Of a stretch of 63,750 nt of DNA, positions 1 through 63,750 are shown piece after piece (the first letter of the stretch is position 1; each line of letters opens with the position of its first letter). The position numbers were made by a program, and so were the translations under genes. The notes beneath the pieces are model-generated. The model worked only from the letters and a program-made list of their open reading frames with translations, was not told the DNA's origin and ran no database searches. Source of the stretch: Deferrivibrio essentukiensis (lineage in GTDB: Bacteria; Chrysiogenota; Deferribacteres; Deferribacterales; Deferrivibrionaceae); assembly GCF_020480685.1 (NCBI RefSeq), contig NZ_JAJAFU010000015.1, positions 1-63,750 of the forward strand. The letters run 5' to 3'.

Positions 1-1
1 A

Positions 2-1465
2 TTTGCATTCAAACTTTTAAGTAAAGGGAAGTATTATTTTCTGTCCCGCCCAAGAAGGTTCGGTAAGTCACTTTTTATTGATACTTTAAATGAAATCTTT
101 AATGGTAATAAAAAACTTTTCAAAGGCCTTTATGTTTACGATAAATACGATTTTAAGTCCCACCCCGTTATCAGAATATCTTTTGGAAGTGGAGATTACT
201 CAGAATCCAAAGAGCAGATTTTTAGCGAAATTGAAAGGATACTTAAAAGAAATATAAAAAGGTTAGACTTAAATTGCGGTAACCCAGGTGACTACAAAAG
301 TTGCTTTGAAGAATTAATCTTAAAAACCTATGAAAAATATGGCGAAAAGGTAGTAATTTTAATAGATGAATATGACAAGCCTATTCTTGATAATATTACA
401 AGCATTGATAAGGCAAAGATTGCAAGAGATATATTAAAAAATTTTTATTCAGTGATAAAAGACAACGATAGATATATAAGACTTGTTTTTATTACGGGGG
501 TAACTAAATTTTCCAAACTAACCCTTTTTAGTGGGCTTAACAATCTTGAAGATATCACATTAAACAAAGAATTTGCAGAAATCTGCGGTTATGCTCATGA
601 CGATCTTTTGACGGTTTTTGCCGACCGTGTAAAGGATGTAAACCTCGAAATGGTAAAAATGTGGTATAACGGCTACAATTATTTTGGCAAACCTCTTTAC
701 AACCCTTTTGACATACTACTATTTTTTTCTGCCGGATGTGAATTTCGTAACTATTGGTGGCAAACGGGTAACCCTTCTTTTCTGATAGAGATATTGAAAA
801 AACAAAATCATTACATCCCTGAGCTTGAGCATGCTGAAATTACAGAAGAAGGGCTTAATGCTTTTGATGTGGACTACATAGACTTGAGAGCTCTTTTGTG
901 GCAAACAGGATATTTGACATTTGATAAAAAAATTATGGACAATCTCGGTGGGTATACCTATAAGTTAAAGGTTCCAAATACCGAAATACGTATTTCACTG
1001 AATCAACTTTTTACAGACTACCTTACAAATCAAAGGGAATATAAGGCTAAATACAGGCTTAATATGTTTGACTGCCTGAACAAGGCTGATATTGATGGTT
1101 TTGTTGATATATTTAAGGCAATATTTGCCACTATTCCATATGCTAATTATGCAAACAACATCATTTCAAAATATGAAGGATATTACAGCAGTGTGATATT
1201 CGTATATCTTACTGCATTAGGCTATGACGTTATACCTGAGGATATAACAAATAAAGGCAGAATAGATTTAACTTTAAAGGCCGACGATAAGATATTGATA
1301 ATAGAATTTAAAGTGGACTCTAAAGAGGAACCTATAAATCAAATAAAACATCGAAAATATTATGAAAAATATCTGAATGACAAAAAATCTATATATCTGC
1401 TGGGGATAAATTTTGACAGCCATAAGCGAAATATTGAAAATTACAAATGGGAAAAGTTTTGTTAG
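2..1465 (+). CDS. AAA-ATPase / PD-(D/E)XK nuclease family protein (5' truncated)
   Basis: The reading frame is open from base 2 to a TAG at 1463-1465 (487 codons), so the gene begins outside the window. Near the N-terminus of what is visible there is a P-loop-like stretch SRPRRFGKS (residues ~15-23), and VVILIDEYDKP (~117-127) looks like a Walker B strand. The C-terminal end carries GRIDLTLK followed by IIEFK (~420-440), the D...ExK layout of a PD-(D/E)XK nuclease. This matches the AAA-ATPase_like (PF09820) plus DUF1703 (PF08011) architecture, a large family of mostly uncharacterised proteins often found in many near-identical copies per genome, possibly mobile or defence related. A GTG at 452 would give a shorter product lacking the P-loop and is not credible as the true start. 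Family assignment is good; function is unknown. Confidence 0.85.
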   Translation, partial: FAFKLLSKGKYYFLSRPRRFGKSLFIDTLNEIFNGNKKLFKGLYVYDKYDFKSHPVIRISFGSGDYSESKEQIFSEIERILKRNIKRLDLNCGNPGDYKSCFEELILKTYEKYGEKVVILIDEYDKPILDNITSIDKAKIARDILKNFYSVIKDNDRYIRLVFITGVTKFSKLTLFSGLNNLEDITLNKEFAEICGYAHDDLLTVFADRVKDVNLEMVKMWYNGYNYFGKPLYNPFDILLFFSAGCEFRNYWWQTGNPSFLIEILKKQNHYIPELEHAEITEEGLNAFDVDYIDLRALLWQTGYLTFDKKIMDNLGGYTYKLKVPNTEIRISLNQLFTDYLTNQREYKAKYRLNMFDCLNKADIDGFVDIFKAIFATIPYANYANNIISKYEGYYSSVIFVYLTALGYDVIPEDITNKGRIDLTLKADDKILIIEFKVDSKEEPINQIKHRKYYEKYLNDKKSIYLLGINFDSHKRNIENYKWEKFC

Positions 1466-1521
1466 CTATTTTTAAAATCTTATAACTCCTACATTAATAT
1501 ATTTACTTCAAAAAAATCTAT

Positions 1522-1854
1522 TCAGATATACTCTTCTCTCATAGGAGAAAAGATTTCAATTATTTTGGAATCCTCGATAACTTCCAAAGAATGCTCCACA
1601 TCAGATGGGATTGTCCAGGCATCTCCTGGCTCAACATTGTAAATTTCGCCACCAATATTAAGCACTGCTTTGCCGTATATCATATATCCTGTTTGTTCAT
1701 AAATATGACTGTGGGGTGGGACTTTTGAGCCTTTATCGAGAAAGATTTCAATAGAAAGTGTTTTTTCTGCAAAAGTAAGTGTTTTTCTTTTTACCCCTGG
1801 AAGCATCTGTACAAATTCACCACTACCTGATTTGATAAATACTCTTCTTTTCAT
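1522..1854 (-). CDS. small cupin-domain protein
   Basis: A 110-residue single-domain cupin. The metal-binding motifs are visible: PPHSHIYEQTGY (first histidine cluster, then Glu/Gln), and PSDVEHSLEV with the second-motif histidine, separated by the usual GGEIYNVEPGDAW loop. The start is the ATG at 1854, which has GGGAGG seven bases upstream; a TTG at 1866 is less likely. It begins 14 bases after the stop of the ABC ATPase gene and is probably the last gene of that operon. Cupins of this size bind a metal and a small ligand, or act as simple sensors or isomerases; which applies here cannot be told. The link to an exporter could mean a ligand-handling role, but that is inference. Confidence 0.85.
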   Translation of the reverse strand: MKRRVFIKSGSGEFVQMLPGVKRKTLTFAEKTLSIEIFLDKGSKVPPHSHIYEQTGYMIYGKAVLNIGGEIYNVEPGDAWTIPSDVEHSLEVIEDSKIIEIFSPMREEYI

Positions 1855-1867
1855 AAAGCCTCCCAAA

Positions 1868-2764
1868 CTATTTTTTGCCCGCTATCTCCACAAAAATATC
1901 TTCCAAATCCTTTTTTACAGGCTCGATATCGACTATTTGAATTTTAGTCTCTTTAATTTTTTCCAAAAGTTCTATTAGCTGCTCTTTTTTACAATAAGAT
2001 TTATAAAGGTCATTTGATATTTTTTCAAAATTTACACCTTGGATATCAAGAGCACTTTTTGTAATAATATTAAATCCTGAAGTTGTGCTGTATTTTATCT
2101 CCTCCCTTGATAAATCAGCTACCACCCTCCCCTTATTCACTATCAAAACTCGACTGCAAATATCTTCTATATCAGGGATAATATGAGAGCTAAAAAAGAT
2201 TGTGGCACCATTTTCATTTAACTCCTTAAGTTTTTTCTTGAATAAAACTCTTCCCATTGGGTCGAGCCCGCTCATCGGCTCATCCAGAATAAGGATTTCG
2301 GGGTTGTGAATAATAGCAGAAGCAAATCCTATTCTTTGAATCATCCCTTTACTGTAATTTCTTATAGGCCTTTTTGCAGCTTCTTTTAAATCAAATTCAT
2401 CCAAAAGCTCCCAGGCTTTTTTTATTGCAATGTTTTTATCCATACCAAAAACTGATGCTGTAAACATCAAAAGCGAATAACCCGTCAAAGTATCATAATA
2501 CTGTGGATTTTCTGGCATAAAGCCGATTTTTATTCTTGCCTTAGGCATTCTTGAGTCCACACCATCAATCTCCACATTGCCACTGTCAGGTCTTATTAAA
2601 TCCATTATTGTTTTAATTGTGGTGCTTTTCCCTGCCCCATTTGGCCCTAAAAACCCGAGAATTTCCCCTTTCTCAACACTAAAATTTATCCCGTCAAGGG
2701 CTTTGACAAATTTGCCTTTTGTCTTAAATGTCTTATGTAAATTATTTATTTTCAGTATTCCCAT
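1868..2764 (-). CDS. ABC transporter ATP-binding protein (ABC-2 type exporter)
   Basis: A 298-residue nucleotide-binding subunit that would drive an ABC-2 exporter at the inner membrane. Walker A is GPNGAGKST (residues 40-48), the signature is YSKGMIQRI (137-145, a YSKGM variant typical of the DRA/NatA class), Walker B is ILILDEP (157-163) and the switch histidine is in SSHI (~H194). The last 70 residues form the extra C-terminal domain common in this class. It follows the TPR protein with a 23-base overlap and partners with the permease at 3632-4420. The exported substrate is unknown. Confidence 0.93.
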   Translation of the reverse strand: MGILKINNLHKTFKTKGKFVKALDGINFSVEKGEILGFLGPNGAGKSTTIKTIMDLIRPDSGNVEIDGVDSRMPKARIKIGFMPENPQYYDTLTGYSLLMFTASVFGMDKNIAIKKAWELLDEFDLKEAAKRPIRNYSKGMIQRIGFASAIIHNPEILILDEPMSGLDPMGRVLFKKKLKELNENGATIFFSSHIIPDIEDICSRVLIVNKGRVVADLSREEIKYSTTSGFNIITKSALDIQGVNFEKISNDLYKSYCKKEQLIELLEKIKETKIQIVDIEPVKKDLEDIFVEIAGKK

Positions 2765-3635
2765 CTTTCTTTACCTCTTTTTCTTCTGTTAATTTACTGG
2801 TAGTCCTTACTTTTGCATCTTTGTCAAGGTAAAACTTACCTCCATATGGGTCATCTGGAATATTGTCAATAAAACCACTTTTAACCAAATCGTTAATATC
2901 TTCAGGCAGTTTGCCATATTTACCTTTATAAGCTTCAATAGCCTTTTCTATTTCATTGATTGCTTCCAGTGATTTAAGCCTTTTTTCATACACTTTTTTG
3001 ATATTTTCTTTTCGGGTCATCTTTATCATTGCTTTCAAGTGTGCTATACCAAGCTCAGTTTGCCCGCCTTCATAAAAATATCTCGCTGCAAGATTGGTAA
3101 AAAGTGGCGAGCCTGAAAGCTCAGAAGCTTTTTGATAGTATTTAGCTGCACTATTATAATCTTTCAAAAAATAAGCATAATTAAATCCAAGAAAATAAGG
3201 AATTTTAAAATCCCAGGTACGATATTTAAATACATATTCCAGTAATGAATTAACTTCTTTTACACGGCCGATATCCCATGTAAAAGCTCCCTGAGCAAAA
3301 TAATAGGCATCTTCGTTATAGGGGTTAAGTAAAATAGAGGTCTCGAGTGTCCTGTACAGATTGTAATATTCTACTTCCTTGAATCTTCTTTTGCTGATTT
3401 TGTCTATATTACCCCCGTAGTAAATTATTGATTTAAATGAAAGATAAGACCCCACAAACCATCTAAATTCCCCCAATGCTACTTTGTATATTTTACCTTG
3501 AGGTGTGTAACCAAGCTTTTCAAAAAGCGGTCTTTTCCCCATATCTGCTTTAAATGCAGGGAAAAAGACAGTCATAATAATTATTGTAACAATTAAAACA
3601 ATTGTAATTTTTAATGTTGCTCTATCTTTTATCAC
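2742..3635 (-). CDS. membrane-anchored TPR-like protein
   Basis: A 297-residue protein with one N-terminal membrane segment (residues ~7-25) and a long helical region in which residues ~90-220 look like tetratricopeptide-type helical pairs (YYFAQGAF, YFLGFNYAYFLKDYNSAAKYY, LAARYFYEGG). The C-terminal part (YKGKYGKLPEDINDLVKSG, then DPYGGKFY) resembles the C-terminal module often seen in GspG-like pseudopilins and in bacterial TPR lipoproteins, where a short helix is followed by an NxPxDPWGxxY-type turn. The start is a GTG that overlaps the permease stop by four bases. Because it is translationally coupled between an ABC permease and its ATPase, it probably serves the same exporter as an extracytoplasmic scaffold. 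Function unknown. Confidence 0.8.
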   Translation of the reverse strand: MIKDRATLKITIVLIVTIIIMTVFFPAFKADMGKRPLFEKLGYTPQGKIYKVALGEFRWFVGSYLSFKSIIYYGGNIDKISKRRFKEVEYYNLYRTLETSILLNPYNEDAYYFAQGAFTWDIGRVKEVNSLLEYVFKYRTWDFKIPYFLGFNYAYFLKDYNSAAKYYQKASELSGSPLFTNLAARYFYEGGQTELGIAHLKAMIKMTRKENIKKVYEKRLKSLEAINEIEKAIEAYKGKYGKLPEDINDLVKSGFIDNIPDDPYGGKFYLDKDAKVRTTSKLTEEKEVKKDGNTENK

Positions 3636-4420
3636 TTTAAATCTCGCTTATTAAATATCAAAACTGCAATACACATCACCACAGAAATATACAATATAAA
3701 ATAACCTATAGAAAACAGAATAGAATTAATGTTAATTTTCAAAGAGTATGCTGCGTAAGACGTCATATCAAAAGCTGATAAATTAGGCAAAATATAGTAA
3801 AAGAAAGAAACTATACTTTTAAGATATGAGGCCATTTTGTCTGATTCTTTCATAAGGTAGTCATAAATCCCTTGAATAGAGTTTCCCGCTAAAAAGATAG
3901 CTATTGTAGAAAAAACAGGTGTAAAAAATGATGTGGAAAATGAAGCAAACAAAAATCCCAAAGCAAGCACTATAGAATATTTCATAAATGAAAACAGATA
4001 TGCAATGACTATATTACTCCAAATAATAGGAAGCTGAGATTTATAAAAACCTGCAGAAATTTTTATGGCAATAGCACCTAACCCCAAATTTATTAAAGTA
4101 ATTATCAATAATATTATGACAAACCCCACATATCGGCCGATAATATAACTTACTCTTTTTATAGGATAACTGAGCATTGTGAATGTATATTTTCTCTCAA
4201 TATCCCGCCAAATAGTATAAATACTTCCAAAAAGTGATAAAATAAGAAGTATAAAAGAGTTAAGAGAGATTGACATAGTAATAGAAATTTCCTGTAACTG
4301 ACGCATAGAAAAATAGCTGAAAACAGGGATAAACGCATAGACCAAAATAAAAGACAAAATCATTAAAAATAATCTGTCTTTAAGAATCGTTTTTATAGTA
4401 AAAATAGAAAATTTCATCAC
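3632..4420 (-). CDS. ABC-2 type transporter permease
   Basis: A 262-residue integral membrane protein with about six hydrophobic segments (residues ~15-35, 50-68, 95-115, 130-160, 165-190, 235-257). The layout fits ABC-2 type permeases of the NosY/NatB kind: a TM1 helix, a first loop with RDIERKYTFTMLSYPIKR, the coupling segment, and paired C-terminal helices. It is the first gene of the permease-TPR-ATPase-cupin operon and overlaps the next gene by four bases. With the ATPase it would export an unknown substrate or act on membrane protein assembly. Confidence 0.88.
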   Translation of the reverse strand: MMKFSIFTIKTILKDRLFLMILSFILVYAFIPVFSYFSMRQLQEISITMSISLNSFILLILSLFGSIYTIWRDIERKYTFTMLSYPIKRVSYIIGRYVGFVIILLIITLINLGLGAIAIKISAGFYKSQLPIIWSNIVIAYLFSFMKYSIVLALGFLFASFSTSFFTPVFSTIAIFLAGNSIQGIYDYLMKESDKMASYLKSIVSFFYYILPNLSAFDMTSYAAYSLKININSILFSIGYFILYISVVMCIAVLIFNKRDLK

Positions 4421-4586
4421 TTACCCTCACCAATAAAGTTGCAAATTAAAATTAATATTTTATCTTCATTTTTGCAACAGATTAATCAATTTGTCTTAAT
4501 TATATTGGTAGTTTAAGATATTCCAAAATAAATTTATTACCTGATAACTTATCAAATAACGTTAAATTTTATTGACATTAACAATT

Positions 4587-4729
4587 ATGAAAACCATAAA
4601 AGTTGGAAAATTAAAAGCTGAATTTTCTTCAATCTTAGAATTAGTTGAAAAGAAGTAGGAAGTTTTATCATTGAATATGGCAAAAAGCATAAAAGGGTTA
4701 CAGTGCTAGTTCCTTATATAAATAATTAA
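4587..4729 (+). pseudogene. frameshifted Phd/YefM-like antitoxin relic
   Basis: The ATG at 4587 opens a frame reading MKTIKVGKLKAEFSSILELV and ending in a TAG at 4656-4658. From base 4658 the next frame continues with GSFIIEYGKKHKRVTVLVPY and a TAA at 4727-4729. Joined together these make a ~47-residue protein with the ordinary layout of a Phd/YefM (prevent-host-death) antitoxin: an N-terminal DNA-binding half, then the KGE-type turn followed by a beta-strand ending in VxxLVPY. A single-base deletion near 4656 would explain the break. It lies alone in a 354-base gap between the ABC operon and the AbiE-like pair, and no cognate toxin of the usual kind follows. The remainder of this gap (4421-4586, 4730-4774) shows nothing beyond AT-rich DNA. 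Confidence 0.7.
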
Positions 4730-4774
4730 TTTAGCAAAAACTAACAAATTTTACTATTCAATTTTTACATAATT

Positions 4775-5236
4775 ATGTTAAACTATACTATGAGCAAACT
4801 TATACGTAATAAACAAATTTTTGAAAATTATTTAAAAGGGGATAAAATAAGCAAAATCTCAAAATATTTTGGTTTATCAGAGTCATATATCAAACAAATA
4901 TTGTCAAAAGAAAAGAAAAAAGAAGCCTTATTTAATAAAATGAAAAATGATGGGATTTTTTGGAGTTATGATAAAAATGTCCCCTACATCAAATTTAGTG
5001 ATGATATAATTATTGAACATACTTTAAAATATGGTGACTTTGAAGATATTGTAAAACTAACACGACTATACGGTATTAAAATTGTAAAAAATGTCTGGCG
5101 AGATAAAATGAAAAATGATGAGAGGTTTAAAAAAGTAAATGTGTTAATAGCCAGAGTCATCTTAAACATGAAAATTGATAATATTGAAAGTAAAAATTAT
5201 GAACGACTTGATAAAATTAAACAGTTTGCTTCCTGA
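4775..5236 (+). CDS. HTH antitoxin-like protein (DUF6922/AbiEi-like)
   Basis: A 153-residue basic protein. Residues ~10-45 (FENYLKGDKISKISKYFGLS followed by ESYIKQILSK) form a helix-turn-helix; the rest (WSYDKN..., HTLKYGDFEDIVKLTRLYG, VWRDKM) resembles the small DUF6922-type partner commonly encoded just before AbiEii-type nucleotidyltransferases. It would be the cognate antitoxin and autoregulator of the following gene, with which it overlaps by 38 bases. An in-frame ATG at 4790 is an alternative start; neither ATG has a clear Shine-Dalgarno sequence. Codon use is even more AT-rich than in flanking genes, in keeping with acquired DNA. The assignment to the antitoxin class rests on layout more than on residue identity. 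Confidence 0.7.
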   Translation: MLNYTMSKLIRNKQIFENYLKGDKISKISKYFGLSESYIKQILSKEKKKEALFNKMKNDGIFWSYDKNVPYIKFSDDIIIEHTLKYGDFEDIVKLTRLYGIKIVKNVWRDKMKNDERFKKVNVLIARVILNMKIDNIESKNYERLDKIKQFAS

Positions 5237-5846
5237 AACAAGGGAAGTATTATTAAAATTAATTAAGAATTGCGATTTTTTAAATAAATATGTCTTTGTT
5301 GGTGGAAGTGCTTTAGCTTTGCATTTAAATCACAGAAAAAGTGAAGACCTTGTTTTTTTTACATATGAAAATTATTTCAACAAAGCAGAATTAATTGATA
5401 TATCAAAATATTTTAAAAACTTTAGCATTTTAAATGAGACAGACAAACAAATTGACTTGTTTGCTGATGGAGTAAAAATCACTTTTTTTAATTCTTCATG
5501 GAGCTTTTTAAAACCTAAAAATATTTTGCAATTTAACTTGGCTACCATTGAACAATTGACTGCTATGAAAGTAAATACACTCTTTGTTAGAGCAACTTAT
5601 AGAGATTACTATGACCTGTATTTTATAACAAAGTACGCAAATATAGGTCTTAAAAAAATATTTGAATTAAGTAAAAATATTTTAAGCGGAATTACCATGA
5701 AGTTATTTTTTGCTGCATTACTTTATGTAGACGATATCATTGATGACACTATAGAACATTTATGCCCGAAAATAATAATCTCAAAAAAAGAAATCAGAGA
5801 TTATTTTCAAAATGAAATAAATAAACTTAAAAACGATATTTTATAG
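5199..5846 (+). CDS. AbiEii/AbiGii-type nucleotidyltransferase (altered active site)
   Basis: A 215-residue member of the AbiEii/AbiGii (DUF1814) toxin family, minimal nucleotidyltransferases that in characterised type IV toxin-antitoxin systems modify tRNA or abort phage infection. The N-terminal motif VFVGGSALALHLNHRKSED is present, and the conserved later motifs ATIEQLTAMKV and RATYRDYYDLYFI are intact. The expected second carboxylate of the D-x-D metal motif is replaced: codons 5347-5352 region read D-L-V-F-F (GAC CTT GTT) where family members have D-[LIF]-D. The ATG at 5199 is preferred over an upstream TTG at 5175. Partner of the preceding HTH gene. The protein may be catalytically weak or dead. 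Confidence 0.85.
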   Translation: MNDLIKLNSLLPETREVLLKLIKNCDFLNKYVFVGGSALALHLNHRKSEDLVFFTYENYFNKAELIDISKYFKNFSILNETDKQIDLFADGVKITFFNSSWSFLKPKNILQFNLATIEQLTAMKVNTLFVRATYRDYYDLYFITKYANIGLKKIFELSKNILSGITMKLFFAALLYVDDIIDDTIEHLCPKIIISKKEIRDYFQNEINKLKNDIL

Positions 5847-5959
5847 TTACATTGTTTAAAACAATAATAGCTCAAGCAATTAATTCATACTTTAGAGAAA
5901 AAGACCCATTTTTTCACATATGCACAACCATTAAGGTTATATCGTAGTTAGAACTTATT

Positions 5960-5986
5960 AAAAAAGCCGGCCTCGTTGAAGCCGGC
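5960..5986 (-). terminator. Rho-independent terminator of the small RNA
   Basis: Two GCCGGC arms flank a nine-base loop, followed on the minus strand by TTTTTT. It also lies about 150 bases beyond the stop of meaB and could catch transcripts from that operon. Confidence 0.8.
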
Positions 5987-6046
5987 AATCTCCATATATT
6001 TTAAGGAGGGGGGAGGAGGGTATTTGGTATTTCTATCAAATACCTT
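5960..6046 (-). ncRNA. probable stand-alone small RNA with anti-Shine-Dalgarno segment
   Basis: On the minus strand a promoter (see 6053-6080) is followed by an ~87-base unit without a useful reading frame. In transcript order it has a perfect 8-bp hairpin (GGTATTTG at 6044-6037 pairing with CAAATACC at 6026-6019, 10-base loop), a C-rich single-stranded run CCCTCCTCCCCCCTCCTT (6020-6003), a short AT-rich linker with ATGGAG, and a GC-rich terminator hairpin (two GCCGGC arms, 5986-5981 and 5971-5966) followed by six T. The C-rich run contains CCTCCTTA, identical to the 3' end of 16S rRNA, so it could base-pair with many ribosome binding sites. Structure is seen directly; a regulatory role is inferred. 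Confidence 0.65.
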
Positions 6047-6052
6047 ACTTAG

Positions 6053-6080
6053 AATATAAATGTACTATGATTTTTGTCAA
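6053..6080 (-). promoter_or_regulatory. sigma-70-type promoter of the small RNA
   Basis: The minus strand has a perfect -35 TTGACA (6080-6075), a 16-base spacer and TATATT (6058-6053). It sits after the meaB stop codon and points at the small RNA. The thioredoxin gene in this window has the same hexamers and spacing. Confidence 0.65.
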
Positions 6081-6133
6081 CAGTTTTTAAAAAAATAATT
6101 TAATATTTCTATAGTAATAATTGCTAAATCTAA

Positions 6134-7114
6134 TTAATTAAAGATATTTTTCAAGTTATCAATTAAAATTTCCGCCACAGAAAACGGTGAAGATTTCTTT
6201 GAAATGATATTTTTTTGACATTCAGATATCAAGTTTTTCATATCTTTATTGTTATGAATTTTACTTTTTATATAATCGTCCACCATTGACCACATCCATG
6301 AGATATATTGAGAGTCCCTTCTTGTAACAAGCAAACCTGTTTTTTTCATTAAATCAAAATAATTCATTAAAGCATTAAAATAGTCTTCAAAACCAAAACC
6401 TTTTAATCCACTTGTCAAAATTACAGGTATATTCCATCCGTCTTCTCTGTGAGAAAACATCATTAAGGCATTTTCAATTTGAGATTTCGCAAGCTTTGCT
6501 TTTTCTAAATTGTCATCTTCAGCCTTATTGACAAGAATAACATCAGACAGCTCCATTACACCTCTTTTTATCCCCTGCAATTCATCGCCTGAGTTTGGTA
6601 GTAGAAGAAGTGTAAATATATCTACCATATCAGCAACAGCAACTTCAGACTGCCCTACCCCAACAGTCTCAACCAATATTGCATCATAACCTGCTGCTTC
6701 ACATGCAATCATAGCCTCTCTTGTCTTTCTGGCAACCCCCCCTAATGTATCACCCGATGGTGAAGGCCTGATAAATGCTTTATCACTCCTACTTAATTCT
6801 TCCATTCTCGTCTTATCACCAAGAATGCTGCCACCTGTCTTTTGTGAGGATGGGTCAACTGCCAAAACTGCAACTTTATACCCCTTACTTATAAGGTAAA
6901 GCCCAAAAGATTCAATAAAAGTGCTTTTACCAACACCCGGAGTCCCTGTAATCCCTATTCTGATAGAATTGCCTGAGTAGGGGACAAGTTTATCAAGAAG
7001 TTTGAGAGAGTCTTTAAAGTCCTCTTCCCTTTTACTTTCGATAAGTGTTATAGCTTTGGCAAGGTGCCGCCTGTTGCCAGACAGCACCCCTTCAAACATT
7101 TCATCTATGTTCAT
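6134..7114 (-). CDS. meaB: methylmalonyl-CoA mutase-associated GTPase MeaB
   Basis: A 326-residue G3E-family P-loop GTPase (MeaB/ArgK), the chaperone that gates adenosylcobalamin loading and protects or reactivates methylmalonyl-CoA mutase. Walker A is GTPGVGKST (residues 57-65); the family motifs [28 protein letters not shown] (switch region) and the base-recognition motif VNKAE are present. Length is as usual. The start overlaps the mutase stop by 14 bases, so the two are translationally coupled. Confidence 0.95.
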
Positions 7115-9263
7115 TTCTTACTGTTTTTGGATACTTTTTAGCTTTTATGGCTTCTACCACTTCTTTAGCAGCCACATGAATCGGCGTCCCCGGGCCAAAT
7201 ATACACGCAACACCACTTTTATATAAAAAGTCGTAATCCTGTCTCGGGATAACACCACCGGCGGTAACAATAATATCGTCCGCCCCTAACTTTTCAAGCT
7301 CTTCAATTAATTGAGGAATTAACGTTTTATGCCCGGCGGCAAGACTTGAAACCCCTATAACATGCACATCATTTTCTACAGCCATTTTGGCGGTCTCATC
7401 CGGAGTCTGAAATAATGGTCCAACATCCACATCAAATCCCAAATCAGCATATCCGGTAGCTACGACTTTCGCACCTCTATCATGGCCGTCCTGCCCCATT
7501 TTCGCTATTAAAATCCTTGGCCTTCTGCCAAGCTCTTGTGCAAAACTATCAACCAGCTCTTTAACCTGCATAAAATCCTGCTTGTCCTGCACTTCACTCA
7601 TATATACCCCTGATTGAAGCCTTATCTCAGCTTTATGTCTACCAAAGACCTTTTCCATAGCATCTGAAATTTCACCAACTGTTGCCCTAAGCCTTGCTGC
7701 TTCTACAGCAACCTCAAGAAGGTTTTGCTCTTTATTTTCGCAAGCTTTTGTCAACTTTTCAAGGGCATTTTTTACTGATTCGTTATCCCTTTCTGCCCTA
7801 ATCTTATTGAGCCTTTTAATCTGTGCTTCCCTTACAGCCGTATTATCTATTTCCAAAATCTCAACAGGGACTTCATTTTCAAGTTTATATTTATTTACAC
7901 CTACAATTGTATCAAGCCCTGAATCAATTCTTGCCTGTTTTCTTGCTGCAGACTCTTCAATTCTTAGCTTTGGCATACCTGATTCGATTGCTTTGGTCAT
8001 ACCTCCAAGCTCTTCAACCTCTTCAATAATCTCCCAAGCCTTTTCCGCCAAAGTATTTGTAAGGCTTTCTATGTAATATGAGCCTCCAAGAGGGTCAATT
8101 ACATTACAAATATTTGTTTCCTCCTGAATAATAATCTGAGTGTTTCTTGCTATCCTTGCAGAAAATTCAGTCGGAAGTGCTATTGCCTCATCAAGGGCAT
8201 TTGTATGAAGAGACTGCGTGCCACCAAGGACTGCAGCCATAGCTTCAATAGTAGTCCTTATAACATTATTGTAAGGGTCTTGCTCGGTCAAGCTCCAACC
8301 GGAAGTCTGACAATGAGTCCTAAGTGCCATAGACCTTGGATCAGAAGGGTTAAACTCTTTTACAATTTTTGACCAAAGGAGCCTTGCAGCTCTTAATTTT
8401 GCAATTTCCATAAAAAAGTTCATCCCTATTCCAAAAAAGAAGGAGAGTCTTGGAGCAAATTTATCTATATGCAAACCTTTTGAAAGTGCAGCTCTTATAT
8501 ACTCAAGACCGTCAGCCAATGTAAAAGCAAGCTCTAAAGCACAATTTGCTCCGGCTTCTTGAATATGATAACCGCTGATGCTAATTGAGTTAAACTTTGG
8601 CATATATTTGCTGGTATACTCAATAATATCTGCAATAATCCTCATTGACGGCTCTGGTGGATAAATATATGTATTTCTTACCATAAACTCTTTCAAAATA
8701 TCATTTTGAATAGTACCTGCGAGCTTTTCCTGTGATACTCCCTGCTCTTCAGCTGCTACAATAAAATTTGCCATAATAGGTATAACGGCACCATTCATAG
8801 TCATTGATACAGAAACTTTATCAAGAGGGATACCGTCAAAAAGTATCTTCATATCTTCTACGGAGTCAATAGCCACACCTGCTTTACCCACATCCCCAAC
8901 AACTCTTGGATGATCGGAATCATAACCCCTATGAGTTGGAAGGTCAAAAGCAACTGACAACCCCTGCTGACCTGCAGCAAGATTTTTTTTATAAAAGGCA
9001 TTGGACTCCTCAGCTGTAGAAAAACCGGCATACTGTCTGATTGTCCAGGGTTTCACAGCATACATTGTCGCCCTTGGTCCCCTTATAAAAGGCTCAAGGC
9101 CTGGAAGTGTATTTATTGTCTCTAAATTTTCTATATCTTCCAAGGTATAAAGAGGTTTTACGGGAAATCCTTCAGGAGTATTCCAAATAAGCTGTGATAA
9201 ATCATCACTTTTTATCTCTTTCTTTGCCAGATTTTCCCAATCTTTAATAGTGTATTTTTTCAT
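7101..9263 (-). CDS. methylmalonyl-CoA mutase (large/single subunit)
   Basis: A 720-residue adenosylcobalamin-dependent mutase interconverting methylmalonyl-CoA and succinyl-CoA in the cytoplasm. The substrate-binding TIM barrel fills the first ~550 residues ([20 protein letters not shown], [27 protein letters not shown], [14 protein letters not shown]), and the C-terminal cobalamin domain has the base-off motif DGHDRG (~residue 600) with [10 protein letters not shown] and TAGGVIP. Both domains are in one chain, so no separate small subunit is needed. The start is the ATG at 9263 with GGGGA upstream; a TTG at 9278 is less likely. It is separated from the upstream carboxylase genes by a strong terminator, so it either has its own promoter or depends on readthrough. 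Confidence 0.96.
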
Positions 9264-9311
9264 AAAATCCCCTTTCAAATGTTACTTTAAATATTTATTT
9301 ATTATTAAACA

Positions 9312-9348
9312 AAAAAAGAAAAAAGAGCCTGCATTATAAACAGGCTCT
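9312..9348 (-). terminator. terminator between carboxylase and mutase genes
   Basis: AGAGCCTG and CAGGCTCT (arms at 9348-9341 and 9331-9324) form an 8-bp stem with a nine-base loop, followed on the minus strand by TTTTTCTTTTTTT. It lies directly after the biotin carrier gene. Confidence 0.8.
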
Positions 9349-9355
9349 TTTAATA

Positions 9356-9889
9356 TTACTCAACAATTGCTAATTTATCTCCCATTGCAACAGTACTTTC
9401 ATTTGGATCTTCACTTGCTTTGACAAATATTTCAGTTACTACGCCATCTTTTGGAGATTTTATTTCGTTCTCCATTTTCATTGCAACCAAAATCATTATT
9501 GGTTCACCAGCCTTAACTTCGTCTCCGGGTTCTTTGAGCATTTTCCAAATATATCCTGGCATCGGTGCTTCAATAACCTGTCTGCCTTCAACTGATGAAG
9601 AAGTTCTCATCCTCATCAACTTTTTCATCTCATCAAGAATCTCTACATTAAAGTTATCTCCATCAACTATTACCTCGTACTTATCACCTTTCTCACTCAT
9701 ATCGATAGCATAAGATCTACCATTTATAATGACTGAATAAATAGTTTCATTGATTTGTTCAAAATCGACCTTGTACTCTTTATCATTAATTACAACTGTA
9801 TAATTAGAAGGTGCCTCCTCAGTAAGATCCACCAACAACTCTTCTTCGTGCCCTTCAACAGTAGCAAAATATTTTCTTTTCACAGCCAT
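9356..9889 (-). CDS. biotin carboxyl carrier protein of acyl-CoA carboxylase
   Basis: A 177-residue carrier subunit. The C-terminal ~75 residues are a biotinyl domain with the canonical AMKM motif (residues 136-139, biotin on Lys138) and the flanking EAPMPGYIWK strand. The N-terminal ~95 residues form a beta-rich domain with two related segments (YTVVINDKEYKVDF, YSVIINGRSYAID, YEVIVDGDNFNVE), similar to the BT/linker domain that docks the carrier on propionyl-CoA carboxylase or the decarboxylase-type enzymes. It follows the biotin carboxylase gene by ten bases. It carries carboxybiotin between the other two subunits. Confidence 0.93.
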   Translation of the reverse strand: MAVKRKYFATVEGHEEELLVDLTEEAPSNYTVVINDKEYKVDFEQINETIYSVIINGRSYAIDMSEKGDKYEVIVDGDNFNVEILDEMKKLMRMRTSSSVEGRQVIEAPMPGYIWKMLKEPGDEVKAGEPIMILVAMKMENEIKSPKDGVVTEIFVKASEDPNESTVAMGDKLAIVE

Positions 9890-9899
9890 ATATCACCTC

Positions 9900-11420
9900 T
9901 TATCCTAATGTTTTTGCAAAATTAACACTTCTACCAAAACGTTTCCAGTTTGAGTCACCTACTTCAGGTCTTGTAACAGCACGAGAGGCAGAAATCTTTT
10001 CTGAAAGAAGCTGCTTTATAGCTGCCGCAATTACAGGAACATCCACATCCTCATTTGCTCTTCTTTTCATCTCTTCCATATCAAATTTATTGTCAATAAA
10101 CCCCGTATCATAAACACCGCTTAAAAAAGTTTCATTTTTCAAAACACTTAAATGGAAAGGGATAGAAGTTTTTATTCCTGCTATCATGTATTCTGATAAA
10201 ATTCTTTTCATATTACTAATAGCACCTTGTCTTGTTTTACTGACAGAACAAACTTTTGCAATCATAGGGTCATAATAAAGGGGAATTTCATAACCTTGAT
10301 AAGCACCACTCTCAACCCTTACATTCGGTCCCTCAGGTGTCTGATACACAGTTAATAGTCCTGGCGAAGGAGCAAAGTTATTTGCAGGGTCTTCAGCATA
10401 AATTCTACATTCAATTGCATGCCCACTTCTTGTAATATCTTCCTGTTTATAACTTAAAGGCTTTCCTTCTGCTACAAAAATCATCTGTCTAACTATATCT
10501 ATTCCTGTAATAAGCTCTGTTACAGGGTGCTCAACCTGAAGCCTTGTATTCATCTCAAGAAAGTAGAAGTTTTGGTCAGCACCAACAATAAATTCAAGTG
10601 TACCTGCACTAAAGTATCCAATCTTTTTAACAGCCTCAGCCGCTACGGCACACATTTTTTGTCTTGTTTCTTCAGAAATAAAAGGGGATGGAGCTTCTTC
10701 TATAACCTTCTGATGTCTTCTCTGAATTGAACACTCTCTATCAAAAAGGTGAATCCCATTGCCATGCATATCGCCTAATACTTGGACTTCAACGTGGTGC
10801 GGCTGAATAATAAATTTTTCCATATATACATCGCCATTTCCAAAAGCATTAAGGGCCTCACTGCTCGCCGTTCTGAAGGATGATTCAAAATCTTCCTCTT
10901 TTTCAACAAGCCTCATCCCTTTCCCGCCGCCGCCATAAACGGCTTTTAACATTATAGGATAACCTATTTCCCTTGCTACTTTTTTAGCTTCCTCAACATC
11001 CCTGATAGGATTTTTTGTGCCGGGAACTGTAGGCACACCAGCTTCAGCCATAGCCGCTCTTGCACCTGTCTTACTACCCATCATCTCTATATGCTCTGCA
11101 GAAGGTCCTATAAAAATCACACCCGCATCATCACAAGCTCTTCTAAAACCTGCATTTTCAGCATAAAAACCATATCCGGGGTGAATAGCTGCTCCAGTTT
11201 TCTTTGCAATATCGATAATCCTATCCTGCTTTAGATAACTTGTATCTGCAGGGCTGTCAGTAATGCAATATGCTTCATCTGCATATCTTACATGTGGAGC
11301 CTTTCTGTCGGCATGTGTATAAATAGCAACTGTGGCAATACCCATCTTTCTGCAAGTTCTAAAAACCCTTATGGCAATTTCTCCTCTATTTGCAACCAAT
11401 ACTTTTTTAATCTCAGGCAT
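9900..11420 (-). CDS. acyl-CoA carboxylase biotin carboxylase subunit
   Basis: A 506-residue ATP-grasp enzyme that carboxylates biotin using bicarbonate and ATP. It shows the N-terminal VLVANRGEIAIRVFRT, the glycine-rich loop GGGGKGMRL, the DRECSIQRRHQKVIEEAPSP catalytic segment, FLEMNTRLQVEHPVTE and the C-terminal AHAIECRIYAEDP-like segment (here HAIECRIYAEDP). The ATG at 11420 with GGAGG upstream is the start; a TTG at 11432 is rejected. The last ~50 residues (from NKFDMEEMKRR) extend beyond the standard biotin carboxylase, as in propionyl-CoA or pyruvate carboxylase subunit A proteins. It sits between the carboxyltransferase and carrier genes. Confidence 0.95.
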   Translation of the reverse strand: MPEIKKVLVANRGEIAIRVFRTCRKMGIATVAIYTHADRKAPHVRYADEAYCITDSPADTSYLKQDRIIDIAKKTGAAIHPGYGFYAENAGFRRACDDAGVIFIGPSAEHIEMMGSKTGARAAMAEAGVPTVPGTKNPIRDVEEAKKVAREIGYPIMLKAVYGGGGKGMRLVEKEEDFESSFRTASSEALNAFGNGDVYMEKFIIQPHHVEVQVLGDMHGNGIHLFDRECSIQRRHQKVIEEAPSPFISEETRQKMCAVAAEAVKKIGYFSAGTLEFIVGADQNFYFLEMNTRLQVEHPVTELITGIDIVRQMIFVAEGKPLSYKQEDITRSGHAIECRIYAEDPANNFAPSPGLLTVYQTPEGPNVRVESGAYQGYEIPLYYDPMIAKVCSVSKTRQGAISNMKRILSEYMIAGIKTSIPFHLSVLKNETFLSGVYDTGFIDNKFDMEEMKRRANEDVDVPVIAAAIKQLLSEKISASRAVTRPEVGDSNWKRFGRSVNFAKTLG

Positions 11421-11440
11421 ATTTTCCTCCAATACTCGTT

Positions 11441-12985
11441 TTATAATGGCAAATTGTCATGTTTTTTAGGTGGTACAGACTGACGCTTATTTGCCAACAG
11501 TTCAAATGCTTGAATCAATCTTGGTCGAGTATATTCAGGCAAAATAACCTCATCAACAAACCCCAATTCTGCTGCTCTATATGGATTTGCAAAAGTTTCT
11601 CTATAGTTATCAGTCAACTCTTTTTTCTTGGCTACAGGGTCTTCTGCGTTTGCTACCTCTTTACTAAATAGAATTTGAACAGCTCCATCAGGCCCCATAA
11701 CTGCAATTTCAGCAGTAGGATAAGCATAATTGATATCGCCTCTTACATGCTTTGAGCTCAAAACGTCATAAGCTCCACCATATGCCTTTCTTGTAATAAG
11801 GGTAACTTTAGGAACAGTTGCCTCACAGTAAGCATAAAGAAGTTTTGCACCATGCTTAATTATTCCGCCATACTCTTGTGATACACCAGGCATAAATCCT
11901 GGAACATCAACAAATGTAAGGAGAGGGATATTGAAGGCATCACAGAATCTAACAAATCTTGCACCTTTTACAGATGAGTCGATATCAAGAGCACCTGCTA
12001 AAACTGAAGGCTGATTTGCAACTATACCGATAGTTTTACCATTAAGTCTTCCAAAACCAACAATGATATTTTTTGCAAAAAACTCCTGAACCTCAAAGAA
12101 ATTACCATCATCTACAACTTTCTGAATAATTTCTTTCATATCATAAGGCTTGTTAGGATCAACAGGTACCATTTCCCTTAAAGACATTTCGACCCTGTTT
12201 GGGTCATCTTTCGTAGGTACAACCGGTGCATCTTCCATATTGTTATTTGGAAGGTAACTCATAAGCTCTCTAATCTTAAGAAGACAATCTTCATCATTTT
12301 CAGCTGCAAAGTGAGCAACACCACTCTTAGTATTGTGAGTCATTGCCCCGCCAAGCTCCTCTTTTGTAACCACTTCACTTGTAACTGTTTTTACAACTTC
12401 AGGGCCTGTAATAAACATATAACTTGTTTCTTTAACCATAAAAATAAAGTCAGTCAAAGCAGGAGAATAAACAGCACCACCTGCACACGGTCCCATAATT
12501 GCAGAAATCTGAGGTACAACACCACTTGCAAGGCTGTTTCTCAAGAAGATATCAGCATAACCTGCCAATGATAAAACCCCTTCCTGAATCCTTGCTCCAC
12601 CGGAGTCGTTAAGACCAATAACCGGCGCACCAACTTCCATAGCAAGATCCATAATCTTACAAATCTTTTTGGCAAACATCTCAGAAAGTGAACCACCAAA
12701 CACTGTAAAATCCTGCGCAAAAACAAATACTGTTCTACCATTTATCTTACCGTATCCGGTAACTACACCATCACCTAATATTTTATTTTTTTCCATTCCA
12801 AAATAGTTACACCTATGAACCACAAATTTATCAAGCTCAACAAATGTGCCTTTATCCAATAACTTATCAATTCTCTCCCTTGCGGTTAGTTTACCCTGGC
12901 TGTGCATCTTTTTGATTCTTTCAACACCACCACCGAGCTCAGCTTTCTCATTAAGCTCCATTAACTGTTTGATTTTTTCTTCCAT
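11441..12985 (-). CDS. propionyl-CoA (acyl-CoA) carboxylase beta subunit
   Basis: A 514-residue carboxyltransferase transferring carboxyl from biotin to propionyl-CoA (or the reverse). Both crotonase-fold halves are present: N-terminal [58 protein letters not shown] and [21 protein letters not shown]-terminal [20 protein letters not shown] and [17 protein letters not shown]. Length is standard. It is the first gene of the carboxylase operon, preceded by AGGGGG as ribosome binding site. With the downstream mutase the natural substrate is most likely propionyl-CoA/methylmalonyl-CoA; a sodium-pumping decarboxylase role would need a membrane beta subunit, which is not seen here. Confidence 0.94.
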
Positions 12986-13016
12986 ATAAAATCCCCCTTG
13001 TAGTTTTTACCGTGAT

Positions 13017-13045
13017 AATAAAACACAATTTATTTTTAAAGTCAA
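13017..13045 (-). promoter_or_regulatory. candidate promoter of the carboxylase operon
   Basis: The minus strand has TTGACT (13045-13040), a 17-base spacer and TTTATT (13022-13017), about 30 bases before the first gene. The -10 is only a fair match. Confidence 0.4.
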
Positions 13046-13130
13046 TAAATTAATTTAATCAGATGTATAATGTTAATACACAAAAAAAGAAGTTAAAAAG
13101 ATTTATACGATAAATAGTTAATTAGCATAT

Positions 13131-13147
13131 GAAAATACAGTATTTTC
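13131..13147. repeat. 17-base perfect palindrome in the mqnB/carboxylase gap
   Basis: GAAAATAC and GTATTTTC flank one central base. No T-run follows on either strand, so it is not a standard terminator; it could be a protein-binding site. It lies about 85 bases upstream of the candidate carboxylase promoter and 27 bases beyond the mqnB stop. Confidence 0.5.
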
Positions 13148-13173
13148 AAAATAACATTTTATAATAACTGAAA

Positions 13174-13812
13174 TTATATCTTTATAATATTTCCGTATAG
13201 ATATTTCTTAAGATTATCAAGAGCTATCTTTGCATTCCATTCTTGACTATTTCTGTCACCGCAATAATTTGAAATTGCTCTTATTTGAAAAGGTGTTACT
13301 TTAAACTTACTACATACCAAACCAAAACTTGCTCCTTCCATGTTTTCTATATCGGCTAAAGTTTTGTTGCGGTAGATATCGGCTAAAAAATCTTTTGAGC
13401 TTAAAAAAGAAACTGTATTTGATTTAACAGAAGGAAGATTATTGAGAAGATTAAATTTTACTTTATTAAATTCACATACACCAAAACCAAGCTCATGCAA
13501 CATCAGTAGATTGTTTTCTACTAAAGCACCCTCATCTACAAAAAAATCCTCACAAACACATACGACATCACCAATATTTAAATCAGATTGTCTGTAACAA
13601 CCTGCAATCCCAACAAGATATGCGACATCGGGGACTTCATTTGTAAAGGTATAAGTTGCTGCAATAGAAATATTTGTTTTACTTACTCCGGAAACAATTA
13701 TTTTATAATTTTGCAAATACCCTTCATAAAACCCTTTGTCGGTTATGTTAAAATCAATATTAAAAAGAGAGCGAGCTTCTTTTAGGGAAGGGACAAAGAT
13801 TATATTTTTCAT
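13174..13812 (-). CDS. mqnB: futalosine hydrolase
   Basis: A 212-residue nucleoside-phosphorylase-fold hydrolase that releases hypoxanthine (or adenine) from futalosine in the alternative menaquinone pathway. The family features are visible: the early VSGVSKTNISIAATY strand, LVGIAGCYRQSDLNIGDVV, and the purine/active-site segment ADIENMEGASFGLVC followed by QIRAISNYCGDR. Length is standard. It is a few bases downstream of a radical SAM gene in what looks like one transcription unit starting at metF. Its presence implies menaquinone made by the futalosine route; mqnA, mqnC, mqnD and mqnE are not in the window. Confidence 0.9.
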   Translation of the reverse strand: MKNIIFVPSLKEARSLFNIDFNITDKGFYEGYLQNYKIIVSGVSKTNISIAATYTFTNEVPDVAYLVGIAGCYRQSDLNIGDVVCVCEDFFVDEGALVENNLLMLHELGFGVCEFNKVKFNLLNNLPSVKSNTVSFLSSKDFLADIYRNKTLADIENMEGASFGLVCSKFKVTPFQIRAISNYCGDRNSQEWNAKIALDNLKKYLYGNIIKI

Positions 13813-13817
13813 AAAAA

Positions 13818-14711
13818 TTAAAACTCTTCACGATAATAATCAGGGTATTTGTTGAACAAACCTTTTGATTTAAGATAGTCAAGAGTTTGATCGATTTGAT
13901 TAAGCAATTTTCCTTTATCTTCGCTTAAAACCCCTTTTAGAGTTACAAAATTTGAAATATGATTGCTTCTAAAAATAACTCCTTTCGTTTCAATCCCATC
14001 CAGTATTCTTTTAGACTCTTCAATCAAATCTCCAATAGTAGGAGTCATGATTTTTTCAAAATAATCCTTTTTCCTTCTTATAAAAAGTGTAAGCATACCA
14101 AGATATTTGGGATTTACATCATTTATCCATAAGGCAGTATCTTTAGCATGAACATCAGATAAAAGTTTGCCGCCTGCACCAAGAATTACCATTACTGAAA
14201 AGTCATAACCAATACCTTGCAGCTCCAATATTTTTTTCTTAACCTTCTGACTTTTCATCCCCTTATTCATAAGGGTCAAGACTTCATCATTACCGCTTTC
14301 CAAGCCAAAATATAAAAGTGTCAGTTTCCTTTTTCTAAGCTCTTCCCACTCGTCTATTTTCTTTTTCATGAGCGCATGTGCTCCGGCATAAGAACTTATC
14401 CTTTCAATATTTGGAAAATTTTCGTTCAAATAATCGAGTATTCTTATAAGCCCTTCAGTAGGATAAGCTACGGCATCACCGTCAGCCAAAAATATTCTTT
14501 TAACGGCGTGCCTGTAATTTATAGGCATTCTATCCACTTCAAGCTTAAATTTATCAAAGCTTTTCAAGGAGAAATGCTTATCAACATACATTCCGCAAAA
14601 AGTGCATTTATTGTAAGAACAACCTTCCGTTATCTGAAAAATGAGAGAATAAGCCTCACTCGGCGGGCGATAAAGCGGATAGGTATATTCAGGAGAGTAA
14701 TCAAAAATCAC
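13818..14711 (-). CDS. radical SAM protein with CX4CX2C cluster motif
   Basis: A 297-residue radical SAM protein of unassigned function. The N-terminal motif is EGCSYNKCTFCGMY with cysteines at residues 31, 36 and 39, so the spacing is CX4CX2C rather than the usual CX3CX2C; this GC-x-Y-N-x-C-x-F-C form recurs in a group of uncharacterised Elp3/HemN-like radical SAM proteins. The rest is a TIM-barrel core (RIFLADGDAVAYPTEGLIRI, YFGLESGNDEVLTLMNKGM, VMVILGAGG). It overlaps the upstream metF stop by four bases and precedes mqnB by five, so all three are probably cotranscribed. A role in menaquinone or folate metabolism is possible only by position. Confidence 0.85.
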   Translation of the reverse strand: MIFDYSPEYTYPLYRPPSEAYSLIFQITEGCSYNKCTFCGMYVDKHFSLKSFDKFKLEVDRMPINYRHAVKRIFLADGDAVAYPTEGLIRILDYLNENFPNIERISSYAGAHALMKKKIDEWEELRKRKLTLLYFGLESGNDEVLTLMNKGMKSQKVKKKILELQGIGYDFSVMVILGAGGKLLSDVHAKDTALWINDVNPKYLGMLTLFIRRKKDYFEKIMTPTIGDLIEESKRILDGIETKGVIFRSNHISNFVTLKGVLSEDKGKLLNQIDQTLDYLKSKGLFNKYPDYYREEF

Positions 14712-15559
14712 TTTAACCCCTCTAAAACCATTTTTGTAGCTTCGGATTTATTCAATGTGTAAAAATGTAGCCCCTTACAACCATGCTTTTTCAAATCGGC
14801 ACATTGCTTTATACAATATTCCACACCGACTTCAAACATATATTCTTCACTCTTGTCCGCCATACTTTGCACCAAACTTTCAGGTACGGTAGCTCCGCAC
14901 ATCTGAGTAAATCTTATAACTTGATTAATATTAGTTATAGGCATAATACCCGGCAAAATCGGAACATTTATGTTGTGCTTTATTGCTCTGTCGATAAAAT
15001 CATAAAAATATCTGTTATCGAAAAATAGCTGAGTAACAACAAAATCCGCACCACTATCTACTTTCATTTTCAAATACTCAATATCTTTATTTAAATTAGG
15101 AGACTCCAAATGGCCTTCAGGATAGCCGGCAACACCTATTGAAAAATCGTTTTTACTTTTAATAAACCTAACCAACTCATAAGCATATTTAAAATCTTTT
15201 TTTATCTTATCTTCCGGAAAATCCTTAGGCGGGTCACCTCTTAAAGCAAGAATATTTTTTATGCCATTTTCCTCAAGCATTTTTAAATTTTCACTAATCT
15301 CCTCGGCAGTCGCAGCAACACAAGTAAGATGCATCATTACATTCAGTCCAAAATCCTCTTTTATATGTTTTGTCCAGTAAGCAGTTTTTTCCCTCGTACT
15401 TCCTCCCGCACCATAAGTAATTGATACAAAGTCAGGATTATATGGTTTTAATTTGGAAATAGTTTCAAAGAGTATATGCTCATTCTCCTCTTTTTTAGGT
15501 GGGAAAAATTCAAAAGATATTAAAAAATCTTTACTTTTCAGTATATCGGATATCTTCAT
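14708..15559 (-). CDS. metF: methylenetetrahydrofolate reductase
   Basis: A 283-residue FAD-containing TIM-barrel enzyme reducing 5,10-methylene-THF to 5-methyl-THF. It begins MKISDILKSKDFLISFEFFP, with the active-site FEFFPPK glutamate; SITYGAGGSTREKT, LALRGDPPKD, GVAGYPEGH and DFVVTQLFFDN are all typical. Adjacent ATG codons at 15562 and 15559 both follow AGAGGTT; the second has better spacing. A further upstream start at 15616 would add 19 residues unlike the family and is rejected. It is divergent from the lytic transglycosylase gene. Confidence 0.94.
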   Translation of the reverse strand: MKISDILKSKDFLISFEFFPPKKEENEHILFETISKLKPYNPDFVSITYGAGGSTREKTAYWTKHIKEDFGLNVMMHLTCVAATAEEISENLKMLEENGIKNILALRGDPPKDFPEDKIKKDFKYAYELVRFIKSKNDFSIGVAGYPEGHLESPNLNKDIEYLKMKVDSGADFVVTQLFFDNRYFYDFIDRAIKHNINVPILPGIMPITNINQVIRFTQMCGATVPESLVQSMADKSEEYMFEVGVEYCIKQCADLKKHGCKGLHFYTLNKSEATKMVLEGLK

Positions 15560-15640
15560 CATAACCTCTTGTTTACTTTTTAAGGAAAAATAACATATTA
15601 AAACAATTGACCGCAAGCACTTTTTATGAAATATTAAGAT

Positions 15641-16228
15641 ATGTTATCAAGAATATATAAACTGATATTCATATCATTTCTGATTTATATTTTATCCGTA
15701 AATACTATCTGTTTTGTAACTACTTTAAATCCCAAAGCTCTGCTCAACCCATTTTACGTAAAAACAAGGACAACGAGCGTATTTCTTTTGGTAAAATATA
15801 TTTTAACGGATATCGGTATCATTATTCGAAAAACGTCAAAAGATGAGATTGATAAAATTATAGATAAAACTGCAATAAAATATGGCGTAGACCCGGAACT
15901 TGTTAAAGCAGTAATAGAAGTGGAGTCTAAATACAATGAATTTGCTATATCAAGGACAGGTGCAATAGGCCTAATGCAGGTAATGCCTGCCACATTTTTT
16001 GAAATGGGTTTTACAAGGCCTTTTAATTATATGGAAAATATTGAAGCAGGAACAAAGTATCTGTCAATACAACTTAAAAGATTTAACGATTTACAACTTG
16101 CACTTTCCGCTTACAATGCGGGTCCGCAAAATGTATTAAAAAAAATGTCAGTCCCCGACTTTATTGAAACAAAGACTTATATTAAAAAAATACTTGAAAT
16201 CTATCCTACGAAAAACGAACAAAATTAA
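15641..16228 (+). CDS. membrane-anchored lytic transglycosylase (SLT domain)
   Basis: A 195-residue protein with an N-terminal membrane anchor or uncleaved signal (residues ~5-27) and a C-terminal SLT domain (~75-190). The catalytic glutamate sits in AVIEVESKYN (E95), followed by the family motifs TGAIGLMQVMP, NIEAGTKYL and ALSAYNAGP. It would cleave peptidoglycan glycan strands in the periplasm. The short length suggests a Slt/MltC-like minimal enzyme, perhaps serving a secretion or envelope machine. Its end faces the convergent alcohol dehydrogenase gene nine bases away. Confidence 0.9.
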   Translation: MLSRIYKLIFISFLIYILSVNTICFVTTLNPKALLNPFYVKTRTTSVFLLVKYILTDIGIIIRKTSKDEIDKIIDKTAIKYGVDPELVKAVIEVESKYNEFAISRTGAIGLMQVMPATFFEMGFTRPFNYMENIEAGTKYLSIQLKRFNDLQLALSAYNAGPQNVLKKMSVPDFIETKTYIKKILEIYPTKNEQN

Positions 16229-16237
16229 TAGCACAAA

Positions 16238-17320
16238 TCAAACAAAATATTTCAAAATATTATCAAAGTCGGTATTTATCGGGGTAAATGCAGCATTTTT
16301 CTTACCAATAGAATAAGTTACAAACTTTTCTATCTCACTGCCTTGTAAAATATTTTTAATATCTGAGCCCATATAAAATTTATCTATAAAGCCAAACATA
16401 TCAAATTCAGCCTTTTCAATTAGTCTCAAGACATTGTCAATCTTATCAACCTTTCCATCTTTAAGAATCTGAAAGTATTTAGGCAATAAAATTGCGTTAG
16501 CCTTGCCGTGATGTATCTGTTTGTGGTTTGTAAGATAATAGCCGAAAGCATGCAGCAATGTCGTCCCCGTATGAAGTATTACAAATCCTGCAAGTGTAGA
16601 AGAATATAAGGCAAGCTCATAATTAAAATTATTATTTTCATAAAAATCTTTAAGCAACTGCAAAATATTTACCATTGCCTCTTCTGCAATAAAATCGCTG
16701 AAAGGTGTTGCCCTTAGCGAAATATAACCTTCAAAAGCATGTGTAAAGGCATCAAATACAGTGGATATCAAAATTTCTTCATTTAAAAATTTTAAGTATT
16801 CAGGCAAAAGGACCGCATAATCAGCAAAGGTAGACTCTTTTGAAAAATTTATCTTATCAACTGCCTCTTTATCCGTAATTATGCTATAATTATTTACCTC
16901 ACTACCCGTACCGCATGTAGTGGGCACCAAAATCAACGGCAGTGACGGAGCGACCTTTTCTTTCTTCAAAAGCTCATAAAAACCAAAATCATTATTAGCA
17001 AAACACGCCATTGCCTTAGCTGCGTCAAGGCTACTACCACCCCCAAAACCGATAACAATCTCACATCTATTTTTTCTTAAAAATTTTCCACCCTTAATAA
17101 TGGTATTTATCGAAGGGTTTTCCTCTACTTCATCGAAGAATAAAAACTCTTTCCCTTTAAATGTATCAACCAAAAAATCTTTAAATCCGGTCTTATAAAT
17201 GGAAATCTTGCCAGAAACAACGCCTACTTTATTAAAATCATTTAGAAGCTCGGTAAATATTTCATCCTTTTCATACTTGAAAAAGGTTTTTACCGGGCCA
17301 TAAAAGTAAAACTTATCCAT
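16238..17320 (-). CDS. iron-containing alcohol dehydrogenase
   Basis: A 360-residue group III (iron-type) NAD(P)-dependent alcohol dehydrogenase. Recognisable elements are the nucleotide-binding GGGSSLDAAKAMA, the VPTTCGTGSEVNNYSII segment, and metal ligands in DAFTHAFEGY, TLLHAFGYYL and QIHHGKAN. The ATG at 17320 has GGAAGG at a good distance and starts MDKFYFYGP as homologues do; the longer start at 17335 is possible. It overlaps the upstream aminopeptidase gene by eight bases. Physiological substrate cannot be read from the sequence; butanol- or 1,3-propanediol-type activity are the usual guesses. Confidence 0.9.
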   Translation of the reverse strand: MDKFYFYGPVKTFFKYEKDEIFTELLNDFNKVGVVSGKISIYKTGFKDFLVDTFKGKEFLFFDEVEENPSINTIIKGGKFLRKNRCEIVIGFGGGSSLDAAKAMACFANNDFGFYELLKKEKVAPSLPLILVPTTCGTGSEVNNYSIITDKEAVDKINFSKESTFADYAVLLPEYLKFLNEEILISTVFDAFTHAFEGYISLRATPFSDFIAEEAMVNILQLLKDFYENNNFNYELALYSSTLAGFVILHTGTTLLHAFGYYLTNHKQIHHGKANAILLPKYFQILKDGKVDKIDNVLRLIEKAEFDMFGFIDKFYMGSDIKNILQGSEIEKFVTYSIGKKNAAFTPINTDFDNILKYFV

Positions 17321-18410
17321 CAATAAACCTTCCATTTTTATAAATAAGCTTTCCGTCGCAGAAAACTTCGCCGTTTTTCATTGATTTTATCAAATCCCAG
17401 TGAAGCCCTGATTTATTTTTACCACCTGCCTCAGGATATGATGAGCCGACAGCTAAATGCATGGTCTCACCTATTTTTTCATCAAAAAGAATATTTTTAG
17501 ATGGAAATTTTATATTGTCATTAAGTCCAAAGGCTATTTCGCCGACAAACTTAGCCCCTTCGTCAGTCTCAAGCATCTTTATCAGGAAATCTTCATTTTT
17601 TTCGGCCTTAGCATCAATCACTTTTCCATTTTCAAACTTTAACAATACACCTTGAACTTCCACTCCTAAAAATGATGTAGGCATATCAAAAAACATTGTC
17701 CCTGTTGCACTATTTTCAACAGGGCTTGTAAAAACTTCCCCGTCAGGCATATTATGTTTGCCGCAGCAATTTATCCACTTTCTACCTTCCACATTGAGAG
17801 TCAAATCTGTCTTATCTCCAACTATTCTAACAATCTTTGTGCCGGTTAACCGCTTGACAATCCCTTCTTGATAATCTTTTACATTATTCCAAGCAGCAAC
17901 AGGGTCATCTTCATTAAGCTTGCACGCATCAAATACAAACTGAGAATACGACTCTATATCCATTTCGGCATCTTGAGCCATACTTGATGTGGGATAAGGA
18001 GCAATTGTCCATTTAAAATCACCCTTTGCTTCCCTTTCAAACATTATATCCTTCAAAATCTTTGTAGCATTTCTATTTAAAGCTACTTTCTGTTTATCCA
18101 CAACCGATAACTGTTTTGTGTTTGACTCAGAATCGATATGAATCAAGGCATGATGAGTTTTCGCGCCAACCATCATGCTTTCGGGAATCAGCTTTAGTTG
18201 ATTTTCATTCGCATATTTATAAAAATAAGACAATTGCTCGGTAAAGCTCATTTTAACAATAGGGTAAGCCCCCATTTGCAATATTTTTTTATAAAGTGCC
18301 TTAATCAGAGGCTCGGCACAAACCTCACCTCTGATTTCGACTATTTGATTTTCTTTTATATCAAGACTGTATTCACAAATAAGCCTTGCTAATTTTTCTT
18401 CATAAAACAT
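17313..18410 (-). CDS. M29-family aminopeptidase
   Basis: A 365-residue metal-dependent aminopeptidase of the thermophilic aminopeptidase T/AmpS (M29) family. The conserved metal-site regions are present near MPDGEVFTSPVENSATG, GEIAFGLND and MHLAVGSSYPEAGGKNKSG followed by LHWDLI. The ATG at 18410 has AGGTG six bases upstream; the GTG at 18419 is rejected. It lies 9 bases after the enolase stop and is likely cotranscribed with enolase and the alcohol dehydrogenase. It removes N-terminal residues from peptides in the cytoplasm. Confidence 0.9.
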   Translation of the reverse strand: MFYEEKLARLICEYSLDIKENQIVEIRGEVCAEPLIKALYKKILQMGAYPIVKMSFTEQLSYFYKYANENQLKLIPESMMVGAKTHHALIHIDSESNTKQLSVVDKQKVALNRNATKILKDIMFEREAKGDFKWTIAPYPTSSMAQDAEMDIESYSQFVFDACKLNEDDPVAAWNNVKDYQEGIVKRLTGTKIVRIVGDKTDLTLNVEGRKWINCCGKHNMPDGEVFTSPVENSATGTMFFDMPTSFLGVEVQGVLLKFENGKVIDAKAEKNEDFLIKMLETDEGAKFVGEIAFGLNDNIKFPSKNILFDEKIGETMHLAVGSSYPEAGGKNKSGLHWDLIKSMKNGEVFCDGKLIYKNGRFIDG

Positions 18411-18419
18411 TAAGCACAC

Positions 18420-19709
<1,290 letters not shown>

Positions 19710-19815
19710 TCACCTCAAAATTATTTTTAAACCATTAGATATATATTGCAAAATATTCAAAAAAACAATACTATTTGGAGCTTATTTAATAGAAATACAA
19801 ACACAAAGGTGACAG

Positions 19816-21009
19816 ATGTATAATATTCCAAATTTACTTTTTGCAGATAAAAACGGAAATATATATGATCATCCCGCGTTAAAAATGTGTTGTAGAACAA
19901 ATAATTTTGATATAGTCCCTTATGAGTCAGAACTTGAAGAGCTCCCCAAATATTCTAAAATAAAATTTATCGAAGGGGCAAAGCCGTTAGGTTATGACCA
20001 GGAAACTGCAAAAATAATAGAATTTGACGGCGGTTTCCCTATTTATACCACTCCGCCAAAAGGATACTTGAGGGTAAGTCTACCTGCATTAAAAAAAACA
20101 GGCCAAACAATATTGACTAATGAGGCACATACCCCTGTTGGGTTTATGGATGAAAAATTTTACTTTTCTGCCATTAAGATAGATATACAAACTTCAGATA
20201 TTACACAAACTAAAAGCTTCAAAGATATTTTTATGAGTTATAATGGCAACAATGCTCTAATCTCTCACTTTGCCAAAATGTCAAAAGCGATATATAGAGA
20301 TATTGAAAACCTCACACCTTTCGGTAACGAACTGATTCTTGACACTTTTTACCTTGAAAATAATTCTGTGAATGAATTGACCGATTTGATAAATTTTTTA
20401 AATGACAATCAAAAAGATGTTGTAATTACCTTTTCTAACCTCACCCAGGAAAAGGTTATATCAAAAATCTGTGACTGTTTGAAAAAGATCAAAAAAAATG
20501 ACAACCTTACGATTAATATTGAGCCATATCAGATAAATATAGAAGCAATGAAATCTATACTTAACAGTGATATTGACATAATGACATTAAACATTTCATC
20601 TTTGAACAACTCCTTTGCCCACAGTATGCTCGGTTTTCACCAAGAGTATGAAACTTACTTTAAGTATGCACAGAAACTTATTGATACATCTAAAATATAT
20701 GGCTTTGAAATTATTTTAAACCTAAGTGTGCTACCCGGATTTACCGACATTAAACCAAATGTTCAAAGTCTTATTGACTTTTTAACCACATATAACTTAA
20801 ATTTCCTAAAGCTTTCAAATATGGCAATTGATGGTGACATTTTTTTTAAAAGTGATAAAATATTAGAAGAAGAGATATTGGGTATTAAGAATATGCTTAA
20901 AGAAATTAAGAAAAAGTGCAAGTCAGTTAAGTTTGGGGCATTTACAAGAAGTAGAAAATATCTTCATAAAGATACCGGTCTGCCAGACCTAAAAAGGAGG
21001 AAAAAATGA
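19816..21009 (+). CDS. radical SAM-family homologue lacking the cluster cysteines
   Basis: A 397-residue protein. The N-terminal ~120 residues (PNLLFADKNGNIYDHPALKM, TPPKGYLRVSLPALKKTGQT, TPVGFMDEKFYFSAIKID) match the distinctive N-terminal domain of a group of radical SAM proteins, and the C-terminal part (IMTLNISSLNNSFAHSMLG, IILNLSVLPGFTD, LKLSNMAIDGD) matches their TIM-barrel end. The middle, where relatives have the C-x-A-R-C-x-G-C cluster motif, is shortened and has no CX3CX2C; the few cysteines (MCCRT, ICDC, KKCK) do not form one. It therefore probably does not bind the SAM [4Fe-4S] cluster. It overlaps the next gene by four bases. Family assignment is from remembered resemblance. Confidence 0.7.
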   Translation: MYNIPNLLFADKNGNIYDHPALKMCCRTNNFDIVPYESELEELPKYSKIKFIEGAKPLGYDQETAKIIEFDGGFPIYTTPPKGYLRVSLPALKKTGQTILTNEAHTPVGFMDEKFYFSAIKIDIQTSDITQTKSFKDIFMSYNGNNALISHFAKMSKAIYRDIENLTPFGNELILDTFYLENNSVNELTDLINFLNDNQKDVVITFSNLTQEKVISKICDCLKKIKKNDNLTINIEPYQINIEAMKSILNSDIDIMTLNISSLNNSFAHSMLGFHQEYETYFKYAQKLIDTSKIYGFEIILNLSVLPGFTDIKPNVQSLIDFLTTYNLNFLKLSNMAIDGDIFFKSDKILEEEILGIKNMLKEIKKKCKSVKFGAFTRSRKYLHKDTGLPDLKRRKK

Positions 21010-21734
21010 AAAAAACTCTGACACTTGCTATCTTACTTTTATTGTTGATAGCTTCAGCTTCGTTTGCCAAAGAAATCAAATTAGATTCTCAACTTAGTCA
21101 AGACCTATTTAAATCTGTTTCAAAAGAGCTTGGCGTTGCCTTGGCATTCAATCCAATGTCACCTGCTGAACCACTCGGCATTACCGGCTTTGATGCTGCT
21201 GCCGAAGTAATTGTTACTGATATTAACGATAACAGAGATTACTGGAAATTTACATTTAAAAATGAAGATACAATACCGATGATACCTACAGCAAGGATTC
21301 ACTTGCAAAAAGGATTACCGTTTAATCTGGATATAGGTGCAATGTACTCTTCAGTCCCTTCTACTGACATAAGGCTTTGGGGTGTAGAGCTGAAATATGC
21401 AATTCTTGAAGGTGGTATTACAATGCCTGCCATAAGCATTAGAGGTGCTTTTTCAAAACTTGAAGGTGTTGATGAGCTTGATATTAACACATATTCAGGA
21501 GATTTGCTTATAAGTAAAGGTTTCCTCTTCCTTACACCTTATGCCGGCGTTACAATGCTGAGAGTAAATGCAAGCGAAAACAGTGATTTAGTGAGCCTTG
21601 ATGATGTTCACGAAACAATATACCGCGGTCTTATCGGTTTGCAGGTATCACCACTACCACTTCTTAACATTACCGTAGAAGCAAGTATTGGTGAAGTAAA
21701 GCAGTATGGATTAAAATTGGGGCTTAGATTCTAA
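21006..21734 (+). CDS. secreted, probably outer-membrane beta-barrel protein
   Basis: A 242-residue protein with a clear signal peptide (basic start, hydrophobic run, cleavage after ASASFA near residue 21) and a beta-rich body with alternating strands, for example FNLDIGAMYSS, IRLWGVELKYAILEG, LFLTPYAGVTMLRV and LNITVEASIGEV. It ends in LKLGLRF, and a C-terminal Phe is the usual BAM recognition signal of outer-membrane barrels. No specific family is recognised. It is translationally coupled to the gene before it (ATGA overlap) and ends one base into nadB, so it is in the same transcript. Confidence 0.75.
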   Translation: MKKTLTLAILLLLLIASASFAKEIKLDSQLSQDLFKSVSKELGVALAFNPMSPAEPLGITGFDAAAEVIVTDINDNRDYWKFTFKNEDTIPMIPTARIHLQKGLPFNLDIGAMYSSVPSTDIRLWGVELKYAILEGGITMPAISIRGAFSKLEGVDELDINTYSGDLLISKGFLFLTPYAGVTMLRVNASENSDLVSLDDVHETIYRGLIGLQVSPLPLLNITVEASIGEVKQYGLKLGLRF

Positions 21735-23296
21735 TGGGATTTACATATTATGACTATATAGTTTTAGGAAGCGGAGTAGCCGGGCTTAGAGCTGCCGTTG
21801 AACTTTCTAAGCAAGGTAGCGTAGGAATAATTACCAAATCTTTCTTAGGAGAAAGTAATACGGAATACGCTCAAGGTGGTGTAGCTGTAGTATTGTCTGA
21901 CGATGACGATATTTATCTGCACTATGAAGATACCATAAAAGCCGGAGATGGACTTTGCGATAAAGATGCTGTTATGACCCTTGTTGAAGAAGGACCAAAA
22001 TATATCAAGGAGCTTATACAGATGGGAGCCATGTTTGATATGCATGGTGACCATCTATCTTTTACAAGGGAAGCCGCACACAGCGTTAATAGGATAATAC
22101 ATGCCAAAGGGGACGCAACCGGGCATGAGATAGTAAGGGCATTAAAGGAATATGTATCAAAAATTGAAAATATTGATAAAGTTGAGAATTACTTTATTGT
22201 TGATTTGATAAAATGTGGTAACAAAATCTGTGGTGTAGTTGCAATCAACGAAAATGAAAACTCATTTCACTACTTTTATTCAAAGGCTGTTATTCTTGCC
22301 ACCGGTGGTGCCGGGAGACTTTTTGAAAGGACTACAAACCCTGAAGTTGCCACCGGAGACGGTATGGCCATAGCATTTAGAGCAAATGCAACACTTAAGG
22401 ATATGGAATTTTTTCAATTTCACCCTACCGGGCTTCACATCGAAGGTGCACCTGCATTCCTTTTAAGTGAATCGATGCGTGGGGAAGGTGCCGTTTTAAG
22501 AAATATTCATAAGGAAAGATTTTGCCATAACTACCACGAACAAGGGGAGCTTGCTCCAAGGGATATTGTAAGCAGGGCAATATTTTTTGAAATGCAAAAA
22601 ACAAACTCAAAATTTGTTTATATGGACCTTACTCACATTGATAGTAATTACTTAAAAAATAGATTCCCTAAGATATATTCTACGTGCTTGAATTACGGCA
22701 TAGATATCACAAAAGACTTAATTCCTGTAAGCCCGGCAGCTCATTACTACATGGGTGGAATAGAAACAGATATATGGGGCAGAACAAATATCTACGGACT
22801 TTATGCATGTGGGGAAACAGCCTGCACGGGAGTCCATGGCGCTAACAGACTCGCAAGTAACTCACTACTTGAAGGTGTAGTCTTTGGCGCAAGGTCGGCT
22901 AAAGCTGCTATAATAGATACAAAATATGATGAGCCTCTAAAGCCCGTTGCACCTACAACAGAAAAAATGGATCAATCAATTGACTATAAAGCTTTAAAAA
23001 CCGAGCTTCAAAGGGTAATGTGGGAGAATGTAAGCGTAATAAGAAACGAAAAGTCGCTAAATACTGCTATAAATTTTATCGATAAATATCTTAATCAGTT
23101 TTTAAACGCTACCCCTTTTGACAGATATTCAGGAGAAGTCAGAAACATGTTTGTAGTAGGAAAATTGATGGCTGAAGCTGCTCTTGCAAGAAAAGGGAGT
23201 CGTGGCGGACATTTTAGGGACGATTACCCGGAAAAAGTTAATGATTCAAGACATATAGTATTTGAGAATGCCCAATTTAGTCCCACTATACGGTAA
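21734..23296 (+). CDS. nadB: L-aspartate oxidase
   Basis: A 520-residue FAD enzyme oxidising L-aspartate to iminoaspartate, the first step of NAD synthesis. It shows the N-terminal dinucleotide motif LGSGVAGLRAA, TEYAQGGVAVV, the fumarate-reductase-like HAKGDATGHEI, ATGGAGRLFERTTNPEVATG, FFQFHPTGLH, and GLYACGETACTGVHGANRLA followed by SNSLLEG. The Glu in the TEYAQGG loop marks aspartate oxidase over succinate dehydrogenase. nadA and nadC are not nearby. It overlaps the next gene by 29 bases. Confidence 0.94.
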   Translation: MGFTYYDYIVLGSGVAGLRAAVELSKQGSVGIITKSFLGESNTEYAQGGVAVVLSDDDDIYLHYEDTIKAGDGLCDKDAVMTLVEEGPKYIKELIQMGAMFDMHGDHLSFTREAAHSVNRIIHAKGDATGHEIVRALKEYVSKIENIDKVENYFIVDLIKCGNKICGVVAINENENSFHYFYSKAVILATGGAGRLFERTTNPEVATGDGMAIAFRANATLKDMEFFQFHPTGLHIEGAPAFLLSESMRGEGAVLRNIHKERFCHNYHEQGELAPRDIVSRAIFFEMQKTNSKFVYMDLTHIDSNYLKNRFPKIYSTCLNYGIDITKDLIPVSPAAHYYMGGIETDIWGRTNIYGLYACGETACTGVHGANRLASNSLLEGVVFGARSAKAAIIDTKYDEPLKPVAPTTEKMDQSIDYKALKTELQRVMWENVSVIRNEKSLNTAINFIDKYLNQFLNATPFDRYSGEVRNMFVVGKLMAEAALARKGSRGGHFRDDYPEKVNDSRHIVFENAQFSPTIR

Positions 23297-23951
23297 AGAT
23301 AAAAAAATTTTTGCCACAACTGATGGCTCTTTTTCATTCTTTAACCTTACATTTAACGAGGCCTACAGAGCTAAATCAGTCGGAGCATATAGTGAAAGCC
23401 TCTATAAATTTGTTTTGGCTTCAGAAATCGTAGAAAAATTAAAAATTTCAAGTGTTAGGCTGCTCGACATATGTTTTGGGCTTGGCTACAATCTTGCAAT
23501 TACGCTAAATGAAGCTCTTAAAACTGATGCCACAAATATACTTGATATAACCTCCCTGGAAATCGACAAGGAAGTCGTAGAATTGGTAAAAAATAGCCTT
23601 ATATTCTTCCCTTATAAAGGTTATTCCCTTTTAAAAGATTTGATAACATCAGGGATAAAAAACAATTTTCGACTTAATATTGTATATGGTGATGCCTCAA
23701 AAACCTTATTCAGTCTGAAAAATAATTTCGATATTATTTTCTTTGACCCATTTAGTAAATCAAAAAATCCGGAAATGTGGAATATTAATATATACAAAAG
23801 ACTCTATACGCTCTTGTCTGATGATGGAGTGGTAGTAACTTACGCATGCAGCAAAAAAATACGGAGGGAGTTTGAAGAAGCAGGTTTTAAAACCTACCCT
23901 ACTCCAAACCTCCCCAAAGATTTTCAGCCCGGGACAATATTACGAAAGTGA
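23268..23951 (+). CDS. MnmC-like (DUF752) SAM methyltransferase
   Basis: A 227-residue stand-alone homologue of the methyltransferase domain of MnmC, which finishes 5-methylaminomethyl-2-thiouridine in tRNA. Visible are TTDGSFSFFNLTFNEAYRA, the SAM-binding LLDICFGLGYNLA, and FFDPFSKSKNPEMW, the DxFxPxKNPEMW signature. The FAD-dependent oxidase domain of bifunctional MnmC is absent, as in many non-enteric bacteria. The ATG at 23268 is chosen over a TTG six bases earlier. Its 3' end overlaps the convergent pepD gene by 12 bases. Confidence 0.85.
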   Translation: MPNLVPLYGKDKKIFATTDGSFSFFNLTFNEAYRAKSVGAYSESLYKFVLASEIVEKLKISSVRLLDICFGLGYNLAITLNEALKTDATNILDITSLEIDKEVVELVKNSLIFFPYKGYSLLKDLITSGIKNNFRLNIVYGDASKTLFSLKNNFDIIFFDPFSKSKNPEMWNINIYKRLYTLLSDDGVVVTYACSKKIRREFEEAGFKTYPTPNLPKDFQPGTILRK

Positions 23952-25319
23952 TAATATTATCTCTTTGCACCAACGATAAACTTTATTTATAGATGAAATA
24001 CTGACATTTTCATTTACACTGTGTGGAAATTTTATATTAGGGCCGATGGAAATCACATCAATCTCAGGATACTTTTCTTTTATAATTCCACACTCAAGCC
24101 CAGCGTGAATAATCTTAACTTTTAAATCAGAATAATTGTTGTCGTAAATTTGTTTGGCAATACCTAAAAGCTTTGAATTGAAGTCAGGCTGCCAAGCCGG
24201 ATAGTCATTATCACTAAAAAAGCTATAATTAAATTTTTTAAAAATAGAGGATATTTTTTCATTTAGTTTTTCTTTTAATTCTTTATCAGAGCTTCTTATA
24301 CTAAGCAAAAATTTAATTATACCACCATCAGTAGTAACTTTAGCAAGATTCGATGATAATACTACATGGTTTTCCTGCCTCTCCATAACGCCATATGGAA
24401 GCTCCTGTATAAGAGAGATTAACTCTTTACTATCATATTTATTTAGTGAATTAACCAAATTTTCATTTTTTGAAAGAGCTACATTTAGTTTACTCTCTAT
24501 ATTTTTATATTTTTCTTCAAACTCTTTGCATATTTTTTCTATTTCATCATAAGACAGATTAGAGTTAAAAACTGAAATAGCACCGGTTGGTATAACATTA
24601 TGCCTTGTCCCTCCATTAATAAGGGAAATCTCTATATCCCCAATAAAATTAAGAATCTCCCCCATCAATTTTATAGCATTAAGTCTATTTTTATCTATAT
24701 CTACACCCGAATGCCCGCCAAAAAGTCCGGTTATTTCAATTTGGTATGAATATGCAACCTGACTTTTCAAAAAATTATATTTTTTATCCCCATACAAGTC
24801 CCTTCCACCTGCACAACCGATAATTATTTCATCATCATCTTCCGAATCAAGATTAATCATATATTTGGAGCTCAAAAGTCCGCTTTCCAAGTTATTTGCA
24901 CCGTTTAGGCCCGTCTCTTCATCCACTGTAAAAAGCAATTCAAGGCCTTTATTTTTTAAAATATCTTTATCTTCAGCCAAAGTCATCATCATTGCAACAC
25001 CAATACCATTGTCAGCTCCGAGTGTAGTCCCATTAGCTTTAATAATATCACCATCAATTATAATATTTATGGGGTCTTTAGTAAAATCATGATTAACTTC
25101 AGGAGATTTTTCACACACCATATCCAGATGACTTTGTAATGCTACTTTTTCCGCATTGTCACCAACATAAACGAAAAGATTGTTCCCCCTATCTTCAGTA
25201 AAAGGGAAATTATTTTTTTCCGCCCAACCTTTTAAATATTGAATAATTTTACCTTCATTTTTTGAACACCTTGGGACTCCGGAAATTTCTTTAAAATATT
25301 TAACGATATTTTCTGTCAC
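23940..25319 (-). CDS. pepD: Xaa-His dipeptidase (M20C)
   Basis: A 459-residue cytosolic aminoacyl-histidine dipeptidase with two zinc ions. The metal site is marked by LQSHLDMVCEK, GTTLGADNGIGVAMMM, FTVDEETGLNGA, NLDSEDDDEIIIGCAGG and the final HAGLECGIIKEKYP and FPHSVNE. The lid/dimerisation domain with GGHSGVDIDKNRLNAIKLM lies in the middle. Length is slightly below the E. coli enzyme. Monocistronic as far as can be seen. Confidence 0.93.
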   Translation of the reverse strand: MTENIVKYFKEISGVPRCSKNEGKIIQYLKGWAEKNNFPFTEDRGNNLFVYVGDNAEKVALQSHLDMVCEKSPEVNHDFTKDPINIIIDGDIIKANGTTLGADNGIGVAMMMTLAEDKDILKNKGLELLFTVDEETGLNGANNLESGLLSSKYMINLDSEDDDEIIIGCAGGRDLYGDKKYNFLKSQVAYSYQIEITGLFGGHSGVDIDKNRLNAIKLMGEILNFIGDIEISLINGGTRHNVIPTGAISVFNSNLSYDEIEKICKEFEEKYKNIESKLNVALSKNENLVNSLNKYDSKELISLIQELPYGVMERQENHVVLSSNLAKVTTDGGIIKFLLSIRSSDKELKEKLNEKISSIFKKFNYSFFSDNDYPAWQPDFNSKLLGIAKQIYDNNYSDLKVKIIHAGLECGIIKEKYPEIDVISIGPNIKFPHSVNENVSISSINKVYRWCKEIILSLS

Positions 25320-25403
25320 ATCCGCCTCCGATATAACCTATTATTAAACCTAAACTCATCCTAACATAATTTACTTTTAAAGAGTAATACTTTTTCGTTT
25401 TTG

Positions 25404-25431
25404 TTGACAATTTTTGTATAAAATATATATT
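25404..25431 (+). promoter_or_regulatory. promoter of the thioredoxin gene
   Basis: TTGACA (25404-25409), a 16-base spacer and TATATT (25426-25431), 30 bases before the start codon. An AGGAGG ribosome binding site follows. Confidence 0.7.
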
Positions 25432-25460
25432 GTGAAATCAATCAATTTAGGAGGTAATGG

Positions 25461-25778
25461 ATGGCAACTGTATTTACGACCGAAAATTTTAAGAGTGAAG
25501 TGTTAGATAGCGATGTTCCGGTACTTGTGGACTTTTGGGCTGTATGGTGCGGTCCCTGTAAGATGCTTACCCCTACTATCGACCAAATAGCTAAGGAATT
25601 TGAAGGTAAAGCAAAGGTAGGGAAAGTAAACGTTGACGACAATCAGCAATTGGCTGCTCAGTTTGGCATCATGAGCATTCCTACCGTTATTATCTTTAAA
25701 GGTGGAAAGGTTGTTGAGCAGTTTATAGGCGTTCAACCTAAAGGCGTCTATGTCGACGCATTGAACAAACACCTTTAG
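25461..25778 (+). CDS. trxA: thioredoxin
   Basis: A 105-residue thioredoxin with the classical WCGPCK redox site (Cys30 and Cys33), the buried VDFWA strand and the cis-proline motif [11 protein letters not shown]. It reduces protein disulfides in the cytoplasm, fed by a thioredoxin reductase not in this window. It has its own strong promoter and an AGGAGG site, and is followed 21 bases later by a zinc-ribbon gene ending at a terminator. Confidence 0.97.
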
Positions 25779-25799
25779 GGCACATTCAAGAGGTTATAA

Positions 25800-25985
25800 A
25801 TGCCGATTTACGAATATGAATGCAAAGATTGCAAAAATATTTTTTCAAAGCTTGTAATAAAACAAGACGCAAAGGTTGAATGCCCTTCTTGCAAATCTCA
25901 AAATGTAGAAAAGAAGATGAGTAAAGTTTCTTCTGTGGGAAATGCGGGCTCAACATCCTCTTGTGGACACTCGGGCTTTAGCTGA
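25800..25985 (+). CDS. FmdB-family zinc-ribbon protein
   Basis: A 61-residue protein beginning MPIYEYECKDCKN with two CXXC pairs (Cys8/Cys11 and Cys28/Cys31), the FmdB/CxxC_CxxC_SSSS family. The glycine/serine-rich tail (GNAGSTSSCGHSG) is typical. These proteins are often called putative regulators, but the role is not established. It is likely cotranscribed with trxA. Confidence 0.9.
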   Translation: MPIYEYECKDCKNIFSKLVIKQDAKVECPSCKSQNVEKKMSKVSSVGNAGSTSSCGHSGFS

Positions 25986-25996
25986 GCTTAGAAACT

Positions 25997-26050
25997 AATT
26001 GCCGAGGTTCGGCAATTAAATAAAAGGCACCTAAAACGGTGCCTTTTTTA
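25997..26050 (+). terminator. double hairpin terminator after trxA-fmdB
   Basis: A 9-bp hairpin (AATTGCCGA, three-base loop, TCGGCAATT; 25997-26017) is followed by a second stem (GGCACC at 26026-26031 with GGTGCC at 26038-26043) and seven T. The second is a standard Rho-independent terminator. Confidence 0.85.
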
Positions 26051-26083
26051 TTTTAAAAAACATTTAAAACAGTATAATTTTTA

Positions 26084-26365
26084 TTAAAGGTTTATTAACT
26101 GCTCCTTAATCTCTTTCCCAGGTTTAAAATAAGGAACTTTTTTGGCAGGAACTTCAACCTTTTCCCCAGTTTTAGGGTTTCTTCCGGTTTTTGCAGATTT
26201 TTCTCTGACTTTAAAACTTCCAAATCCCCTAATCTCTACCTTACCACCACTTTTAAGAGTATCTTTAATAGATGAAAACACACCATTTACAATAAACTCA
26301 ATCTGCTTCTTAGTCATATCAGGGTATTCTTCTGATAGCTTTTCAATTAATTCTGATTTAGTCAT
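26084..26365 (-). CDS. HU/IHF-family DNA-binding protein (IHF-like)
   Basis: A 93-residue nucleoid protein. The N-terminal MTKSELIEKLSEEYPDMTKK resembles the IHF beta chain, and the DNA-bending arm GRNPKTGEKVEVPAKKVPYF contains the intercalating proline (RNPKTG) followed by FKPGKE. It compacts and bends DNA as a dimer. A second family member (hup-like, 37105-37380) is encoded 11 kb away; the two could form a heterodimer or act separately. Confidence 0.93.
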   Translation of the reverse strand: MTKSELIEKLSEEYPDMTKKQIEFIVNGVFSSIKDTLKSGGKVEIRGFGSFKVREKSAKTGRNPKTGEKVEVPAKKVPYFKPGKEIKEQLINL

Positions 26366-26418
26366 AACCGACAGCCTCCTTTAAAAGATAAAATTACTTC
26401 CATTTTTAACTATATCGT

Positions 26419-26447
26419 ATTATAACTTGTATAATGTTATGTGTAAA
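26419..26447 (-). promoter_or_regulatory. promoter of the IHF-like gene
   Basis: The minus strand carries TTTACA (26447-26442), a 17-base spacer and a perfect TATAAT (26424-26419), about 54 bases before the start codon. Confidence 0.65.
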
Positions 26448-26508
26448 GTAAATTTTAGAAAAACTGTAGCTAAAATATTCAAAAAGAGGTTATTGAAGTT
26501 TAACTATA

Positions 26509-28005
26509 ATGAAATTTAAAGAAAAAAAACGTTCTTTATTTGCAAAAATATTACACTCAAGCTTCGGAGTATTTACCAGTAGAATATTTGGACTTATCAG
26601 GGACTTAGTTATTGCCGCTCTTTTCGGTGCTTCCAAATATACCGATGCTTTTTTTGTTGCATTTGCCATTCCAAACTTATTCAGAGCCTTATTTGCAGAA
26701 GGGGCACTTTCTTCTGCATTTATCCCCATTTTAGCGGAAAATAGAAATAAAGGGGTCAAATATTCCAACACATATATGACAAAAATAATTACATATTTGT
26801 TCTTAATTGTAGGATTATTAACCTTTATTATAATAATCTTTTCCAAATACTTTATTTTATTATTTCTGCCTGGGTATGCAACCGATAAAGAGATGGTCAT
26901 TTTTGCTTCAAACATTTTGAAGATTGTTATGCCGTATCTTCTATTTATAAGCATATCTTCAATATTTGCTGGCTTTTTAAATCTTCTTGGAAGTTTTTTT
27001 ATCCCCCAATCATCTACAGCCCTTTTAAACATTTCAATGATAGCAGGGGCTTATATTGGGTGGATATTTGATAATAATATTTATTATTTGGCTTACGGTG
27101 TTTTCGTAGGCGGAATTTTACAATTACTATTATTATTTGTATTCTCTTACATTTACGGCTACAGAATACAATCAAACCTTAAAATGTCAGATAATGTAAA
27201 AAAAACATTCTTACTTATAATTCCGTCTATTTTTGGAGTTGGCATTAGCCAATTAAACTTTACCGTTGGTAGAATTATAGCCTCTTTTTTAAATGAGGGG
27301 AGCATTTCATATCTATATTATGCAAATCGCCTCTTTCAATTCCCACTTGGTGTATTTTCTGTTGCACTAAGCGGGGTAGCACTTGCCGAACTTAGCAAAA
27401 CTGACATAATTGATACACAATCAAAACAACACAACCTTATTGACAAAGCATTTATTGCCATCATTTTAATAATACTCCCTGCAACAATTGGTCTTATCTT
27501 ACTATCTGACGAAATTACACGTTTTATTTATCAGAGAAACCACTTTACAGCACTTGATGCAGCGCAAACTGCTTCAGCTCTCATTATGTATTCAGCCGGA
27601 TTAATATTCTTTTCTTTTGTAAACCTTTTTACAAAAGTTTTCCATTCGCGAAAAGATACAAAAACTCCCGTAAAAATAGCAGCAATCTCATTTATTTGTA
27701 ATGTAATTTTCATGCTATTGTTTATAAAATGGTTTTCTCACGCAGGCATTGCACTTGCATCCTCGTTTGCCGCTGGAATCAATGCATTTCTTTTGTATGC
27801 ATATATCAGAGATTATAGTTTTAATTTTAAAAACAACTTGGCAATTATTTTGAAAATAGTTTCAGCTTCTGCAATAATGGCTACAGTTGTAACAATATTA
27901 AAACATTACAGTTTAAACCTATTGATTGTAATTTTAATTTCTGCTATGACTTACTTTCTTTGTTTAGCAGTACTAAAAGTTAATATAAGGAGAGTACTCA
28001 AGTGA
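26509..28005 (+). CDS. murJ: lipid II flippase MurJ
   Basis: A 498-residue polytopic membrane protein of the MOP superfamily with about fourteen hydrophobic segments. The N-terminal FGVFTSRIFGLIRDLVIAAL, ASKYTDAFFVAFAIPNLFRA and FAEGALSSAFIPI are the MurJ/MviN signature, with the essential arginines in SRIFGLIRD. It flips lipid-linked peptidoglycan precursors across the inner membrane. Its end overlaps the dtd start by four bases. Confidence 0.95.
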   Translation: MKFKEKKRSLFAKILHSSFGVFTSRIFGLIRDLVIAALFGASKYTDAFFVAFAIPNLFRALFAEGALSSAFIPILAENRNKGVKYSNTYMTKIITYLFLIVGLLTFIIIIFSKYFILLFLPGYATDKEMVIFASNILKIVMPYLLFISISSIFAGFLNLLGSFFIPQSSTALLNISMIAGAYIGWIFDNNIYYLAYGVFVGGILQLLLLFVFSYIYGYRIQSNLKMSDNVKKTFLLIIPSIFGVGISQLNFTVGRIIASFLNEGSISYLYYANRLFQFPLGVFSVALSGVALAELSKTDIIDTQSKQHNLIDKAFIAIILIILPATIGLILLSDEITRFIYQRNHFTALDAAQTASALIMYSAGLIFFSFVNLFTKVFHSRKDTKTPVKIAAISFICNVIFMLLFIKWFSHAGIALASSFAAGINAFLLYAYIRDYSFNFKNNLAIILKIVSASAIMATVVTILKHYSLNLLIVILISAMTYFLCLAVLKVNIRRVLK

Positions 28006-28454
28006 AATGCTGCATCCAAAGGGCTGATTCCGCTTACGTTGAAATAGATGGAAAAATATATTCTCAAATAGAAAAAGGTCTCTTGGTCCTTGTGGGCTTC
28101 TTTAATAATGATGAAGAATCTTATATCGATTTTATGTCAAAAAAGGTCTGCGGACTTCGTATCTTTGAAAATGATTCTGGGAAGATGGACTTATCCGTTC
28201 AGGATATTGAGGGAGAGCTATTGATAGTAAGTCAATTTACTCTGGCAGGTGAAGTTAAAAAGGGGATGAGACCTGATTTTATGAATGCAATGCATCCTGA
28301 AAAAGCTGTAAGATATTATGAAAAATTTATAGAAAAATGCAAAAATATACTTGGAGAGAGTAAAGTTAAAACAGGTGTATTTGGAGCAAAAATGAAAATT
28401 GGCCTTGTAAATAACGGCCCTGTAACTATAATCTTAGAAAAACAAGAAAAATAA
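28002..28454 (+). CDS. dtd: D-aminoacyl-tRNA deacylase
   Basis: A 150-residue enzyme that removes D-amino acids (and glycine from tRNA-Ala) from mischarged tRNA. The family motifs SQFTLAGEVKKGMRPDF and NNGPVTIILE (the cross-subunit GP motif) are present. Translation starts at a GTG preceded by AGGAGAG, overlapping the murJ stop. Confidence 0.94.
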   Translation: MKCCIQRADSAYVEIDGKIYSQIEKGLLVLVGFFNNDEESYIDFMSKKVCGLRIFENDSGKMDLSVQDIEGELLIVSQFTLAGEVKKGMRPDFMNAMHPEKAVRYYEKFIEKCKNILGESKVKTGVFGAKMKIGLVNNGPVTIILEKQEK

Positions 28455-28472
28455 GTTTTCATGGGAGAAGAG

Positions 28473-29093
28473 ATGAAACTTCAGATTTTAAATGTAGGCC
28501 CCCTTTATGTAAACTGCTCCATTTTTTCAGTTAATGACAAATGTATAATATTTGACCCGGGTGATGATTTTAAAGAAATAGATGAGTATCTCACAAAGAA
28601 TAAACTGACGCCGTTATTTATCTTAAACACACACGGTCATTTTGACCACATTGGCGCTGTAAATGAAATAAAAGAAAAATATAATATTCCATTTTACGTC
28701 TCAAAAAAGGATGAGCAAATTATGGAAGACTCTGCTAAACAGGCTGTTATTTTCGGCCTACCCCCAAGAAAAGCTCCAATTATAGACAAAGATGTCAAGG
28801 ACGGTGATATTTTTGAAATTGAGGGGGTCAAAATTAGAGCTATTGCAACCCCGGGGCACACTCCAGGGGGTATGTGTTATCTAATTGAGAATCAACATAT
28901 TCTAATATCGGGGGACTCCCTTTTTTACCTCTCAATAGGGAGGACTGATTTTCCTTACTCAGATTTCGATGCGCTGGTAAGCGGGATTAAAAATAAATTA
29001 TTTAAGTTGCCAAGTGAGACAGTAGTAATACCAGGACATGGGGATAAAACAACTATAGGTTTTGAAAAGAAAACCAATCCTTTTTTGAGGTAA
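28473..29093 (+). CDS. metallo-beta-lactamase-fold hydrolase (glyoxalase II-like)
   Basis: A 206-residue MBL-fold hydrolase with the metal-binding NTHGHFDHIGAV, later ATPGHTPGG, SGDSLF and PGHGDKTT. It resembles the short glyoxalase II-like group (hydroxyacylglutathione hydrolase family without the C-terminal helical domain), so a thioester or lactone substrate is likely, but none can be named. The ATG at 28473 has GGGAG ahead of it; an ATG at 28461 is less likely. It sits between dtd and arginine decarboxylase in a tightly packed run. Confidence 0.88.
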   Translation: MKLQILNVGPLYVNCSIFSVNDKCIIFDPGDDFKEIDEYLTKNKLTPLFILNTHGHFDHIGAVNEIKEKYNIPFYVSKKDEQIMEDSAKQAVIFGLPPRKAPIIDKDVKDGDIFEIEGVKIRAIATPGHTPGGMCYLIENQHILISGDSLFYLSIGRTDFPYSDFDALVSGIKNKLFKLPSETVVIPGHGDKTTIGFEKKTNPFLR

Positions 29094-29097
29094 ATAT

Positions 29098-30942
29098 ATG
29101 GATTATGGAATAAAAATTTGGTCCAAGAATTATTTTAAAATTAAAGACGGTAAAGTAATTATTAATCATGGTAAAAAGCCTGCAATAGTGGATATCGTAA
29201 AAGATGTCAGAAGCGAAGGCTACAAAGGTCCTTTGCTAATAAGATTTCCACATCTCATTAAAAATCAGATAGACACACTCTTTGAGAGTTTTGAAAAATC
29301 GATGAAAGAATATTCATATAATGGGAAATTTAACGGTGTATTCCCTCTTAAAGTTAATCAATTCCCAAATTTTGTAATACCATTAACCGAAATCTCCCAA
29401 GGTTATAACTACGGGCTTGAAGCGGGCAGTAAACCTGAGCTTATCATTGCTATGAGCTACACAAATCTCGGCAGCCCCATAATTGTTAATGGTTTTAAAG
29501 ATAAAGAAATGATAACACTTGGATTTATTGCTGCTCAAATGGGGCACGATATCACAATCACAATAGAAGGTATTAATGAGCTTGAAACAATACTGGAAGT
29601 AGCAAAAGAGATGGGATCACCTTACCCCAATATTGGCCTAAGAATCAGACTACACAGCTCAGGTATCGGCATTTGGGCCAAAAGTGGCGGCATAAACTCA
29701 AAGTTTGGACTTACTTCTGCGGAGCTTGTAGAGGCTATGACAATGTTAAAACAAGCCGATATGCTAGAAAATTTTAAAATGATACATTTTCATATCGGCT
29801 CACAAATTAGCGAAATTTCACCAATGAAAAAGGCGTTGCGTGAAGCTGGTAACATTTATGCTGAACTTTACAAAATGGGGGCAACAAACTTAAACTCTGT
29901 TGACCTTGGGGGCGGACTTGCCGTTGAATATAGCCAACACAAAGGAATATATGAAAAAAACTATACATTGGAAGAATTTACAAGTGACGTTGTATATCTT
30001 TTGAAAATGATTGCACAAAATAAAAAGGTTCCAGAACCTGATATATACATAGAAGCAGGAAGATTTATAGCGGCAAGTCATGCCATTGTGGTAGCACCTG
30101 TCCTTGAGCTTTTTTCTCAGGAATACGATCAAAAAGAGTTGAATCTTAAAGAAAAAAATCCACCGTTAATTGATGAATTATACGAGCTGTATAAGATAAT
30201 GAATGAAAATAATGCCATAGAATTTTTACATGACAGTTTGGATCACATGGAATCCCTCTTAACCCTTTTTGATCTTGGTTACATTGATTTGATAGACAGG
30301 AGTAATACCGAGATACTTGTTCACCTTATTATCAAAAAAGCTGTGGATTTATTAAGGAATAAAGATCTAACTGACATAATAAATATTCAAAATATGATTC
30401 AAGAAAGATACCTTTTAAATTTCTCAATATTCCAAAGCCTTCCCGACTATTGGGGGCTCGGACAAAATTTCCCAGTTATGCCCCTTGAAAAATTAGATGA
30501 AAAACCAACAAGATCTGCAAGCTTATGGGATATAACTTGTGATAGTGATGGGGAAATATCTTTTGATACTCAAAAGCCTCTATTTTTACACGATGTAAAT
30601 CTCATTGAGGAAGATTACTTTTTATGCTTCTTTCTTGTAGGAGCTTATCAAGAAACAATGGGGATGCAGCATAACCTATTCACCCATCCGACTGAATTAA
30701 CTGTGGATTTTGATGAAGAAGGTAATTACGAAATAAAAAATATCATTGAAGCCCAAAATATTTTGGATATACTTGATGATATGGATTATGATATAAAAGA
30801 TGTTGAAAGAAGATTAAAACAAAAAATAGAAGAATCAAAAAAGATAAATGATGATATGAGGAGCTATATTTTAGGTAAACTATATGTTTTCCTGAGTGAA
30901 AACTGTTATCTTAAAACCATTGCAGGATGTAAAAATGACTAA
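29098..30942 (+). CDS. speA: biosynthetic arginine decarboxylase
   Basis: A 614-residue PLP-dependent decarboxylase (fold III, alanine-racemase barrel) making agmatine from arginine. The PLP lysine sits in FPLKVNQFP, and GLEAGSKPEL, HFHIGSQIS, DLGGGLAVEY, EAGRFIAASHAIV and CDSDGEI are typical of the SpeA group. It is somewhat shorter than the E. coli enzyme. It is followed by the two carboxyspermidine enzymes, so arginine is routed via agmatine (and agmatinase at 36205) to polyamines. Confidence 0.95.
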   Translation: MDYGIKIWSKNYFKIKDGKVIINHGKKPAIVDIVKDVRSEGYKGPLLIRFPHLIKNQIDTLFESFEKSMKEYSYNGKFNGVFPLKVNQFPNFVIPLTEISQGYNYGLEAGSKPELIIAMSYTNLGSPIIVNGFKDKEMITLGFIAAQMGHDITITIEGINELETILEVAKEMGSPYPNIGLRIRLHSSGIGIWAKSGGINSKFGLTSAELVEAMTMLKQADMLENFKMIHFHIGSQISEISPMKKALREAGNIYAELYKMGATNLNSVDLGGGLAVEYSQHKGIYEKNYTLEEFTSDVVYLLKMIAQNKKVPEPDIYIEAGRFIAASHAIVVAPVLELFSQEYDQKELNLKEKNPPLIDELYELYKIMNENNAIEFLHDSLDHMESLLTLFDLGYIDLIDRSNTEILVHLIIKKAVDLLRNKDLTDIINIQNMIQERYLLNFSIFQSLPDYWGLGQNFPVMPLEKLDEKPTRSASLWDITCDSDGEISFDTQKPLFLHDVNLIEEDYFLCFFLVGAYQETMGMQHNLFTHPTELTVDFDEEGNYEIKNIIEAQNILDILDDMDYDIKDVERRLKQKIEESKKINDDMRSYILGKLYVFLSENCYLKTIAGCKND

Positions 30943-30954
30943 AAAGGAGCAATT

Positions 30955-32172
30955 ATGGGAAAAGTAATTATTATTGGCGCTGGAGGCGTTGGAAACGTTG
31001 TTGCTAAAAAATGTGCAAGTTTGCCGAATGTATTTACAGAAATATGCCTGGCAAGCAGGACATTATCTAAATGTGAGCAAATAGCAAAAGAGGTAAAGAA
31101 AAATTATAATGTAGATATTAATGTTGAGCAGGTTGATGCTGATAACGTTAAGGATTTGGTAGCACTATTTAAAAAGTATAACCCTGATTTGGTAATTAAT
31201 GTTGCACTCCCTTATCAAGACTTGACAATTATGGATGCCTGCCTTGAAGCAGGAGTAAACTATCTTGACACTGCAAATTATGAGCCTATCGATACAGCTC
31301 ATTTTGAATACAGTTGGCAGTGGGCTTATCAGGATAAATTTAAAGAAAAAGGGTTAATGGCTATTTTAGGCTGTGGTTTTGACCCGGGGGTTACAAATAT
31401 TTTCTGTGCTTATGCACAAAAACACTTATACGATGAAATTAATTATATTGACATATTAGATTGCAATGCCGGTGACCACGGGCATCCATTTGCGACAAAT
31501 TTTAACCCTGAAATCAATATACGGGAAGTCACCCAAGTTGTTAGACATTGGAATGAAGGTAAATGGGTAGAAACACCACCTATTATTGAAGATGGCTCCG
31601 TTCATTTTACATTTAATTATCCTGAAGCAGGACCAAGAGAAAGCTATCTTTTATATCACGAAGAGATGGAATCCCTTGTAAAAAATATAAAAGGATTAAA
31701 AAGGATTCGCTTTTGGATGACCTTTTCAGATAATTACCTTACTCATTTAAAAGTTTTACAAAATGTTGGAATGACAAGAATTGATGAAGTAGATTACGAA
31801 GGGTGTAAAGTAGTCCCACTGAAATTTTTAAAAGCACTGTTGCCTGACCCTGGTAGCTTAGGGGAAAACTATAAAGGGAAAACTGTAATCGGCTGCGTTT
31901 TTGACGGTATAAAGGGTGGCAAGAGATTTAAAAAATACATCTATAATGTATGTGACCACGCAGAAGCCTACAAAGAAGTACAAGCTCAAGCTGTATCTTA
32001 CACTACCGGAGTACCTGCTATGATCGGTGCTATGATGTTTCTAACCGGTGAGTGGAAAGGTGAAGGGGTATTTAATGTAGAGCAACTTGACCCTGATAAA
32101 TTTATGGAAGCGCTCAATAAATACGGTCTACCATGGCAGGTAACCGATTTTGACGGGAAATTACCTGAATGA
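30955..32172 (+). CDS. carboxyspermidine/carboxynorspermidine dehydrogenase
   Basis: A 405-residue saccharopine-dehydrogenase-like protein with an N-terminal NAD(P)-binding motif IIGAGGVGNVVAKKCA, followed by the LDTANYEP and LGCGFDPGVTNIFCAYA segments that mark the carboxynorspermidine synthase (CASDH/LYS1-like) family. It condenses putrescine (or diaminopropane) with aspartate semialdehyde and NADPH to give carboxyspermidine. The next gene is the matching decarboxylase, four bases of overlap, which settles the role over lysine catabolism. Confidence 0.92.
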   Translation: MGKVIIIGAGGVGNVVAKKCASLPNVFTEICLASRTLSKCEQIAKEVKKNYNVDINVEQVDADNVKDLVALFKKYNPDLVINVALPYQDLTIMDACLEAGVNYLDTANYEPIDTAHFEYSWQWAYQDKFKEKGLMAILGCGFDPGVTNIFCAYAQKHLYDEINYIDILDCNAGDHGHPFATNFNPEINIREVTQVVRHWNEGKWVETPPIIEDGSVHFTFNYPEAGPRESYLLYHEEMESLVKNIKGLKRIRFWMTFSDNYLTHLKVLQNVGMTRIDEVDYEGCKVVPLKFLKALLPDPGSLGENYKGKTVIGCVFDGIKGGKRFKKYIYNVCDHAEAYKEVQAQAVSYTTGVPAMIGAMMFLTGEWKGEGVFNVEQLDPDKFMEALNKYGLPWQVTDFDGKLPE

Positions 32173-33338
32173 AAAAGTTTGTAGATATTGCAGAAACATA
32201 TTTTCCCACAAAGATAACCGGCAGGGTTAAAACACCCTGCTACCTTATCAGTGAAAAGAAAATTGAGGAAAATTGTCAAGTTTTAGATTATGTTCAAAAA
32301 GAGACAGGAGCGAAAATACTCCTTGCTTTAAAAGCATTTGCACAACCTTATGGATTTAACATAATAAAAAAATATCTCCATGGAGTCTGTGCCAGCGGTC
32401 CAGTTGAGGCAAGACTTGGAAGGGAAGAATTTTCAAAAGAGGTACATACTTTTGCTCCCGCTTTTACAAAAAAACAATTTGATGAGGTTTTACAATATTC
32501 TGATCACATAATATTCAACTCTGTCAACCAGTTTAACAAATATGCACACTTGGCAAAATCGAACGGGAAAGAAGTGGGCTTGAGAGTAAATCCCGGATAC
32601 TCTGAAGTTGAAGTTGAGCTTTACGATCCTTGTGCTGTCGGCTCAAGGTTTGGCGTCAACCCTGAAAATTTGACTGACTTTGATATTGCTCAGTTAGACG
32701 GCCTTCATTTTCATGCGATGTGTGAGCAAAATGCGGATGTACTTGTAAGGGTGCTTGAAAGTTTTGAAAATAGATTTGGAAAATATATTGATAAGTTAAA
32801 ATGGGTAAATTTTGGCGGAGGTCATCACATCACTCGTGAAGATTACGATATCAATTTATTGATTGAAACTATAAATAAATTTAGAAAAAAACATAATAAC
32901 ATCAATGTATATCTCGAGCCGGGTGAAGCAGTGGTGCTCAATGCTGGTGTATTTGTCACTGAAGTGCTTGATATAATTTATAATGGAATTGACATAGCTA
33001 TTCTTGACTGCTCCGCTGAAACACATATGCCTGATGTTTTAGCAATGCCATATACTCCAAAAATAATTGGAGCTGACAAACCAGGTGTTTACAAATACAC
33101 TTACAGGCTTGGAGGGATATCTTGCCTGGCAGGTGATTTTATAGGTACATACACGTTCAAAAACCCGCTGAAAGTTGGTGATAGATTGGTTTTGCTTGAT
33201 ATGGCGTTATACTCTTTCGTCAAAAATACCACATTTAATGGGATAGAACTTCCCTCAATAATCTACTTTGACAAAGATTATACTATAACGTATCAAAAGG
33301 ATTTTGATTATTTTGACTACAAAAACAGGTTATCATAG
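32169..33338 (+). CDS. nspC: carboxynorspermidine/carboxyspermidine decarboxylase
   Basis: A 389-residue fold-III PLP decarboxylase. The PLP lysine is in LLALKAFAQP; VCASGPVEARLG, LRVNPGYSE, GLHFHAMCEQ, VNFGGGHHIT and the EPGEAVV motif are typical of NspC. It decarboxylates carboxyspermidine to spermidine (or carboxynorspermidine to norspermidine). It ends six bases inside the convergent prmA-like gene. Confidence 0.94.
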   Translation: MKKFVDIAETYFPTKITGRVKTPCYLISEKKIEENCQVLDYVQKETGAKILLALKAFAQPYGFNIIKKYLHGVCASGPVEARLGREEFSKEVHTFAPAFTKKQFDEVLQYSDHIIFNSVNQFNKYAHLAKSNGKEVGLRVNPGYSEVEVELYDPCAVGSRFGVNPENLTDFDIAQLDGLHFHAMCEQNADVLVRVLESFENRFGKYIDKLKWVNFGGGHHITREDYDINLLIETINKFRKKHNNINVYLEPGEAVVLNAGVFVTEVLDIIYNGIDIAILDCSAETHMPDVLAMPYTPKIIGADKPGVYKYTYRLGGISCLAGDFIGTYTFKNPLKVGDRLVLLDMALYSFVKNTTFNGIELPSIIYFDKDYTITYQKDFDYFDYKNRLS

Positions 33339-33869
33339 CTTTTTATAAAGCATTGTCACAAAATCCTCGTGATAAATGGCTCTTATAAACTTAAATCCAC
33401 TGTTTATATATTTAGATTTCACAAAATAGGCATCCTCAATGGGGATGCCTGATAAAACAAGCTCCCCTTCCGATTTTAAACTTTGAAAATTATATTCGAG
33501 TAGATTAAGAATTATATCTACATAAATATTTGCCACAATTACATCAAACTTTGATTTGATACAGTTGTTATCTCCGCAAGCTATATAAATATTATCAAGA
33601 TTATTGGCTATGATATTCAATTTACTGGTCACACAAGCCTTATAAGATATATCAAAACCCACAATATTTTCAGCACCGCACATGGAAGCTGCTATCGACA
33701 ATATCCCTGTGCCACAACCAATATCTAAAAAAGACTTACCATTTAAATTCATCTCCCCAATTAATTTCAGACACCCTTTCGTGGTCTCGTGTTCACCGCT
33801 GCCAAATGCACCGTTTGATATTACAAACTTTCTATTGTTTATTGTGTAAGTGAATCTTTTATTTTCCAT
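33333..33869 (-). CDS. PrmA-like protein methyltransferase, catalytic domain only
   Basis: A 178-residue class I methyltransferase matching the C-terminal half of ribosomal protein L11 methyltransferase: GAFGSGEHETTKGCL, the SAM motif FLDIGCGTGILSIAA, then VVANIYVDIILN and LVLSGIPIEDA. PrmA is normally ~280-300 residues with an N-terminal substrate-binding domain, which is absent here. The ATG at 33869 and a GTG at 33890 are both possible starts; neither has a good ribosome binding site. It could be a genuine short form or methylate a different target. The 150 bases upstream (to asd) show nothing further. Confidence 0.8.
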   Translation of the reverse strand: MENKRFTYTINNRKFVISNGAFGSGEHETTKGCLKLIGEMNLNGKSFLDIGCGTGILSIAASMCGAENIVGFDISYKACVTSKLNIIANNLDNIYIACGDNNCIKSKFDVIVANIYVDIILNLLEYNFQSLKSEGELVLSGIPIEDAYFVKSKYINSGFKFIRAIYHEDFVTMLYKKL

Positions 33870-34056
33870 GCGACTTTGTAACAGCTGCACAAATATTTTT
33901 CAACTGAATTGATACAGTTTGCAAAACAAAAATTATCTTATAACCTATTAAATCCTAATAAAATAATTTTATTTTTAATTATCTTCTAAAAATTATTGAC
34001 ATTTATGTCTAATAGTAATAACAGTTCAAATTTATAAACCTAAGGTGAGGTGCAAT

Positions 34057-35076
34057 ATGACTAATTTTACTAAAAAGAGTGCATACAATGTAGCAATTGC
34101 CGGTGCCACCGGTGCAGTCGGAGAAACTTTCTTACAAATTTTAGAAGAGAGAAATTTCCCTATCAAAAACTTAAAACTCCTTGCTTCTGCAAGATCTGTT
34201 GGCAAAAAGTTGAAGTTTAAGGGTAATGAATATACAGTAGAAGAACTAACTCACGATTCTTTCAAGGATGTAGATATTGCCCTTTTCTCTGCGGGCGGTT
34301 CAAGAAGTCTTGAATTTGCTCCTTCAGCAGCTAAAGCAGGTGCACTTGTAATTGATAACAGCTCTGCATTCAGGATGGATAGGGATGTACCTCTTGTTGT
34401 GCCTGAAGTAAACCCACAAGATGCTTTCAAACACAACGGAATTATTGCAAATCCTAACTGCACAACAATCATTATGGTAGTTGCGCTCAAACCACTTCAT
34501 GACTATTCAAAGATTAAAAGGGTTGTAGTTTCTTCTTATCAGTCTGCCTCCGGTGCAGGGGCTAAGGCAATGGAAGAGCTCATGAAACAGACAAGAGATT
34601 GGGCTGCAGGCAAGGAATTAAAAGTAGAAAATTTTGCCCATCAACTGCTATTTAACGTAATTCCACATATCGATAAATTTACTGAAAACGGCTACACAAA
34701 AGAAGAGATGAAAATGTTTAATGAAACAAGAAAGATAATGGGTGACGATACAATTAAGGTAAGTGCTACTTGTGTCAGGGTGCCTGTTTTATCTGCACAC
34801 TCAGAAGCTGTCACTGTTGAAACTGAGAAAGAGATATCTGTTGAAAAGGCAAAAGAACTTTTTGCTTCAGCTAAAGGTTTACAAATTATAGATAATCCAG
34901 ACAAAAATGAATACCCTATGCCACTTTTTGTAGCAGGCAAAGATGACTGCTATGTGGGAAGAATAAGAAAAGACATATCTGCTGAAAATAGTTTGAGTTT
35001 CTGGGTTGTTGGTGACCAATTAAGAAAGGGTGCTGCACTTAATGCTATTCAGATTGCTGAGCTCTTTATAAAATAA
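34057..35076 (+). CDS. asd: aspartate-semialdehyde dehydrogenase
   Basis: A 339-residue NADP enzyme making aspartate semialdehyde for lysine, threonine and methionine, and in this organism also the substrate of the carboxyspermidine enzyme. The nucleotide-binding VAIAGATGAVGETFL, SAGGSRS, the catalytic cysteine in ANPNCTTIIM, SSYQSASGAG and the histidine in VPVLSAHSEAV are all visible. The ATG at 34057 has AGGTG upstream; a GTG at 34045 is rejected. A TTGACA at 33996 may be its -35. A strong terminator follows. Confidence 0.96.
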   Translation: MTNFTKKSAYNVAIAGATGAVGETFLQILEERNFPIKNLKLLASARSVGKKLKFKGNEYTVEELTHDSFKDVDIALFSAGGSRSLEFAPSAAKAGALVIDNSSAFRMDRDVPLVVPEVNPQDAFKHNGIIANPNCTTIIMVVALKPLHDYSKIKRVVVSSYQSASGAGAKAMEELMKQTRDWAAGKELKVENFAHQLLFNVIPHIDKFTENGYTKEEMKMFNETRKIMGDDTIKVSATCVRVPVLSAHSEAVTVETEKEISVEKAKELFASAKGLQIIDNPDKNEYPMPLFVAGKDDCYVGRIRKDISAENSLSFWVVGDQLRKGAALNAIQIAELFIK

Positions 35077-35080
35077 CTCA

Positions 35081-35106
35081 AGGCATCCGCAAGGATGCCT
35101 TTTTTA
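35081..35106 (+). terminator. terminator after asd
   Basis: AGGCATCC and GGATGCCT form an 8-bp stem with a GCAA tetraloop, followed by TTTTT. Confidence 0.9.
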
Positions 35107-35231
35107 TTCATACTTTCCAAAATAAAATATTTAATCCTTTTAAAAAATCAAACAATATTGAAAACAAATATCTTGATTTTAAATGTGTTAAAGTTTATTT
35201 CATTACTAAATCAAAATTAAAGGGGTTTTAT

Positions 35232-36197
35232 ATGATACTTATTACAGGAGCAGCAGGATTTATTGGCAGCTATCTGATGGGATATCTGAATAAGCTTGGT
35301 GAAGATAGAATCTTGGCTGTTGATAAGCTGGGAGCAAAAGAAAAATGGAAAAATTTACTTGGGAAAAAATATATCGATTTTGTTGACAGGGACTATTTTA
35401 TTGAAAATCTTGGAAATTTTAATAACATCAAATTTATTTTCCATATTGGTGCTTGCGCAGACACTACGGAATTAAACCTTGATTATCTAATGAGCGTAAA
35501 TTTTGGCTACAGTAAAAAGCTTTTTAAATATGCCGAAGATAAAAAAATACCATTTATTTATGCAAGCAGTGCAGCAACATACGGTGCAGGCGAATACGGA
35601 TATTCAGACAACACCGAATTCATTAACAAACTTCGCCCTTTAAACCCTTACGGTTTTTCCAAACAGATTTTTGATGAGTGGGTTTTAAGGCAAAATGACA
35701 AGCCACCTTTCTGGGCAGGGTTTAAGTTTTTCAATGTGTTTGGTCCAAATGAATATCATAAAGGAAGAATGGCAAGCGTTATATTCCATGCTTACAACCA
35801 ATTAAAAGAAACAAAAAAGATACGTCTCTTTAAATCCCACAAAGACGGTTATAAAGATGGTGAGCAAAAACGAGATTTTGTTTACGTGCTTGATGTTTGC
35901 AAAGTCTTGACATTTTTTTATGAAAAACAAACAAAATCAGATATTTACAACCTTGGAACAGGTACTGCAAGGACTTTTAACGATTTGGCTGAAAGTGTTA
36001 TTAAATACAGTGGCATAGATGGTCAAATAGAATATTTTGATATGCCGGAAGATTTAAGAGACAGATATCAATATTTTACTGAAGCAGATATGGATAAGCT
36101 CAAGAGTGTGGGATACGAAAAAGATTTTTCTACATTAGAGGAATCTATAAAGGACTATGTTACAAATTATCTAATGGAAAACTATAAAACTTATTGA
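35232..36197 (+). CDS. hldD: ADP-L-glycero-D-manno-heptose 6-epimerase
   Basis: A 321-residue short-chain dehydrogenase/reductase-fold epimerase making ADP-L-glycero-D-manno-heptose for the LPS inner core. The NADP motif is ITGAAGFIGSYL, the catalytic YxxxK is NPYGFSKQIFDEW, and FKFFNVFGPNEYHKG plus RDFVYVLDVCKV are typical of HldD. It supports a Gram-negative envelope with heptose-containing LPS. The downstream agmatinase follows after seven bases. Confidence 0.93.
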   Translation: MILITGAAGFIGSYLMGYLNKLGEDRILAVDKLGAKEKWKNLLGKKYIDFVDRDYFIENLGNFNNIKFIFHIGACADTTELNLDYLMSVNFGYSKKLFKYAEDKKIPFIYASSAATYGAGEYGYSDNTEFINKLRPLNPYGFSKQIFDEWVLRQNDKPPFWAGFKFFNVFGPNEYHKGRMASVIFHAYNQLKETKKIRLFKSHKDGYKDGEQKRDFVYVLDVCKVLTFFYEKQTKSDIYNLGTGTARTFNDLAESVIKYSGIDGQIEYFDMPEDLRDRYQYFTEADMDKLKSVGYEKDFSTLEESIKDYVTNYLMENYKTY

Positions 36198-36204
36198 GGT
36201 AAAT

Positions 36205-37044
36205 ATGGCAATATCTAACTGTTTTATCGGTTGTAACAAAGAGTTAAAAGAAGCTGAGATTGCTTTAATCGGCCTGCCTTACGATGGAACTAGTAGTTAC
36301 AGGCCTGGCTCAAGATTTGCTCCAAATGCTATCAGAGAGGCATCTTACGGGTTAGAAACGTACTCACCTGTATTTGATGCGGATTTAGAAGAAAATATAT
36401 CGGTTTGCGATACAGGTGACATTGAGCTCCCTTTTGGCGATGTTAAAAGAACATTATCCATGATTTATGAAAAAACAAAATCTTTATCAGACAAAAAGGT
36501 ATTTGCCATTGGAGGAGAACATCTTGTTACATTGCCGGTATTTCAAGCATTGTATGACAAATTTCCTGAACTTTATGTAATCCATTTTGATGCACATGCG
36601 GATTTAAGGGACGACTATTTAGGCGACACTTTATCTCATGCAACGGTTATAAGAAGAATTTCTGATATCACAGGTTTTGGTAAAATATTCCAATACGGTA
36701 TTAGAAGCGGTACAAAAGAAGAATATCAGCTTATAAAAAAACACAATACTTTAAACAGACCGATTGATGATATCAAAAAAATTATTGGTAACGCACCTGT
36801 CTATTTAACTGTTGATCTTGACGTTCTTGATCCATCAATATTCCCTGGGACAGGCACTCCTGAACCGGGAGGCTATACTTACATCCAACTTCTGGAAAAA
36901 ATAAGAAATCTGCATGATATGAATATAATAGGCTGTGATGTTGTTGAGCTCTCACCTCACTATGATCAATCAGGCGTATCAACAATTGTAGCAGCAAAAA
37001 TTATAAGAGAGCTTTTTTTCATTTTAGGGAAAAAAAATGTTTGA
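36205..37044 (+). CDS. speB: agmatinase
   Basis: A 279-residue ureohydrolase converting agmatine to putrescine and urea. The dimanganese ligands are in GGEHLVT, FDAHADLRDDY and TVDLDVLDPSIFPGTGTPEP, all intact. The GTGTPEPGG ending and the short N-terminus fit agmatinase over arginase. It completes the route arginine, agmatine, putrescine, carboxyspermidine, spermidine together with genes at 29098-33338, though it sits in a different transcript next to hldD. Confidence 0.94.
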   Translation: MAISNCFIGCNKELKEAEIALIGLPYDGTSSYRPGSRFAPNAIREASYGLETYSPVFDADLEENISVCDTGDIELPFGDVKRTLSMIYEKTKSLSDKKVFAIGGEHLVTLPVFQALYDKFPELYVIHFDAHADLRDDYLGDTLSHATVIRRISDITGFGKIFQYGIRSGTKEEYQLIKKHNTLNRPIDDIKKIIGNAPVYLTVDLDVLDPSIFPGTGTPEPGGYTYIQLLEKIRNLHDMNIIGCDVVELSPHYDQSGVSTIVAAKIIRELFFILGKKNV

Positions 37045-37104
37045 AATGTTTGTAAACATAGGCTATACAGTAATGGCGGTTATTTTTAAATCTAGGAGGT
37101 ATAG

Positions 37105-37380
37105 ATGAATAAGAAAGAATTGATTGAAAAGGTAGCAGAGAAAGCTGGTACTGTAAAAAAGGCTGATATCGAAAGAGTATTAAAAGCTTTCGAAGAGTCA
37201 GTGGTTGAAGCTCTTAAAGGGGGAGACAAGGTTACATTGGTTGGCTTTGGTACTTTTTCCGTTTCTGAGAGAAAAGCAAGAAAAGGTAGAAACCCTCAAA
37301 CTGGCGAAACAATTGAAATTCCAGCTAAAAAATCTCCAAAGTTTTTGCCAGGAAAACTTTTTAAAGACTCTTTAAACTAA
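37105..37380 (+). CDS. hup: HU-family DNA-binding protein
   Basis: A 91-residue histone-like protein. It begins MNKKELIEKVAEKAGTVKKA and contains VTLVGFGTFSV and the DNA-bending arm GRNPQTGETIEIPAKKSPKF with its intercalating proline, ending PGKLFKDSLN. This is a typical HU subunit. The ribosome binding site AGGAGG is excellent and the gene ends at a strong terminator, as expected for an abundant protein. Confidence 0.95.
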   Translation: MNKKELIEKVAEKAGTVKKADIERVLKAFEESVVEALKGGDKVTLVGFGTFSVSERKARKGRNPQTGETIEIPAKKSPKFLPGKLFKDSLN

Positions 37381-37389
37381 TAAAAAGAT

Positions 37390-37413
37390 GAGCCCATACG
37401 GGCTCTTTTTTTT
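37390..37413 (+). terminator. terminator after HU gene
   Basis: GAGCCC and GGGCTC with an ATAC loop, followed by eight T. The next gene begins only six bases after the T-run. Confidence 0.9.
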
Positions 37414-37418
37414 GCCAT

Positions 37419-37970
37419 ATGATTCAGAAAAATTTTCACATAAAGCTCAAATCACTAAGAAAATCTCAAGGGGTAAGCCTTTTACAGCTTGCCAATGCCA
37501 TTGGGAAGACTAAAAGCTATATTTCCATGATTGAAAACAATAAAGCTACCCCTTCCATATCAACACTAAAACAGATTGCATCCTTTTTTGGCCTTACTTT
37601 GGCTGAATTTTTTGAAGATGAAGATAATAGGTTGCATATTAATAAAGAGGTTTTTAAATTAGCTGATGATGCGAGGCTTATTTACTCCAAAAAAGGGGAG
37701 TACAATCTTTATCTTCTCATTGACAACCCAAAACTAAAAATGAAAACCTACCTCGTAGAATTAATGCCAAATGGTGGATACGAGCAAGAATTAAAGCATG
37801 AGGGGGAAGAGCAAGGGTACATACTTGAAGGGAAGATTCAGCTGTCATTAGATGGTATAACTCATGAATTAGAAAAAGATGAGTATTTTTATTTTAACTC
37901 ATCCAAAAAGCACAAAGTAAAAAACATAAGCAATAAAGTAGCCAAAATCTTCTGGGTTTACCTGCCCTAA
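37419..37970 (+). CDS. XRE-family regulator with cupin domain
   Basis: A 183-residue transcription factor. Residues ~7-62 form a lambda-repressor-like helix-turn-helix (LKSLRKSQGVSLLQLANAIG, then SYISMIENNKATPSISTLKQ) and ~95-183 a cupin domain (LVELMPNGGY, EEQGYILEGKIQLSLDG, YFYFNSSKKHKVKN). Proteins of this kind (PuuR/SutR-like) bind small metabolites such as polyamines or amino acids in the cupin. Its ATG follows the HU terminator's T-run by six bases and has no ribosome binding site, so it is either leaderless or relies on readthrough. Its position close to speB makes a polyamine ligand conceivable, but that is a guess. Confidence 0.88.
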   Translation: MIQKNFHIKLKSLRKSQGVSLLQLANAIGKTKSYISMIENNKATPSISTLKQIASFFGLTLAEFFEDEDNRLHINKEVFKLADDARLIYSKKGEYNLYLLIDNPKLKMKTYLVELMPNGGYEQELKHEGEEQGYILEGKIQLSLDGITHELEKDEYFYFNSSKKHKVKNISNKVAKIFWVYLP

Positions 37971-37972
37971 AG

Positions 37973-38629
37973 TTAATCTTTATTTTTTCCAAAAATTGAA
38001 AACACTTTCCTTGCAAATCCGGGTTTTCCGTCAAGCTCTTCAAGAAGAGTATCAAGCTCACTATTTTTATAATTTAACATTTTAGCCTTTTTAAGATAAT
38101 TTAAGGCTGCACTTTTCAGCTCAGCTTTATAATAAATTTTGCCAAGCAAAAAGAAATTTTCACCGTTGTAATCTTCAAGCTTAATCAGCTTCATACAATA
38201 TTCTTTTGACTCATGAAGCCTTCTTGGTTTTTCCATAAGGCACTTTACTACATTGCGAAGATATCTCGGATTGGTCTCGTCTTTCCTGTATGCATTTAAA
38301 AAGCAATCAAGGGCATTATTTATATCCCCCTCTTTAAGGAAATTCACCCCCTTTGCATAGTAAGCTTTAGCAATATCATAATTACTCAAGTTTCTGTTTC
38401 TATTTTCTGTAATAGCTATCGTTTTACCATCATAAGAACTTTTTATAGTCTGATAAGCTTCATTAATCTCTTTAAACCTTTCCTGATAGTAAACTTTATC
38501 TGTATCACTTATGTTAAATTTACTGTCCGGGTGGAATCTTTTTGATAGCTCTATAAATCGTTTATGGACCTGCTCAAACGAAGCATCCCTTGTCAAACCC
38601 AAAGTATCATAGCACTCATTAATATCCAT
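37973..38629 (-). CDS. J-domain protein with TPR-like repeats
   Basis: A 218-residue protein. The N-terminal ~65 residues are a J-domain (CYDTLGLTRDASFEQVHKRF, then the HPD tripeptide in RFHPDSKF and ERFKEINEAYQTI), which would stimulate an Hsp70 ATPase. Residues ~90-200 hold about three tetratricopeptide-like helical pairs (AYYAKGVNFLKEGDINNALD, FFLLGKIYYKAELKSAALNY). No zinc-finger or C-terminal substrate domain of DnaJ is present. The ATG at 38629 has GGAG upstream. Specific partner unknown. Confidence 0.85.
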   Translation of the reverse strand: MDINECYDTLGLTRDASFEQVHKRFIELSKRFHPDSKFNISDTDKVYYQERFKEINEAYQTIKSSYDGKTIAITENRNRNLSNYDIAKAYYAKGVNFLKEGDINNALDCFLNAYRKDETNPRYLRNVVKCLMEKPRRLHESKEYCMKLIKLEDYNGENFFLLGKIYYKAELKSAALNYLKKAKMLNYKNSELDTLLEELDGKPGFARKVFSIFGKNKD

Positions 38630-38681
38630 AGCACTCCACACATCTTTTTTTAATAAATATAAATACTTTGGGTATGTGACT

Positions 38682-38710
38682 TATTTAAAAAAAATTTTTA
38701 CTTATGTCAA
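38682..38710 (-). promoter_or_regulatory. promoter of the J-domain gene
   Basis: The minus strand has TTGACA (38710-38705), a 17-base spacer and TAAATA (38687-38682), about 50 bases before the start codon. Confidence 0.55.
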
Positions 38711-38739
38711 ACTTTTTTTTAATCGCATATGACATGACT

Positions 38740-38774
38740 ACAAAAGATTTAGCACCCAATATTAGGTGCTAAAT
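38740..38774 (-). terminator. terminator after acyl-CoA ligase gene
   Basis: ATTTAGCACC and GGTGCTAAAT make a 10-bp stem with an eight-base loop, followed on the minus strand by CTTTTGT. The T-run is short, so efficiency is uncertain. Confidence 0.6.
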
Positions 38775-38793
38775 TAGTAATATCATATAATTT

Positions 38794-40329
38794 TTATACA
38801 TTCATACCTTTTGAAAGCACTTGCTCTTTTAGCTTTCTCTTTAACACTTTGCCCGTAGCAGTCAAAGGTAACTCATCAACAACATAGATATGTCTTGGCA
38901 CCTTAAAATTTGCCAAATGCTCTTTTAGAAACTCTTTAATTGCAGCAGGGTCAAGTTTTGCTCCCTCTTTTGGTAAAAGATAAGCTACCGGGACTTCTCC
39001 GCTTGCCTTATCTGGAATACCTATAACAGCAGCAGCCTCAACCCCGTCAACGGTATATAACAATTCTTCTATCTCTCTCGGATAAAGGTTTATCCCTTTA
39101 ACAATTATCAAATCTTTCTTTCTATCAACAATATAAATAAATCCATCTTCATCAAGCCTTGCCATATCCCCGGTAAAAAGCCATCCATTTTTAATTGTCA
39201 TCTTTGTTACTTCAGGCAGGCCCCAATAACCTTTCATAACATTTGGACCTTTCACAATTAATTCCCCCACTGCACCTACTGGTAATTCTTCTTCGTTATC
39301 ATCTACCACTTTCACTTCTACCCCAGGCAAAGCTGGCCCAACAGAATAAGCTCTCTGCTCCTCAAGGCGATTAACTGCCACTACAGGGGAAGCTTCAGAT
39401 AACCCATACCCTTCAATTATCGGTCTTTTAAATTTACCCTCAAATTCTTTCAATATTTCCTCAGGAAGCGGTGCTCCACCACTTACATGTATCCTCACAG
39501 GGTATAAAAATTTTATAAACCAGCCTGGAAGCTTTGCTTTACTTAAAGCAGTATATACCTGCGGCACACCAAGAAAAAAGGTAGGACGTTTGAAAAGAAG
39601 GACATTTTTAAAGCTCTTCTTTTTAAGCTCCATTACTGACTTTAATATAATTATCGAACACCCAACATAAGTGGGAAGCATAATGCAAGTAGTAAATGCA
39701 TATGAATGAAACATAGGTAAAAATAATAAAAATCTGTCATTATTTTTAATTTTGAAAGCTTTGTTGCAAGCATCTACATTTGACAATAGATTCATATGAG
39801 TAAGCATAGCCCCTTTGGGATTACCTGTTGTCCCTGAAGTATAGATTAAAATAGCGATATCTTCTAAATCCATCTCAGGCACTTCAAAATCAAGAGTCTG
39901 GCCTTCGGCAACTTTACTAAGATTAGTCAGATTGCCATCCTGAAAAGAAAATTTATTGACAAGTGAAGGCACATTTAATTCTTTTACTTCACTCCAAAAA
40001 TTGTCTGAAGTAATCAAAAATTTTGCTTCACAGTTATTTAATATATAGCTTATCTCTTCATCTTTCAAAAATGTGTTTATTGGCACGGCAACAGCACCAT
40101 TTAAAAATATAGCAAAAATTGAAAATATAAACTCCGGGGAATTTTCAAGAAGCACACCTACCCTATCACCTTTTTTCAAACCCTGCTCTTTCAAGGCGTT
40201 AGCATATTTTATTACCAAATCTCTTGTTTGAGAAAATTTATAAACCTTATCCTCAAAAAATATATATTTTTTTGACCCCTTTTTCTTAGCAATAGTCAAA
40301 AACATATCCGCTATACTTTTATAATTCAT
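38794..40329 (-). CDS. fatty acyl-CoA ligase (AMP-binding)
   Basis: A 511-residue ANL-superfamily adenylating enzyme. The phosphate-binding loop IYTSGTTGNPKGAMLTH, the GYGLSEASPV motif, TGDMARLDEDGFIYIVDRKK and the catalytic lysine in LPLTATGKVLKRKLKE are present. It activates a carboxylic acid as an acyl-adenylate and transfers it to CoA; a long- or medium-chain fatty acid is most likely. The ATG at 40329 has GGAGG at six bases and overlaps the maf stop; the ATG at 40341 is rejected. Confidence 0.93.
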   Translation of the reverse strand: MNYKSIADMFLTIAKKKGSKKYIFFEDKVYKFSQTRDLVIKYANALKEQGLKKGDRVGVLLENSPEFIFSIFAIFLNGAVAVPINTFLKDEEISYILNNCEAKFLITSDNFWSEVKELNVPSLVNKFSFQDGNLTNLSKVAEGQTLDFEVPEMDLEDIAILIYTSGTTGNPKGAMLTHMNLLSNVDACNKAFKIKNNDRFLLFLPMFHSYAFTTCIMLPTYVGCSIIILKSVMELKKKSFKNVLLFKRPTFFLGVPQVYTALSKAKLPGWFIKFLYPVRIHVSGGAPLPEEILKEFEGKFKRPIIEGYGLSEASPVVAVNRLEEQRAYSVGPALPGVEVKVVDDNEEELPVGAVGELIVKGPNVMKGYWGLPEVTKMTIKNGWLFTGDMARLDEDGFIYIVDRKKDLIIVKGINLYPREIEELLYTVDGVEAAAVIGIPDKASGEVPVAYLLPKEGAKLDPAAIKEFLKEHLANFKVPRHIYVVDELPLTATGKVLKRKLKEQVLSKGMNV

Positions 40330-40918
40330 GAAATCCTCCATAAGGTCTTATTCCAAGCTTTCCAAATGTTTCAAGTAGCTTACCGGCAGGAAGCCCCACT
40401 ACATTGTCATAATCACCATATATCTTTTCCACGAGCAAACTCCCCTTCCCTTGAATTCCGTAAGCGCCTGCTTTATCAAGGGGCTCTTCAGAATCGATAT
40501 ACCAATTGATTATTTCATCATTAAGCTTCTTAAAATATACTTCCGTCTTTTGATAAAACATTTCACATATTTTATGTTTTTTATTTACGACAGCCACACC
40601 GGTAATAACTTCATGCATTTTTCCACTTAAAAGTTTTAATATACGTTGAGCATCGTATGCATCTTTAGGCTTACCAATTATCTGGTTATCAAGATATACA
40701 ATTGTATCAGCCCCCACAATAAAAGCCTCATCATAGATACTTGCAACCCTATACGCCTTCATAGCGGCAATTTTCATAACCTGCTCTTCAACATTAGTAT
40801 TCTCGTCAAACTTTTCTTCTACCTCTGAAGTAACATATTGGAAATTTATACCTAACTTTGTAAAAATCTCCCGCCTCCTCGGGCTGCCGCTAGCCAGAAT
40901 AATTTTCTGTAACATCAT
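40319..40918 (-). CDS. maf: Maf-family nucleotide pyrophosphatase
   Basis: A 199-residue house-cleaning nucleoside triphosphate pyrophosphatase that removes modified or non-canonical nucleotides. It begins with the Maf signature ILASGSPRRREIF and has VGADTIVYLDNQIIGKPKD, SGKMHEVITGV and DKAGAYGIQGKGSLLVE. Tandem ATG codons make the first residue uncertain by one. It overlaps the gene on each side and so belongs to the polyprenyl synthase to acyl-CoA ligase operon. Confidence 0.93.
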   Translation of the reverse strand: MMLQKIILASGSPRRREIFTKLGINFQYVTSEVEEKFDENTNVEEQVMKIAAMKAYRVASIYDEAFIVGADTIVYLDNQIIGKPKDAYDAQRILKLLSGKMHEVITGVAVVNKKHKICEMFYQKTEVYFKKLNDEIINWYIDSEEPLDKAGAYGIQGKGSLLVEKIYGDYDNVVGLPAGKLLETFGKLGIRPYGGFHEL

Positions 40919-41417
40919 TCACCTTCATAATATTTTTTATTGTATATTCAACAATTATACCCGTTAAAATTCCGGTTATAAGACCAAGTAGTGAAAAATA
41001 AGGGATAATTTTATAAATATCAAGATATTTTATAAAAAAAACTTTAATTACAATAAGTTGAACAATAATATGAAAATATCCTCCTACTGCACCTATTGAA
41101 ACAGCAGTAATCTTTTTTGAAAATATTTTATATATAATTAACATTATTACAGTAGAAATAATTGTAGATGGCATACTAACTATAATCTTTATAAAAAAGT
41201 TACCTGAAATAATAGGTAGCAAAAATGACTTTAATAAAGCTATGTATACAACATATTTTTTTTCATCAAAGATGAATATCCCTATCATAATGGGAATATT
41301 TGCAAGTCCAAGTCTTAAAAAGGGGATGGGACTTGGAATAAATATCTCCATAAATCCTAATACTATACACAAAGCTGTCAATATTCCGACAAGGGCACTT
41401 TTATTGTGAAATTGCAT
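40890..41417 (-). CDS. Gx-transporter family membrane protein (EetB-like)
   Basis: A 175-residue integral membrane protein with five or six hydrophobic segments. The N-terminal KSALVGILTALCIVLGFMEI and IPSPIPFLRLGLANIPIMIG are typical of the Gx-transporter/heptaprenyl diphosphate synthase component I family (PF07456), which has an ECF S-component-like fold. Family members are called EetB in Gram-positive flavin-based extracellular electron transfer loci (from memory). The neighbours here (NusG-II protein, ApbE, polyprenyl synthase) are the same set. The ATG at 41417 is preferred over a TTG at 41432. It overlaps both neighbours. Confidence 0.82.
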   Translation of the reverse strand: MQFHNKSALVGILTALCIVLGFMEIFIPSPIPFLRLGLANIPIMIGIFIFDEKKYVVYIALLKSFLLPIISGNFFIKIIVSMPSTIISTVIMLIIYKIFSKKITAVSIGAVGGYFHIIVQLIVIKVFFIKYLDIYKIIPYFSLLGLITGILTGIIVEYTIKNIMKVNDVTENYSG

Positions 41418-41760
41418 CAAATTTATTCTCAATACATTTTATTTCAAGAGCTACCTTATTTGGCAGACATACGGCAACCTCTTTACACCTCTCAATAAAT
41501 TCTGTCTTTATGCAAATTTTATCCCGACAGTCAGATTCAACAAATCTTGCCTTTCCGTCTGTTATCTCAACAATAACATTTTTGCCGTAATCTTTTAAAT
41601 CGATAAGCCCTTCCCTATTTTTAATTTCAATCTTTTTGTCATCTATATAAAGAAAAAAATGTTTCTCTCCGCTACTCTTGATATTTAAGATTATCATAGA
41701 CAAAGAAATCAAAAGCAATACTGCGATAATAACAATGTCAAACGGCTTAATTAATTTCAA
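41401..41760 (-). CDS. NusG-domain-II protein (EetA-like)
   Basis: A 119-residue protein with one N-terminal membrane helix (residues ~8-26) and an extracytoplasmic NusG_II domain (PF07009): FLYIDDKKIEI, VIVEITDGKARFVESDCRDK followed by ICIKTEFI, and CLPNKVALEI. The C-x(4)-C and later cysteines are typical. Despite the name it is not a transcription factor. In Gram-positive electron transfer loci this family is EetA, found with EetB and ApbE, as it is here. It overlaps both neighbouring genes. Confidence 0.85.
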   Translation of the reverse strand: MKLIKPFDIVIIAVLLLISLSMIILNIKSSGEKHFFLYIDDKKIEIKNREGLIDLKDYGKNVIVEITDGKARFVESDCRDKICIKTEFIERCKEVAVCLPNKVALEIKCIENKFDAISQ

Positions 41761-42682
41761 AATTTTCCCAACCGCAATATTTTAATAGTTTATTATCAAG
41801 TGTATAAATCATTACAGGAGTGTTTTCTTTGGCACATATACTTTTTATATCATTTTTTGAGAGAAGAAAAAATACGGTAGCAAGGCCATCAGCTTTTTCC
41901 ACATTTTCAGCGATAACACTTATACTCTTATAATTGTTTGCATTTTCACCGCTTAAGGCATCAAATATGTGGATATATCGCTTACCATCCTTTTCAAAAT
42001 AACGCTCATAATTTCCACTGGTAGCTACAGCCTTGTCACTCAAACCGATTACACTTAAAAATTTGCCTTCACCATCAGGGTGTTTGATTGCTATTTTCCA
42101 TTTTTTCCCATTCTTGTTTCCTGATGCAAAAAGGTCACCACCTGCATTAAAAATAAAGTTGTTTACACCTTTCTGCTTAAGATACCCGCTTGCCTTATCC
42201 ACAATATAGCCTTTGGCATAAGCACCCATATCTATCCTAATATCTTCACTTTTTATAATTTTGCCATCTTTGATTAAAAATCTATTTTTATGAACTTTTT
42301 CAAGTGACTCAGTTAAAGTACTTTCATTCGGCACTTTATATGGCCCTTCAGGAAACCCGTAAAGATAACCGATTGTGCCTACTGAAATATCAAACCTTCC
42401 TCCTGAAAGTGTTTTAAAATAATCGTTACGACTTAAAAGGTATTTTATATCATCATCATATTCTGCTGCACCTTTTTCATCTAAATTAAGGGTAAATTTA
42501 TTTATTTTGCTCTCGAGCGATTCAAGATACCTTAATGCTTCATCCACCTCTTTACTTTTATCTGCATCAAAGGTCACCTCTACGATAGTGCCCATCCAAA
42601 AGCCGGTCTTTGATACAAATGTTTGATTACAGGCGGTAATTAACAATAGGGCTAAAGTTGAAAATACAATTTTTTTGAACAT
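41747..42682 (-). CDS. apbE: FAD:protein FMN transferase (ApbE), lipoprotein
   Basis: A 311-residue flavin transferase that attaches FMN to Thr/Ser residues of extracytoplasmic redox proteins. It has a lipoprotein signal peptide (STLALLLITACNQ) with the lipid-bearing cysteine, WMGTIVEVTFDA, IRIDMGAYAKGYIVDKA, NAGGDLFASGNK, VATSGNYERYF with IHIFDAL, and a late DGLATVFFLLS. The target flavoprotein is not seen in the window. The ATG at 42682 or a TTG at 42691 (better spaced from GGGAT) is the start. It overlaps amrS by 31 bases. Confidence 0.94.
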   Translation of the reverse strand: MFKKIVFSTLALLLITACNQTFVSKTGFWMGTIVEVTFDADKSKEVDEALRYLESLESKINKFTLNLDEKGAAEYDDDIKYLLSRNDYFKTLSGGRFDISVGTIGYLYGFPEGPYKVPNESTLTESLEKVHKNRFLIKDGKIIKSEDIRIDMGAYAKGYIVDKASGYLKQKGVNNFIFNAGGDLFASGNKNGKKWKIAIKHPDGEGKFLSVIGLSDKAVATSGNYERYFEKDGKRYIHIFDALSGENANNYKSISVIAENVEKADGLATVFFLLSKNDIKSICAKENTPVMIYTLDNKLLKYCGWENFEIN

Positions 42683-43638
42683 TTTTCGCAAAAATCCCTT
42701 TTATTTATAACTTCAGTGTAATAACCATCCCTTTTGATAAGCAAATTGCCGCAATCAGGACAATAGCTGTTACCATTATCACCTGCATTGACATTGCCCA
42801 AATAAACATAATTTAAATATATTTTTGCTTCTTTATAAAATTCTATCATCTTTTCAATACTTGTGGGAAGCTCAGTGCATTTATAAGTAGGAAAATACCT
42901 TGAAATATGAAGGGGTATATCAACACTTATATCTTTTAAAAATTTACACATACGCCTAAAATCATCTATATTATCATTTCTATTAGGTATCAAAAGGAAA
43001 GTAACTTCCGTATGGATATTATTTTCAAATAGAGTTTTTATTGTATTTTTGACTGTTTCAAGGTCCCCTTTGACCCATTTGTAAAACTCATCGGTAAACC
43101 CCTTCAAATCGATATTGGCAGCATCAATTACCTTAATAAGCTCTAACAGTGGCTCTTTATTTATATTGCCATTACTGACAACTACATTTTTCAAGCCATT
43201 ATCTCTAAAAGCTTTTCCACAGTCTAACACATATTCAAACCATATTGTAGGCTCGTTATAAGTGTATGCAATCCCTATACTGTTATGTTTTTTCGCCAAA
43301 TTTACCAAATCTGAAATTGACACTTCCTCTCTAAAAGTTTCCTGTGTGCTGATTGTATAATTTTGGCAAAATTCACATTTCAGATTGCAACCATTTGTAC
43401 CAATGGATAAAATCTTAGAAGTAGGATAAAAGTGATACAGTGGTTTTTTCTCAATCGGGTCAATATTAACGGATGTAACTTCACCGTAGGATGTCTGATA
43501 AAGTCTGCCATCTATATTTTTTCTTATCAGGCATAACCCTGCCCCACCCTTTTTGATTTTACATCTATGGGGGCATAAATTACATCTTACAGCCCCATCT
43601 TCAGCAAGTGATTCAAAATAACTTGCCAGTTTTAACAT
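42652..43638 (-). CDS. amrS: AmmeMemoRadiSam-system radical SAM protein
   Basis: A 328-residue radical SAM protein. It has an N-terminal cysteine cluster (RCNLCPHRCKIKKGGAGLC), the SAM cluster motif TNGCNLKCEFCQNY with Cys84, Cys88 and Cys91, and a C-terminal zinc-ribbon-like tail (YCPDC ... FCEKC). This is the pyruvate-formate-lyase-activating-like family AmrS, which co-occurs with AMMECR1 and Memo proteins; neither is in this window. Its reaction is not established. It is cotranscribed between polyprenyl synthase and ApbE. Confidence 0.9.
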   Translation of the reverse strand: MLKLASYFESLAEDGAVRCNLCPHRCKIKKGGAGLCLIRKNIDGRLYQTSYGEVTSVNIDPIEKKPLYHFYPTSKILSIGTNGCNLKCEFCQNYTISTQETFREEVSISDLVNLAKKHNSIGIAYTYNEPTIWFEYVLDCGKAFRDNGLKNVVVSNGNINKEPLLELIKVIDAANIDLKGFTDEFYKWVKGDLETVKNTIKTLFENNIHTEVTFLLIPNRNDNIDDFRRMCKFLKDISVDIPLHISRYFPTYKCTELPTSIEKMIEFYKEAKIYLNYVYLGNVNAGDNGNSYCPDCGNLLIKRDGYYTEVINKRDFCEKCSKKLYFQL

Positions 43639-44613
43639 TTACCTGTCTCTTTTTATGACATATTCGGCCAAAAATTCAAGGGCGTCCCTGTATTCATTTT
43701 TAGGAAATATATTTAAAAGCTCTTTTGATTTATTTACATAATCATCCACATACCTTTCCGAAGCGGTTTTGATATCATATTTTTTCATCAAGGAGATAAT
43801 ATATGTTAAATCTTCCTCGCTGGCATTTTCAGAGACTATAATATCCCTTAATCTCTGTTTTTCATTCTTGTCAGCCATATCTCTTAACAAAATAAGAGGT
43901 AAAGTCATCTTCCCTTCATTCAAATCAGTACCTGGTTTTTTACCTGTTTTTTCAGGGTCACCAAGATAATCAAGAATATCGTCACTCATCTGAAAGGCAA
44001 GCCCAACCACTTTGCCAAACTCAGCAAGATTTTTTACTTTTTCATCTTCCAAGCCACCTAAAATCCCACCAATCTCACAGCAAGCAGAAAACAGGACAGC
44101 TGTCTTACTAAAAATAATCTTTAAATAATCTTCTATTTTAAGGCTAAACTCTGCAGTTTTGACCAGCTGAAATACTTCCCCTTCACTCATTGTTTTAGCT
44201 GCATTTGCCAATATCATCTGCACCCTTGCATCTCCATCCTTTACAAGGTTTATAAAGGCTCTTGAATAAAGAAAATCACCGCAAAGCACGGTTATATCAT
44301 TACCAAAAACATTATTTGCGCTTTTTCTGCCACGTCTGTATTTTGCCCCGTCAATAACATCATCATGAAGCAAAGTGGCAGTATGAATATACTCTACCAC
44401 ACCACTTAAAACTGTGGCTCTATCTCCGGAGTAACCACACAACTTTGAAGCTAACACCATAAACACAGGCCTTAACCTCTTGCCGCCACTTTCAAATACA
44501 TAAGAGGCCACTTCATTAACCATCTCAACATCAGAATCAAGGTTTCTAATAAGCTCCTTTTCAACACTTTCCATTTCAGGCATAATCATCTGATAAACAT
44601 AATTAATATCCAT
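43639..44613 (-). CDS. polyprenyl diphosphate synthase
   Basis: A 324-residue trans-prenyltransferase of the IspB/HepT type, making the isoprenoid side chain of menaquinone. GGKRLRPVFM, the first aspartate-rich motif LLHDDVIDGA (DDVID at 84-88), GDFLYSRAF, and the second motif QMSDDILDY with GTDLNEGKMTLPLI are all present. Chain length cannot be read with confidence. It is the first gene of the operon running down to the acyl-CoA ligase, and menaquinone in this organism comes from the futalosine pathway (mqnB above). Confidence 0.93.
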   Translation of the reverse strand: MDINYVYQMIMPEMESVEKELIRNLDSDVEMVNEVASYVFESGGKRLRPVFMVLASKLCGYSGDRATVLSGVVEYIHTATLLHDDVIDGAKYRRGRKSANNVFGNDITVLCGDFLYSRAFINLVKDGDARVQMILANAAKTMSEGEVFQLVKTAEFSLKIEDYLKIIFSKTAVLFSACCEIGGILGGLEDEKVKNLAEFGKVVGLAFQMSDDILDYLGDPEKTGKKPGTDLNEGKMTLPLILLRDMADKNEKQRLRDIIVSENASEEDLTYIISLMKKYDIKTASERYVDDYVNKSKELLNIFPKNEYRDALEFLAEYVIKRDR

Positions 44614-44651
44614 TATATTCTCACACCTCTTGTAAATTTAAATTTTGGGTA

Positions 44652-44679
44652 TTGATAAATATATAAAACTGCCTATAAT
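44652..44679 (+). promoter_or_regulatory. promoter of the methyltransferase-like gene
   Basis: TTGATA (44652-44657), a 16-base spacer and TATAAT (44674-44679). The -10 is inside a small inverted repeat (GCCTA...TAGGC, 44671-44687) that could be an operator. Confidence 0.6.
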
Positions 44680-44725
44680 TTTTAGGCGAATATACATTAA
44701 GATTTTTTTTTAGTAAAGGATGTTT

Positions 44726-45409
44726 ATGAATTTTACGAAAGCTGAAGAAAAATTTTTAACTTATCTCAAGATTTTTGACGGACTTAATATTCAGGGGAAT
44801 AAAAATCTCACTGTTTGTGATATATCATTTAACGATTATTTGACAGCTGGTTATCTTAAAGAAAAAAAGGTTTTCGGTAGAATCTATAATGTGGCTTTTT
44901 CCAATATAAAAACTATTGACGGAATAATATCTGTCCCTGTGCAAGGGAATCTTGCTTTTACCATAAATAGGTTGAAATGCGACTTATTGATATCTATGGG
45001 CGGAACATACAAATTTCAGCCTTTATACGATGTAATACATTCGCTTCATAGATGTCTAAACCTCGCCGGCAGACTAATACTTGTAGTTTATCCCGATATT
45101 TATGACGAATATGGCAAAGATATCTTAAACGGTCTGAGTCAGATATCCCAAAATGCAGTAAAAGAAAAGTTAAACCGCTGGTTTGTGACATTAAAAAATT
45201 CATTGAGCAATATATTTGTAGATGTCAAAGAGGAAACTATAATGCAGGAAACTTCTCTTGAGGAGATAAAGGCGATTTTTGGAAATGACAATTACTTTAA
45301 CCCCCTTTTCAAGGATAACGAATTTTTTGAATCATTTTTTAAACCGATAGAGACCGCAAATAAAAAATACACATTATCTTGGCGGGTAATCAGAGCCTTA
45401 AAAATTTAA
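44726..45409 (+). CDS. methyltransferase-like hypothetical protein
   Basis: A 227-residue protein with a Rossmann-like rhythm: LTVCDISFNDYL, then LKCDLLISMGGTYKFQP and LNLAGRLILVVYP, which resemble motifs I, IV and V-VI of class I methyltransferases. The SAM glycine loop is missing, so activity is doubtful; this degenerate form occurs in BioC/UbiE-like proteins of unknown role. The ATG at 44726 has AAAGGA at a good distance. Its end lies 14 bases before the ridA start codon, so the two are cotranscribed from the promoter at 44652. Confidence 0.6.
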   Translation: MNFTKAEEKFLTYLKIFDGLNIQGNKNLTVCDISFNDYLTAGYLKEKKVFGRIYNVAFSNIKTIDGIISVPVQGNLAFTINRLKCDLLISMGGTYKFQPLYDVIHSLHRCLNLAGRLILVVYPDIYDEYGKDILNGLSQISQNAVKEKLNRWFVTLKNSLSNIFVDVKEETIMQETSLEEIKAIFGNDNYFNPLFKDNEFFESFFKPIETANKKYTLSWRVIRALKI

Positions 45410-45423
45410 AACGGAGGGAAAAT

Positions 45424-45801
45424 ATGGAATTTATAAACACAAAAAATGCACCTGCTGCAATAGGTCCATATTCTCAAGCTGTTAAGGTAAACAATATGCT
45501 TTTTGTTTCAGGTCAAATACCTATAAATCCTCAAACAGGTGAGCTTGTCTTAACAAACATAGAAGATGAAACAAAACTTGTGCTTAACAATCTAAAAAAT
45601 ATTATTGAGCATGCAGGATTCAGCTTAAACGAAGTTGCAAAGGTAACTGTCTTTATTAAAGATATGAATAACTTTGCCAAAATAAATGCTATCTATGAAG
45701 AATTTTTTGGCAGCCATAAACCTGCCCGCGCAGTTGTGGAAGTAGCAAGACTCCCCAAAGATGTTGATATCGAGGTTGAGGCTGTTTGCGTTAAAGATTA
45801 A
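45424..45801 (+). CDS. ridA: RidA-family enamine/imine deaminase
   Basis: A 125-residue trimeric RidA (YjgF/YER057c/UK114) protein that hydrolyses reactive enamine and imine intermediates of PLP enzymes such as threonine dehydratase. It shows IGPYSQAVKVNN, FVSGQIPINPQTG, KVTVFIKDMNNF, the catalytic arginine in PARAVVEVARLPKDV and the final IEVEAVCV. The ATG at 45424 has GGAGGG; an upstream start at 45379 is rejected. The 116 bases after it show nothing. Confidence 0.95.
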   Translation: MEFINTKNAPAAIGPYSQAVKVNNMLFVSGQIPINPQTGELVLTNIEDETKLVLNNLKNIIEHAGFSLNEVAKVTVFIKDMNNFAKINAIYEEFFGSHKPARAVVEVARLPKDVDIEVEAVCVKD

Positions 45802-45917
45802 ATAATTTGAACTTAATAGACAATTCGCGACAACATGTTAAAGTTTAAATATTTGAATATTAAGCCTTTATCATTATTTACTACTTTTCTTACTGTTTAC
45901 TAATTACATTTTACCAA

Positions 45918-47522
45918 CTATTTTAAACTTACTACTTCCACTTCCTTTTTCTCCGGATTAAAAATAAATTTACCCGCCCTCACTAGCTTATTTAATTCTA
46001 AATAATATTCTCCAATTGCAGCTATCACGCCTGGCATTGCCTCTTTATGAAAAATTATCTCACTGTCAACCCCCTCTTTCAGCCTTGATTTTATTTCATC
46101 CATACTTTGATAAATGTGGTAAAGGTTTCTTCTAACTTTTTTCTTTTCCTCTATTAGCCTATTAACAACTTTCCTCTTTTCTTCATCCAGTGAGTCCATC
46201 CTCTGCTCAATGCTACCCAAAAAATTTAATATTTGTTGCAACGATTTTTCCAAATTATTCTTTTCCTCGGTAAGCTTTGAAAGCCTTGATACGTATTTTG
46301 CGGAAGCACCTACTACTATTTTTGTCTTTGTAAATGACGGTGAACCAAGGATATTTGCTTCCAAACCTTTTGTGGCATAGAATACACCGCCGTATATGTT
46401 ACCAGGCTTACCAAGGCAGGTTATCTTACCGTCTGTGACCACCATGGAATCTCTAATAAGATTTTTAACAGCAATATCTTCATTTGCCACTACATCCGCA
46501 AACTGTATAAATGTAGCCTCAACAGACTTACCGGCTCTTACCTTGCACCTTTTAGCGTGGCTACTCCCTATAATCCCTTCCTTGACAATAATATTCCCTT
46601 TTGCATGCGCTTCACCTGATATCGTATTGGCAATAATATTTTCACCCGACTTTACGGTAAAACCTGCCTGAAGCTCCCCTGTAATAATAACAGAGCCGGG
46701 GAACTCAATATTACCCGTTTTGTAATCAACATTCCCTCTTACAAAATATACGTTTGATACTTCAAGCTCTACCACATTCCCAATAAACTTATACCCCAAA
46801 AGGCCGTCAATAGTGCTGTAAAATATATTATTTTTTTTTAGTACATTTTCATTGAGCTTTACTATAATATCCTCGCCGTCTTTTGCCTCTAATATCTCTC
46901 CGGTGACTAAAAAGCCTGACTTCCCCTTTGTAGGTGGGTTATAATATGCGACAGGCGAGTCCTTCTTCACAATTCCAAGCTTATTTTTCTTAATATTTTT
47001 ATAATCTATCCTATCAAGCGACTCTTCGACGAAAAAATCTTCCTGCTGCTCATCCGATTTAAGCAGCACTTCCGCATTATAACCGTTAACAGCAGGCTTA
47101 CCTTCAGCCACCAAAAATGTAGATTCAATTTTTTTACTCTCTGAATTGACAAGGTGCACAAGGAGGTCAATCTTATCCTCCATAATCCCTTTTTTTACAC
47201 CATTTTCATTTAAAAGCTCTAAAATATAATCTCTGTCAATTTTTTTGGGCTTTGGAGGGACTAAAATATAAGCCTTCATCTTGTTTTTTGTAATCATTAC
47301 CTCAAAATCATCTAAAAAAACTTCTTCAAAAAGTTTTCCTGACTTTCCGATATTTGAAGATTTTAGAGAAAATTCAAGGAGATATTTTTTATCCCCCTCA
47401 CCGTCTGATGAAATAAGCTTATATTCAAGCTCAGAAAAATCCTTATTAAAATATTTTTTAGCCTTTTCAAACCCTTCATTTATGCTTTTAGCATATATTC
47501 TGGTCTTTGTAAGCTCTCCCAA
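45918..47522 (-). CDS. FapA-family (DUF342) protein
   Basis: A 534-residue protein of the FapA/DUF342 family. The N-terminal ~110 residues resemble a Jag_N/KOW-like helper, residues ~200-390 are the beta-helical polymer-like core with repeated glycine turns (PGSVIITGELQAGFTVKSG, AHAKGNIIVKEGII, GKSVEATFIQFADVVANEDI), and ~395-480 form a coiled coil (RLSKLTEEKNNLEKSLQQIL, EEKRKVVNRLIEEKKKVRR). FapA is linked to polar MinD localisation and flagellar assembly in Vibrio. It lies alone and divergent from the sensor kinase operon. Confidence 0.9.
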   Translation of the reverse strand: MGELTKTRIYAKSINEGFEKAKKYFNKDFSELEYKLISSDGEGDKKYLLEFSLKSSNIGKSGKLFEEVFLDDFEVMITKNKMKAYILVPPKPKKIDRDYILELLNENGVKKGIMEDKIDLLVHLVNSESKKIESTFLVAEGKPAVNGYNAEVLLKSDEQQEDFFVEESLDRIDYKNIKKNKLGIVKKDSPVAYYNPPTKGKSGFLVTGEILEAKDGEDIIVKLNENVLKKNNIFYSTIDGLLGYKFIGNVVELEVSNVYFVRGNVDYKTGNIEFPGSVIITGELQAGFTVKSGENIIANTISGEAHAKGNIIVKEGIIGSSHAKRCKVRAGKSVEATFIQFADVVANEDIAVKNLIRDSMVVTDGKITCLGKPGNIYGGVFYATKGLEANILGSPSFTKTKIVVGASAKYVSRLSKLTEEKNNLEKSLQQILNFLGSIEQRMDSLDEEKRKVVNRLIEEKKKVRRNLYHIYQSMDEIKSRLKEGVDSEIIFHKEAMPGVIAAIGEYYLELNKLVRAGKFIFNPEKKEVEVVSLK

Positions 47523-47642
47523 TTAAGCACTCCCGAATGCATTTAATAATAAATTATAGCACAATAACAAGTAATTTCTCATTGAAGTTTAATTATATAT
47601 AAATTATAATTTAAAAATCAACACTTAAAAAGAGGTTAGCCT

Positions 47643-49151
47643 ATGTGTAACAAAAATATAGAGAAAAAATACAAAATAATTTTTGAAAATGCCGGAATAC
47701 CAATCTACACTATCTCAAAAGATGGTAAGATATTAGAAGCTAACAAGGCTGCAGCCGAGCTTTTTGAAACTGACCTTAATAATCTAATCGGCAAAAAAAT
47801 CGAGGACTTTTATTTCAATATAGATGATAGAAAAGTATTTCTTGAAGCCCTTCAAAAAAATAAAAAGCTCAAAAATTACCATATTAAATTTAAGACGGCA
47901 AAAAATAAGATTATCGATGTCCTTGCAAATGTCGAAATGTGGGATGATGAAGACAGTGAAATATTGCACCAAGGCACGTTAGTCAATATTACCGATTTAA
48001 TAGGGCTTACCAACAAACTAAAAAACCTTGAGCTTATGAAATACAATGCTCAACTAATAAGAAATCTAATCTCTGACATGAAAGATAAACTGACTGAGCT
48101 TTTGGTGATAAATGACTTGTTGCAAATGACTCATAATGGCAATGCATATCTCATCAAAAGCGAATCATTGCTTGAAAATATGTCAAAATTGATAGGCAAA
48201 TATGAAAATCTTTTTCCTGACGATAATATTACAAGGGAGAAGATAGACCTTGCAAATTTTCTTCTTGAGCACAAAAAACTTTTCAAAGAGATTTTCTCTG
48301 AAAGCCTCAACATTACCTTAGTATTAAATACTGAAAATGCAACAATAATGAGTGACTATACTCAAATACTTCAAATATTTACAAGTATATTGCAAAACAG
48401 TGCCGAAGCGATAATGGCCAAAGGTGAAGAGAAAGGGAAGATAGAAATTATATTGAATGAAAAAGATATCAAAGGTCACACATATTTATCTGACGGCAAA
48501 TATATAGAAATAATTATCAAAGACAACGGAATAGGTATTAAGGAGGATAATTTACAAAATATATTTTCCGTAGAATATACCGCAAAAGCCGGCAAGGGGA
48601 AAGGCCTTAGTCTGCCTGTTATCCTTTCTATCATAAATGCGTTAAACGGGGACATAAAGATTGAAAGTATTTACGGAGTGGGTACTACCGTGACAATACT
48701 TCTGCCCGTTTTAAATAACGAAGAAGAAAACGAACATTTTGACGAATTGGAGCTTTTTGATGAGTTAGATAGTAACAAAACCGTTTTTTTTGTGGATGAT
48801 GATGACATAATAAGAGAAGCATTTGCAGCTAATCTTGAAAAAAGAGGATTTAATCTAATTCAGTCAAACAATCCGCAAGATGCCCTTGAAAAATTAAAAG
48901 AGTATTTCCCGTTAATCGATATAGCAGTAATAGATATCAGGATGCCCGGTATGACAGGGGGAAAGCTTTATGAAACTATAAAGGAAAAATATGGGCACTT
49001 ACCTGTAATTTTTATCTCAGGTTATGAAGATGATGATGAAATTATGAGTATAAAAAGCAATTATACATTTCTAAAAAAACCTTTCTCAACAGATGATTTA
49101 GTGGCAGAAATCAATAAAAATCTTAAGGTAGATAACAGATGGATGAAATAA
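47643..49151 (+). CDS. PAS-HATPase-receiver protein without H-box histidine
   Basis: A 502-residue cytoplasmic hybrid sensor. It has a PAS domain (residues ~10-125; NAGIPIYTISKDGKILEANK), a putative dimerisation helix (~130-200), a HATPase_c domain (~215-360; LQNSAEAI N-box, DNGIGI, GKGKGLSL) and a C-terminal receiver (~378-500; VDDDD, AVIDIRMPG with the phosphorylatable Asp, KPFS). The dimerisation helix reads MKYNAQLIRNLISDMKDKL where the two downstream kinases have VAHDFNN; there is no histidine, so it probably cannot autophosphorylate in the usual way. First of three overlapping genes (13-base overlap). Confidence 0.85.
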   Translation: MCNKNIEKKYKIIFENAGIPIYTISKDGKILEANKAAAELFETDLNNLIGKKIEDFYFNIDDRKVFLEALQKNKKLKNYHIKFKTAKNKIIDVLANVEMWDDEDSEILHQGTLVNITDLIGLTNKLKNLELMKYNAQLIRNLISDMKDKLTELLVINDLLQMTHNGNAYLIKSESLLENMSKLIGKYENLFPDDNITREKIDLANFLLEHKKLFKEIFSESLNITLVLNTENATIMSDYTQILQIFTSILQNSAEAIMAKGEEKGKIEIILNEKDIKGHTYLSDGKYIEIIIKDNGIGIKEDNLQNIFSVEYTAKAGKGKGLSLPVILSIINALNGDIKIESIYGVGTTVTILLPVLNNEEENEHFDELELFDELDSNKTVFFVDDDDIIREAFAANLEKRGFNLIQSNNPQDALEKLKEYFPLIDIAVIDIRMPGMTGGKLYETIKEKYGHLPVIFISGYEDDDEIMSIKSNYTFLKKPFSTDDLVAEINKNLKVDNRWMK

Positions 49152-51046
49152 TTGAAAATAAAATTCTCGAAATAGTGCTTAATTCAAGTCAAAAAGGGAT
49201 TTGTATACTTGACACGTATAAAAATGTTATTTTGGCAAATGATCCTGCATTAGACATCTTAGGCTATAATGATAAATCTGAGCTTTTGGGGAAAGACTTT
49301 CATTTTCTTGTACATAAAAGCTTGGAAACTGAAGATGAATGTATTGTATGTAAATCTCAAATAGATGGTAAAATCTATAGAAACCTATGCACAAAATATC
49401 TAAAAAAAGATGGCAATACCATATTAGCTCAAATTCAGGTTTATCCTTTTAAAATAAACAATGACTCAAAATACTGGACAATGCTTGTATTTGAGGAAAT
49501 TACAGACAGCAATCTTGCAATATTAAACTTCCCCTTTATCGTGAAAATGATTGAGCAGTCAAAAACAGGCTTTGTAATAACCGACTTAGACGGTAATATT
49601 GAGTATATCAATGATGGATATTGTGAAATAACAGGCTATGAAAAGTCTGAATTACTCGGTCAAAATCCACGAATATTAAAAAGTGGTAAGCTAAACAGAG
49701 AATTTTACAAAAAGCTGAGGGACACAATTACTTCCGGAAATACATTTGCTGATACGTTAATAAACAAAAAAAAGAATGGAGAGATTTATTATGAAGATGG
49801 GATAATATTCCCTTTAAAAGATGATAATAATCAAACTATCAAATATGCAGCAATTAAAATAGATATTACGAAAGAAAAACAGCTTGAAGAAACACTCTTT
49901 AAAATGCAAAAACTTGAAACTGTAGGACAGCTTGCCGCAGGGGTAGCCCACGACTTCAATAATATTTTGACAGGGTTTAATGCTTATCTTGAAGTATTAC
50001 AATACCAAATACAAAATGAAAATAGCTCACATATATTGGACAAATTAAAAGAGTTATCCGATAAAGCTGCCACACTTGTATCTCACCTGCTGGGCTACAG
50101 CAGACAGCAAATTATAATCCCTGAGATTCAAAGATTTAGCTCTCTAATAAATGATAACTTAAAGATGATTAGAAGGGTTATCCCTGAAAATATCAATCTG
50201 ACTTTCGAAATACTTTCACATGACGAATGTATGATAAACATAGATAAAACACAATTTAATCAGATAATTATGAATCTTATAATAAACTCAAGGGATGCCC
50301 TTGAGGTAGTTGAGAAGGAAAACAAAACAATAAAAATTACGCTTGATAATGTTGATGGGGCAACATATTCTCACCTAAGTTATGTAAAGGATGGCAATTA
50401 TATGAAGTTATCGGTTGAGGATAACGGCATAGGAATAAAAAAAGAACATCTTCTCAAAGTATTTGAGCCTTTTTTTACCACAAAGGATGTGGGAAAAGGG
50501 ACTGGTTTGGGGCTTGCAAGTGTTTACGGGATAGTCAAGCAAAATGGCGGTTACATTTTTGCCGACAGCGTAGAAGGGGAATACACGAGAATAGATATAC
50601 TTTGGCCCTGTGCCAAAAATGAAGATAAAGCCAAAAAACAGATTGAAACAACAAAAAGCCCATCAATGCACGATTTAGCAGGCAGTGAAAGTATACTTAT
50701 TGCAGAAGATGAAGAAGGGCTTCTTACTCTACTTGTAAACTTTTTTGAGAGTAACGGTTATAAAGTATTTAAAGCTACTAATGGAAAAGAGGGGCTTGAA
50801 ATCATAAAAAATAACAAAATCGATGCTGTCATTACCGACTACGATATGCCCGAATTAAACGGAGACAAAATGATTTTAGAGGCACTTAAAATAAATAAAA
50901 ACTTAAAATGTATCATCACTACGGGGTATAAGATAAAAGATGAATTTAAGCGTCTGCAGTCATTATGTGAAATAGAATTTATGGACAAACCTTATAGGCC
51001 AACTCAAATGCTAAAAACAATACGGAATATGTTAGATAAAAAATGA
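49139..51046 (+). CDS. PAS-PAS hybrid histidine kinase with receiver
   Basis: A 635-residue soluble hybrid kinase: two PAS domains (~10-120 and ~130-250, the second with GFVITDLDGNIEYINDGYCE), a HisKA box VGQLAAGVAHDFNNILTGF (~262-280), HATPase_c (~365-480; LIINSRDALE, DNGIGIKKEH, GKGTGLGL) and a receiver domain (~515-635; IAEDEEG, AVITDYDMPE, KPYRP). The kinase core is NtrB-like and fully conserved. Like its neighbours it ends in a receiver and has no DNA-binding output. The signal and partner are unknown; it overlaps the next gene by four bases. Confidence 0.92.
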   Translation: MDEIIENKILEIVLNSSQKGICILDTYKNVILANDPALDILGYNDKSELLGKDFHFLVHKSLETEDECIVCKSQIDGKIYRNLCTKYLKKDGNTILAQIQVYPFKINNDSKYWTMLVFEEITDSNLAILNFPFIVKMIEQSKTGFVITDLDGNIEYINDGYCEITGYEKSELLGQNPRILKSGKLNREFYKKLRDTITSGNTFADTLINKKKNGEIYYEDGIIFPLKDDNNQTIKYAAIKIDITKEKQLEETLFKMQKLETVGQLAAGVAHDFNNILTGFNAYLEVLQYQIQNENSSHILDKLKELSDKAATLVSHLLGYSRQQIIIPEIQRFSSLINDNLKMIRRVIPENINLTFEILSHDECMINIDKTQFNQIIMNLIINSRDALEVVEKENKTIKITLDNVDGATYSHLSYVKDGNYMKLSVEDNGIGIKKEHLLKVFEPFFTTKDVGKGTGLGLASVYGIVKQNGGYIFADSVEGEYTRIDILWPCAKNEDKAKKQIETTKSPSMHDLAGSESILIAEDEEGLLTLLVNFFESNGYKVFKATNGKEGLEIIKNNKIDAVITDYDMPELNGDKMILEALKINKNLKCIITTGYKIKDEFKRLQSLCEIEFMDKPYRPTQMLKTIRNMLDKK

Positions 51047-53391
51047 AAAATAAGCTAATAATATTTTCATTAATCTTTTTTATTATTTCAATCAACTCAT
51101 TTGCCGAAAAGTTAAAGGTAGGCTTTTGGGATAATAACCCTTTGTCATATTTTGAAAATAGTGAATATAAAGGTTTTCAAGTAGACATTTTTAAATATAT
51201 AGCAGAAAAAAATAATATCGATTATGAATTTGTCTATGGCAGTTGGAGTGAGCTTTATTCGGATATTTCAAAGGGGAAAATAGATATATTTTTTCCTATT
51301 GGTTACGCTGAATATAGACTTCAATACATGGACTTTTCAAAATTTCCAGTTTTTGAAAATTGGGGGCAAGTTGTTGCTCGAAAAGACATTAAAATTAGCT
51401 CACTTTATGACCTTGAAGGCAAAACCATAGCTGTCCAATTTAATGATATATTTTTGGTAGCTAACGACGGTCTTGCCTCAATTCTTGAAGGACTTAACAT
51501 AACTCCTAAATACTATTTTGTAGATAATTATAATGAATCAATAGATGCCGTCTTAAATAAAGGTGTTGACTTGGCACTCATAGCAAGAAGCTATACTTTC
51601 TCATTACTTAACACTGAATTATATTTAACTAATATAATAGTAAAACCTATAAATACTCACTTTGCTTACAGAAAAGGGTTAAATAAGGCAGTCACAGAAA
51701 AAATAGATAATGAGCTTAATAATCTTCTTTCTGATGAAAACTCTTACTATTATAAAAGATTAAAATATTTTTCAGAAGGGTATTTTCTTCACAATCCAAT
51801 CATTACCTTTTTAGTAAGAAATTATATAAAGATTATTATCTTATTCCTTTCATTTGTTGTTATAGCATCATTAATAATCTTTATTTTCAACTACAAACTT
51901 GCCAAGGCAACAGCACAGCTAAAAAATGAACGGAAAAAGCTAATAAAAATATTAAACAACTTAAATGAGCCTATAATGATGTTTAACAACAATTTTCAGG
52001 TAGAATTTTTTAATAAAGCTGCAAAAAATACTTTTGATAATTTAGATTTTGGTAAAACAATTTATGACTGGACATACCCTATGCAAGATAACAATAAAAA
52101 AAGTATAAATTTTGAAGATTTGTTACATTTAGAAAAGCTTGCAGATTATTACTTCATTAAAAACACACTTAGAGGTGAAATAATAGCTGAAATTTCTATA
52201 ACAAAAATTCAAAATGAAGATAATAACGATTTTGATTACGTAATAATGATTAATGATATTACGTCAACTATGAAGAATATTCAAATTCAATCAAAAATAG
52301 ACAAGCTTGAAACAGTAGGCAAGATTGCTGCAGGTATTGCTCACGATTTTAACAATTACCTCGGAGCAATATCAAATTATGTCTTGGCTATAAAGGCTAA
52401 AGACAACTTTAAAGAAGAATTACCTAAAATCGAAAATCTTATCCAAAAAAGCAGACATTTGACAAAGCAACTCCTCACATTTGCAAAGGGGAGTAGCCTT
52501 GAAATTAAAAATGTTGATATTTGCAAAATTGTAAAGGATGCTGCAGAGTTTGCACTTAAAGGGAGTAGTATAACTTTAAATTTTAATAGTAAAGGTAGTG
52601 AAGAGTTAGAATTTTGCGCTGAAGTAGATGACAATTTTATCACTCAGGTAATAACAAATATTGTTATCAATGCCAAACAAGCAATGAATGATAATGGAGA
52701 AATTGATATCTCAATAGATACAGCTAATTTTGAAAAAGATAACAAGTTTAATTTACCCGAAGGAGATTATGTAAAAATATCTATCAGAGATTTTGGGCCG
52801 GGGATACCTGACAGTATAGCAAAAGAAGTTTTTGAGCCTTTTTTTACTACCAAAACGACAGGTAACGGTTTAGGGCTTGCTACAGCATATTCAATTATAA
52901 AGCAGCACAATGGACATATCACTTTTAAAAATCTTGACAAAGGGTGTGTCTTTGAAATCTATCTGCCTAAGACTGAATGCACTGTAAACAATATTGTCAA
53001 ACCTGACAACGTATTACAGCCCGAGAAGATTAATATTTTATACATGGATGATGAAGATGATTTGCGCGACTCATTTAAAACAATGCTTGAGCTATTTGAC
53101 TGCAAGGTTACAGTTACAAAAAATGGAGAAGAGACGTTAAAAGAGGTTGAAAATAAAAATTTTGATATAATTGTCCTTGATTTAACCATAAAAGGTGGGC
53201 TTAGCGGAGAAGATACCATTAAAGCGCTTAGAGACAAAGGAATTGATTCTGTATTTGTAGTATCTTCAGGATATTCAGACAGTGAAATAATAACAAATTA
53301 CAAGGAATTTGGCTTTGATTTCTATCTTCCAAAACCCTTCTCGATGGAAAATTTAAAACAGATGTTAAGTCAGTTAAAATCTAAAAAGTAA
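51043..53391 (+). CDS. SBP-type sensor hybrid histidine kinase with receiver
   Basis: A 782-residue membrane sensor. A signal peptide (MKNKLIIFSLIFFIISINSF) leads a periplasmic amino-acid-type solute-binding domain (~22-250; KVGFWDNNPLSYFENSEYKG), then a membrane helix (~260-283), a PAS-like linker (~300-410), HisKA with VGKIAAGIAHDFNNYLGAI (~425-443), HATPase_c (~520-640; NIVINAKQAMND, GNGLGLA) and a receiver (~665-780; YMDDEDDL, VLDLTIKGG, KPFS). It probably senses an amino acid or related solute in the periplasm. Last gene of the three-sensor operon; there is no response regulator with an output domain nearby. Confidence 0.92.
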   Translation: MKNKLIIFSLIFFIISINSFAEKLKVGFWDNNPLSYFENSEYKGFQVDIFKYIAEKNNIDYEFVYGSWSELYSDISKGKIDIFFPIGYAEYRLQYMDFSKFPVFENWGQVVARKDIKISSLYDLEGKTIAVQFNDIFLVANDGLASILEGLNITPKYYFVDNYNESIDAVLNKGVDLALIARSYTFSLLNTELYLTNIIVKPINTHFAYRKGLNKAVTEKIDNELNNLLSDENSYYYKRLKYFSEGYFLHNPIITFLVRNYIKIIILFLSFVVIASLIIFIFNYKLAKATAQLKNERKKLIKILNNLNEPIMMFNNNFQVEFFNKAAKNTFDNLDFGKTIYDWTYPMQDNNKKSINFEDLLHLEKLADYYFIKNTLRGEIIAEISITKIQNEDNNDFDYVIMINDITSTMKNIQIQSKIDKLETVGKIAAGIAHDFNNYLGAISNYVLAIKAKDNFKEELPKIENLIQKSRHLTKQLLTFAKGSSLEIKNVDICKIVKDAAEFALKGSSITLNFNSKGSEELEFCAEVDDNFITQVITNIVINAKQAMNDNGEIDISIDTANFEKDNKFNLPEGDYVKISIRDFGPGIPDSIAKEVFEPFFTTKTTGNGLGLATAYSIIKQHNGHITFKNLDKGCVFEIYLPKTECTVNNIVKPDNVLQPEKINILYMDDEDDLRDSFKTMLELFDCKVTVTKNGEETLKEVENKNFDIIVLDLTIKGGLSGEDTIKALRDKGIDSVFVVSSGYSDSEIITNYKEFGFDFYLPKPFSMENLKQMLSQLKSKK

Positions 53392-53402
53392 AGACATCAC
53401 AC

Positions 53403-53741
53403 CTACTTGTTATTTACCCTTTTACTTCTCCTTATCAAAAACATAGAGTAAACGACTAAGCATATTACAGCAAAAAGAATCACTGAAAACCTGAAATACG
53501 GGATTGAATACGCTATTCTATATTTAATTACCAAATAAGCAGTCTTTACCCACTCAACTGTGGCAAATAGTAAAAAAAACTGAATTATATAGTATGTTAT
53601 ATTATGTTTGAAAAAGTATAAAAAAGGCAAAATGACAAAAATTGTTACGAAAATATATTCACCACCTCTAAGAAAATGTGCAGCAGTCAAAAGTGATGAT
53701 AACAGCAAAAAAGTAAATGCTAAACTAAACCTAAGCTTCAC
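53403..53741 (-). CDS. small membrane protein
   Basis: A 112-residue, very hydrophobic protein with three or four membrane segments (residues ~5-22, 28-45, 50-66, 82-103) and a basic tail (RRSKRVNNK). No family is recognised. It lies between the convergent sensor operon and a terminator beyond the AGCS symporter; the separate terminator suggests its own transcript. Confidence 0.6.
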   Translation of the reverse strand: MKLRFSLAFTFLLLSSLLTAAHFLRGGEYIFVTIFVILPFLYFFKHNITYYIIQFFLLFATVEWVKTAYLVIKYRIAYSIPYFRFSVILFAVICLVVYSMFLIRRSKRVNNK

Positions 53742-53767
53742 AACAAACCCCTTATCTTAAATGTAAA

Positions 53768-53795
53768 AATAGGGCGAAAAAATCGCCCTATTTTA
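53768..53795. terminator. bidirectional terminator overlapping the AGCS stop codon
   Basis: TAGGGCGA and TCGCCCTA form an 8-bp stem with an A-rich loop, followed by T-rich DNA on both strands. The TAG stop of the symporter (53790-53788) is part of the stem. Confidence 0.75.
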
Positions 53796-55125
53796 TGTTA
53801 TTTATATTCTCTTTAGTCAATTTTCTAAGTAAAAGGGATAAACCCAAAAGGCCTATAAGGTTTGGAATTGCCATCATCCCATTAAATAGGTCTGAAATAT
53901 CCCAAACAAAAGCTGTTTTTCTAAATGAGCCAAAAAATACAGTAAATAAGAAAATTAATTTATAAACAAGTGCAAATTTACCGCCGGTTAAATATTTCAT
54001 ACACTGCTCACCGTAATAAGACCAACCAAGTATTGTAGAGTATGCAAAAAATATCAATGAAATCGCTAAAAACCAATCACCCATACTACCATACATACTA
54101 CTAAAGGCAAGCGCAGTCAGCTCTGTACTACTTTTGCCCGATTCCCACGCACCGGTAGAAACGATTACAAGTGCTGTCATAGAGCAAATAATAATTGTAT
54201 CAAAAAAGACACCTGTCATAGCGATAAGCCCTTGCTTTACGGCACTGTCAGTCTTAGCTGCAGCATGTGCAATAGGAGCACTACCAAGACCGGCTTCATT
54301 TGAAAATACGCCTCTTGCCACACCAAACCTGATAGCATCTCTTACCATTGAGCCGGCAAAGCCACCGGTAGCAGCAGCAGGAGAAAATGCAAGACTTATA
54401 ATTAATTTAAATGCCATAACCACTTCTGCAAAATTAGCAATAATTAAAATAAGTGAAATTGTGACATAAAAAACTGCCATAAAAGGTACAAGCTTTTCTG
54501 TAACCTTTCCAATCCTTTTGATACCGCCGATAATTACAAGTGCAGTAATAACTACCAAAAATATCCCTACAACCATTTTAGGAAGACCAAAAGCATTATT
54601 AACGGCCTGAGCAACGGAGTGACTCTGAGCCATACTACCTATCCCAAAAGAAGCAAAAATACCAAAAATTGCAAACAGCACACCAAGCCATTTTTGTTTT
54701 AATCCTTCAGAAATGTAATACATTGGGCCGCCTATCGTTGACCCGTCACTTAACTGCTTTCTAAAATGTACAGAAAGAACAGCCTCAGCATACTTTGTAG
54801 CCATACCAAAAAATGCCGTAACCCACATCCAAAATACAGCGCCGGGGCCACCTGATGCAATAGCTGTTGCAACACCTGCAATATTTCCTGTCCCCACAGT
54901 TGCTGACAATGCGGTAGTAAGTGCCTGAAAAGGCGTGATTTCCCCTTTTTCCCCTGTACTTTTGTTAGATTTAAGGATTAGTGACAATGCCTTAGGTAAT
55001 TTAAAAATTTGAATAAAACCAAGTGATATTGAAAGCCAAACACCTGTGCCAAGAAGAAGGACAAGCATTACAGGCCCCCAAACATATCCATCAAGAGTCA
55101 AAATAATATTATGCAACTGCTCCAT
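53788..55125 (-). CDS. AGCS-family sodium:alanine/glycine symporter
   Basis: A 445-residue membrane transporter with ten or more helices. It shows the N-terminal YVWGPVMLVLLLGTGVWLSI, ALTTALSATVGTGNIAGVAT (the family signature), GGPGAVFWMWVTAFFGMATKYAEAVLS, and GVFSNEAGLGSAPIAHAAAKT. Alanine or glycine taken up with sodium is the expected substrate. It is monocistronic, closed by the hairpin that contains its stop codon. Confidence 0.93.
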   Translation of the reverse strand: MEQLHNIILTLDGYVWGPVMLVLLLGTGVWLSISLGFIQIFKLPKALSLILKSNKSTGEKGEITPFQALTTALSATVGTGNIAGVATAIASGGPGAVFWMWVTAFFGMATKYAEAVLSVHFRKQLSDGSTIGGPMYYISEGLKQKWLGVLFAIFGIFASFGIGSMAQSHSVAQAVNNAFGLPKMVVGIFLVVITALVIIGGIKRIGKVTEKLVPFMAVFYVTISLILIIANFAEVVMAFKLIISLAFSPAAATGGFAGSMVRDAIRFGVARGVFSNEAGLGSAPIAHAAAKTDSAVKQGLIAMTGVFFDTIIICSMTALVIVSTGAWESGKSSTELTALAFSSMYGSMGDWFLAISLIFFAYSTILGWSYYGEQCMKYLTGGKFALVYKLIFLFTVFFGSFRKTAFVWDISDLFNGMMAIPNLIGLLGLSLLLRKLTKENINNIK

Positions 55126-55212
55126 CTTTCACCTCTTTGTCTTTTAAAAGAGCGAAGAATATAGCATAATTAAAAAATTATTCAAGTTAAAATATAGAAT
55201 TATACAGTTTAT

Positions 55213-56145
55213 TTAAGGCTTATTTATAAAATAGTTAGCTGTATACAAATCAAAAGCAGCACTACCTACAGACTTGAATATAGTTTTTGTATTATTAAAT
55301 TTAACCCCTGTTTCACTAATAATTTTACCTAATTCTCGGATATTTTCTTTTTTAACTTTGCCTCTTTTAATAGGAATAGTTAAATCACCGCTTTCAATAA
55401 GTGCAGACTTACTGTCGATAAATACATTAAAATTTGCATAAATAATTTCATCAATTTCCTGCATATACGGCCTGAATGAGCCTATAGCGTTTATATGAAC
55501 ATCATTTTTAAATTTATTTAAATCGGCTAAAAATAAAGGTTTGTGACTATTAGTAGCAGCAATGATTATATCACTTTCGTAAAGATTTTCCTCTGACTTA
55601 TACAGGCTAATATCTGCGTCTGTAAACTTTTTAATTTTTTCTATGAAATTTTCTGTTTTTGGTTTATTTCTGCCACAAATATATATTTTTTTTATATCTC
55701 TTACAGATTGTGCCGCTAAAATTTGAGTTTCAGCCTGAGCACCCGTCCCAAAAACAGTCATAGTTTCCGCTTTTTTTGAAGAAAGCATATCGACGGCTGC
55801 TCCACCTATTGCCCCTGTCCTCATAGCAGTAAGTGTAGCCCCGTCAAAAAATGCCTGAGGCATCCCTGTATTAGAATCTGCAATCATTACAAATCCATTT
55901 ATACTTGGCAGGTTAATCTTCAAATTTTCAGGGCAAACACCTACATATTTAAAAGCTACCTTCTTCAGTTTTTCACTTAATACCGGCATAAATAAAAATA
56001 CGGATTCACCTGACTCAATATGCTCTCTCAAAGGGACAATTATCTCATTTAATGCCAAATTAGACATAGCTTTTTTCATCTCACCAATAAGTTCCTTATA
56101 ATCAATTAAGGACAGCATATCGTTAGAAGAGTAAAATTTATACAT
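55213..56145 (-). CDS. ornithine cyclodeaminase/mu-crystallin family protein
   Basis: A 310-residue NAD(P)-dependent enzyme. The central RTGAIGGAAVDMLSSKKAET leads into the nucleotide motif VFGTGAQAETQILAAQ, with VHINAIGSFRPYMQEID and the C-terminal FKSVGSAAFDLYTANY typical of the family. Members include ornithine cyclodeaminase, alanine dehydrogenase of archaea and proline/pyrroline reductases; which applies cannot be told. The ATG at 56145 has GAGG six bases upstream. It is divergent from the superoxide reductase gene. Confidence 0.88.
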   Translation of the reverse strand: MYKFYSSNDMLSLIDYKELIGEMKKAMSNLALNEIIVPLREHIESGESVFLFMPVLSEKLKKVAFKYVGVCPENLKINLPSINGFVMIADSNTGMPQAFFDGATLTAMRTGAIGGAAVDMLSSKKAETMTVFGTGAQAETQILAAQSVRDIKKIYICGRNKPKTENFIEKIKKFTDADISLYKSEENLYESDIIIAATNSHKPLFLADLNKFKNDVHINAIGSFRPYMQEIDEIIYANFNVFIDSKSALIESGDLTIPIKRGKVKKENIRELGKIISETGVKFNNTKTIFKSVGSAAFDLYTANYFINKP

Positions 56146-56271
56146 GGCAAACCTCATAAAATTTTATTCAGCTTACAGCAATTTTTAAAACCACAAAAGA
56201 CATATTTTCAAAAATGTTTAAAAATATCAAGTCAATCATTACTAACAAATAATAAATATCCCATAAAAATA

Positions 56272-56300
56272 TTGACTTTTACTTATAACCATTCTAAATT
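56272..56300 (+). promoter_or_regulatory. candidate promoter of the superoxide reductase gene
   Basis: TTGACT (56272-56277), a 17-base spacer and TAAATT (56295-56300). A perfect TATAAT at 56330-56335, closer to the gene, lacks a good -35 and is an alternative. The rest of the 206-base gap shows nothing else. Confidence 0.35.
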
Positions 56301-56363
56301 AAAAATCGGCAAAAAAATAAAAAGTATGTTATAATAAAATATACTATCAATTAGGAGGTTGCT

Positions 56364-56750
56364 ATGGCAATTAGTGAATTTGTAAAAAGTGCTGATTTTA
56401 AAAATGAAAAACATGTACCAGTTATTGAGTGTCCAAGTGGACTTAAAAAAGGTGAATTTTGTGATGTAGTTGTGACTGTCGGTAAGGATATTCCTCACCC
56501 AAACACTACAGAGCATTTTATTAATTGGATTGCTCTATATTTCAAACCTGCCGAAGGTAATGTTTATAATCTTGGTAGAGCTGAATTTCTTGCTCACGGC
56601 GAATCTGCTAAAGGTGCAAATCAAGGGCCTGCATACACTAACCCTGTAGCTTGCTTTAAAGTAAAGTTAGATGAGCCGGGTAAACTTGTTGCTGTTAGTT
56701 ACTGCAACATTCATGGTCTTTGGGAAAGTGAAGTAGAAGTAAAATTCTAA
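56364..56750 (+). CDS. superoxide reductase (neelaredoxin type)
   Basis: A 128-residue class II superoxide reductase that reduces superoxide to hydrogen peroxide in anaerobes. The active-site glutamate and lysine lie in NEKHVPVIE, the iron histidines in PNTTEHFINW and the Cys/His pair in VSYCNIHGLWESEVEV. The N-terminal desulforedoxin domain of two-iron desulfoferrodoxin is absent. Strong AGGAGG site, own terminator. It supports an anaerobic or microaerophilic lifestyle. Confidence 0.94.
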   Translation: MAISEFVKSADFKNEKHVPVIECPSGLKKGEFCDVVVTVGKDIPHPNTTEHFINWIALYFKPAEGNVYNLGRAEFLAHGESAKGANQGPAYTNPVACFKVKLDEPGKLVAVSYCNIHGLWESEVEVKF

Positions 56751-56755
56751 TATAT

Positions 56756-56780
56756 AAGCCGGGGTTACCCGGCTTTTTTA
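56756..56780 (+). terminator. terminator after superoxide reductase
   Basis: AAGCCGGG and CCCGGCTT with a GTTA loop, followed by a T-run. It ends at the stop codon of the convergent activase gene and may serve both strands. Confidence 0.85.
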
Positions 56781-57521
56781 ATAATTAAGACAGCCTATGC
56801 ATCCGTTAAACTGACAATTTTCAAGAGGCTCAATAGGTTGACCTATCTCTTTTTCTAAAAAATATCTTATTGAATAAATACTGCCTACTCCGCCTGAAAT
56901 AAAATATCTATCAGATTTTAACCTTTTTACAAGTGGGGTTATCCTTTTTGCAACTGACTCACACACACCTGCAGCTATCTCTTTAAAATCGACACCTTCA
57001 GCAATTTTGCCGATTATCTCGCTCTCACTGAATATTGCACAGGTAGAATTTAATTTTACAGGATTTTCCACACTATTTGCAATGTCAGATAAATCCATTT
57101 TTAAGATATTTGCTGCATTTTCCAAAAATCTTCCGGTGCTTGCGGCACATTTATCATTCATTATAAAATCTTCTATAAACCCGTCAACGACCTTAATGAC
57201 CTTACTATCTTGCCCGCCTAAGTCGATTAAAGTAAAATTATCACAGCCGGTCTGCACTTTTGCACCTTTAAAATGAGCCTTAATTTCAGAAATAATTTCA
57301 GCATTGGCAAAGGATAAAATATTTCTTCCATAGCCGGTAGCAACCACACGCCCCGGTTTATCATCCAAAAAATCAAGATTTATCTTTATATTTTCCCCTT
57401 CCCTTTTTACAAAATCCCTATAAAACGTAACTGTATCAAAAAGCTTAAACTCTAAATAATCCCCTTTTTTCAAACCAACTTTAACAAATCTACTGCCTAA
57501 ATCTATACCTACATCAACCAT
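56778..57521 (-). CDS. 2-hydroxyacyl-CoA dehydratase/DCCP activase-type ATPase
   Basis: A 247-residue ASKHA-fold ATPase of the BcrAD/BadFG/HgdC family. The phosphate loops are GIDLGSRFVKVG (5-16) and LIDLGGQDSKVI (98-109), and the cluster cysteines are in NDKCAASTG (C125) and NSTCAIFSE (C161); the dimer would hold one [4Fe-4S] cluster that feeds ATP-driven low-potential electrons to the partner. The C-terminal CQFNGCIGC adds three cysteines. It follows the dehydratase-like gene by 36 bases and is almost certainly its reductase. Confidence 0.9.
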   Translation of the reverse strand: MVDVGIDLGSRFVKVGLKKGDYLEFKLFDTVTFYRDFVKREGENIKINLDFLDDKPGRVVATGYGRNILSFANAEIISEIKAHFKGAKVQTGCDNFTLIDLGGQDSKVIKVVDGFIEDFIMNDKCAASTGRFLENAANILKMDLSDIANSVENPVKLNSTCAIFSESEIIGKIAEGVDFKEIAAGVCESVAKRITPLVKRLKSDRYFISGGVGSIYSIRYFLEKEIGQPIEPLENCQFNGCIGCLNY

Positions 57522-57557
57522 TCTTACCTCAAAAAAATATATACTTAATTAAATAAT

Positions 57558-58547
57558 TCAGACCTTTTTCTCACTGAGCATTTCTATAAATGATTCCAAT
57601 CTGATTTTTGTCCGGGCATCAATATTTCCCGGGTCATTCCCTTCGATTGTTATTACCGGGACATCAAGACTTTTTTTGATAATGACATCCTGAATCTGCC
57701 TATAACAAAATGACTGCACATAATGTATGATACCGTCAATTTTTCTATCAGCTATTTGAGCTTTTATATCTTCTACCCTTTTAAAAATGTCATAAGGATA
57801 AGTGTAATCAATATATCTCTGTATGAAGTCATCTGAAACAGATGGGATAGAAAACTGTCTTTGAACTTCATTAAATACTACTGCTACCCCTTTACTTTCA
57901 ACAAATTGGTAAATATCATCAAAAATTGTTGGCACACCTATAAATCCAAGCCTTATATTTCTCTCCGTCACACTTCTTGCTTCAGCTTCCCCTATAAAAT
58001 CATCCAACTCTTTTTCATACCTTTCAAAATCACCATTAAAGTCAGTAGAAGTCACAAGCCATAGATGGTTTTCAAAACCGCTAACCTTCCCCTGCACAGT
58101 CAATTTGTCAAGATATCTTAATTTTTTTCTAATAAGATCAATTCTGTCTTTATATTTTAATACCTCTTCAAAATCCACATCTAAAGATTTACAAAGATTT
58201 AAGATTTCATTTTTAAGATATTCGTAAGCGTTATCTATGCCAAAAGGATAGCCAAAAGGGTGCACTTTTACCCCTGCATTTTCAAAAAGCTCCATTAATG
58301 CATGAGTGTTACTGCAATCCCCTTGAGTAACAGCAATAACTTCTTCAACAGAGTTTTTCATCACGGCGGTATAAATCCCCTTTATCCAGTTACATGTATT
58401 GCGAGGCAGACCGTCATCCTCCGCATACTCAAGAAATTTATACGGAGATTCAGAAGTTATAAAAATATTATTTAAATCTACAGGGATATTTTTAGAGGCA
58501 AAAACTATTTCTACCGGTATTGTGGTGGTAAATCCGATTTTTTTCAT
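57558..58547 (-). CDS. 2-hydroxyacyl-CoA dehydratase-family (DCCP/YjiM-like) protein
   Basis: A 329-residue single-chain homologue of the HgdB/FldC dehydratase subunits, without the partner subunit found in true dehydratases. Candidate cluster cysteines are C52 (LPRNTCNWIKG), C78 (TQGDCSNTHA) and one near residue 290 (QSFCYRQIQ). This single-subunit-plus-activase arrangement is that of E. coli YjiM/YjiL and of the double-cubane cluster protein (DCCP) with its reductase, which reduces small molecules such as acetylene in vitro. The physiological substrate is unknown. It is cotranscribed with a 98-residue protein and RtcB. Confidence 0.85.
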   Translation of the reverse strand: MKKIGFTTTIPVEIVFASKNIPVDLNNIFITSESPYKFLEYAEDDGLPRNTCNWIKGIYTAVMKNSVEEVIAVTQGDCSNTHALMELFENAGVKVHPFGYPFGIDNAYEYLKNEILNLCKSLDVDFEEVLKYKDRIDLIRKKLRYLDKLTVQGKVSGFENHLWLVTSTDFNGDFERYEKELDDFIGEAEARSVTERNIRLGFIGVPTIFDDIYQFVESKGVAVVFNEVQRQFSIPSVSDDFIQRYIDYTYPYDIFKRVEDIKAQIADRKIDGIIHYVQSFCYRQIQDVIIKKSLDVPVITIEGNDPGNIDARTKIRLESFIEMLSEKKV

Positions 58548-58550
58548 ATC

Positions 58551-58847
58551 TTAGTTAAGGCTAAACTCAATATACCTTTTAATTTCGTTATGAAGCCCTT
58601 TTCGATTTTTAAAGATGATTGTGTTATTTTCAAAATGCTTATCTATCTCATTCATATCAACGATATGCACAATCCTTGCATCCTGAAGCTCAACCTCATA
58701 GACTTTTGAAAACTCGTTATACTTTTTAACCTTACCTTTTAAATTAAGATTTTGCTTTATGATATTAATATCTATTTTACTGCCCGTTACATTAAATTTA
58801 ATATCATCCCAACGCATGTTACTGAAAATTATCATCCATCTTTCCAT
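58551..58847 (-). CDS. hypothetical protein between RtcB and dehydratase
   Basis: A 98-residue protein of unknown family with a beta-rich middle (IKFNVTGSKIDINIIKQNLN, VYEVELQDARIVHIVDMNEI) and charged ends. No archease (the usual RtcB partner, ~140 residues) features are evident. It ends three bases before the dehydratase-like start and begins 12 bases after the RtcB stop, so it is in the same transcript. Function not recognised. Confidence 0.6.
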   Translation of the reverse strand: MERWMIIFSNMRWDDIKFNVTGSKIDINIIKQNLNLKGKVKKYNEFSKVYEVELQDARIVHIVDMNEIDKHFENNTIIFKNRKGLHNEIKRYIEFSLN

Positions 58848-58859
58848 ATTATATCCTTT

Positions 58860-60293
58860 TCACCCTTTAATTACGCATAATGGTTTAAGCTTTGCAATTT
58901 TATTAGCAATATTAAGCTTGTCAACCACATCTACCACTTCTAAGACATCTTTGTAAGCATCCGGCATCTCTTCCATGAGAGATTTTTTACCTCTCCCTTT
59001 AGCATACACGCCAACATCAAGAAGCTCTTTAGCAATATTTCGATTTGAAGCCCTTTTTATGGCAGCATTTCTGCTCAAAACCCTTCCTGCACCGTGGCAG
59101 GCAGAGTTAAAGCTTAAATCAGCCGCATTTTCACCGCCGCAAAGCACAAAAGAATACCTTCCCATATCACCGGGAATTATCACAGGCTGACCGGTATCCT
59201 TATATTTTTCAGGAAGCTCATCATCCCCTTTAAAAAGTGCCCTTGTGGCCCCTTTTCTATGAACAAGGAGTAATTTTTCTTTTTTATCAATTTTATACTT
59301 TTCAAACTTTACAATATTATGTGCCACATCATAAATCAGTCTCGGCTTCAGCTTTTCATCGCTTAATCCCAAAAATGAAGCAATAGCTGATATGGCAAGA
59401 TGCTGCAGCACCTGCCTGTTAGCCCATGCAAAATTTGCTGCACACTTTAAGGCTGATATATAGTTTTCCCCCTCTTCACTTTCGATAGGAGCACAAGCAA
59501 GCTGGATGTCTTTAACCTCTATACCATACTTTTTCACTGCTTTTTCAAAGATTTTCAAATAATCACTGCAAATCTGATGTCCAAGCCCTCTTGAGCCGGA
59601 GTGAATCATTAAGGTCAGCTTCCCTTTTGACAGCCCCCACCTGTTTGCAATATCCTGATTAAAAATTTCATCAACTTTTCCAATTTCCAAGAAATGATTA
59701 CCGCTTCCAAGGGTTCCTACCTGATCATACCCTCTTTCTAATGCCCTACCGCTAATCAGCTCAGGATTTGCTCCAGTCAATAGGCCGCCTGACTCAGTAG
59801 AATACAAATCTTCCTCACTTGCAAATCCATTTTTATAAGCCCACTTTGAGCCATTTGTCATAACATATTCAAGCTCTTTTTTGCTAAGTTTAAATTTACC
59901 CCCCTCACCTACTCCGCAAGGTATCTCTTTAAATAGCTTATTTGCAAGGTTATCAAGCCCTTTAACTTTATCTGCTTCGATATCAAAAACAATCAGCCTT
60001 ACACCGCAATTTATATCAAAGCCTACACCGCCCGGTGTAACTACGCCACCTTTTACATCAGTTGCCACGACACCGCCAATAGGTAATCCATAACCGTAAT
60101 GTATATCAGGCATTGCAATAGATGCCTTCACAATACCGGGGAGATAAGCGGCATTTTTTACCTGAGAGAGTGATTCATCTTTTAATATATCTTCAATCAT
60201 GCTGTCCGAAGCATAAATTCTGCCGGGGACAAACATCTTATCCTCTTTTGGGATTTCAAAGATATATTCAGATACTTTTTTTAACTTTGTCAT
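58860..60293 (-). CDS. rtcB: RNA-splicing ligase RtcB
   Basis: A 477-residue GTP- and manganese-dependent RNA ligase joining 2',3'-cyclic phosphate and 5'-OH ends. Visible are AMPDIHYGYGLPIGGV, GGVGFDINCGVRLI, LGSGNHFLEIGKV, MIHSGSRGLGHQICSDY, IIPGDMGRYSFVLCGG and the guanylylated histidine in NSACHGAGRVLSR. The group is of the archaeal/bacterial RtcB type with the dimanganese site intact. No archease or RtcA is nearby. Start ATG 60293 (GAGG upstream); its start overlaps the EVE gene stop by 26 bases. Confidence 0.95.
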   Translation of the reverse strand: MTKLKKVSEYIFEIPKEDKMFVPGRIYASDSMIEDILKDESLSQVKNAAYLPGIVKASIAMPDIHYGYGLPIGGVVATDVKGGVVTPGGVGFDINCGVRLIVFDIEADKVKGLDNLANKLFKEIPCGVGEGGKFKLSKKELEYVMTNGSKWAYKNGFASEEDLYSTESGGLLTGANPELISGRALERGYDQVGTLGSGNHFLEIGKVDEIFNQDIANRWGLSKGKLTLMIHSGSRGLGHQICSDYLKIFEKAVKKYGIEVKDIQLACAPIESEEGENYISALKCAANFAWANRQVLQHLAISAIASFLGLSDEKLKPRLIYDVAHNIVKFEKYKIDKKEKLLLVHRKGATRALFKGDDELPEKYKDTGQPVIIPGDMGRYSFVLCGGENAADLSFNSACHGAGRVLSRNAAIKRASNRNIAKELLDVGVYAKGRGKKSLMEEMPDAYKDVLEVVDVVDKLNIANKIAKLKPLCVIKG

Positions 60294-60780
60294 ATTCCTC
60301 AAAAACTTTATCTAATGACAAACCTGCCATCATAACAATCTCTTCAAATTCAAAATCTTGCACAGGCTGTATGGACAACCTCATCCCTTTTTTTACCAAA
60401 AGCATCTCGCTGAGTTTGTCATTCTCTTTGATAGATGAAAGTGTCACAGGTTTAGGAAAATCCATTAAATATTTTACATCAACAAGAAACCATCTTGGTT
60501 TATCTTTACTGCTTTTAGGGTCATAATATTTAGATTTTTCATCAAATTGTGTAAAATCAGGATAAGCTTCACTTACAATCATTCCAAGTCCGACGACAGC
60601 AGGTGTGGGACAATTTGAATGATAAAATAGGACGATATCGCCAATTTCCATATCATTTTTCATAAAGTTTCTTGCCTGATAATTTCTTACACCATCCCAA
60701 GGCGTAGTCTGATTAACAGCATTTTTTAAATCCTCAAAAGAGAAAGAATTAGGCTCAGACTTCATTAACCAATATTTCAT
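60268..60780 (-). CDS. EVE-domain protein
   Basis: A 170-residue PUA-like EVE protein. It begins MKYWLMKSEPNSFSFEDLKN and has WDGVRNYQARNFMKNDMEIG followed by VLFYHSNCPTPAVVGLGMIV, the aromatic cage region of the family. EVE proteins bind modified bases in DNA or RNA and are often adjacent to RNA-processing or restriction genes; here it overlaps RtcB. The TTG at 60807 is rejected; the ATG at 60780 lacks a clear ribosome binding site. Confidence 0.9.
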   Translation of the reverse strand: MKYWLMKSEPNSFSFEDLKNAVNQTTPWDGVRNYQARNFMKNDMEIGDIVLFYHSNCPTPAVVGLGMIVSEAYPDFTQFDEKSKYYDPKSSKDKPRWFLVDVKYLMDFPKPVTLSSIKENDKLSEMLLVKKGMRLSIQPVQDFEFEEIVMMAGLSLDKVFEEYDKVKKSI

Positions 60781-60843
60781 AGGTGAGAAATATAATATTA
60801 ATTTCAATTAAATCAATTAAAATTTAACTAAACAAGCAGATGC

Positions 60844-61533
60844 TTATATTTTAGACTTAACCATAGCTATCTCTTCGATAAAATCAGCGATAACTTTTAT
60901 ATCACTACTTTTTGCTATTAAAAATTGAATACCGCATCTGTTTTGCATGCGCCACATAACCTCACCGATAATTGGAGAAATTTTAGAAAGCCTGAAAACA
61001 GTTACATTATTTTTATCATCAGGCTGTCTGACATATATATCATTTTCAAAGGCTATTTCTATGTTATCATGCACATCAGGCATAATATCTTCAAAATTTC
61101 CTTCAAATTCAAGGCAACAACCTTTTGTACTGATGTTGACTATTTTCGCAGAATGATAATCTTCCCAATCCCCATCGATACCTATATCGGAAATCATCAA
61201 TACTTTAGCCTTCAGCATAATATTTACACGAGGCTGAGTCCTCTTTTCAAAAATACTTTCCCTTTCTATTATTGGTTGATATTTAACCCTTTTATGGTTT
61301 TTGTAACCAGGATTGTATCTACATTTGATATTTTCACATTTTGTGCACTGCAGTATAAAATTTGTCTCTTTTTTTAAGTCAATGTGAGTTACCCTGTAAA
61401 ATCTCTCAGCAGTAACATAAAGCAGCTCAGAATTACCTGTCCTTTTCTCTTCCAGCCAAAAGCCATAAAGCGTCTTGCCTGCAGGTAAAACGTATACACT
61501 GCAACCAAACGTGTTATAGTCTCCTAAATTCAT
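60844..61533 (-). CDS. PilZ-domain protein
   Basis: A 229-residue protein with a C-terminal PilZ domain. The c-di-GMP signature is present: an RTQPRVN arginine motif (residues ~116-122) and the NISTKGCCLEF strand, where D/N-x-S-x-x-G is expected. The N-terminal ~100 residues form a YcgR-like flagellar-brake-type beta domain (TAERFYRVTHIDLKKE, with KCENIKC). It probably alters motility or surface attachment in response to c-di-GMP. Its upstream neighbours are a DsrE protein and a receiver-domain protein three bases apart, so they share a transcript. Confidence 0.85.
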   Translation of the reverse strand: MNLGDYNTFGCSVYVLPAGKTLYGFWLEEKRTGNSELLYVTAERFYRVTHIDLKKETNFILQCTKCENIKCRYNPGYKNHKRVKYQPIIERESIFEKRTQPRVNIMLKAKVLMISDIGIDGDWEDYHSAKIVNISTKGCCLEFEGNFEDIMPDVHDNIEIAFENDIYVRQPDDKNNVTVFRLSKISPIIGEVMWRMQNRCGIQFLIAKSSDIKVIADFIEEIAMVKSKI

Positions 61534-61535
61534 AC

Positions 61536-61856
61536 CTAAAAAGTTATTACCTGATAGCCATTTTTAATAAGGTTAGAAATATAGTCGCCCACATAAATAA
61601 CATTGGCACCTTTTTTCTCAAGCTTATCCGTTATACCAAACTCATTTGATACGAATTTGCAATAAGCGGTGTTTTCTTTGTCATCAATAAGACTAAAAAG
61701 CTCATCATCCTCAAGAAGTAGCTTTTCACTATCTCCAAATACTACAAACTTTACATCATCAAGCCAACCGTGTTTTTTTGCATTAAGCCCATAAATTATC
61801 CCCGGCTTTAATTTCTCTTTTTCGCCTGAAGCCAGCCAAATCAATACTTTTGACAT
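61536..61856 (-). CDS. DsrE-like protein
   Basis: A 106-residue single-domain DsrE/DsrF-like protein (KVLIWLASGEKEKLKPGIIY, VKFVVFGDSEKLLL). Cysteine at CKFVSNEFGI is present but not in the position expected for a persulfide carrier, so a sulfur-relay role is unsupported. It sits between the receiver protein (two bases upstream) and the PilZ gene and is probably involved in the same signalling route rather than sulfur metabolism. Confidence 0.7.
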   Translation of the reverse strand: MSKVLIWLASGEKEKLKPGIIYGLNAKKHGWLDDVKFVVFGDSEKLLLEDDELFSLIDDKENTAYCKFVSNEFGITDKLEKKGANVIYVGDYISNLIKNGYQVITF

Positions 61857-61858
61857 TT

Positions 61859-62911
61859 TTACCCCCTTTTAAAACATTGCTCGGACAAAATCTTTAAAAA
61901 TTCCAATTTTGATAAATCAACGGTGTTTTCAAATGCTGAATCTATAATAAAAGTGTTATCAAAAAGATAGTATGAAGCATTGTCCATAAAAGTAAGCAAA
62001 GTCTTTACTTCATTATTTTCCAAATCAACATAATTAGAGCCAAACTTTACCTGTTTGCAAAATACATTTACAAAACGCATAAGGCTCTCTTTTTTAACAA
62101 GCTTTTTAAAAATTTCTTCATCATAATCAAACTTAGCCACATACTCCAGAGCAATAAAAAGAGAAGAGGCGAAAACAAAAGCACTTATAAATATTTTTTC
62201 ATCTTCTTCCACTTCCTGAAAATATGAAAATAACCCGAGCATCATCCCTATAAATTTATATTTAACCAAATCGCTGTATTTTGAATCACAATCACATATA
62301 GGACAATTTAAAAAAACAAGGGAAGCAAGCACAAATGCCCTGACCTCTAAAGAGTCTTCGACAGAATTTAACTTGTATGCATTGTTAACATCACAAAGCA
62401 ATTCATTAATCTTACTCTTTATATCTGAACCGATATAGTCTGTCTCCCCATCAACGCCCAAAGAAATTAAATCTCTAAAAGGTTTACATTTTAGATTGAT
62501 ACATTGACTGACTTTCACAAATTGTAAAAAACGATTATTTTCAGATACATGCTGAAAATATTTTGTAAGTCTTTTCTTTATGTTTTCAAAATCATCTTTT
62601 ACTACAAAATCGCTTGCACCGGATTTTAGGCAATCAAGAACAATATCTTTTTCAGACATCCCTGTTAACATCACTACAGGAAGCTCTGAATAGTAACGCT
62701 GACTTTTTAAATCCTTTAAAAATGCCACTCCGCTTTTCCCAGGCATCTTTACATCCAAAAGGATAAGATCGACTACTTCATTCTCCAATAACTCTTCTGC
62801 GTCAGATGCATTTTCCGCCTCGAAGAAAAGCACATCAGCGACATCATTAAAGACATCCAAAAGCTGCGCTCTAACAAATTCGGAATCATCTATAATTAAA
62901 ATCCTCTTCAT
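61859..62911 (-). CDS. response regulator with uncharacterised C-terminal domain
   Basis: A 350-residue protein with an N-terminal receiver domain (residues 1-125; IDDSEFVRA, LILLDVKMPG holds the phosphorylatable Asp53-type residue, VVMLTG, and a lysine near VVKDDFE). Residues ~130-350 are mostly helical and match no family I know; they include a cysteine cluster (LNCPICDCDSKYSD) that could bind metal. Rather than a GGDEF, EAL or DNA-binding output, this region may be a helical effector. First gene of the REC-DsrE-PilZ transcript, divergent from cheW-like. Confidence 0.8.
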   Translation of the reverse strand: MKRILIIDDSEFVRAQLLDVFNDVADVLFFEAENASDAEELLENEVVDLILLDVKMPGKSGVAFLKDLKSQRYYSELPVVMLTGMSEKDIVLDCLKSGASDFVVKDDFENIKKRLTKYFQHVSENNRFLQFVKVSQCINLKCKPFRDLISLGVDGETDYIGSDIKSKINELLCDVNNAYKLNSVEDSLEVRAFVLASLVFLNCPICDCDSKYSDLVKYKFIGMMLGLFSYFQEVEEDEKIFISAFVFASSLFIALEYVAKFDYDEEIFKKLVKKESLMRFVNVFCKQVKFGSNYVDLENNEVKTLLTFMDNASYYLFDNTFIIDSAFENTVDLSKLEFLKILSEQCFKRG

Positions 62912-62971
62912 ATGCTCTCCGCAAAATAATAAAAATGTTTAATTTTTATACTGTTTATGCTAATATATTAT

Positions 62972-63367
62972 ATGGAATATATTTTTTTGACAACAGAAAT
63001 TCATACCTTTTGTATAGATTTATTAAAAGTTGAATCTGTTATTGAGGAAAATAGTCTAAAAAAATTCCCCATGCTAGAAAAACCGCTAATTTCTTTTTAT
63101 TACCACAATAACTTAATCGCTCCCGTTTATGACTTAGGTATGCTTTTTGATGAACCGATAAGTAATATTAAAATATTAACTGCTTTGAAAAACGAGCAAA
63201 AGACTATTCTTTTGTCAGGGAGTAAAATTGACATTATCCATGAAAAAAATATAACATTTGAAAAATGTGAAAAAGCTTCTGATTTTGACTTTATAGAAAA
63301 AAATATCATCGCAAAATTTAATAACAATATGGCTTATATACTAAATGACAATATATTTAACCTGTAA
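62972..63367 (+). CDS. CheW-like protein
   Basis: A 131-residue protein matching a single CheW domain at low similarity: YIFLTTEIHTFCIDLLKVES, the ISFYYHNNLIAPVYDLGMLF strand pair, then KTILLSGSKIDIIHE. CheW couples chemoreceptors to CheA. It is more diverged than housekeeping CheW. An ATG at 62957 is an alternative start; neither has a ribosome binding site. It is followed 32 bases later by a membrane sensor, fitting a receptor pair. Confidence 0.65.
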   Translation: MEYIFLTTEIHTFCIDLLKVESVIEENSLKKFPMLEKPLISFYYHNNLIAPVYDLGMLFDEPISNIKILTALKNEQKTILLSGSKIDIIHEKNITFEKCEKASDFDFIEKNIIAKFNNNMAYILNDNIFNL

Positions 63368-63399
63368 TCTAAAAAATTATAGTACAAACGGAGGAAAAA

Positions 63400-63750
63400 A
63401 TGATTTCTAACTTAAAAAAAATTAAGACAGTTTATCTTCTTGTCTCGCTGATTGTCTCTATCGTTTCTATCTTTCTTTATAATAGCTTTACAAACACCTA
63501 CCGGTTAAACAACGCGCTTAAAGTCGGAAATCACCTAAATGATGCAATCGATAATATAAAAAACCAAAACCACTCACTTATCAAAGAGGTATTAAATAAT
63601 AAAAATTCAAATATCAAGCTTCCTCAGAAAAGTGTATTTACCTTGTATTATTTAAATAAAGACGGGAATTTTTTGCCAAAACAGTCTACTGCCACAGATA
63701 TACCTGAGATAATACTTTATACATCCGATACATTCCAAAAGTTAGTAGAA
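63400..63750 (+). CDS. membrane sensor or chemoreceptor (3' truncated)
   Basis: The window ends inside this gene, which is open for 117 codons from the ATG at 63400 with GGAGG upstream. The visible part has an N-terminal membrane helix (residues ~12-27; YLLVSLIVSIVSIFLY) followed by an extracytoplasmic region (FTLYYLNKDGNFLPK). This is the start of a methyl-accepting chemotaxis protein or sensor kinase; the CheW-like neighbour favours the former. The class cannot be decided without the remainder. Confidence 0.7.
   Translation, partial: MISNLKKIKTVYLLVSLIVSIVSIFLYNSFTNTYRLNNALKVGNHLNDAIDNIKNQNHSLIKEVLNNKNSNIKLPQKSVFTLYYLNKDGNFLPKQSTATDIPEIILYTSDTFQKLVE

Follow-up and report, generated by a model that had tools for sequence, protein, structure and literature searches.

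The window analyzed here is a 63,750-nucleotide stretch of contig NZ_JAJAFU010000015.1 of Deferrivibrio essentukiensis. Between meaB (6134–7114) and a gene encoding an AbiEii-like protein (5175–5846, plus strand), it contains a compact set of transcription signals on the minus strand that delimit a putative small RNA (sRNA; Table 1). A sequence-only reading of this DNA had described the locus as an ~87-base minus-strand transcription unit, and the TTGACA-16-TATATT promoter, the terminator, the coordinates, and the length were all confirmed. The promoter, with an 11/12 match, ranks first among 25 promoter-like sites between positions 4500 and 7500. In the entire window, nine promoter matches of at least 11/12 and, by a simple rule, four G+C-rich terminators were identified; a promoter of this quality followed by a G+C-rich terminator within 150 nt occurs once, at the sRNA, compared to 0.0 per Markov shuffle (60 shuffles). 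The predicted fold is far more stable than that of shuffled sequence (z = -4.7). From the geometry of the promoter and the terminator, the locus is expected to be transcribed.

Table 1. Features of the sRNA locus, in window coordinates.
Feature	Position	Strand	Basis or occurrence
-35 hexamer TTGACA	6080-6075	minus	Read directly; TTGACA box 5' of the C-run in all 18 homologues
-10 hexamer TATATT, 16-nt spacer after the -35 hexamer	6058-6053	minus	Read directly
Putative transcription start	6046	minus	Promoter geometry
5' hairpin GGTATTTGATAGAAATACCAAATACC	6044-6019	minus	MFE fold; G000, G001, and G002 only (this genus)
Conserved core CCCTCCTCCCCCCTCCTTAAAATATAT (C-rich seed and A/U-rich linker)	6020-5994	minus	Identity between families, covariance model matches
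C-run CCCTCCTCCCCCCTCC, containing CCUCCUCCC	6020-6005	minus	Read directly
Linker TTAAAATATAT	6004-5994	minus	Read directly
GGAGATT, predicted weak pairing with CTCC 6008-6005	5993-5987	minus	f1-f3 only
Intrinsic terminator: 9-pair stem-loop 5986-5966 and T6 5965-5960	5986-5960	minus	Read directly
Putative sRNA transcript, ~87 nt	6046-5960	minus	Promoter and terminator geometry

Beyond the sRNA terminator, the plus strand (4775-5846) encodes a DUF6922-like/Mor-like protein and the AbiEii-like nucleotidyltransferase, together a possible type IV toxin-antitoxin pair. Both genes are present in one member of the genus (G001) and absent in another (G002), and therefore probably represent a recent insertion.

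A BLAST search of 60 relatives, with 131 nt of the locus as the query, detected the locus in the same genus, with E-values as low as 1e-61; in further families of the order, the part from the C-run to the terminator was matched with 85-100% identity. We built a covariance model from eight BLAST homologues, and a second model added more distant members; the homologues detected with these models include families left out of the first one. Between them, the covariance models and BLAST identified the sRNA in 18 of the phylum's 51 genomes, always as one clear copy and in six families of Deferribacterales, with per-genome E-values of 1e-9 to 1e-15 for the full-length homologues and a weaker value for a copy cut by a contig end. 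The carriers comprise all genomes of families f1 (3/3), f2 (4/4, including the cut copy), f3 (3/3), f5 (2/2), and f8 (2/2), and of two genera, g6 and g13, of f6 (4/4). Among the same 51 genomes, the covariance models did not detect the sRNA in the f6 genera g10 and g16 or in families f4, f7, f9, and f10. Nine genomes of f1, f2, and f8 each contain a single occurrence of the exact core pattern and no match to the reversed control pattern. Three weak covariance model matches (G001:239923, G018:C60, and G045:C133) turned out to be gene ends followed by terminators and were not counted as sRNA copies. The viral contigs and plasmids that were searched yielded no match.

Conservation is concentrated in the core. 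The sequence CCCUCCUCCCCCCUCCUUAAAAUAUAU is identical in three families, and the 27-nt core agrees at 27/27 positions among f1, f2, and f8. Two f3 genomes lack one C, and what is left of the core reads CCCTCCTCCCC(C)TCCTT in f5 and CCCTCCCCTCCTTAA in f6. Across the six families, core identity is 65-100%, with a pairwise mean of 0.85. By comparison, the promoter spacer averages 0.44 and the flanks 0.46 (upstream) and 0.48 (downstream), values close to those expected at random when short A+T-rich stretches are aligned with gaps. The -10 box is TATATT or a near variant in f1, f2, f3, f5, and f8 and is weaker in f6, and the lower stem of the terminator is kept in all 12 distinct aligned homologues, with two-sided changes at 2 of 5 pairs; the promoter and the terminator are thus conserved across families. 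The sequence-only reading had named a lack of conservation of the C-run in related genomes as grounds for refutation; the run is kept across families, and this test did not refute the claim. Two family-specific elaborations were also observed. In f2 (G003, G010, and G017; L130, L129, and L131), the -10 box lies inside a palindrome, GTTTAATATATTAAAC, which was not seen in the other families and could be an operator. In f6 (L144 and L171-L173), the terminator loop itself is C-rich (CUUCCCCAA and CCAACUCCCCAAAA) and could be a second seed.

The structural context of the core differs by family. In f1-f3, folding predicts that the 3' CUCC of the C-run pairs with a GGAG in the same RNA (in the window, 6008-6005 with 5993-5990, with an unpaired probability of about 0.1), and the predicted exposed part is CUCCUCCCCCC. 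The GGAG is missing in f5, f6, and f8. In f8, a perfect 12-bp hairpin presents the core in its loop, and in f6 genus g6 the core is closed off by AAGG/CCUU pairing; the f3 core is single-stranded, and in f5 the core occupies the very 5' terminus, given the putative start. In every full-length fold, the C-run is largely unpaired. None of the homologue folds outside this genus contains the 5' hairpin of the window. Accordingly, the arrangement of the C-run between a 5' hairpin and the terminator holds within the genus and is not a conserved architecture, because elsewhere the C-run is displayed at an extreme 5' end, in a single strand, or in a hairpin loop.

The genomic neighborhood varies as well. 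The sRNA is located near meaB in f1 and f2, in different arrangements, with the f2 copy behind ahcY (names read from sequences). A pilT operon is the neighbor in f3, f6, and f8; the two are mostly arranged divergently, but in one f3 genome the operon lies downstream on the same strand. In f5, the sRNA occupies yet another location. Given these changing neighbors (meaB, pilT, or other), the sRNA is neither the leader nor the 3' UTR of any one gene. The location of the sRNA away from meaB in four families bears out the claim that its promoter and terminator are independent of meaB, and a link to this gene was rejected on the same grounds. In G001, a transposase-like gene (L180:3536-4924, identified by eye) separates meaB from the sRNA. 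On neither strand is the core spanned by a long or shared ORF; a small-protein reading (ATGGAGATTGCCGGC...) was rejected because it is unconserved and runs into the terminator. Judging by its sequence and phyletic pattern, we consider the locus to be a real, independent sRNA gene.

The genome of D. essentukiensis encodes a canonical Hfq of 74 aa with an arginine patch, RRKR, at the position of the rim arginines of E. coli Hfq. In the phylum, 31 genomes are Hfq-positive, whereas the 20 genomes of f4 and f7 have no Hfq match. Each of the 18 sRNA carriers is among the Hfq-positive genomes, and the sRNA is missing from all 20 that are Hfq-negative. In 13 Hfq-positive genomes the sRNA is not recognizable; f6 g10, f6 g16, f9, and f10 have Hfq without a detectable sRNA. 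This co-occurrence is consistent with Hfq dependence, although it might come down to just one or two losses. Besides the canonical Hfq, contig C4 of the same genome (L113:1474-1980) encodes a 168-aa protein with two tandem Hfq domains, directly upstream of a response-regulator-like gene. A two-domain form also occurs in f9 and in the majority of the order's Hfq-positive families.

No Rfam family matched anywhere in the window at the gathering cutoff. At permissive thresholds, scores far below the cutoffs were obtained for alpha-r14 (RF02344; 10.9 bits against a cutoff of 58.8), anti-hemB, and a betaproteobacterial toxic sRNA. Like alpha-r14/NfeR1, CcsR1-4, and the "cuckoo" RNAs (RF02344), the sRNA described here contains the nonamer CCUCCUCCC in an unpaired region and, in f8, in a hairpin loop, as in those RNAs. 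The nonamer is part of CCCUCCUCCCCCC in f1, f2, f8, f5, and two of the three f3 genomes, where it is mostly unpaired in the folds, and is absent in f6 and G018. Unlike the RNAs of that group, which contain two to four motif hairpins, the sRNA has a single motif; it also has its own promoter, scores below the Rfam cutoff, and comes from a different phylum. The alpha-r14/cuckoo RNAs are linked to a DUF1127 gene (CIN1-like locus); no such gene was recognized among the scanned sRNA neighbors with ORFs of at least 80 aa (meaB, AbiEii-like, pilT, ahcY, and others, assigned by Pfam or by reading). In Sinorhizobium meliloti, the NfeR1 nonamer silences ntrB by pairing with the Shine-Dalgarno (SD) sequence at the start region (PMC10746234).

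The C-rich sRNAs of Firmicutes (IsrR, FsrA, and RoxS/RsaE) similarly read SDs with exposed C-rich seeds in A+T-rich genomes, and the C-rich regions of IsrR block SD sites in a genome that has few G-rich stretches other than its SDs (PMC9410917). With these RNAs, by contrast, the sRNA shares no recognized sequence homology (no Rfam match), and no iron or redox operator was recognized at the locus; Hfq dependency is not a trait common to IsrR and FsrA (PMC9410917). The likeness to C-rich regulators of Gram-positive bacteria that had been proposed is therefore upheld as an analogy. Enterobacterial Hfq-dependent sRNAs resemble the sRNA in length, in having their own promoter, and in the order of seed, A/U-rich linker, and U-tailed terminator, but here the seed is C-rich and nearly invariant across families, and Hfq binding is predicted from the anatomy. 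In Helicobacter, the C/U-rich terminator loop of RepG reads a variable G-repeat in one leader, and, to our knowledge, H. pylori has no Hfq. RepG is comparable as a short, independent sRNA aimed at G-rich mRNA leaders (PMC8295292). Overall, the sRNA appears to work like alpha-r14/CcsR and the Firmicute C-rich sRNAs while belonging to neither group, nor to any curated family. Neither Rfam nor the open-access papers searched yielded a description of such a trans-acting sRNA from the phylum Deferribacterota. The retention of the sRNA in six families provides a handle on post-transcriptional control in this phylum. It also opens two questions to testing: why unrelated phyla have come to possess C-rich anti-SD seeds, down to the same nonamer, and whether such seeds vanish along with Hfq.

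For the 56 predicted genes of the window, the mean energy of the duplex with the C-run is -8.7 kcal/mol for start regions and -6.1 kcal/mol for gene interiors. Shuffled start regions yield -7.2 kcal/mol, so that the real ones are only slightly better, and the 16S tail pairs with start regions at -8.4, about equal to the C-run. These models suggest that the C-run can read SD sites, and nothing in them says that all SD sites are read. We also searched for target patterns, AAGGAGGGG in six genomes and TTRRGGRGGGGG with one mismatch in five; for neither pattern were SD-positioned complements enriched over reversed-pattern controls. Among the hits read by eye, which are part of the total, start regions with long complements in the D. 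essentukiensis genome include those of flgI, nuoN, nuoK, ccoO, fliQ, and a sodium:solute symporter, candidates that would suit a role in respiration and motility. The cimA start region recurs in two species of one f8 genus, and no candidate among the pattern hits read, again part of all hits, recurs between genera. The symporter was dropped as a target: the hits in two genera are different paralogues, and strong SDs are also found in genomes without the sRNA.

We consider it likely that this gene encodes a trans-acting, probably Hfq-dependent sRNA of Deferribacterales with a C-rich seed that occludes the SD regions of a limited set of mRNAs. Its anatomy is typical of Hfq sRNAs. A sigma-70-type promoter of its own would drive transcription up to the intrinsic terminator, and the RNA would offer Hfq a binding platform made up of the terminator U-tail and the A/U-rich UUAAAAUAUAU linker. 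The unpaired C-rich stretch would serve as the seed, pairing with purine-rich SD regions, GGGAGGAG- or GGAGGGG-like, of the target mRNAs; 30S binding would thus be blocked and translation repressed, with mRNA decay to follow. The gene anatomy, its conservation in single copy, its independence of the neighbors, the exposure of the C-run in the folds, and the co-occurrence with Hfq are observed here, whereas transcription, Hfq binding, SD pairing, repression, and the identity of the targets are inferred. Repression of a limited regulon is favored because the NfeR1 nonamer silences ntrB and the C-rich regions of IsrR block SDs. The earlier proposal that the RNA sequesters ribosome binding sites is hence retained, by analogy, for a C-rich-seed regulator, and its extension to all SD sites is without support. 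In a broader and rather doubtful version, a single order-wide sRNA, with a near-fixed 27-nt core displayed differently in each family (bare 5' end, single strand, weak GGAG clasp, or 12-bp hairpin loop), would regulate SD-dependent translation in general and would have disappeared, along with Hfq, from two entire families.

Alternatively, the RNA could act as a protein sponge in which the C-run, or the GGAG loop of f1-f3, titrates Hfq itself, a CsrA-like protein, or a cold-shock protein, with pairing secondary. The retention of sequence rather than structure over 27 nt, beyond the needs of a short seed, and the GGAG next to the C-run in f1-f3 would fit this scenario, but we find it improbable, given that f5, f6, and f8 lack the GGAG, that a single site per RNA makes a poor sponge, and that C-rich seeds of such make-up act by pairing (PMC10746234, PMC9410917).

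Still less probable is a global anti-SD mimic that imitates the 16S tail and lowers most translation or occupies SD sites wholesale under stress. CCUCCUU is indeed common to the sRNA and 16S rRNA, and the C-run can pair with many start regions at energies similar to those of the 16S tail. The comparison rests on two relatives with readable 16S 3' ends (CCTCCTTTCT and CCTCCTTTTT), the end having been searched for and not found in the D. essentukiensis genome; in these, 7 letters, not 8, are shared with the sRNA, so that CCTCCTTA, which had been equated with the 16S 3' end, matches in part. The same letters had been taken to be exposed. Given the CUCC-GGAG pairing in f1-f3, however, CCUCCUU is predicted to be mostly paired and is the least exposed part, the open part being the stretch just upstream, and in most families the folds place the 16S-like letters in paired segments. 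A mimic of 16S is accordingly not supported. Neither is global competition with ribosomes, as previously suggested, because one gene copy per genome could hardly match ribosome numbers, the conserved core far exceeds the anti-SD letters and covers an A/U stretch that is lacking in 16S rRNA, and the average binding of the C-run is no better than that of the 16S tail.

It is highly improbable that the plus strand is the functional one, serving as a quadruplex-prone, G-rich element (GGAGGGGGGAGGAGGG) or as a leader equipped with a strong SD. The complement, AAGGAGGGGGGAGGAGGG, does amount to a perfect SD containing G runs, but the order of promoter, C-run, and terminator on the minus strand is retained in six families, and no shared ORF follows on the plus strand. 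C-rich runs and promoters are simple sequences, and a strong promoter and a terminator could by chance flank low-complexity C-rich DNA and drive purposeless transcription, a reading to which we assign next to no probability and which appears already refuted, as far as conservation can refute it, by the full-length homologues in six families and by the lack of a promoter-terminator pair in all 60 shuffles.
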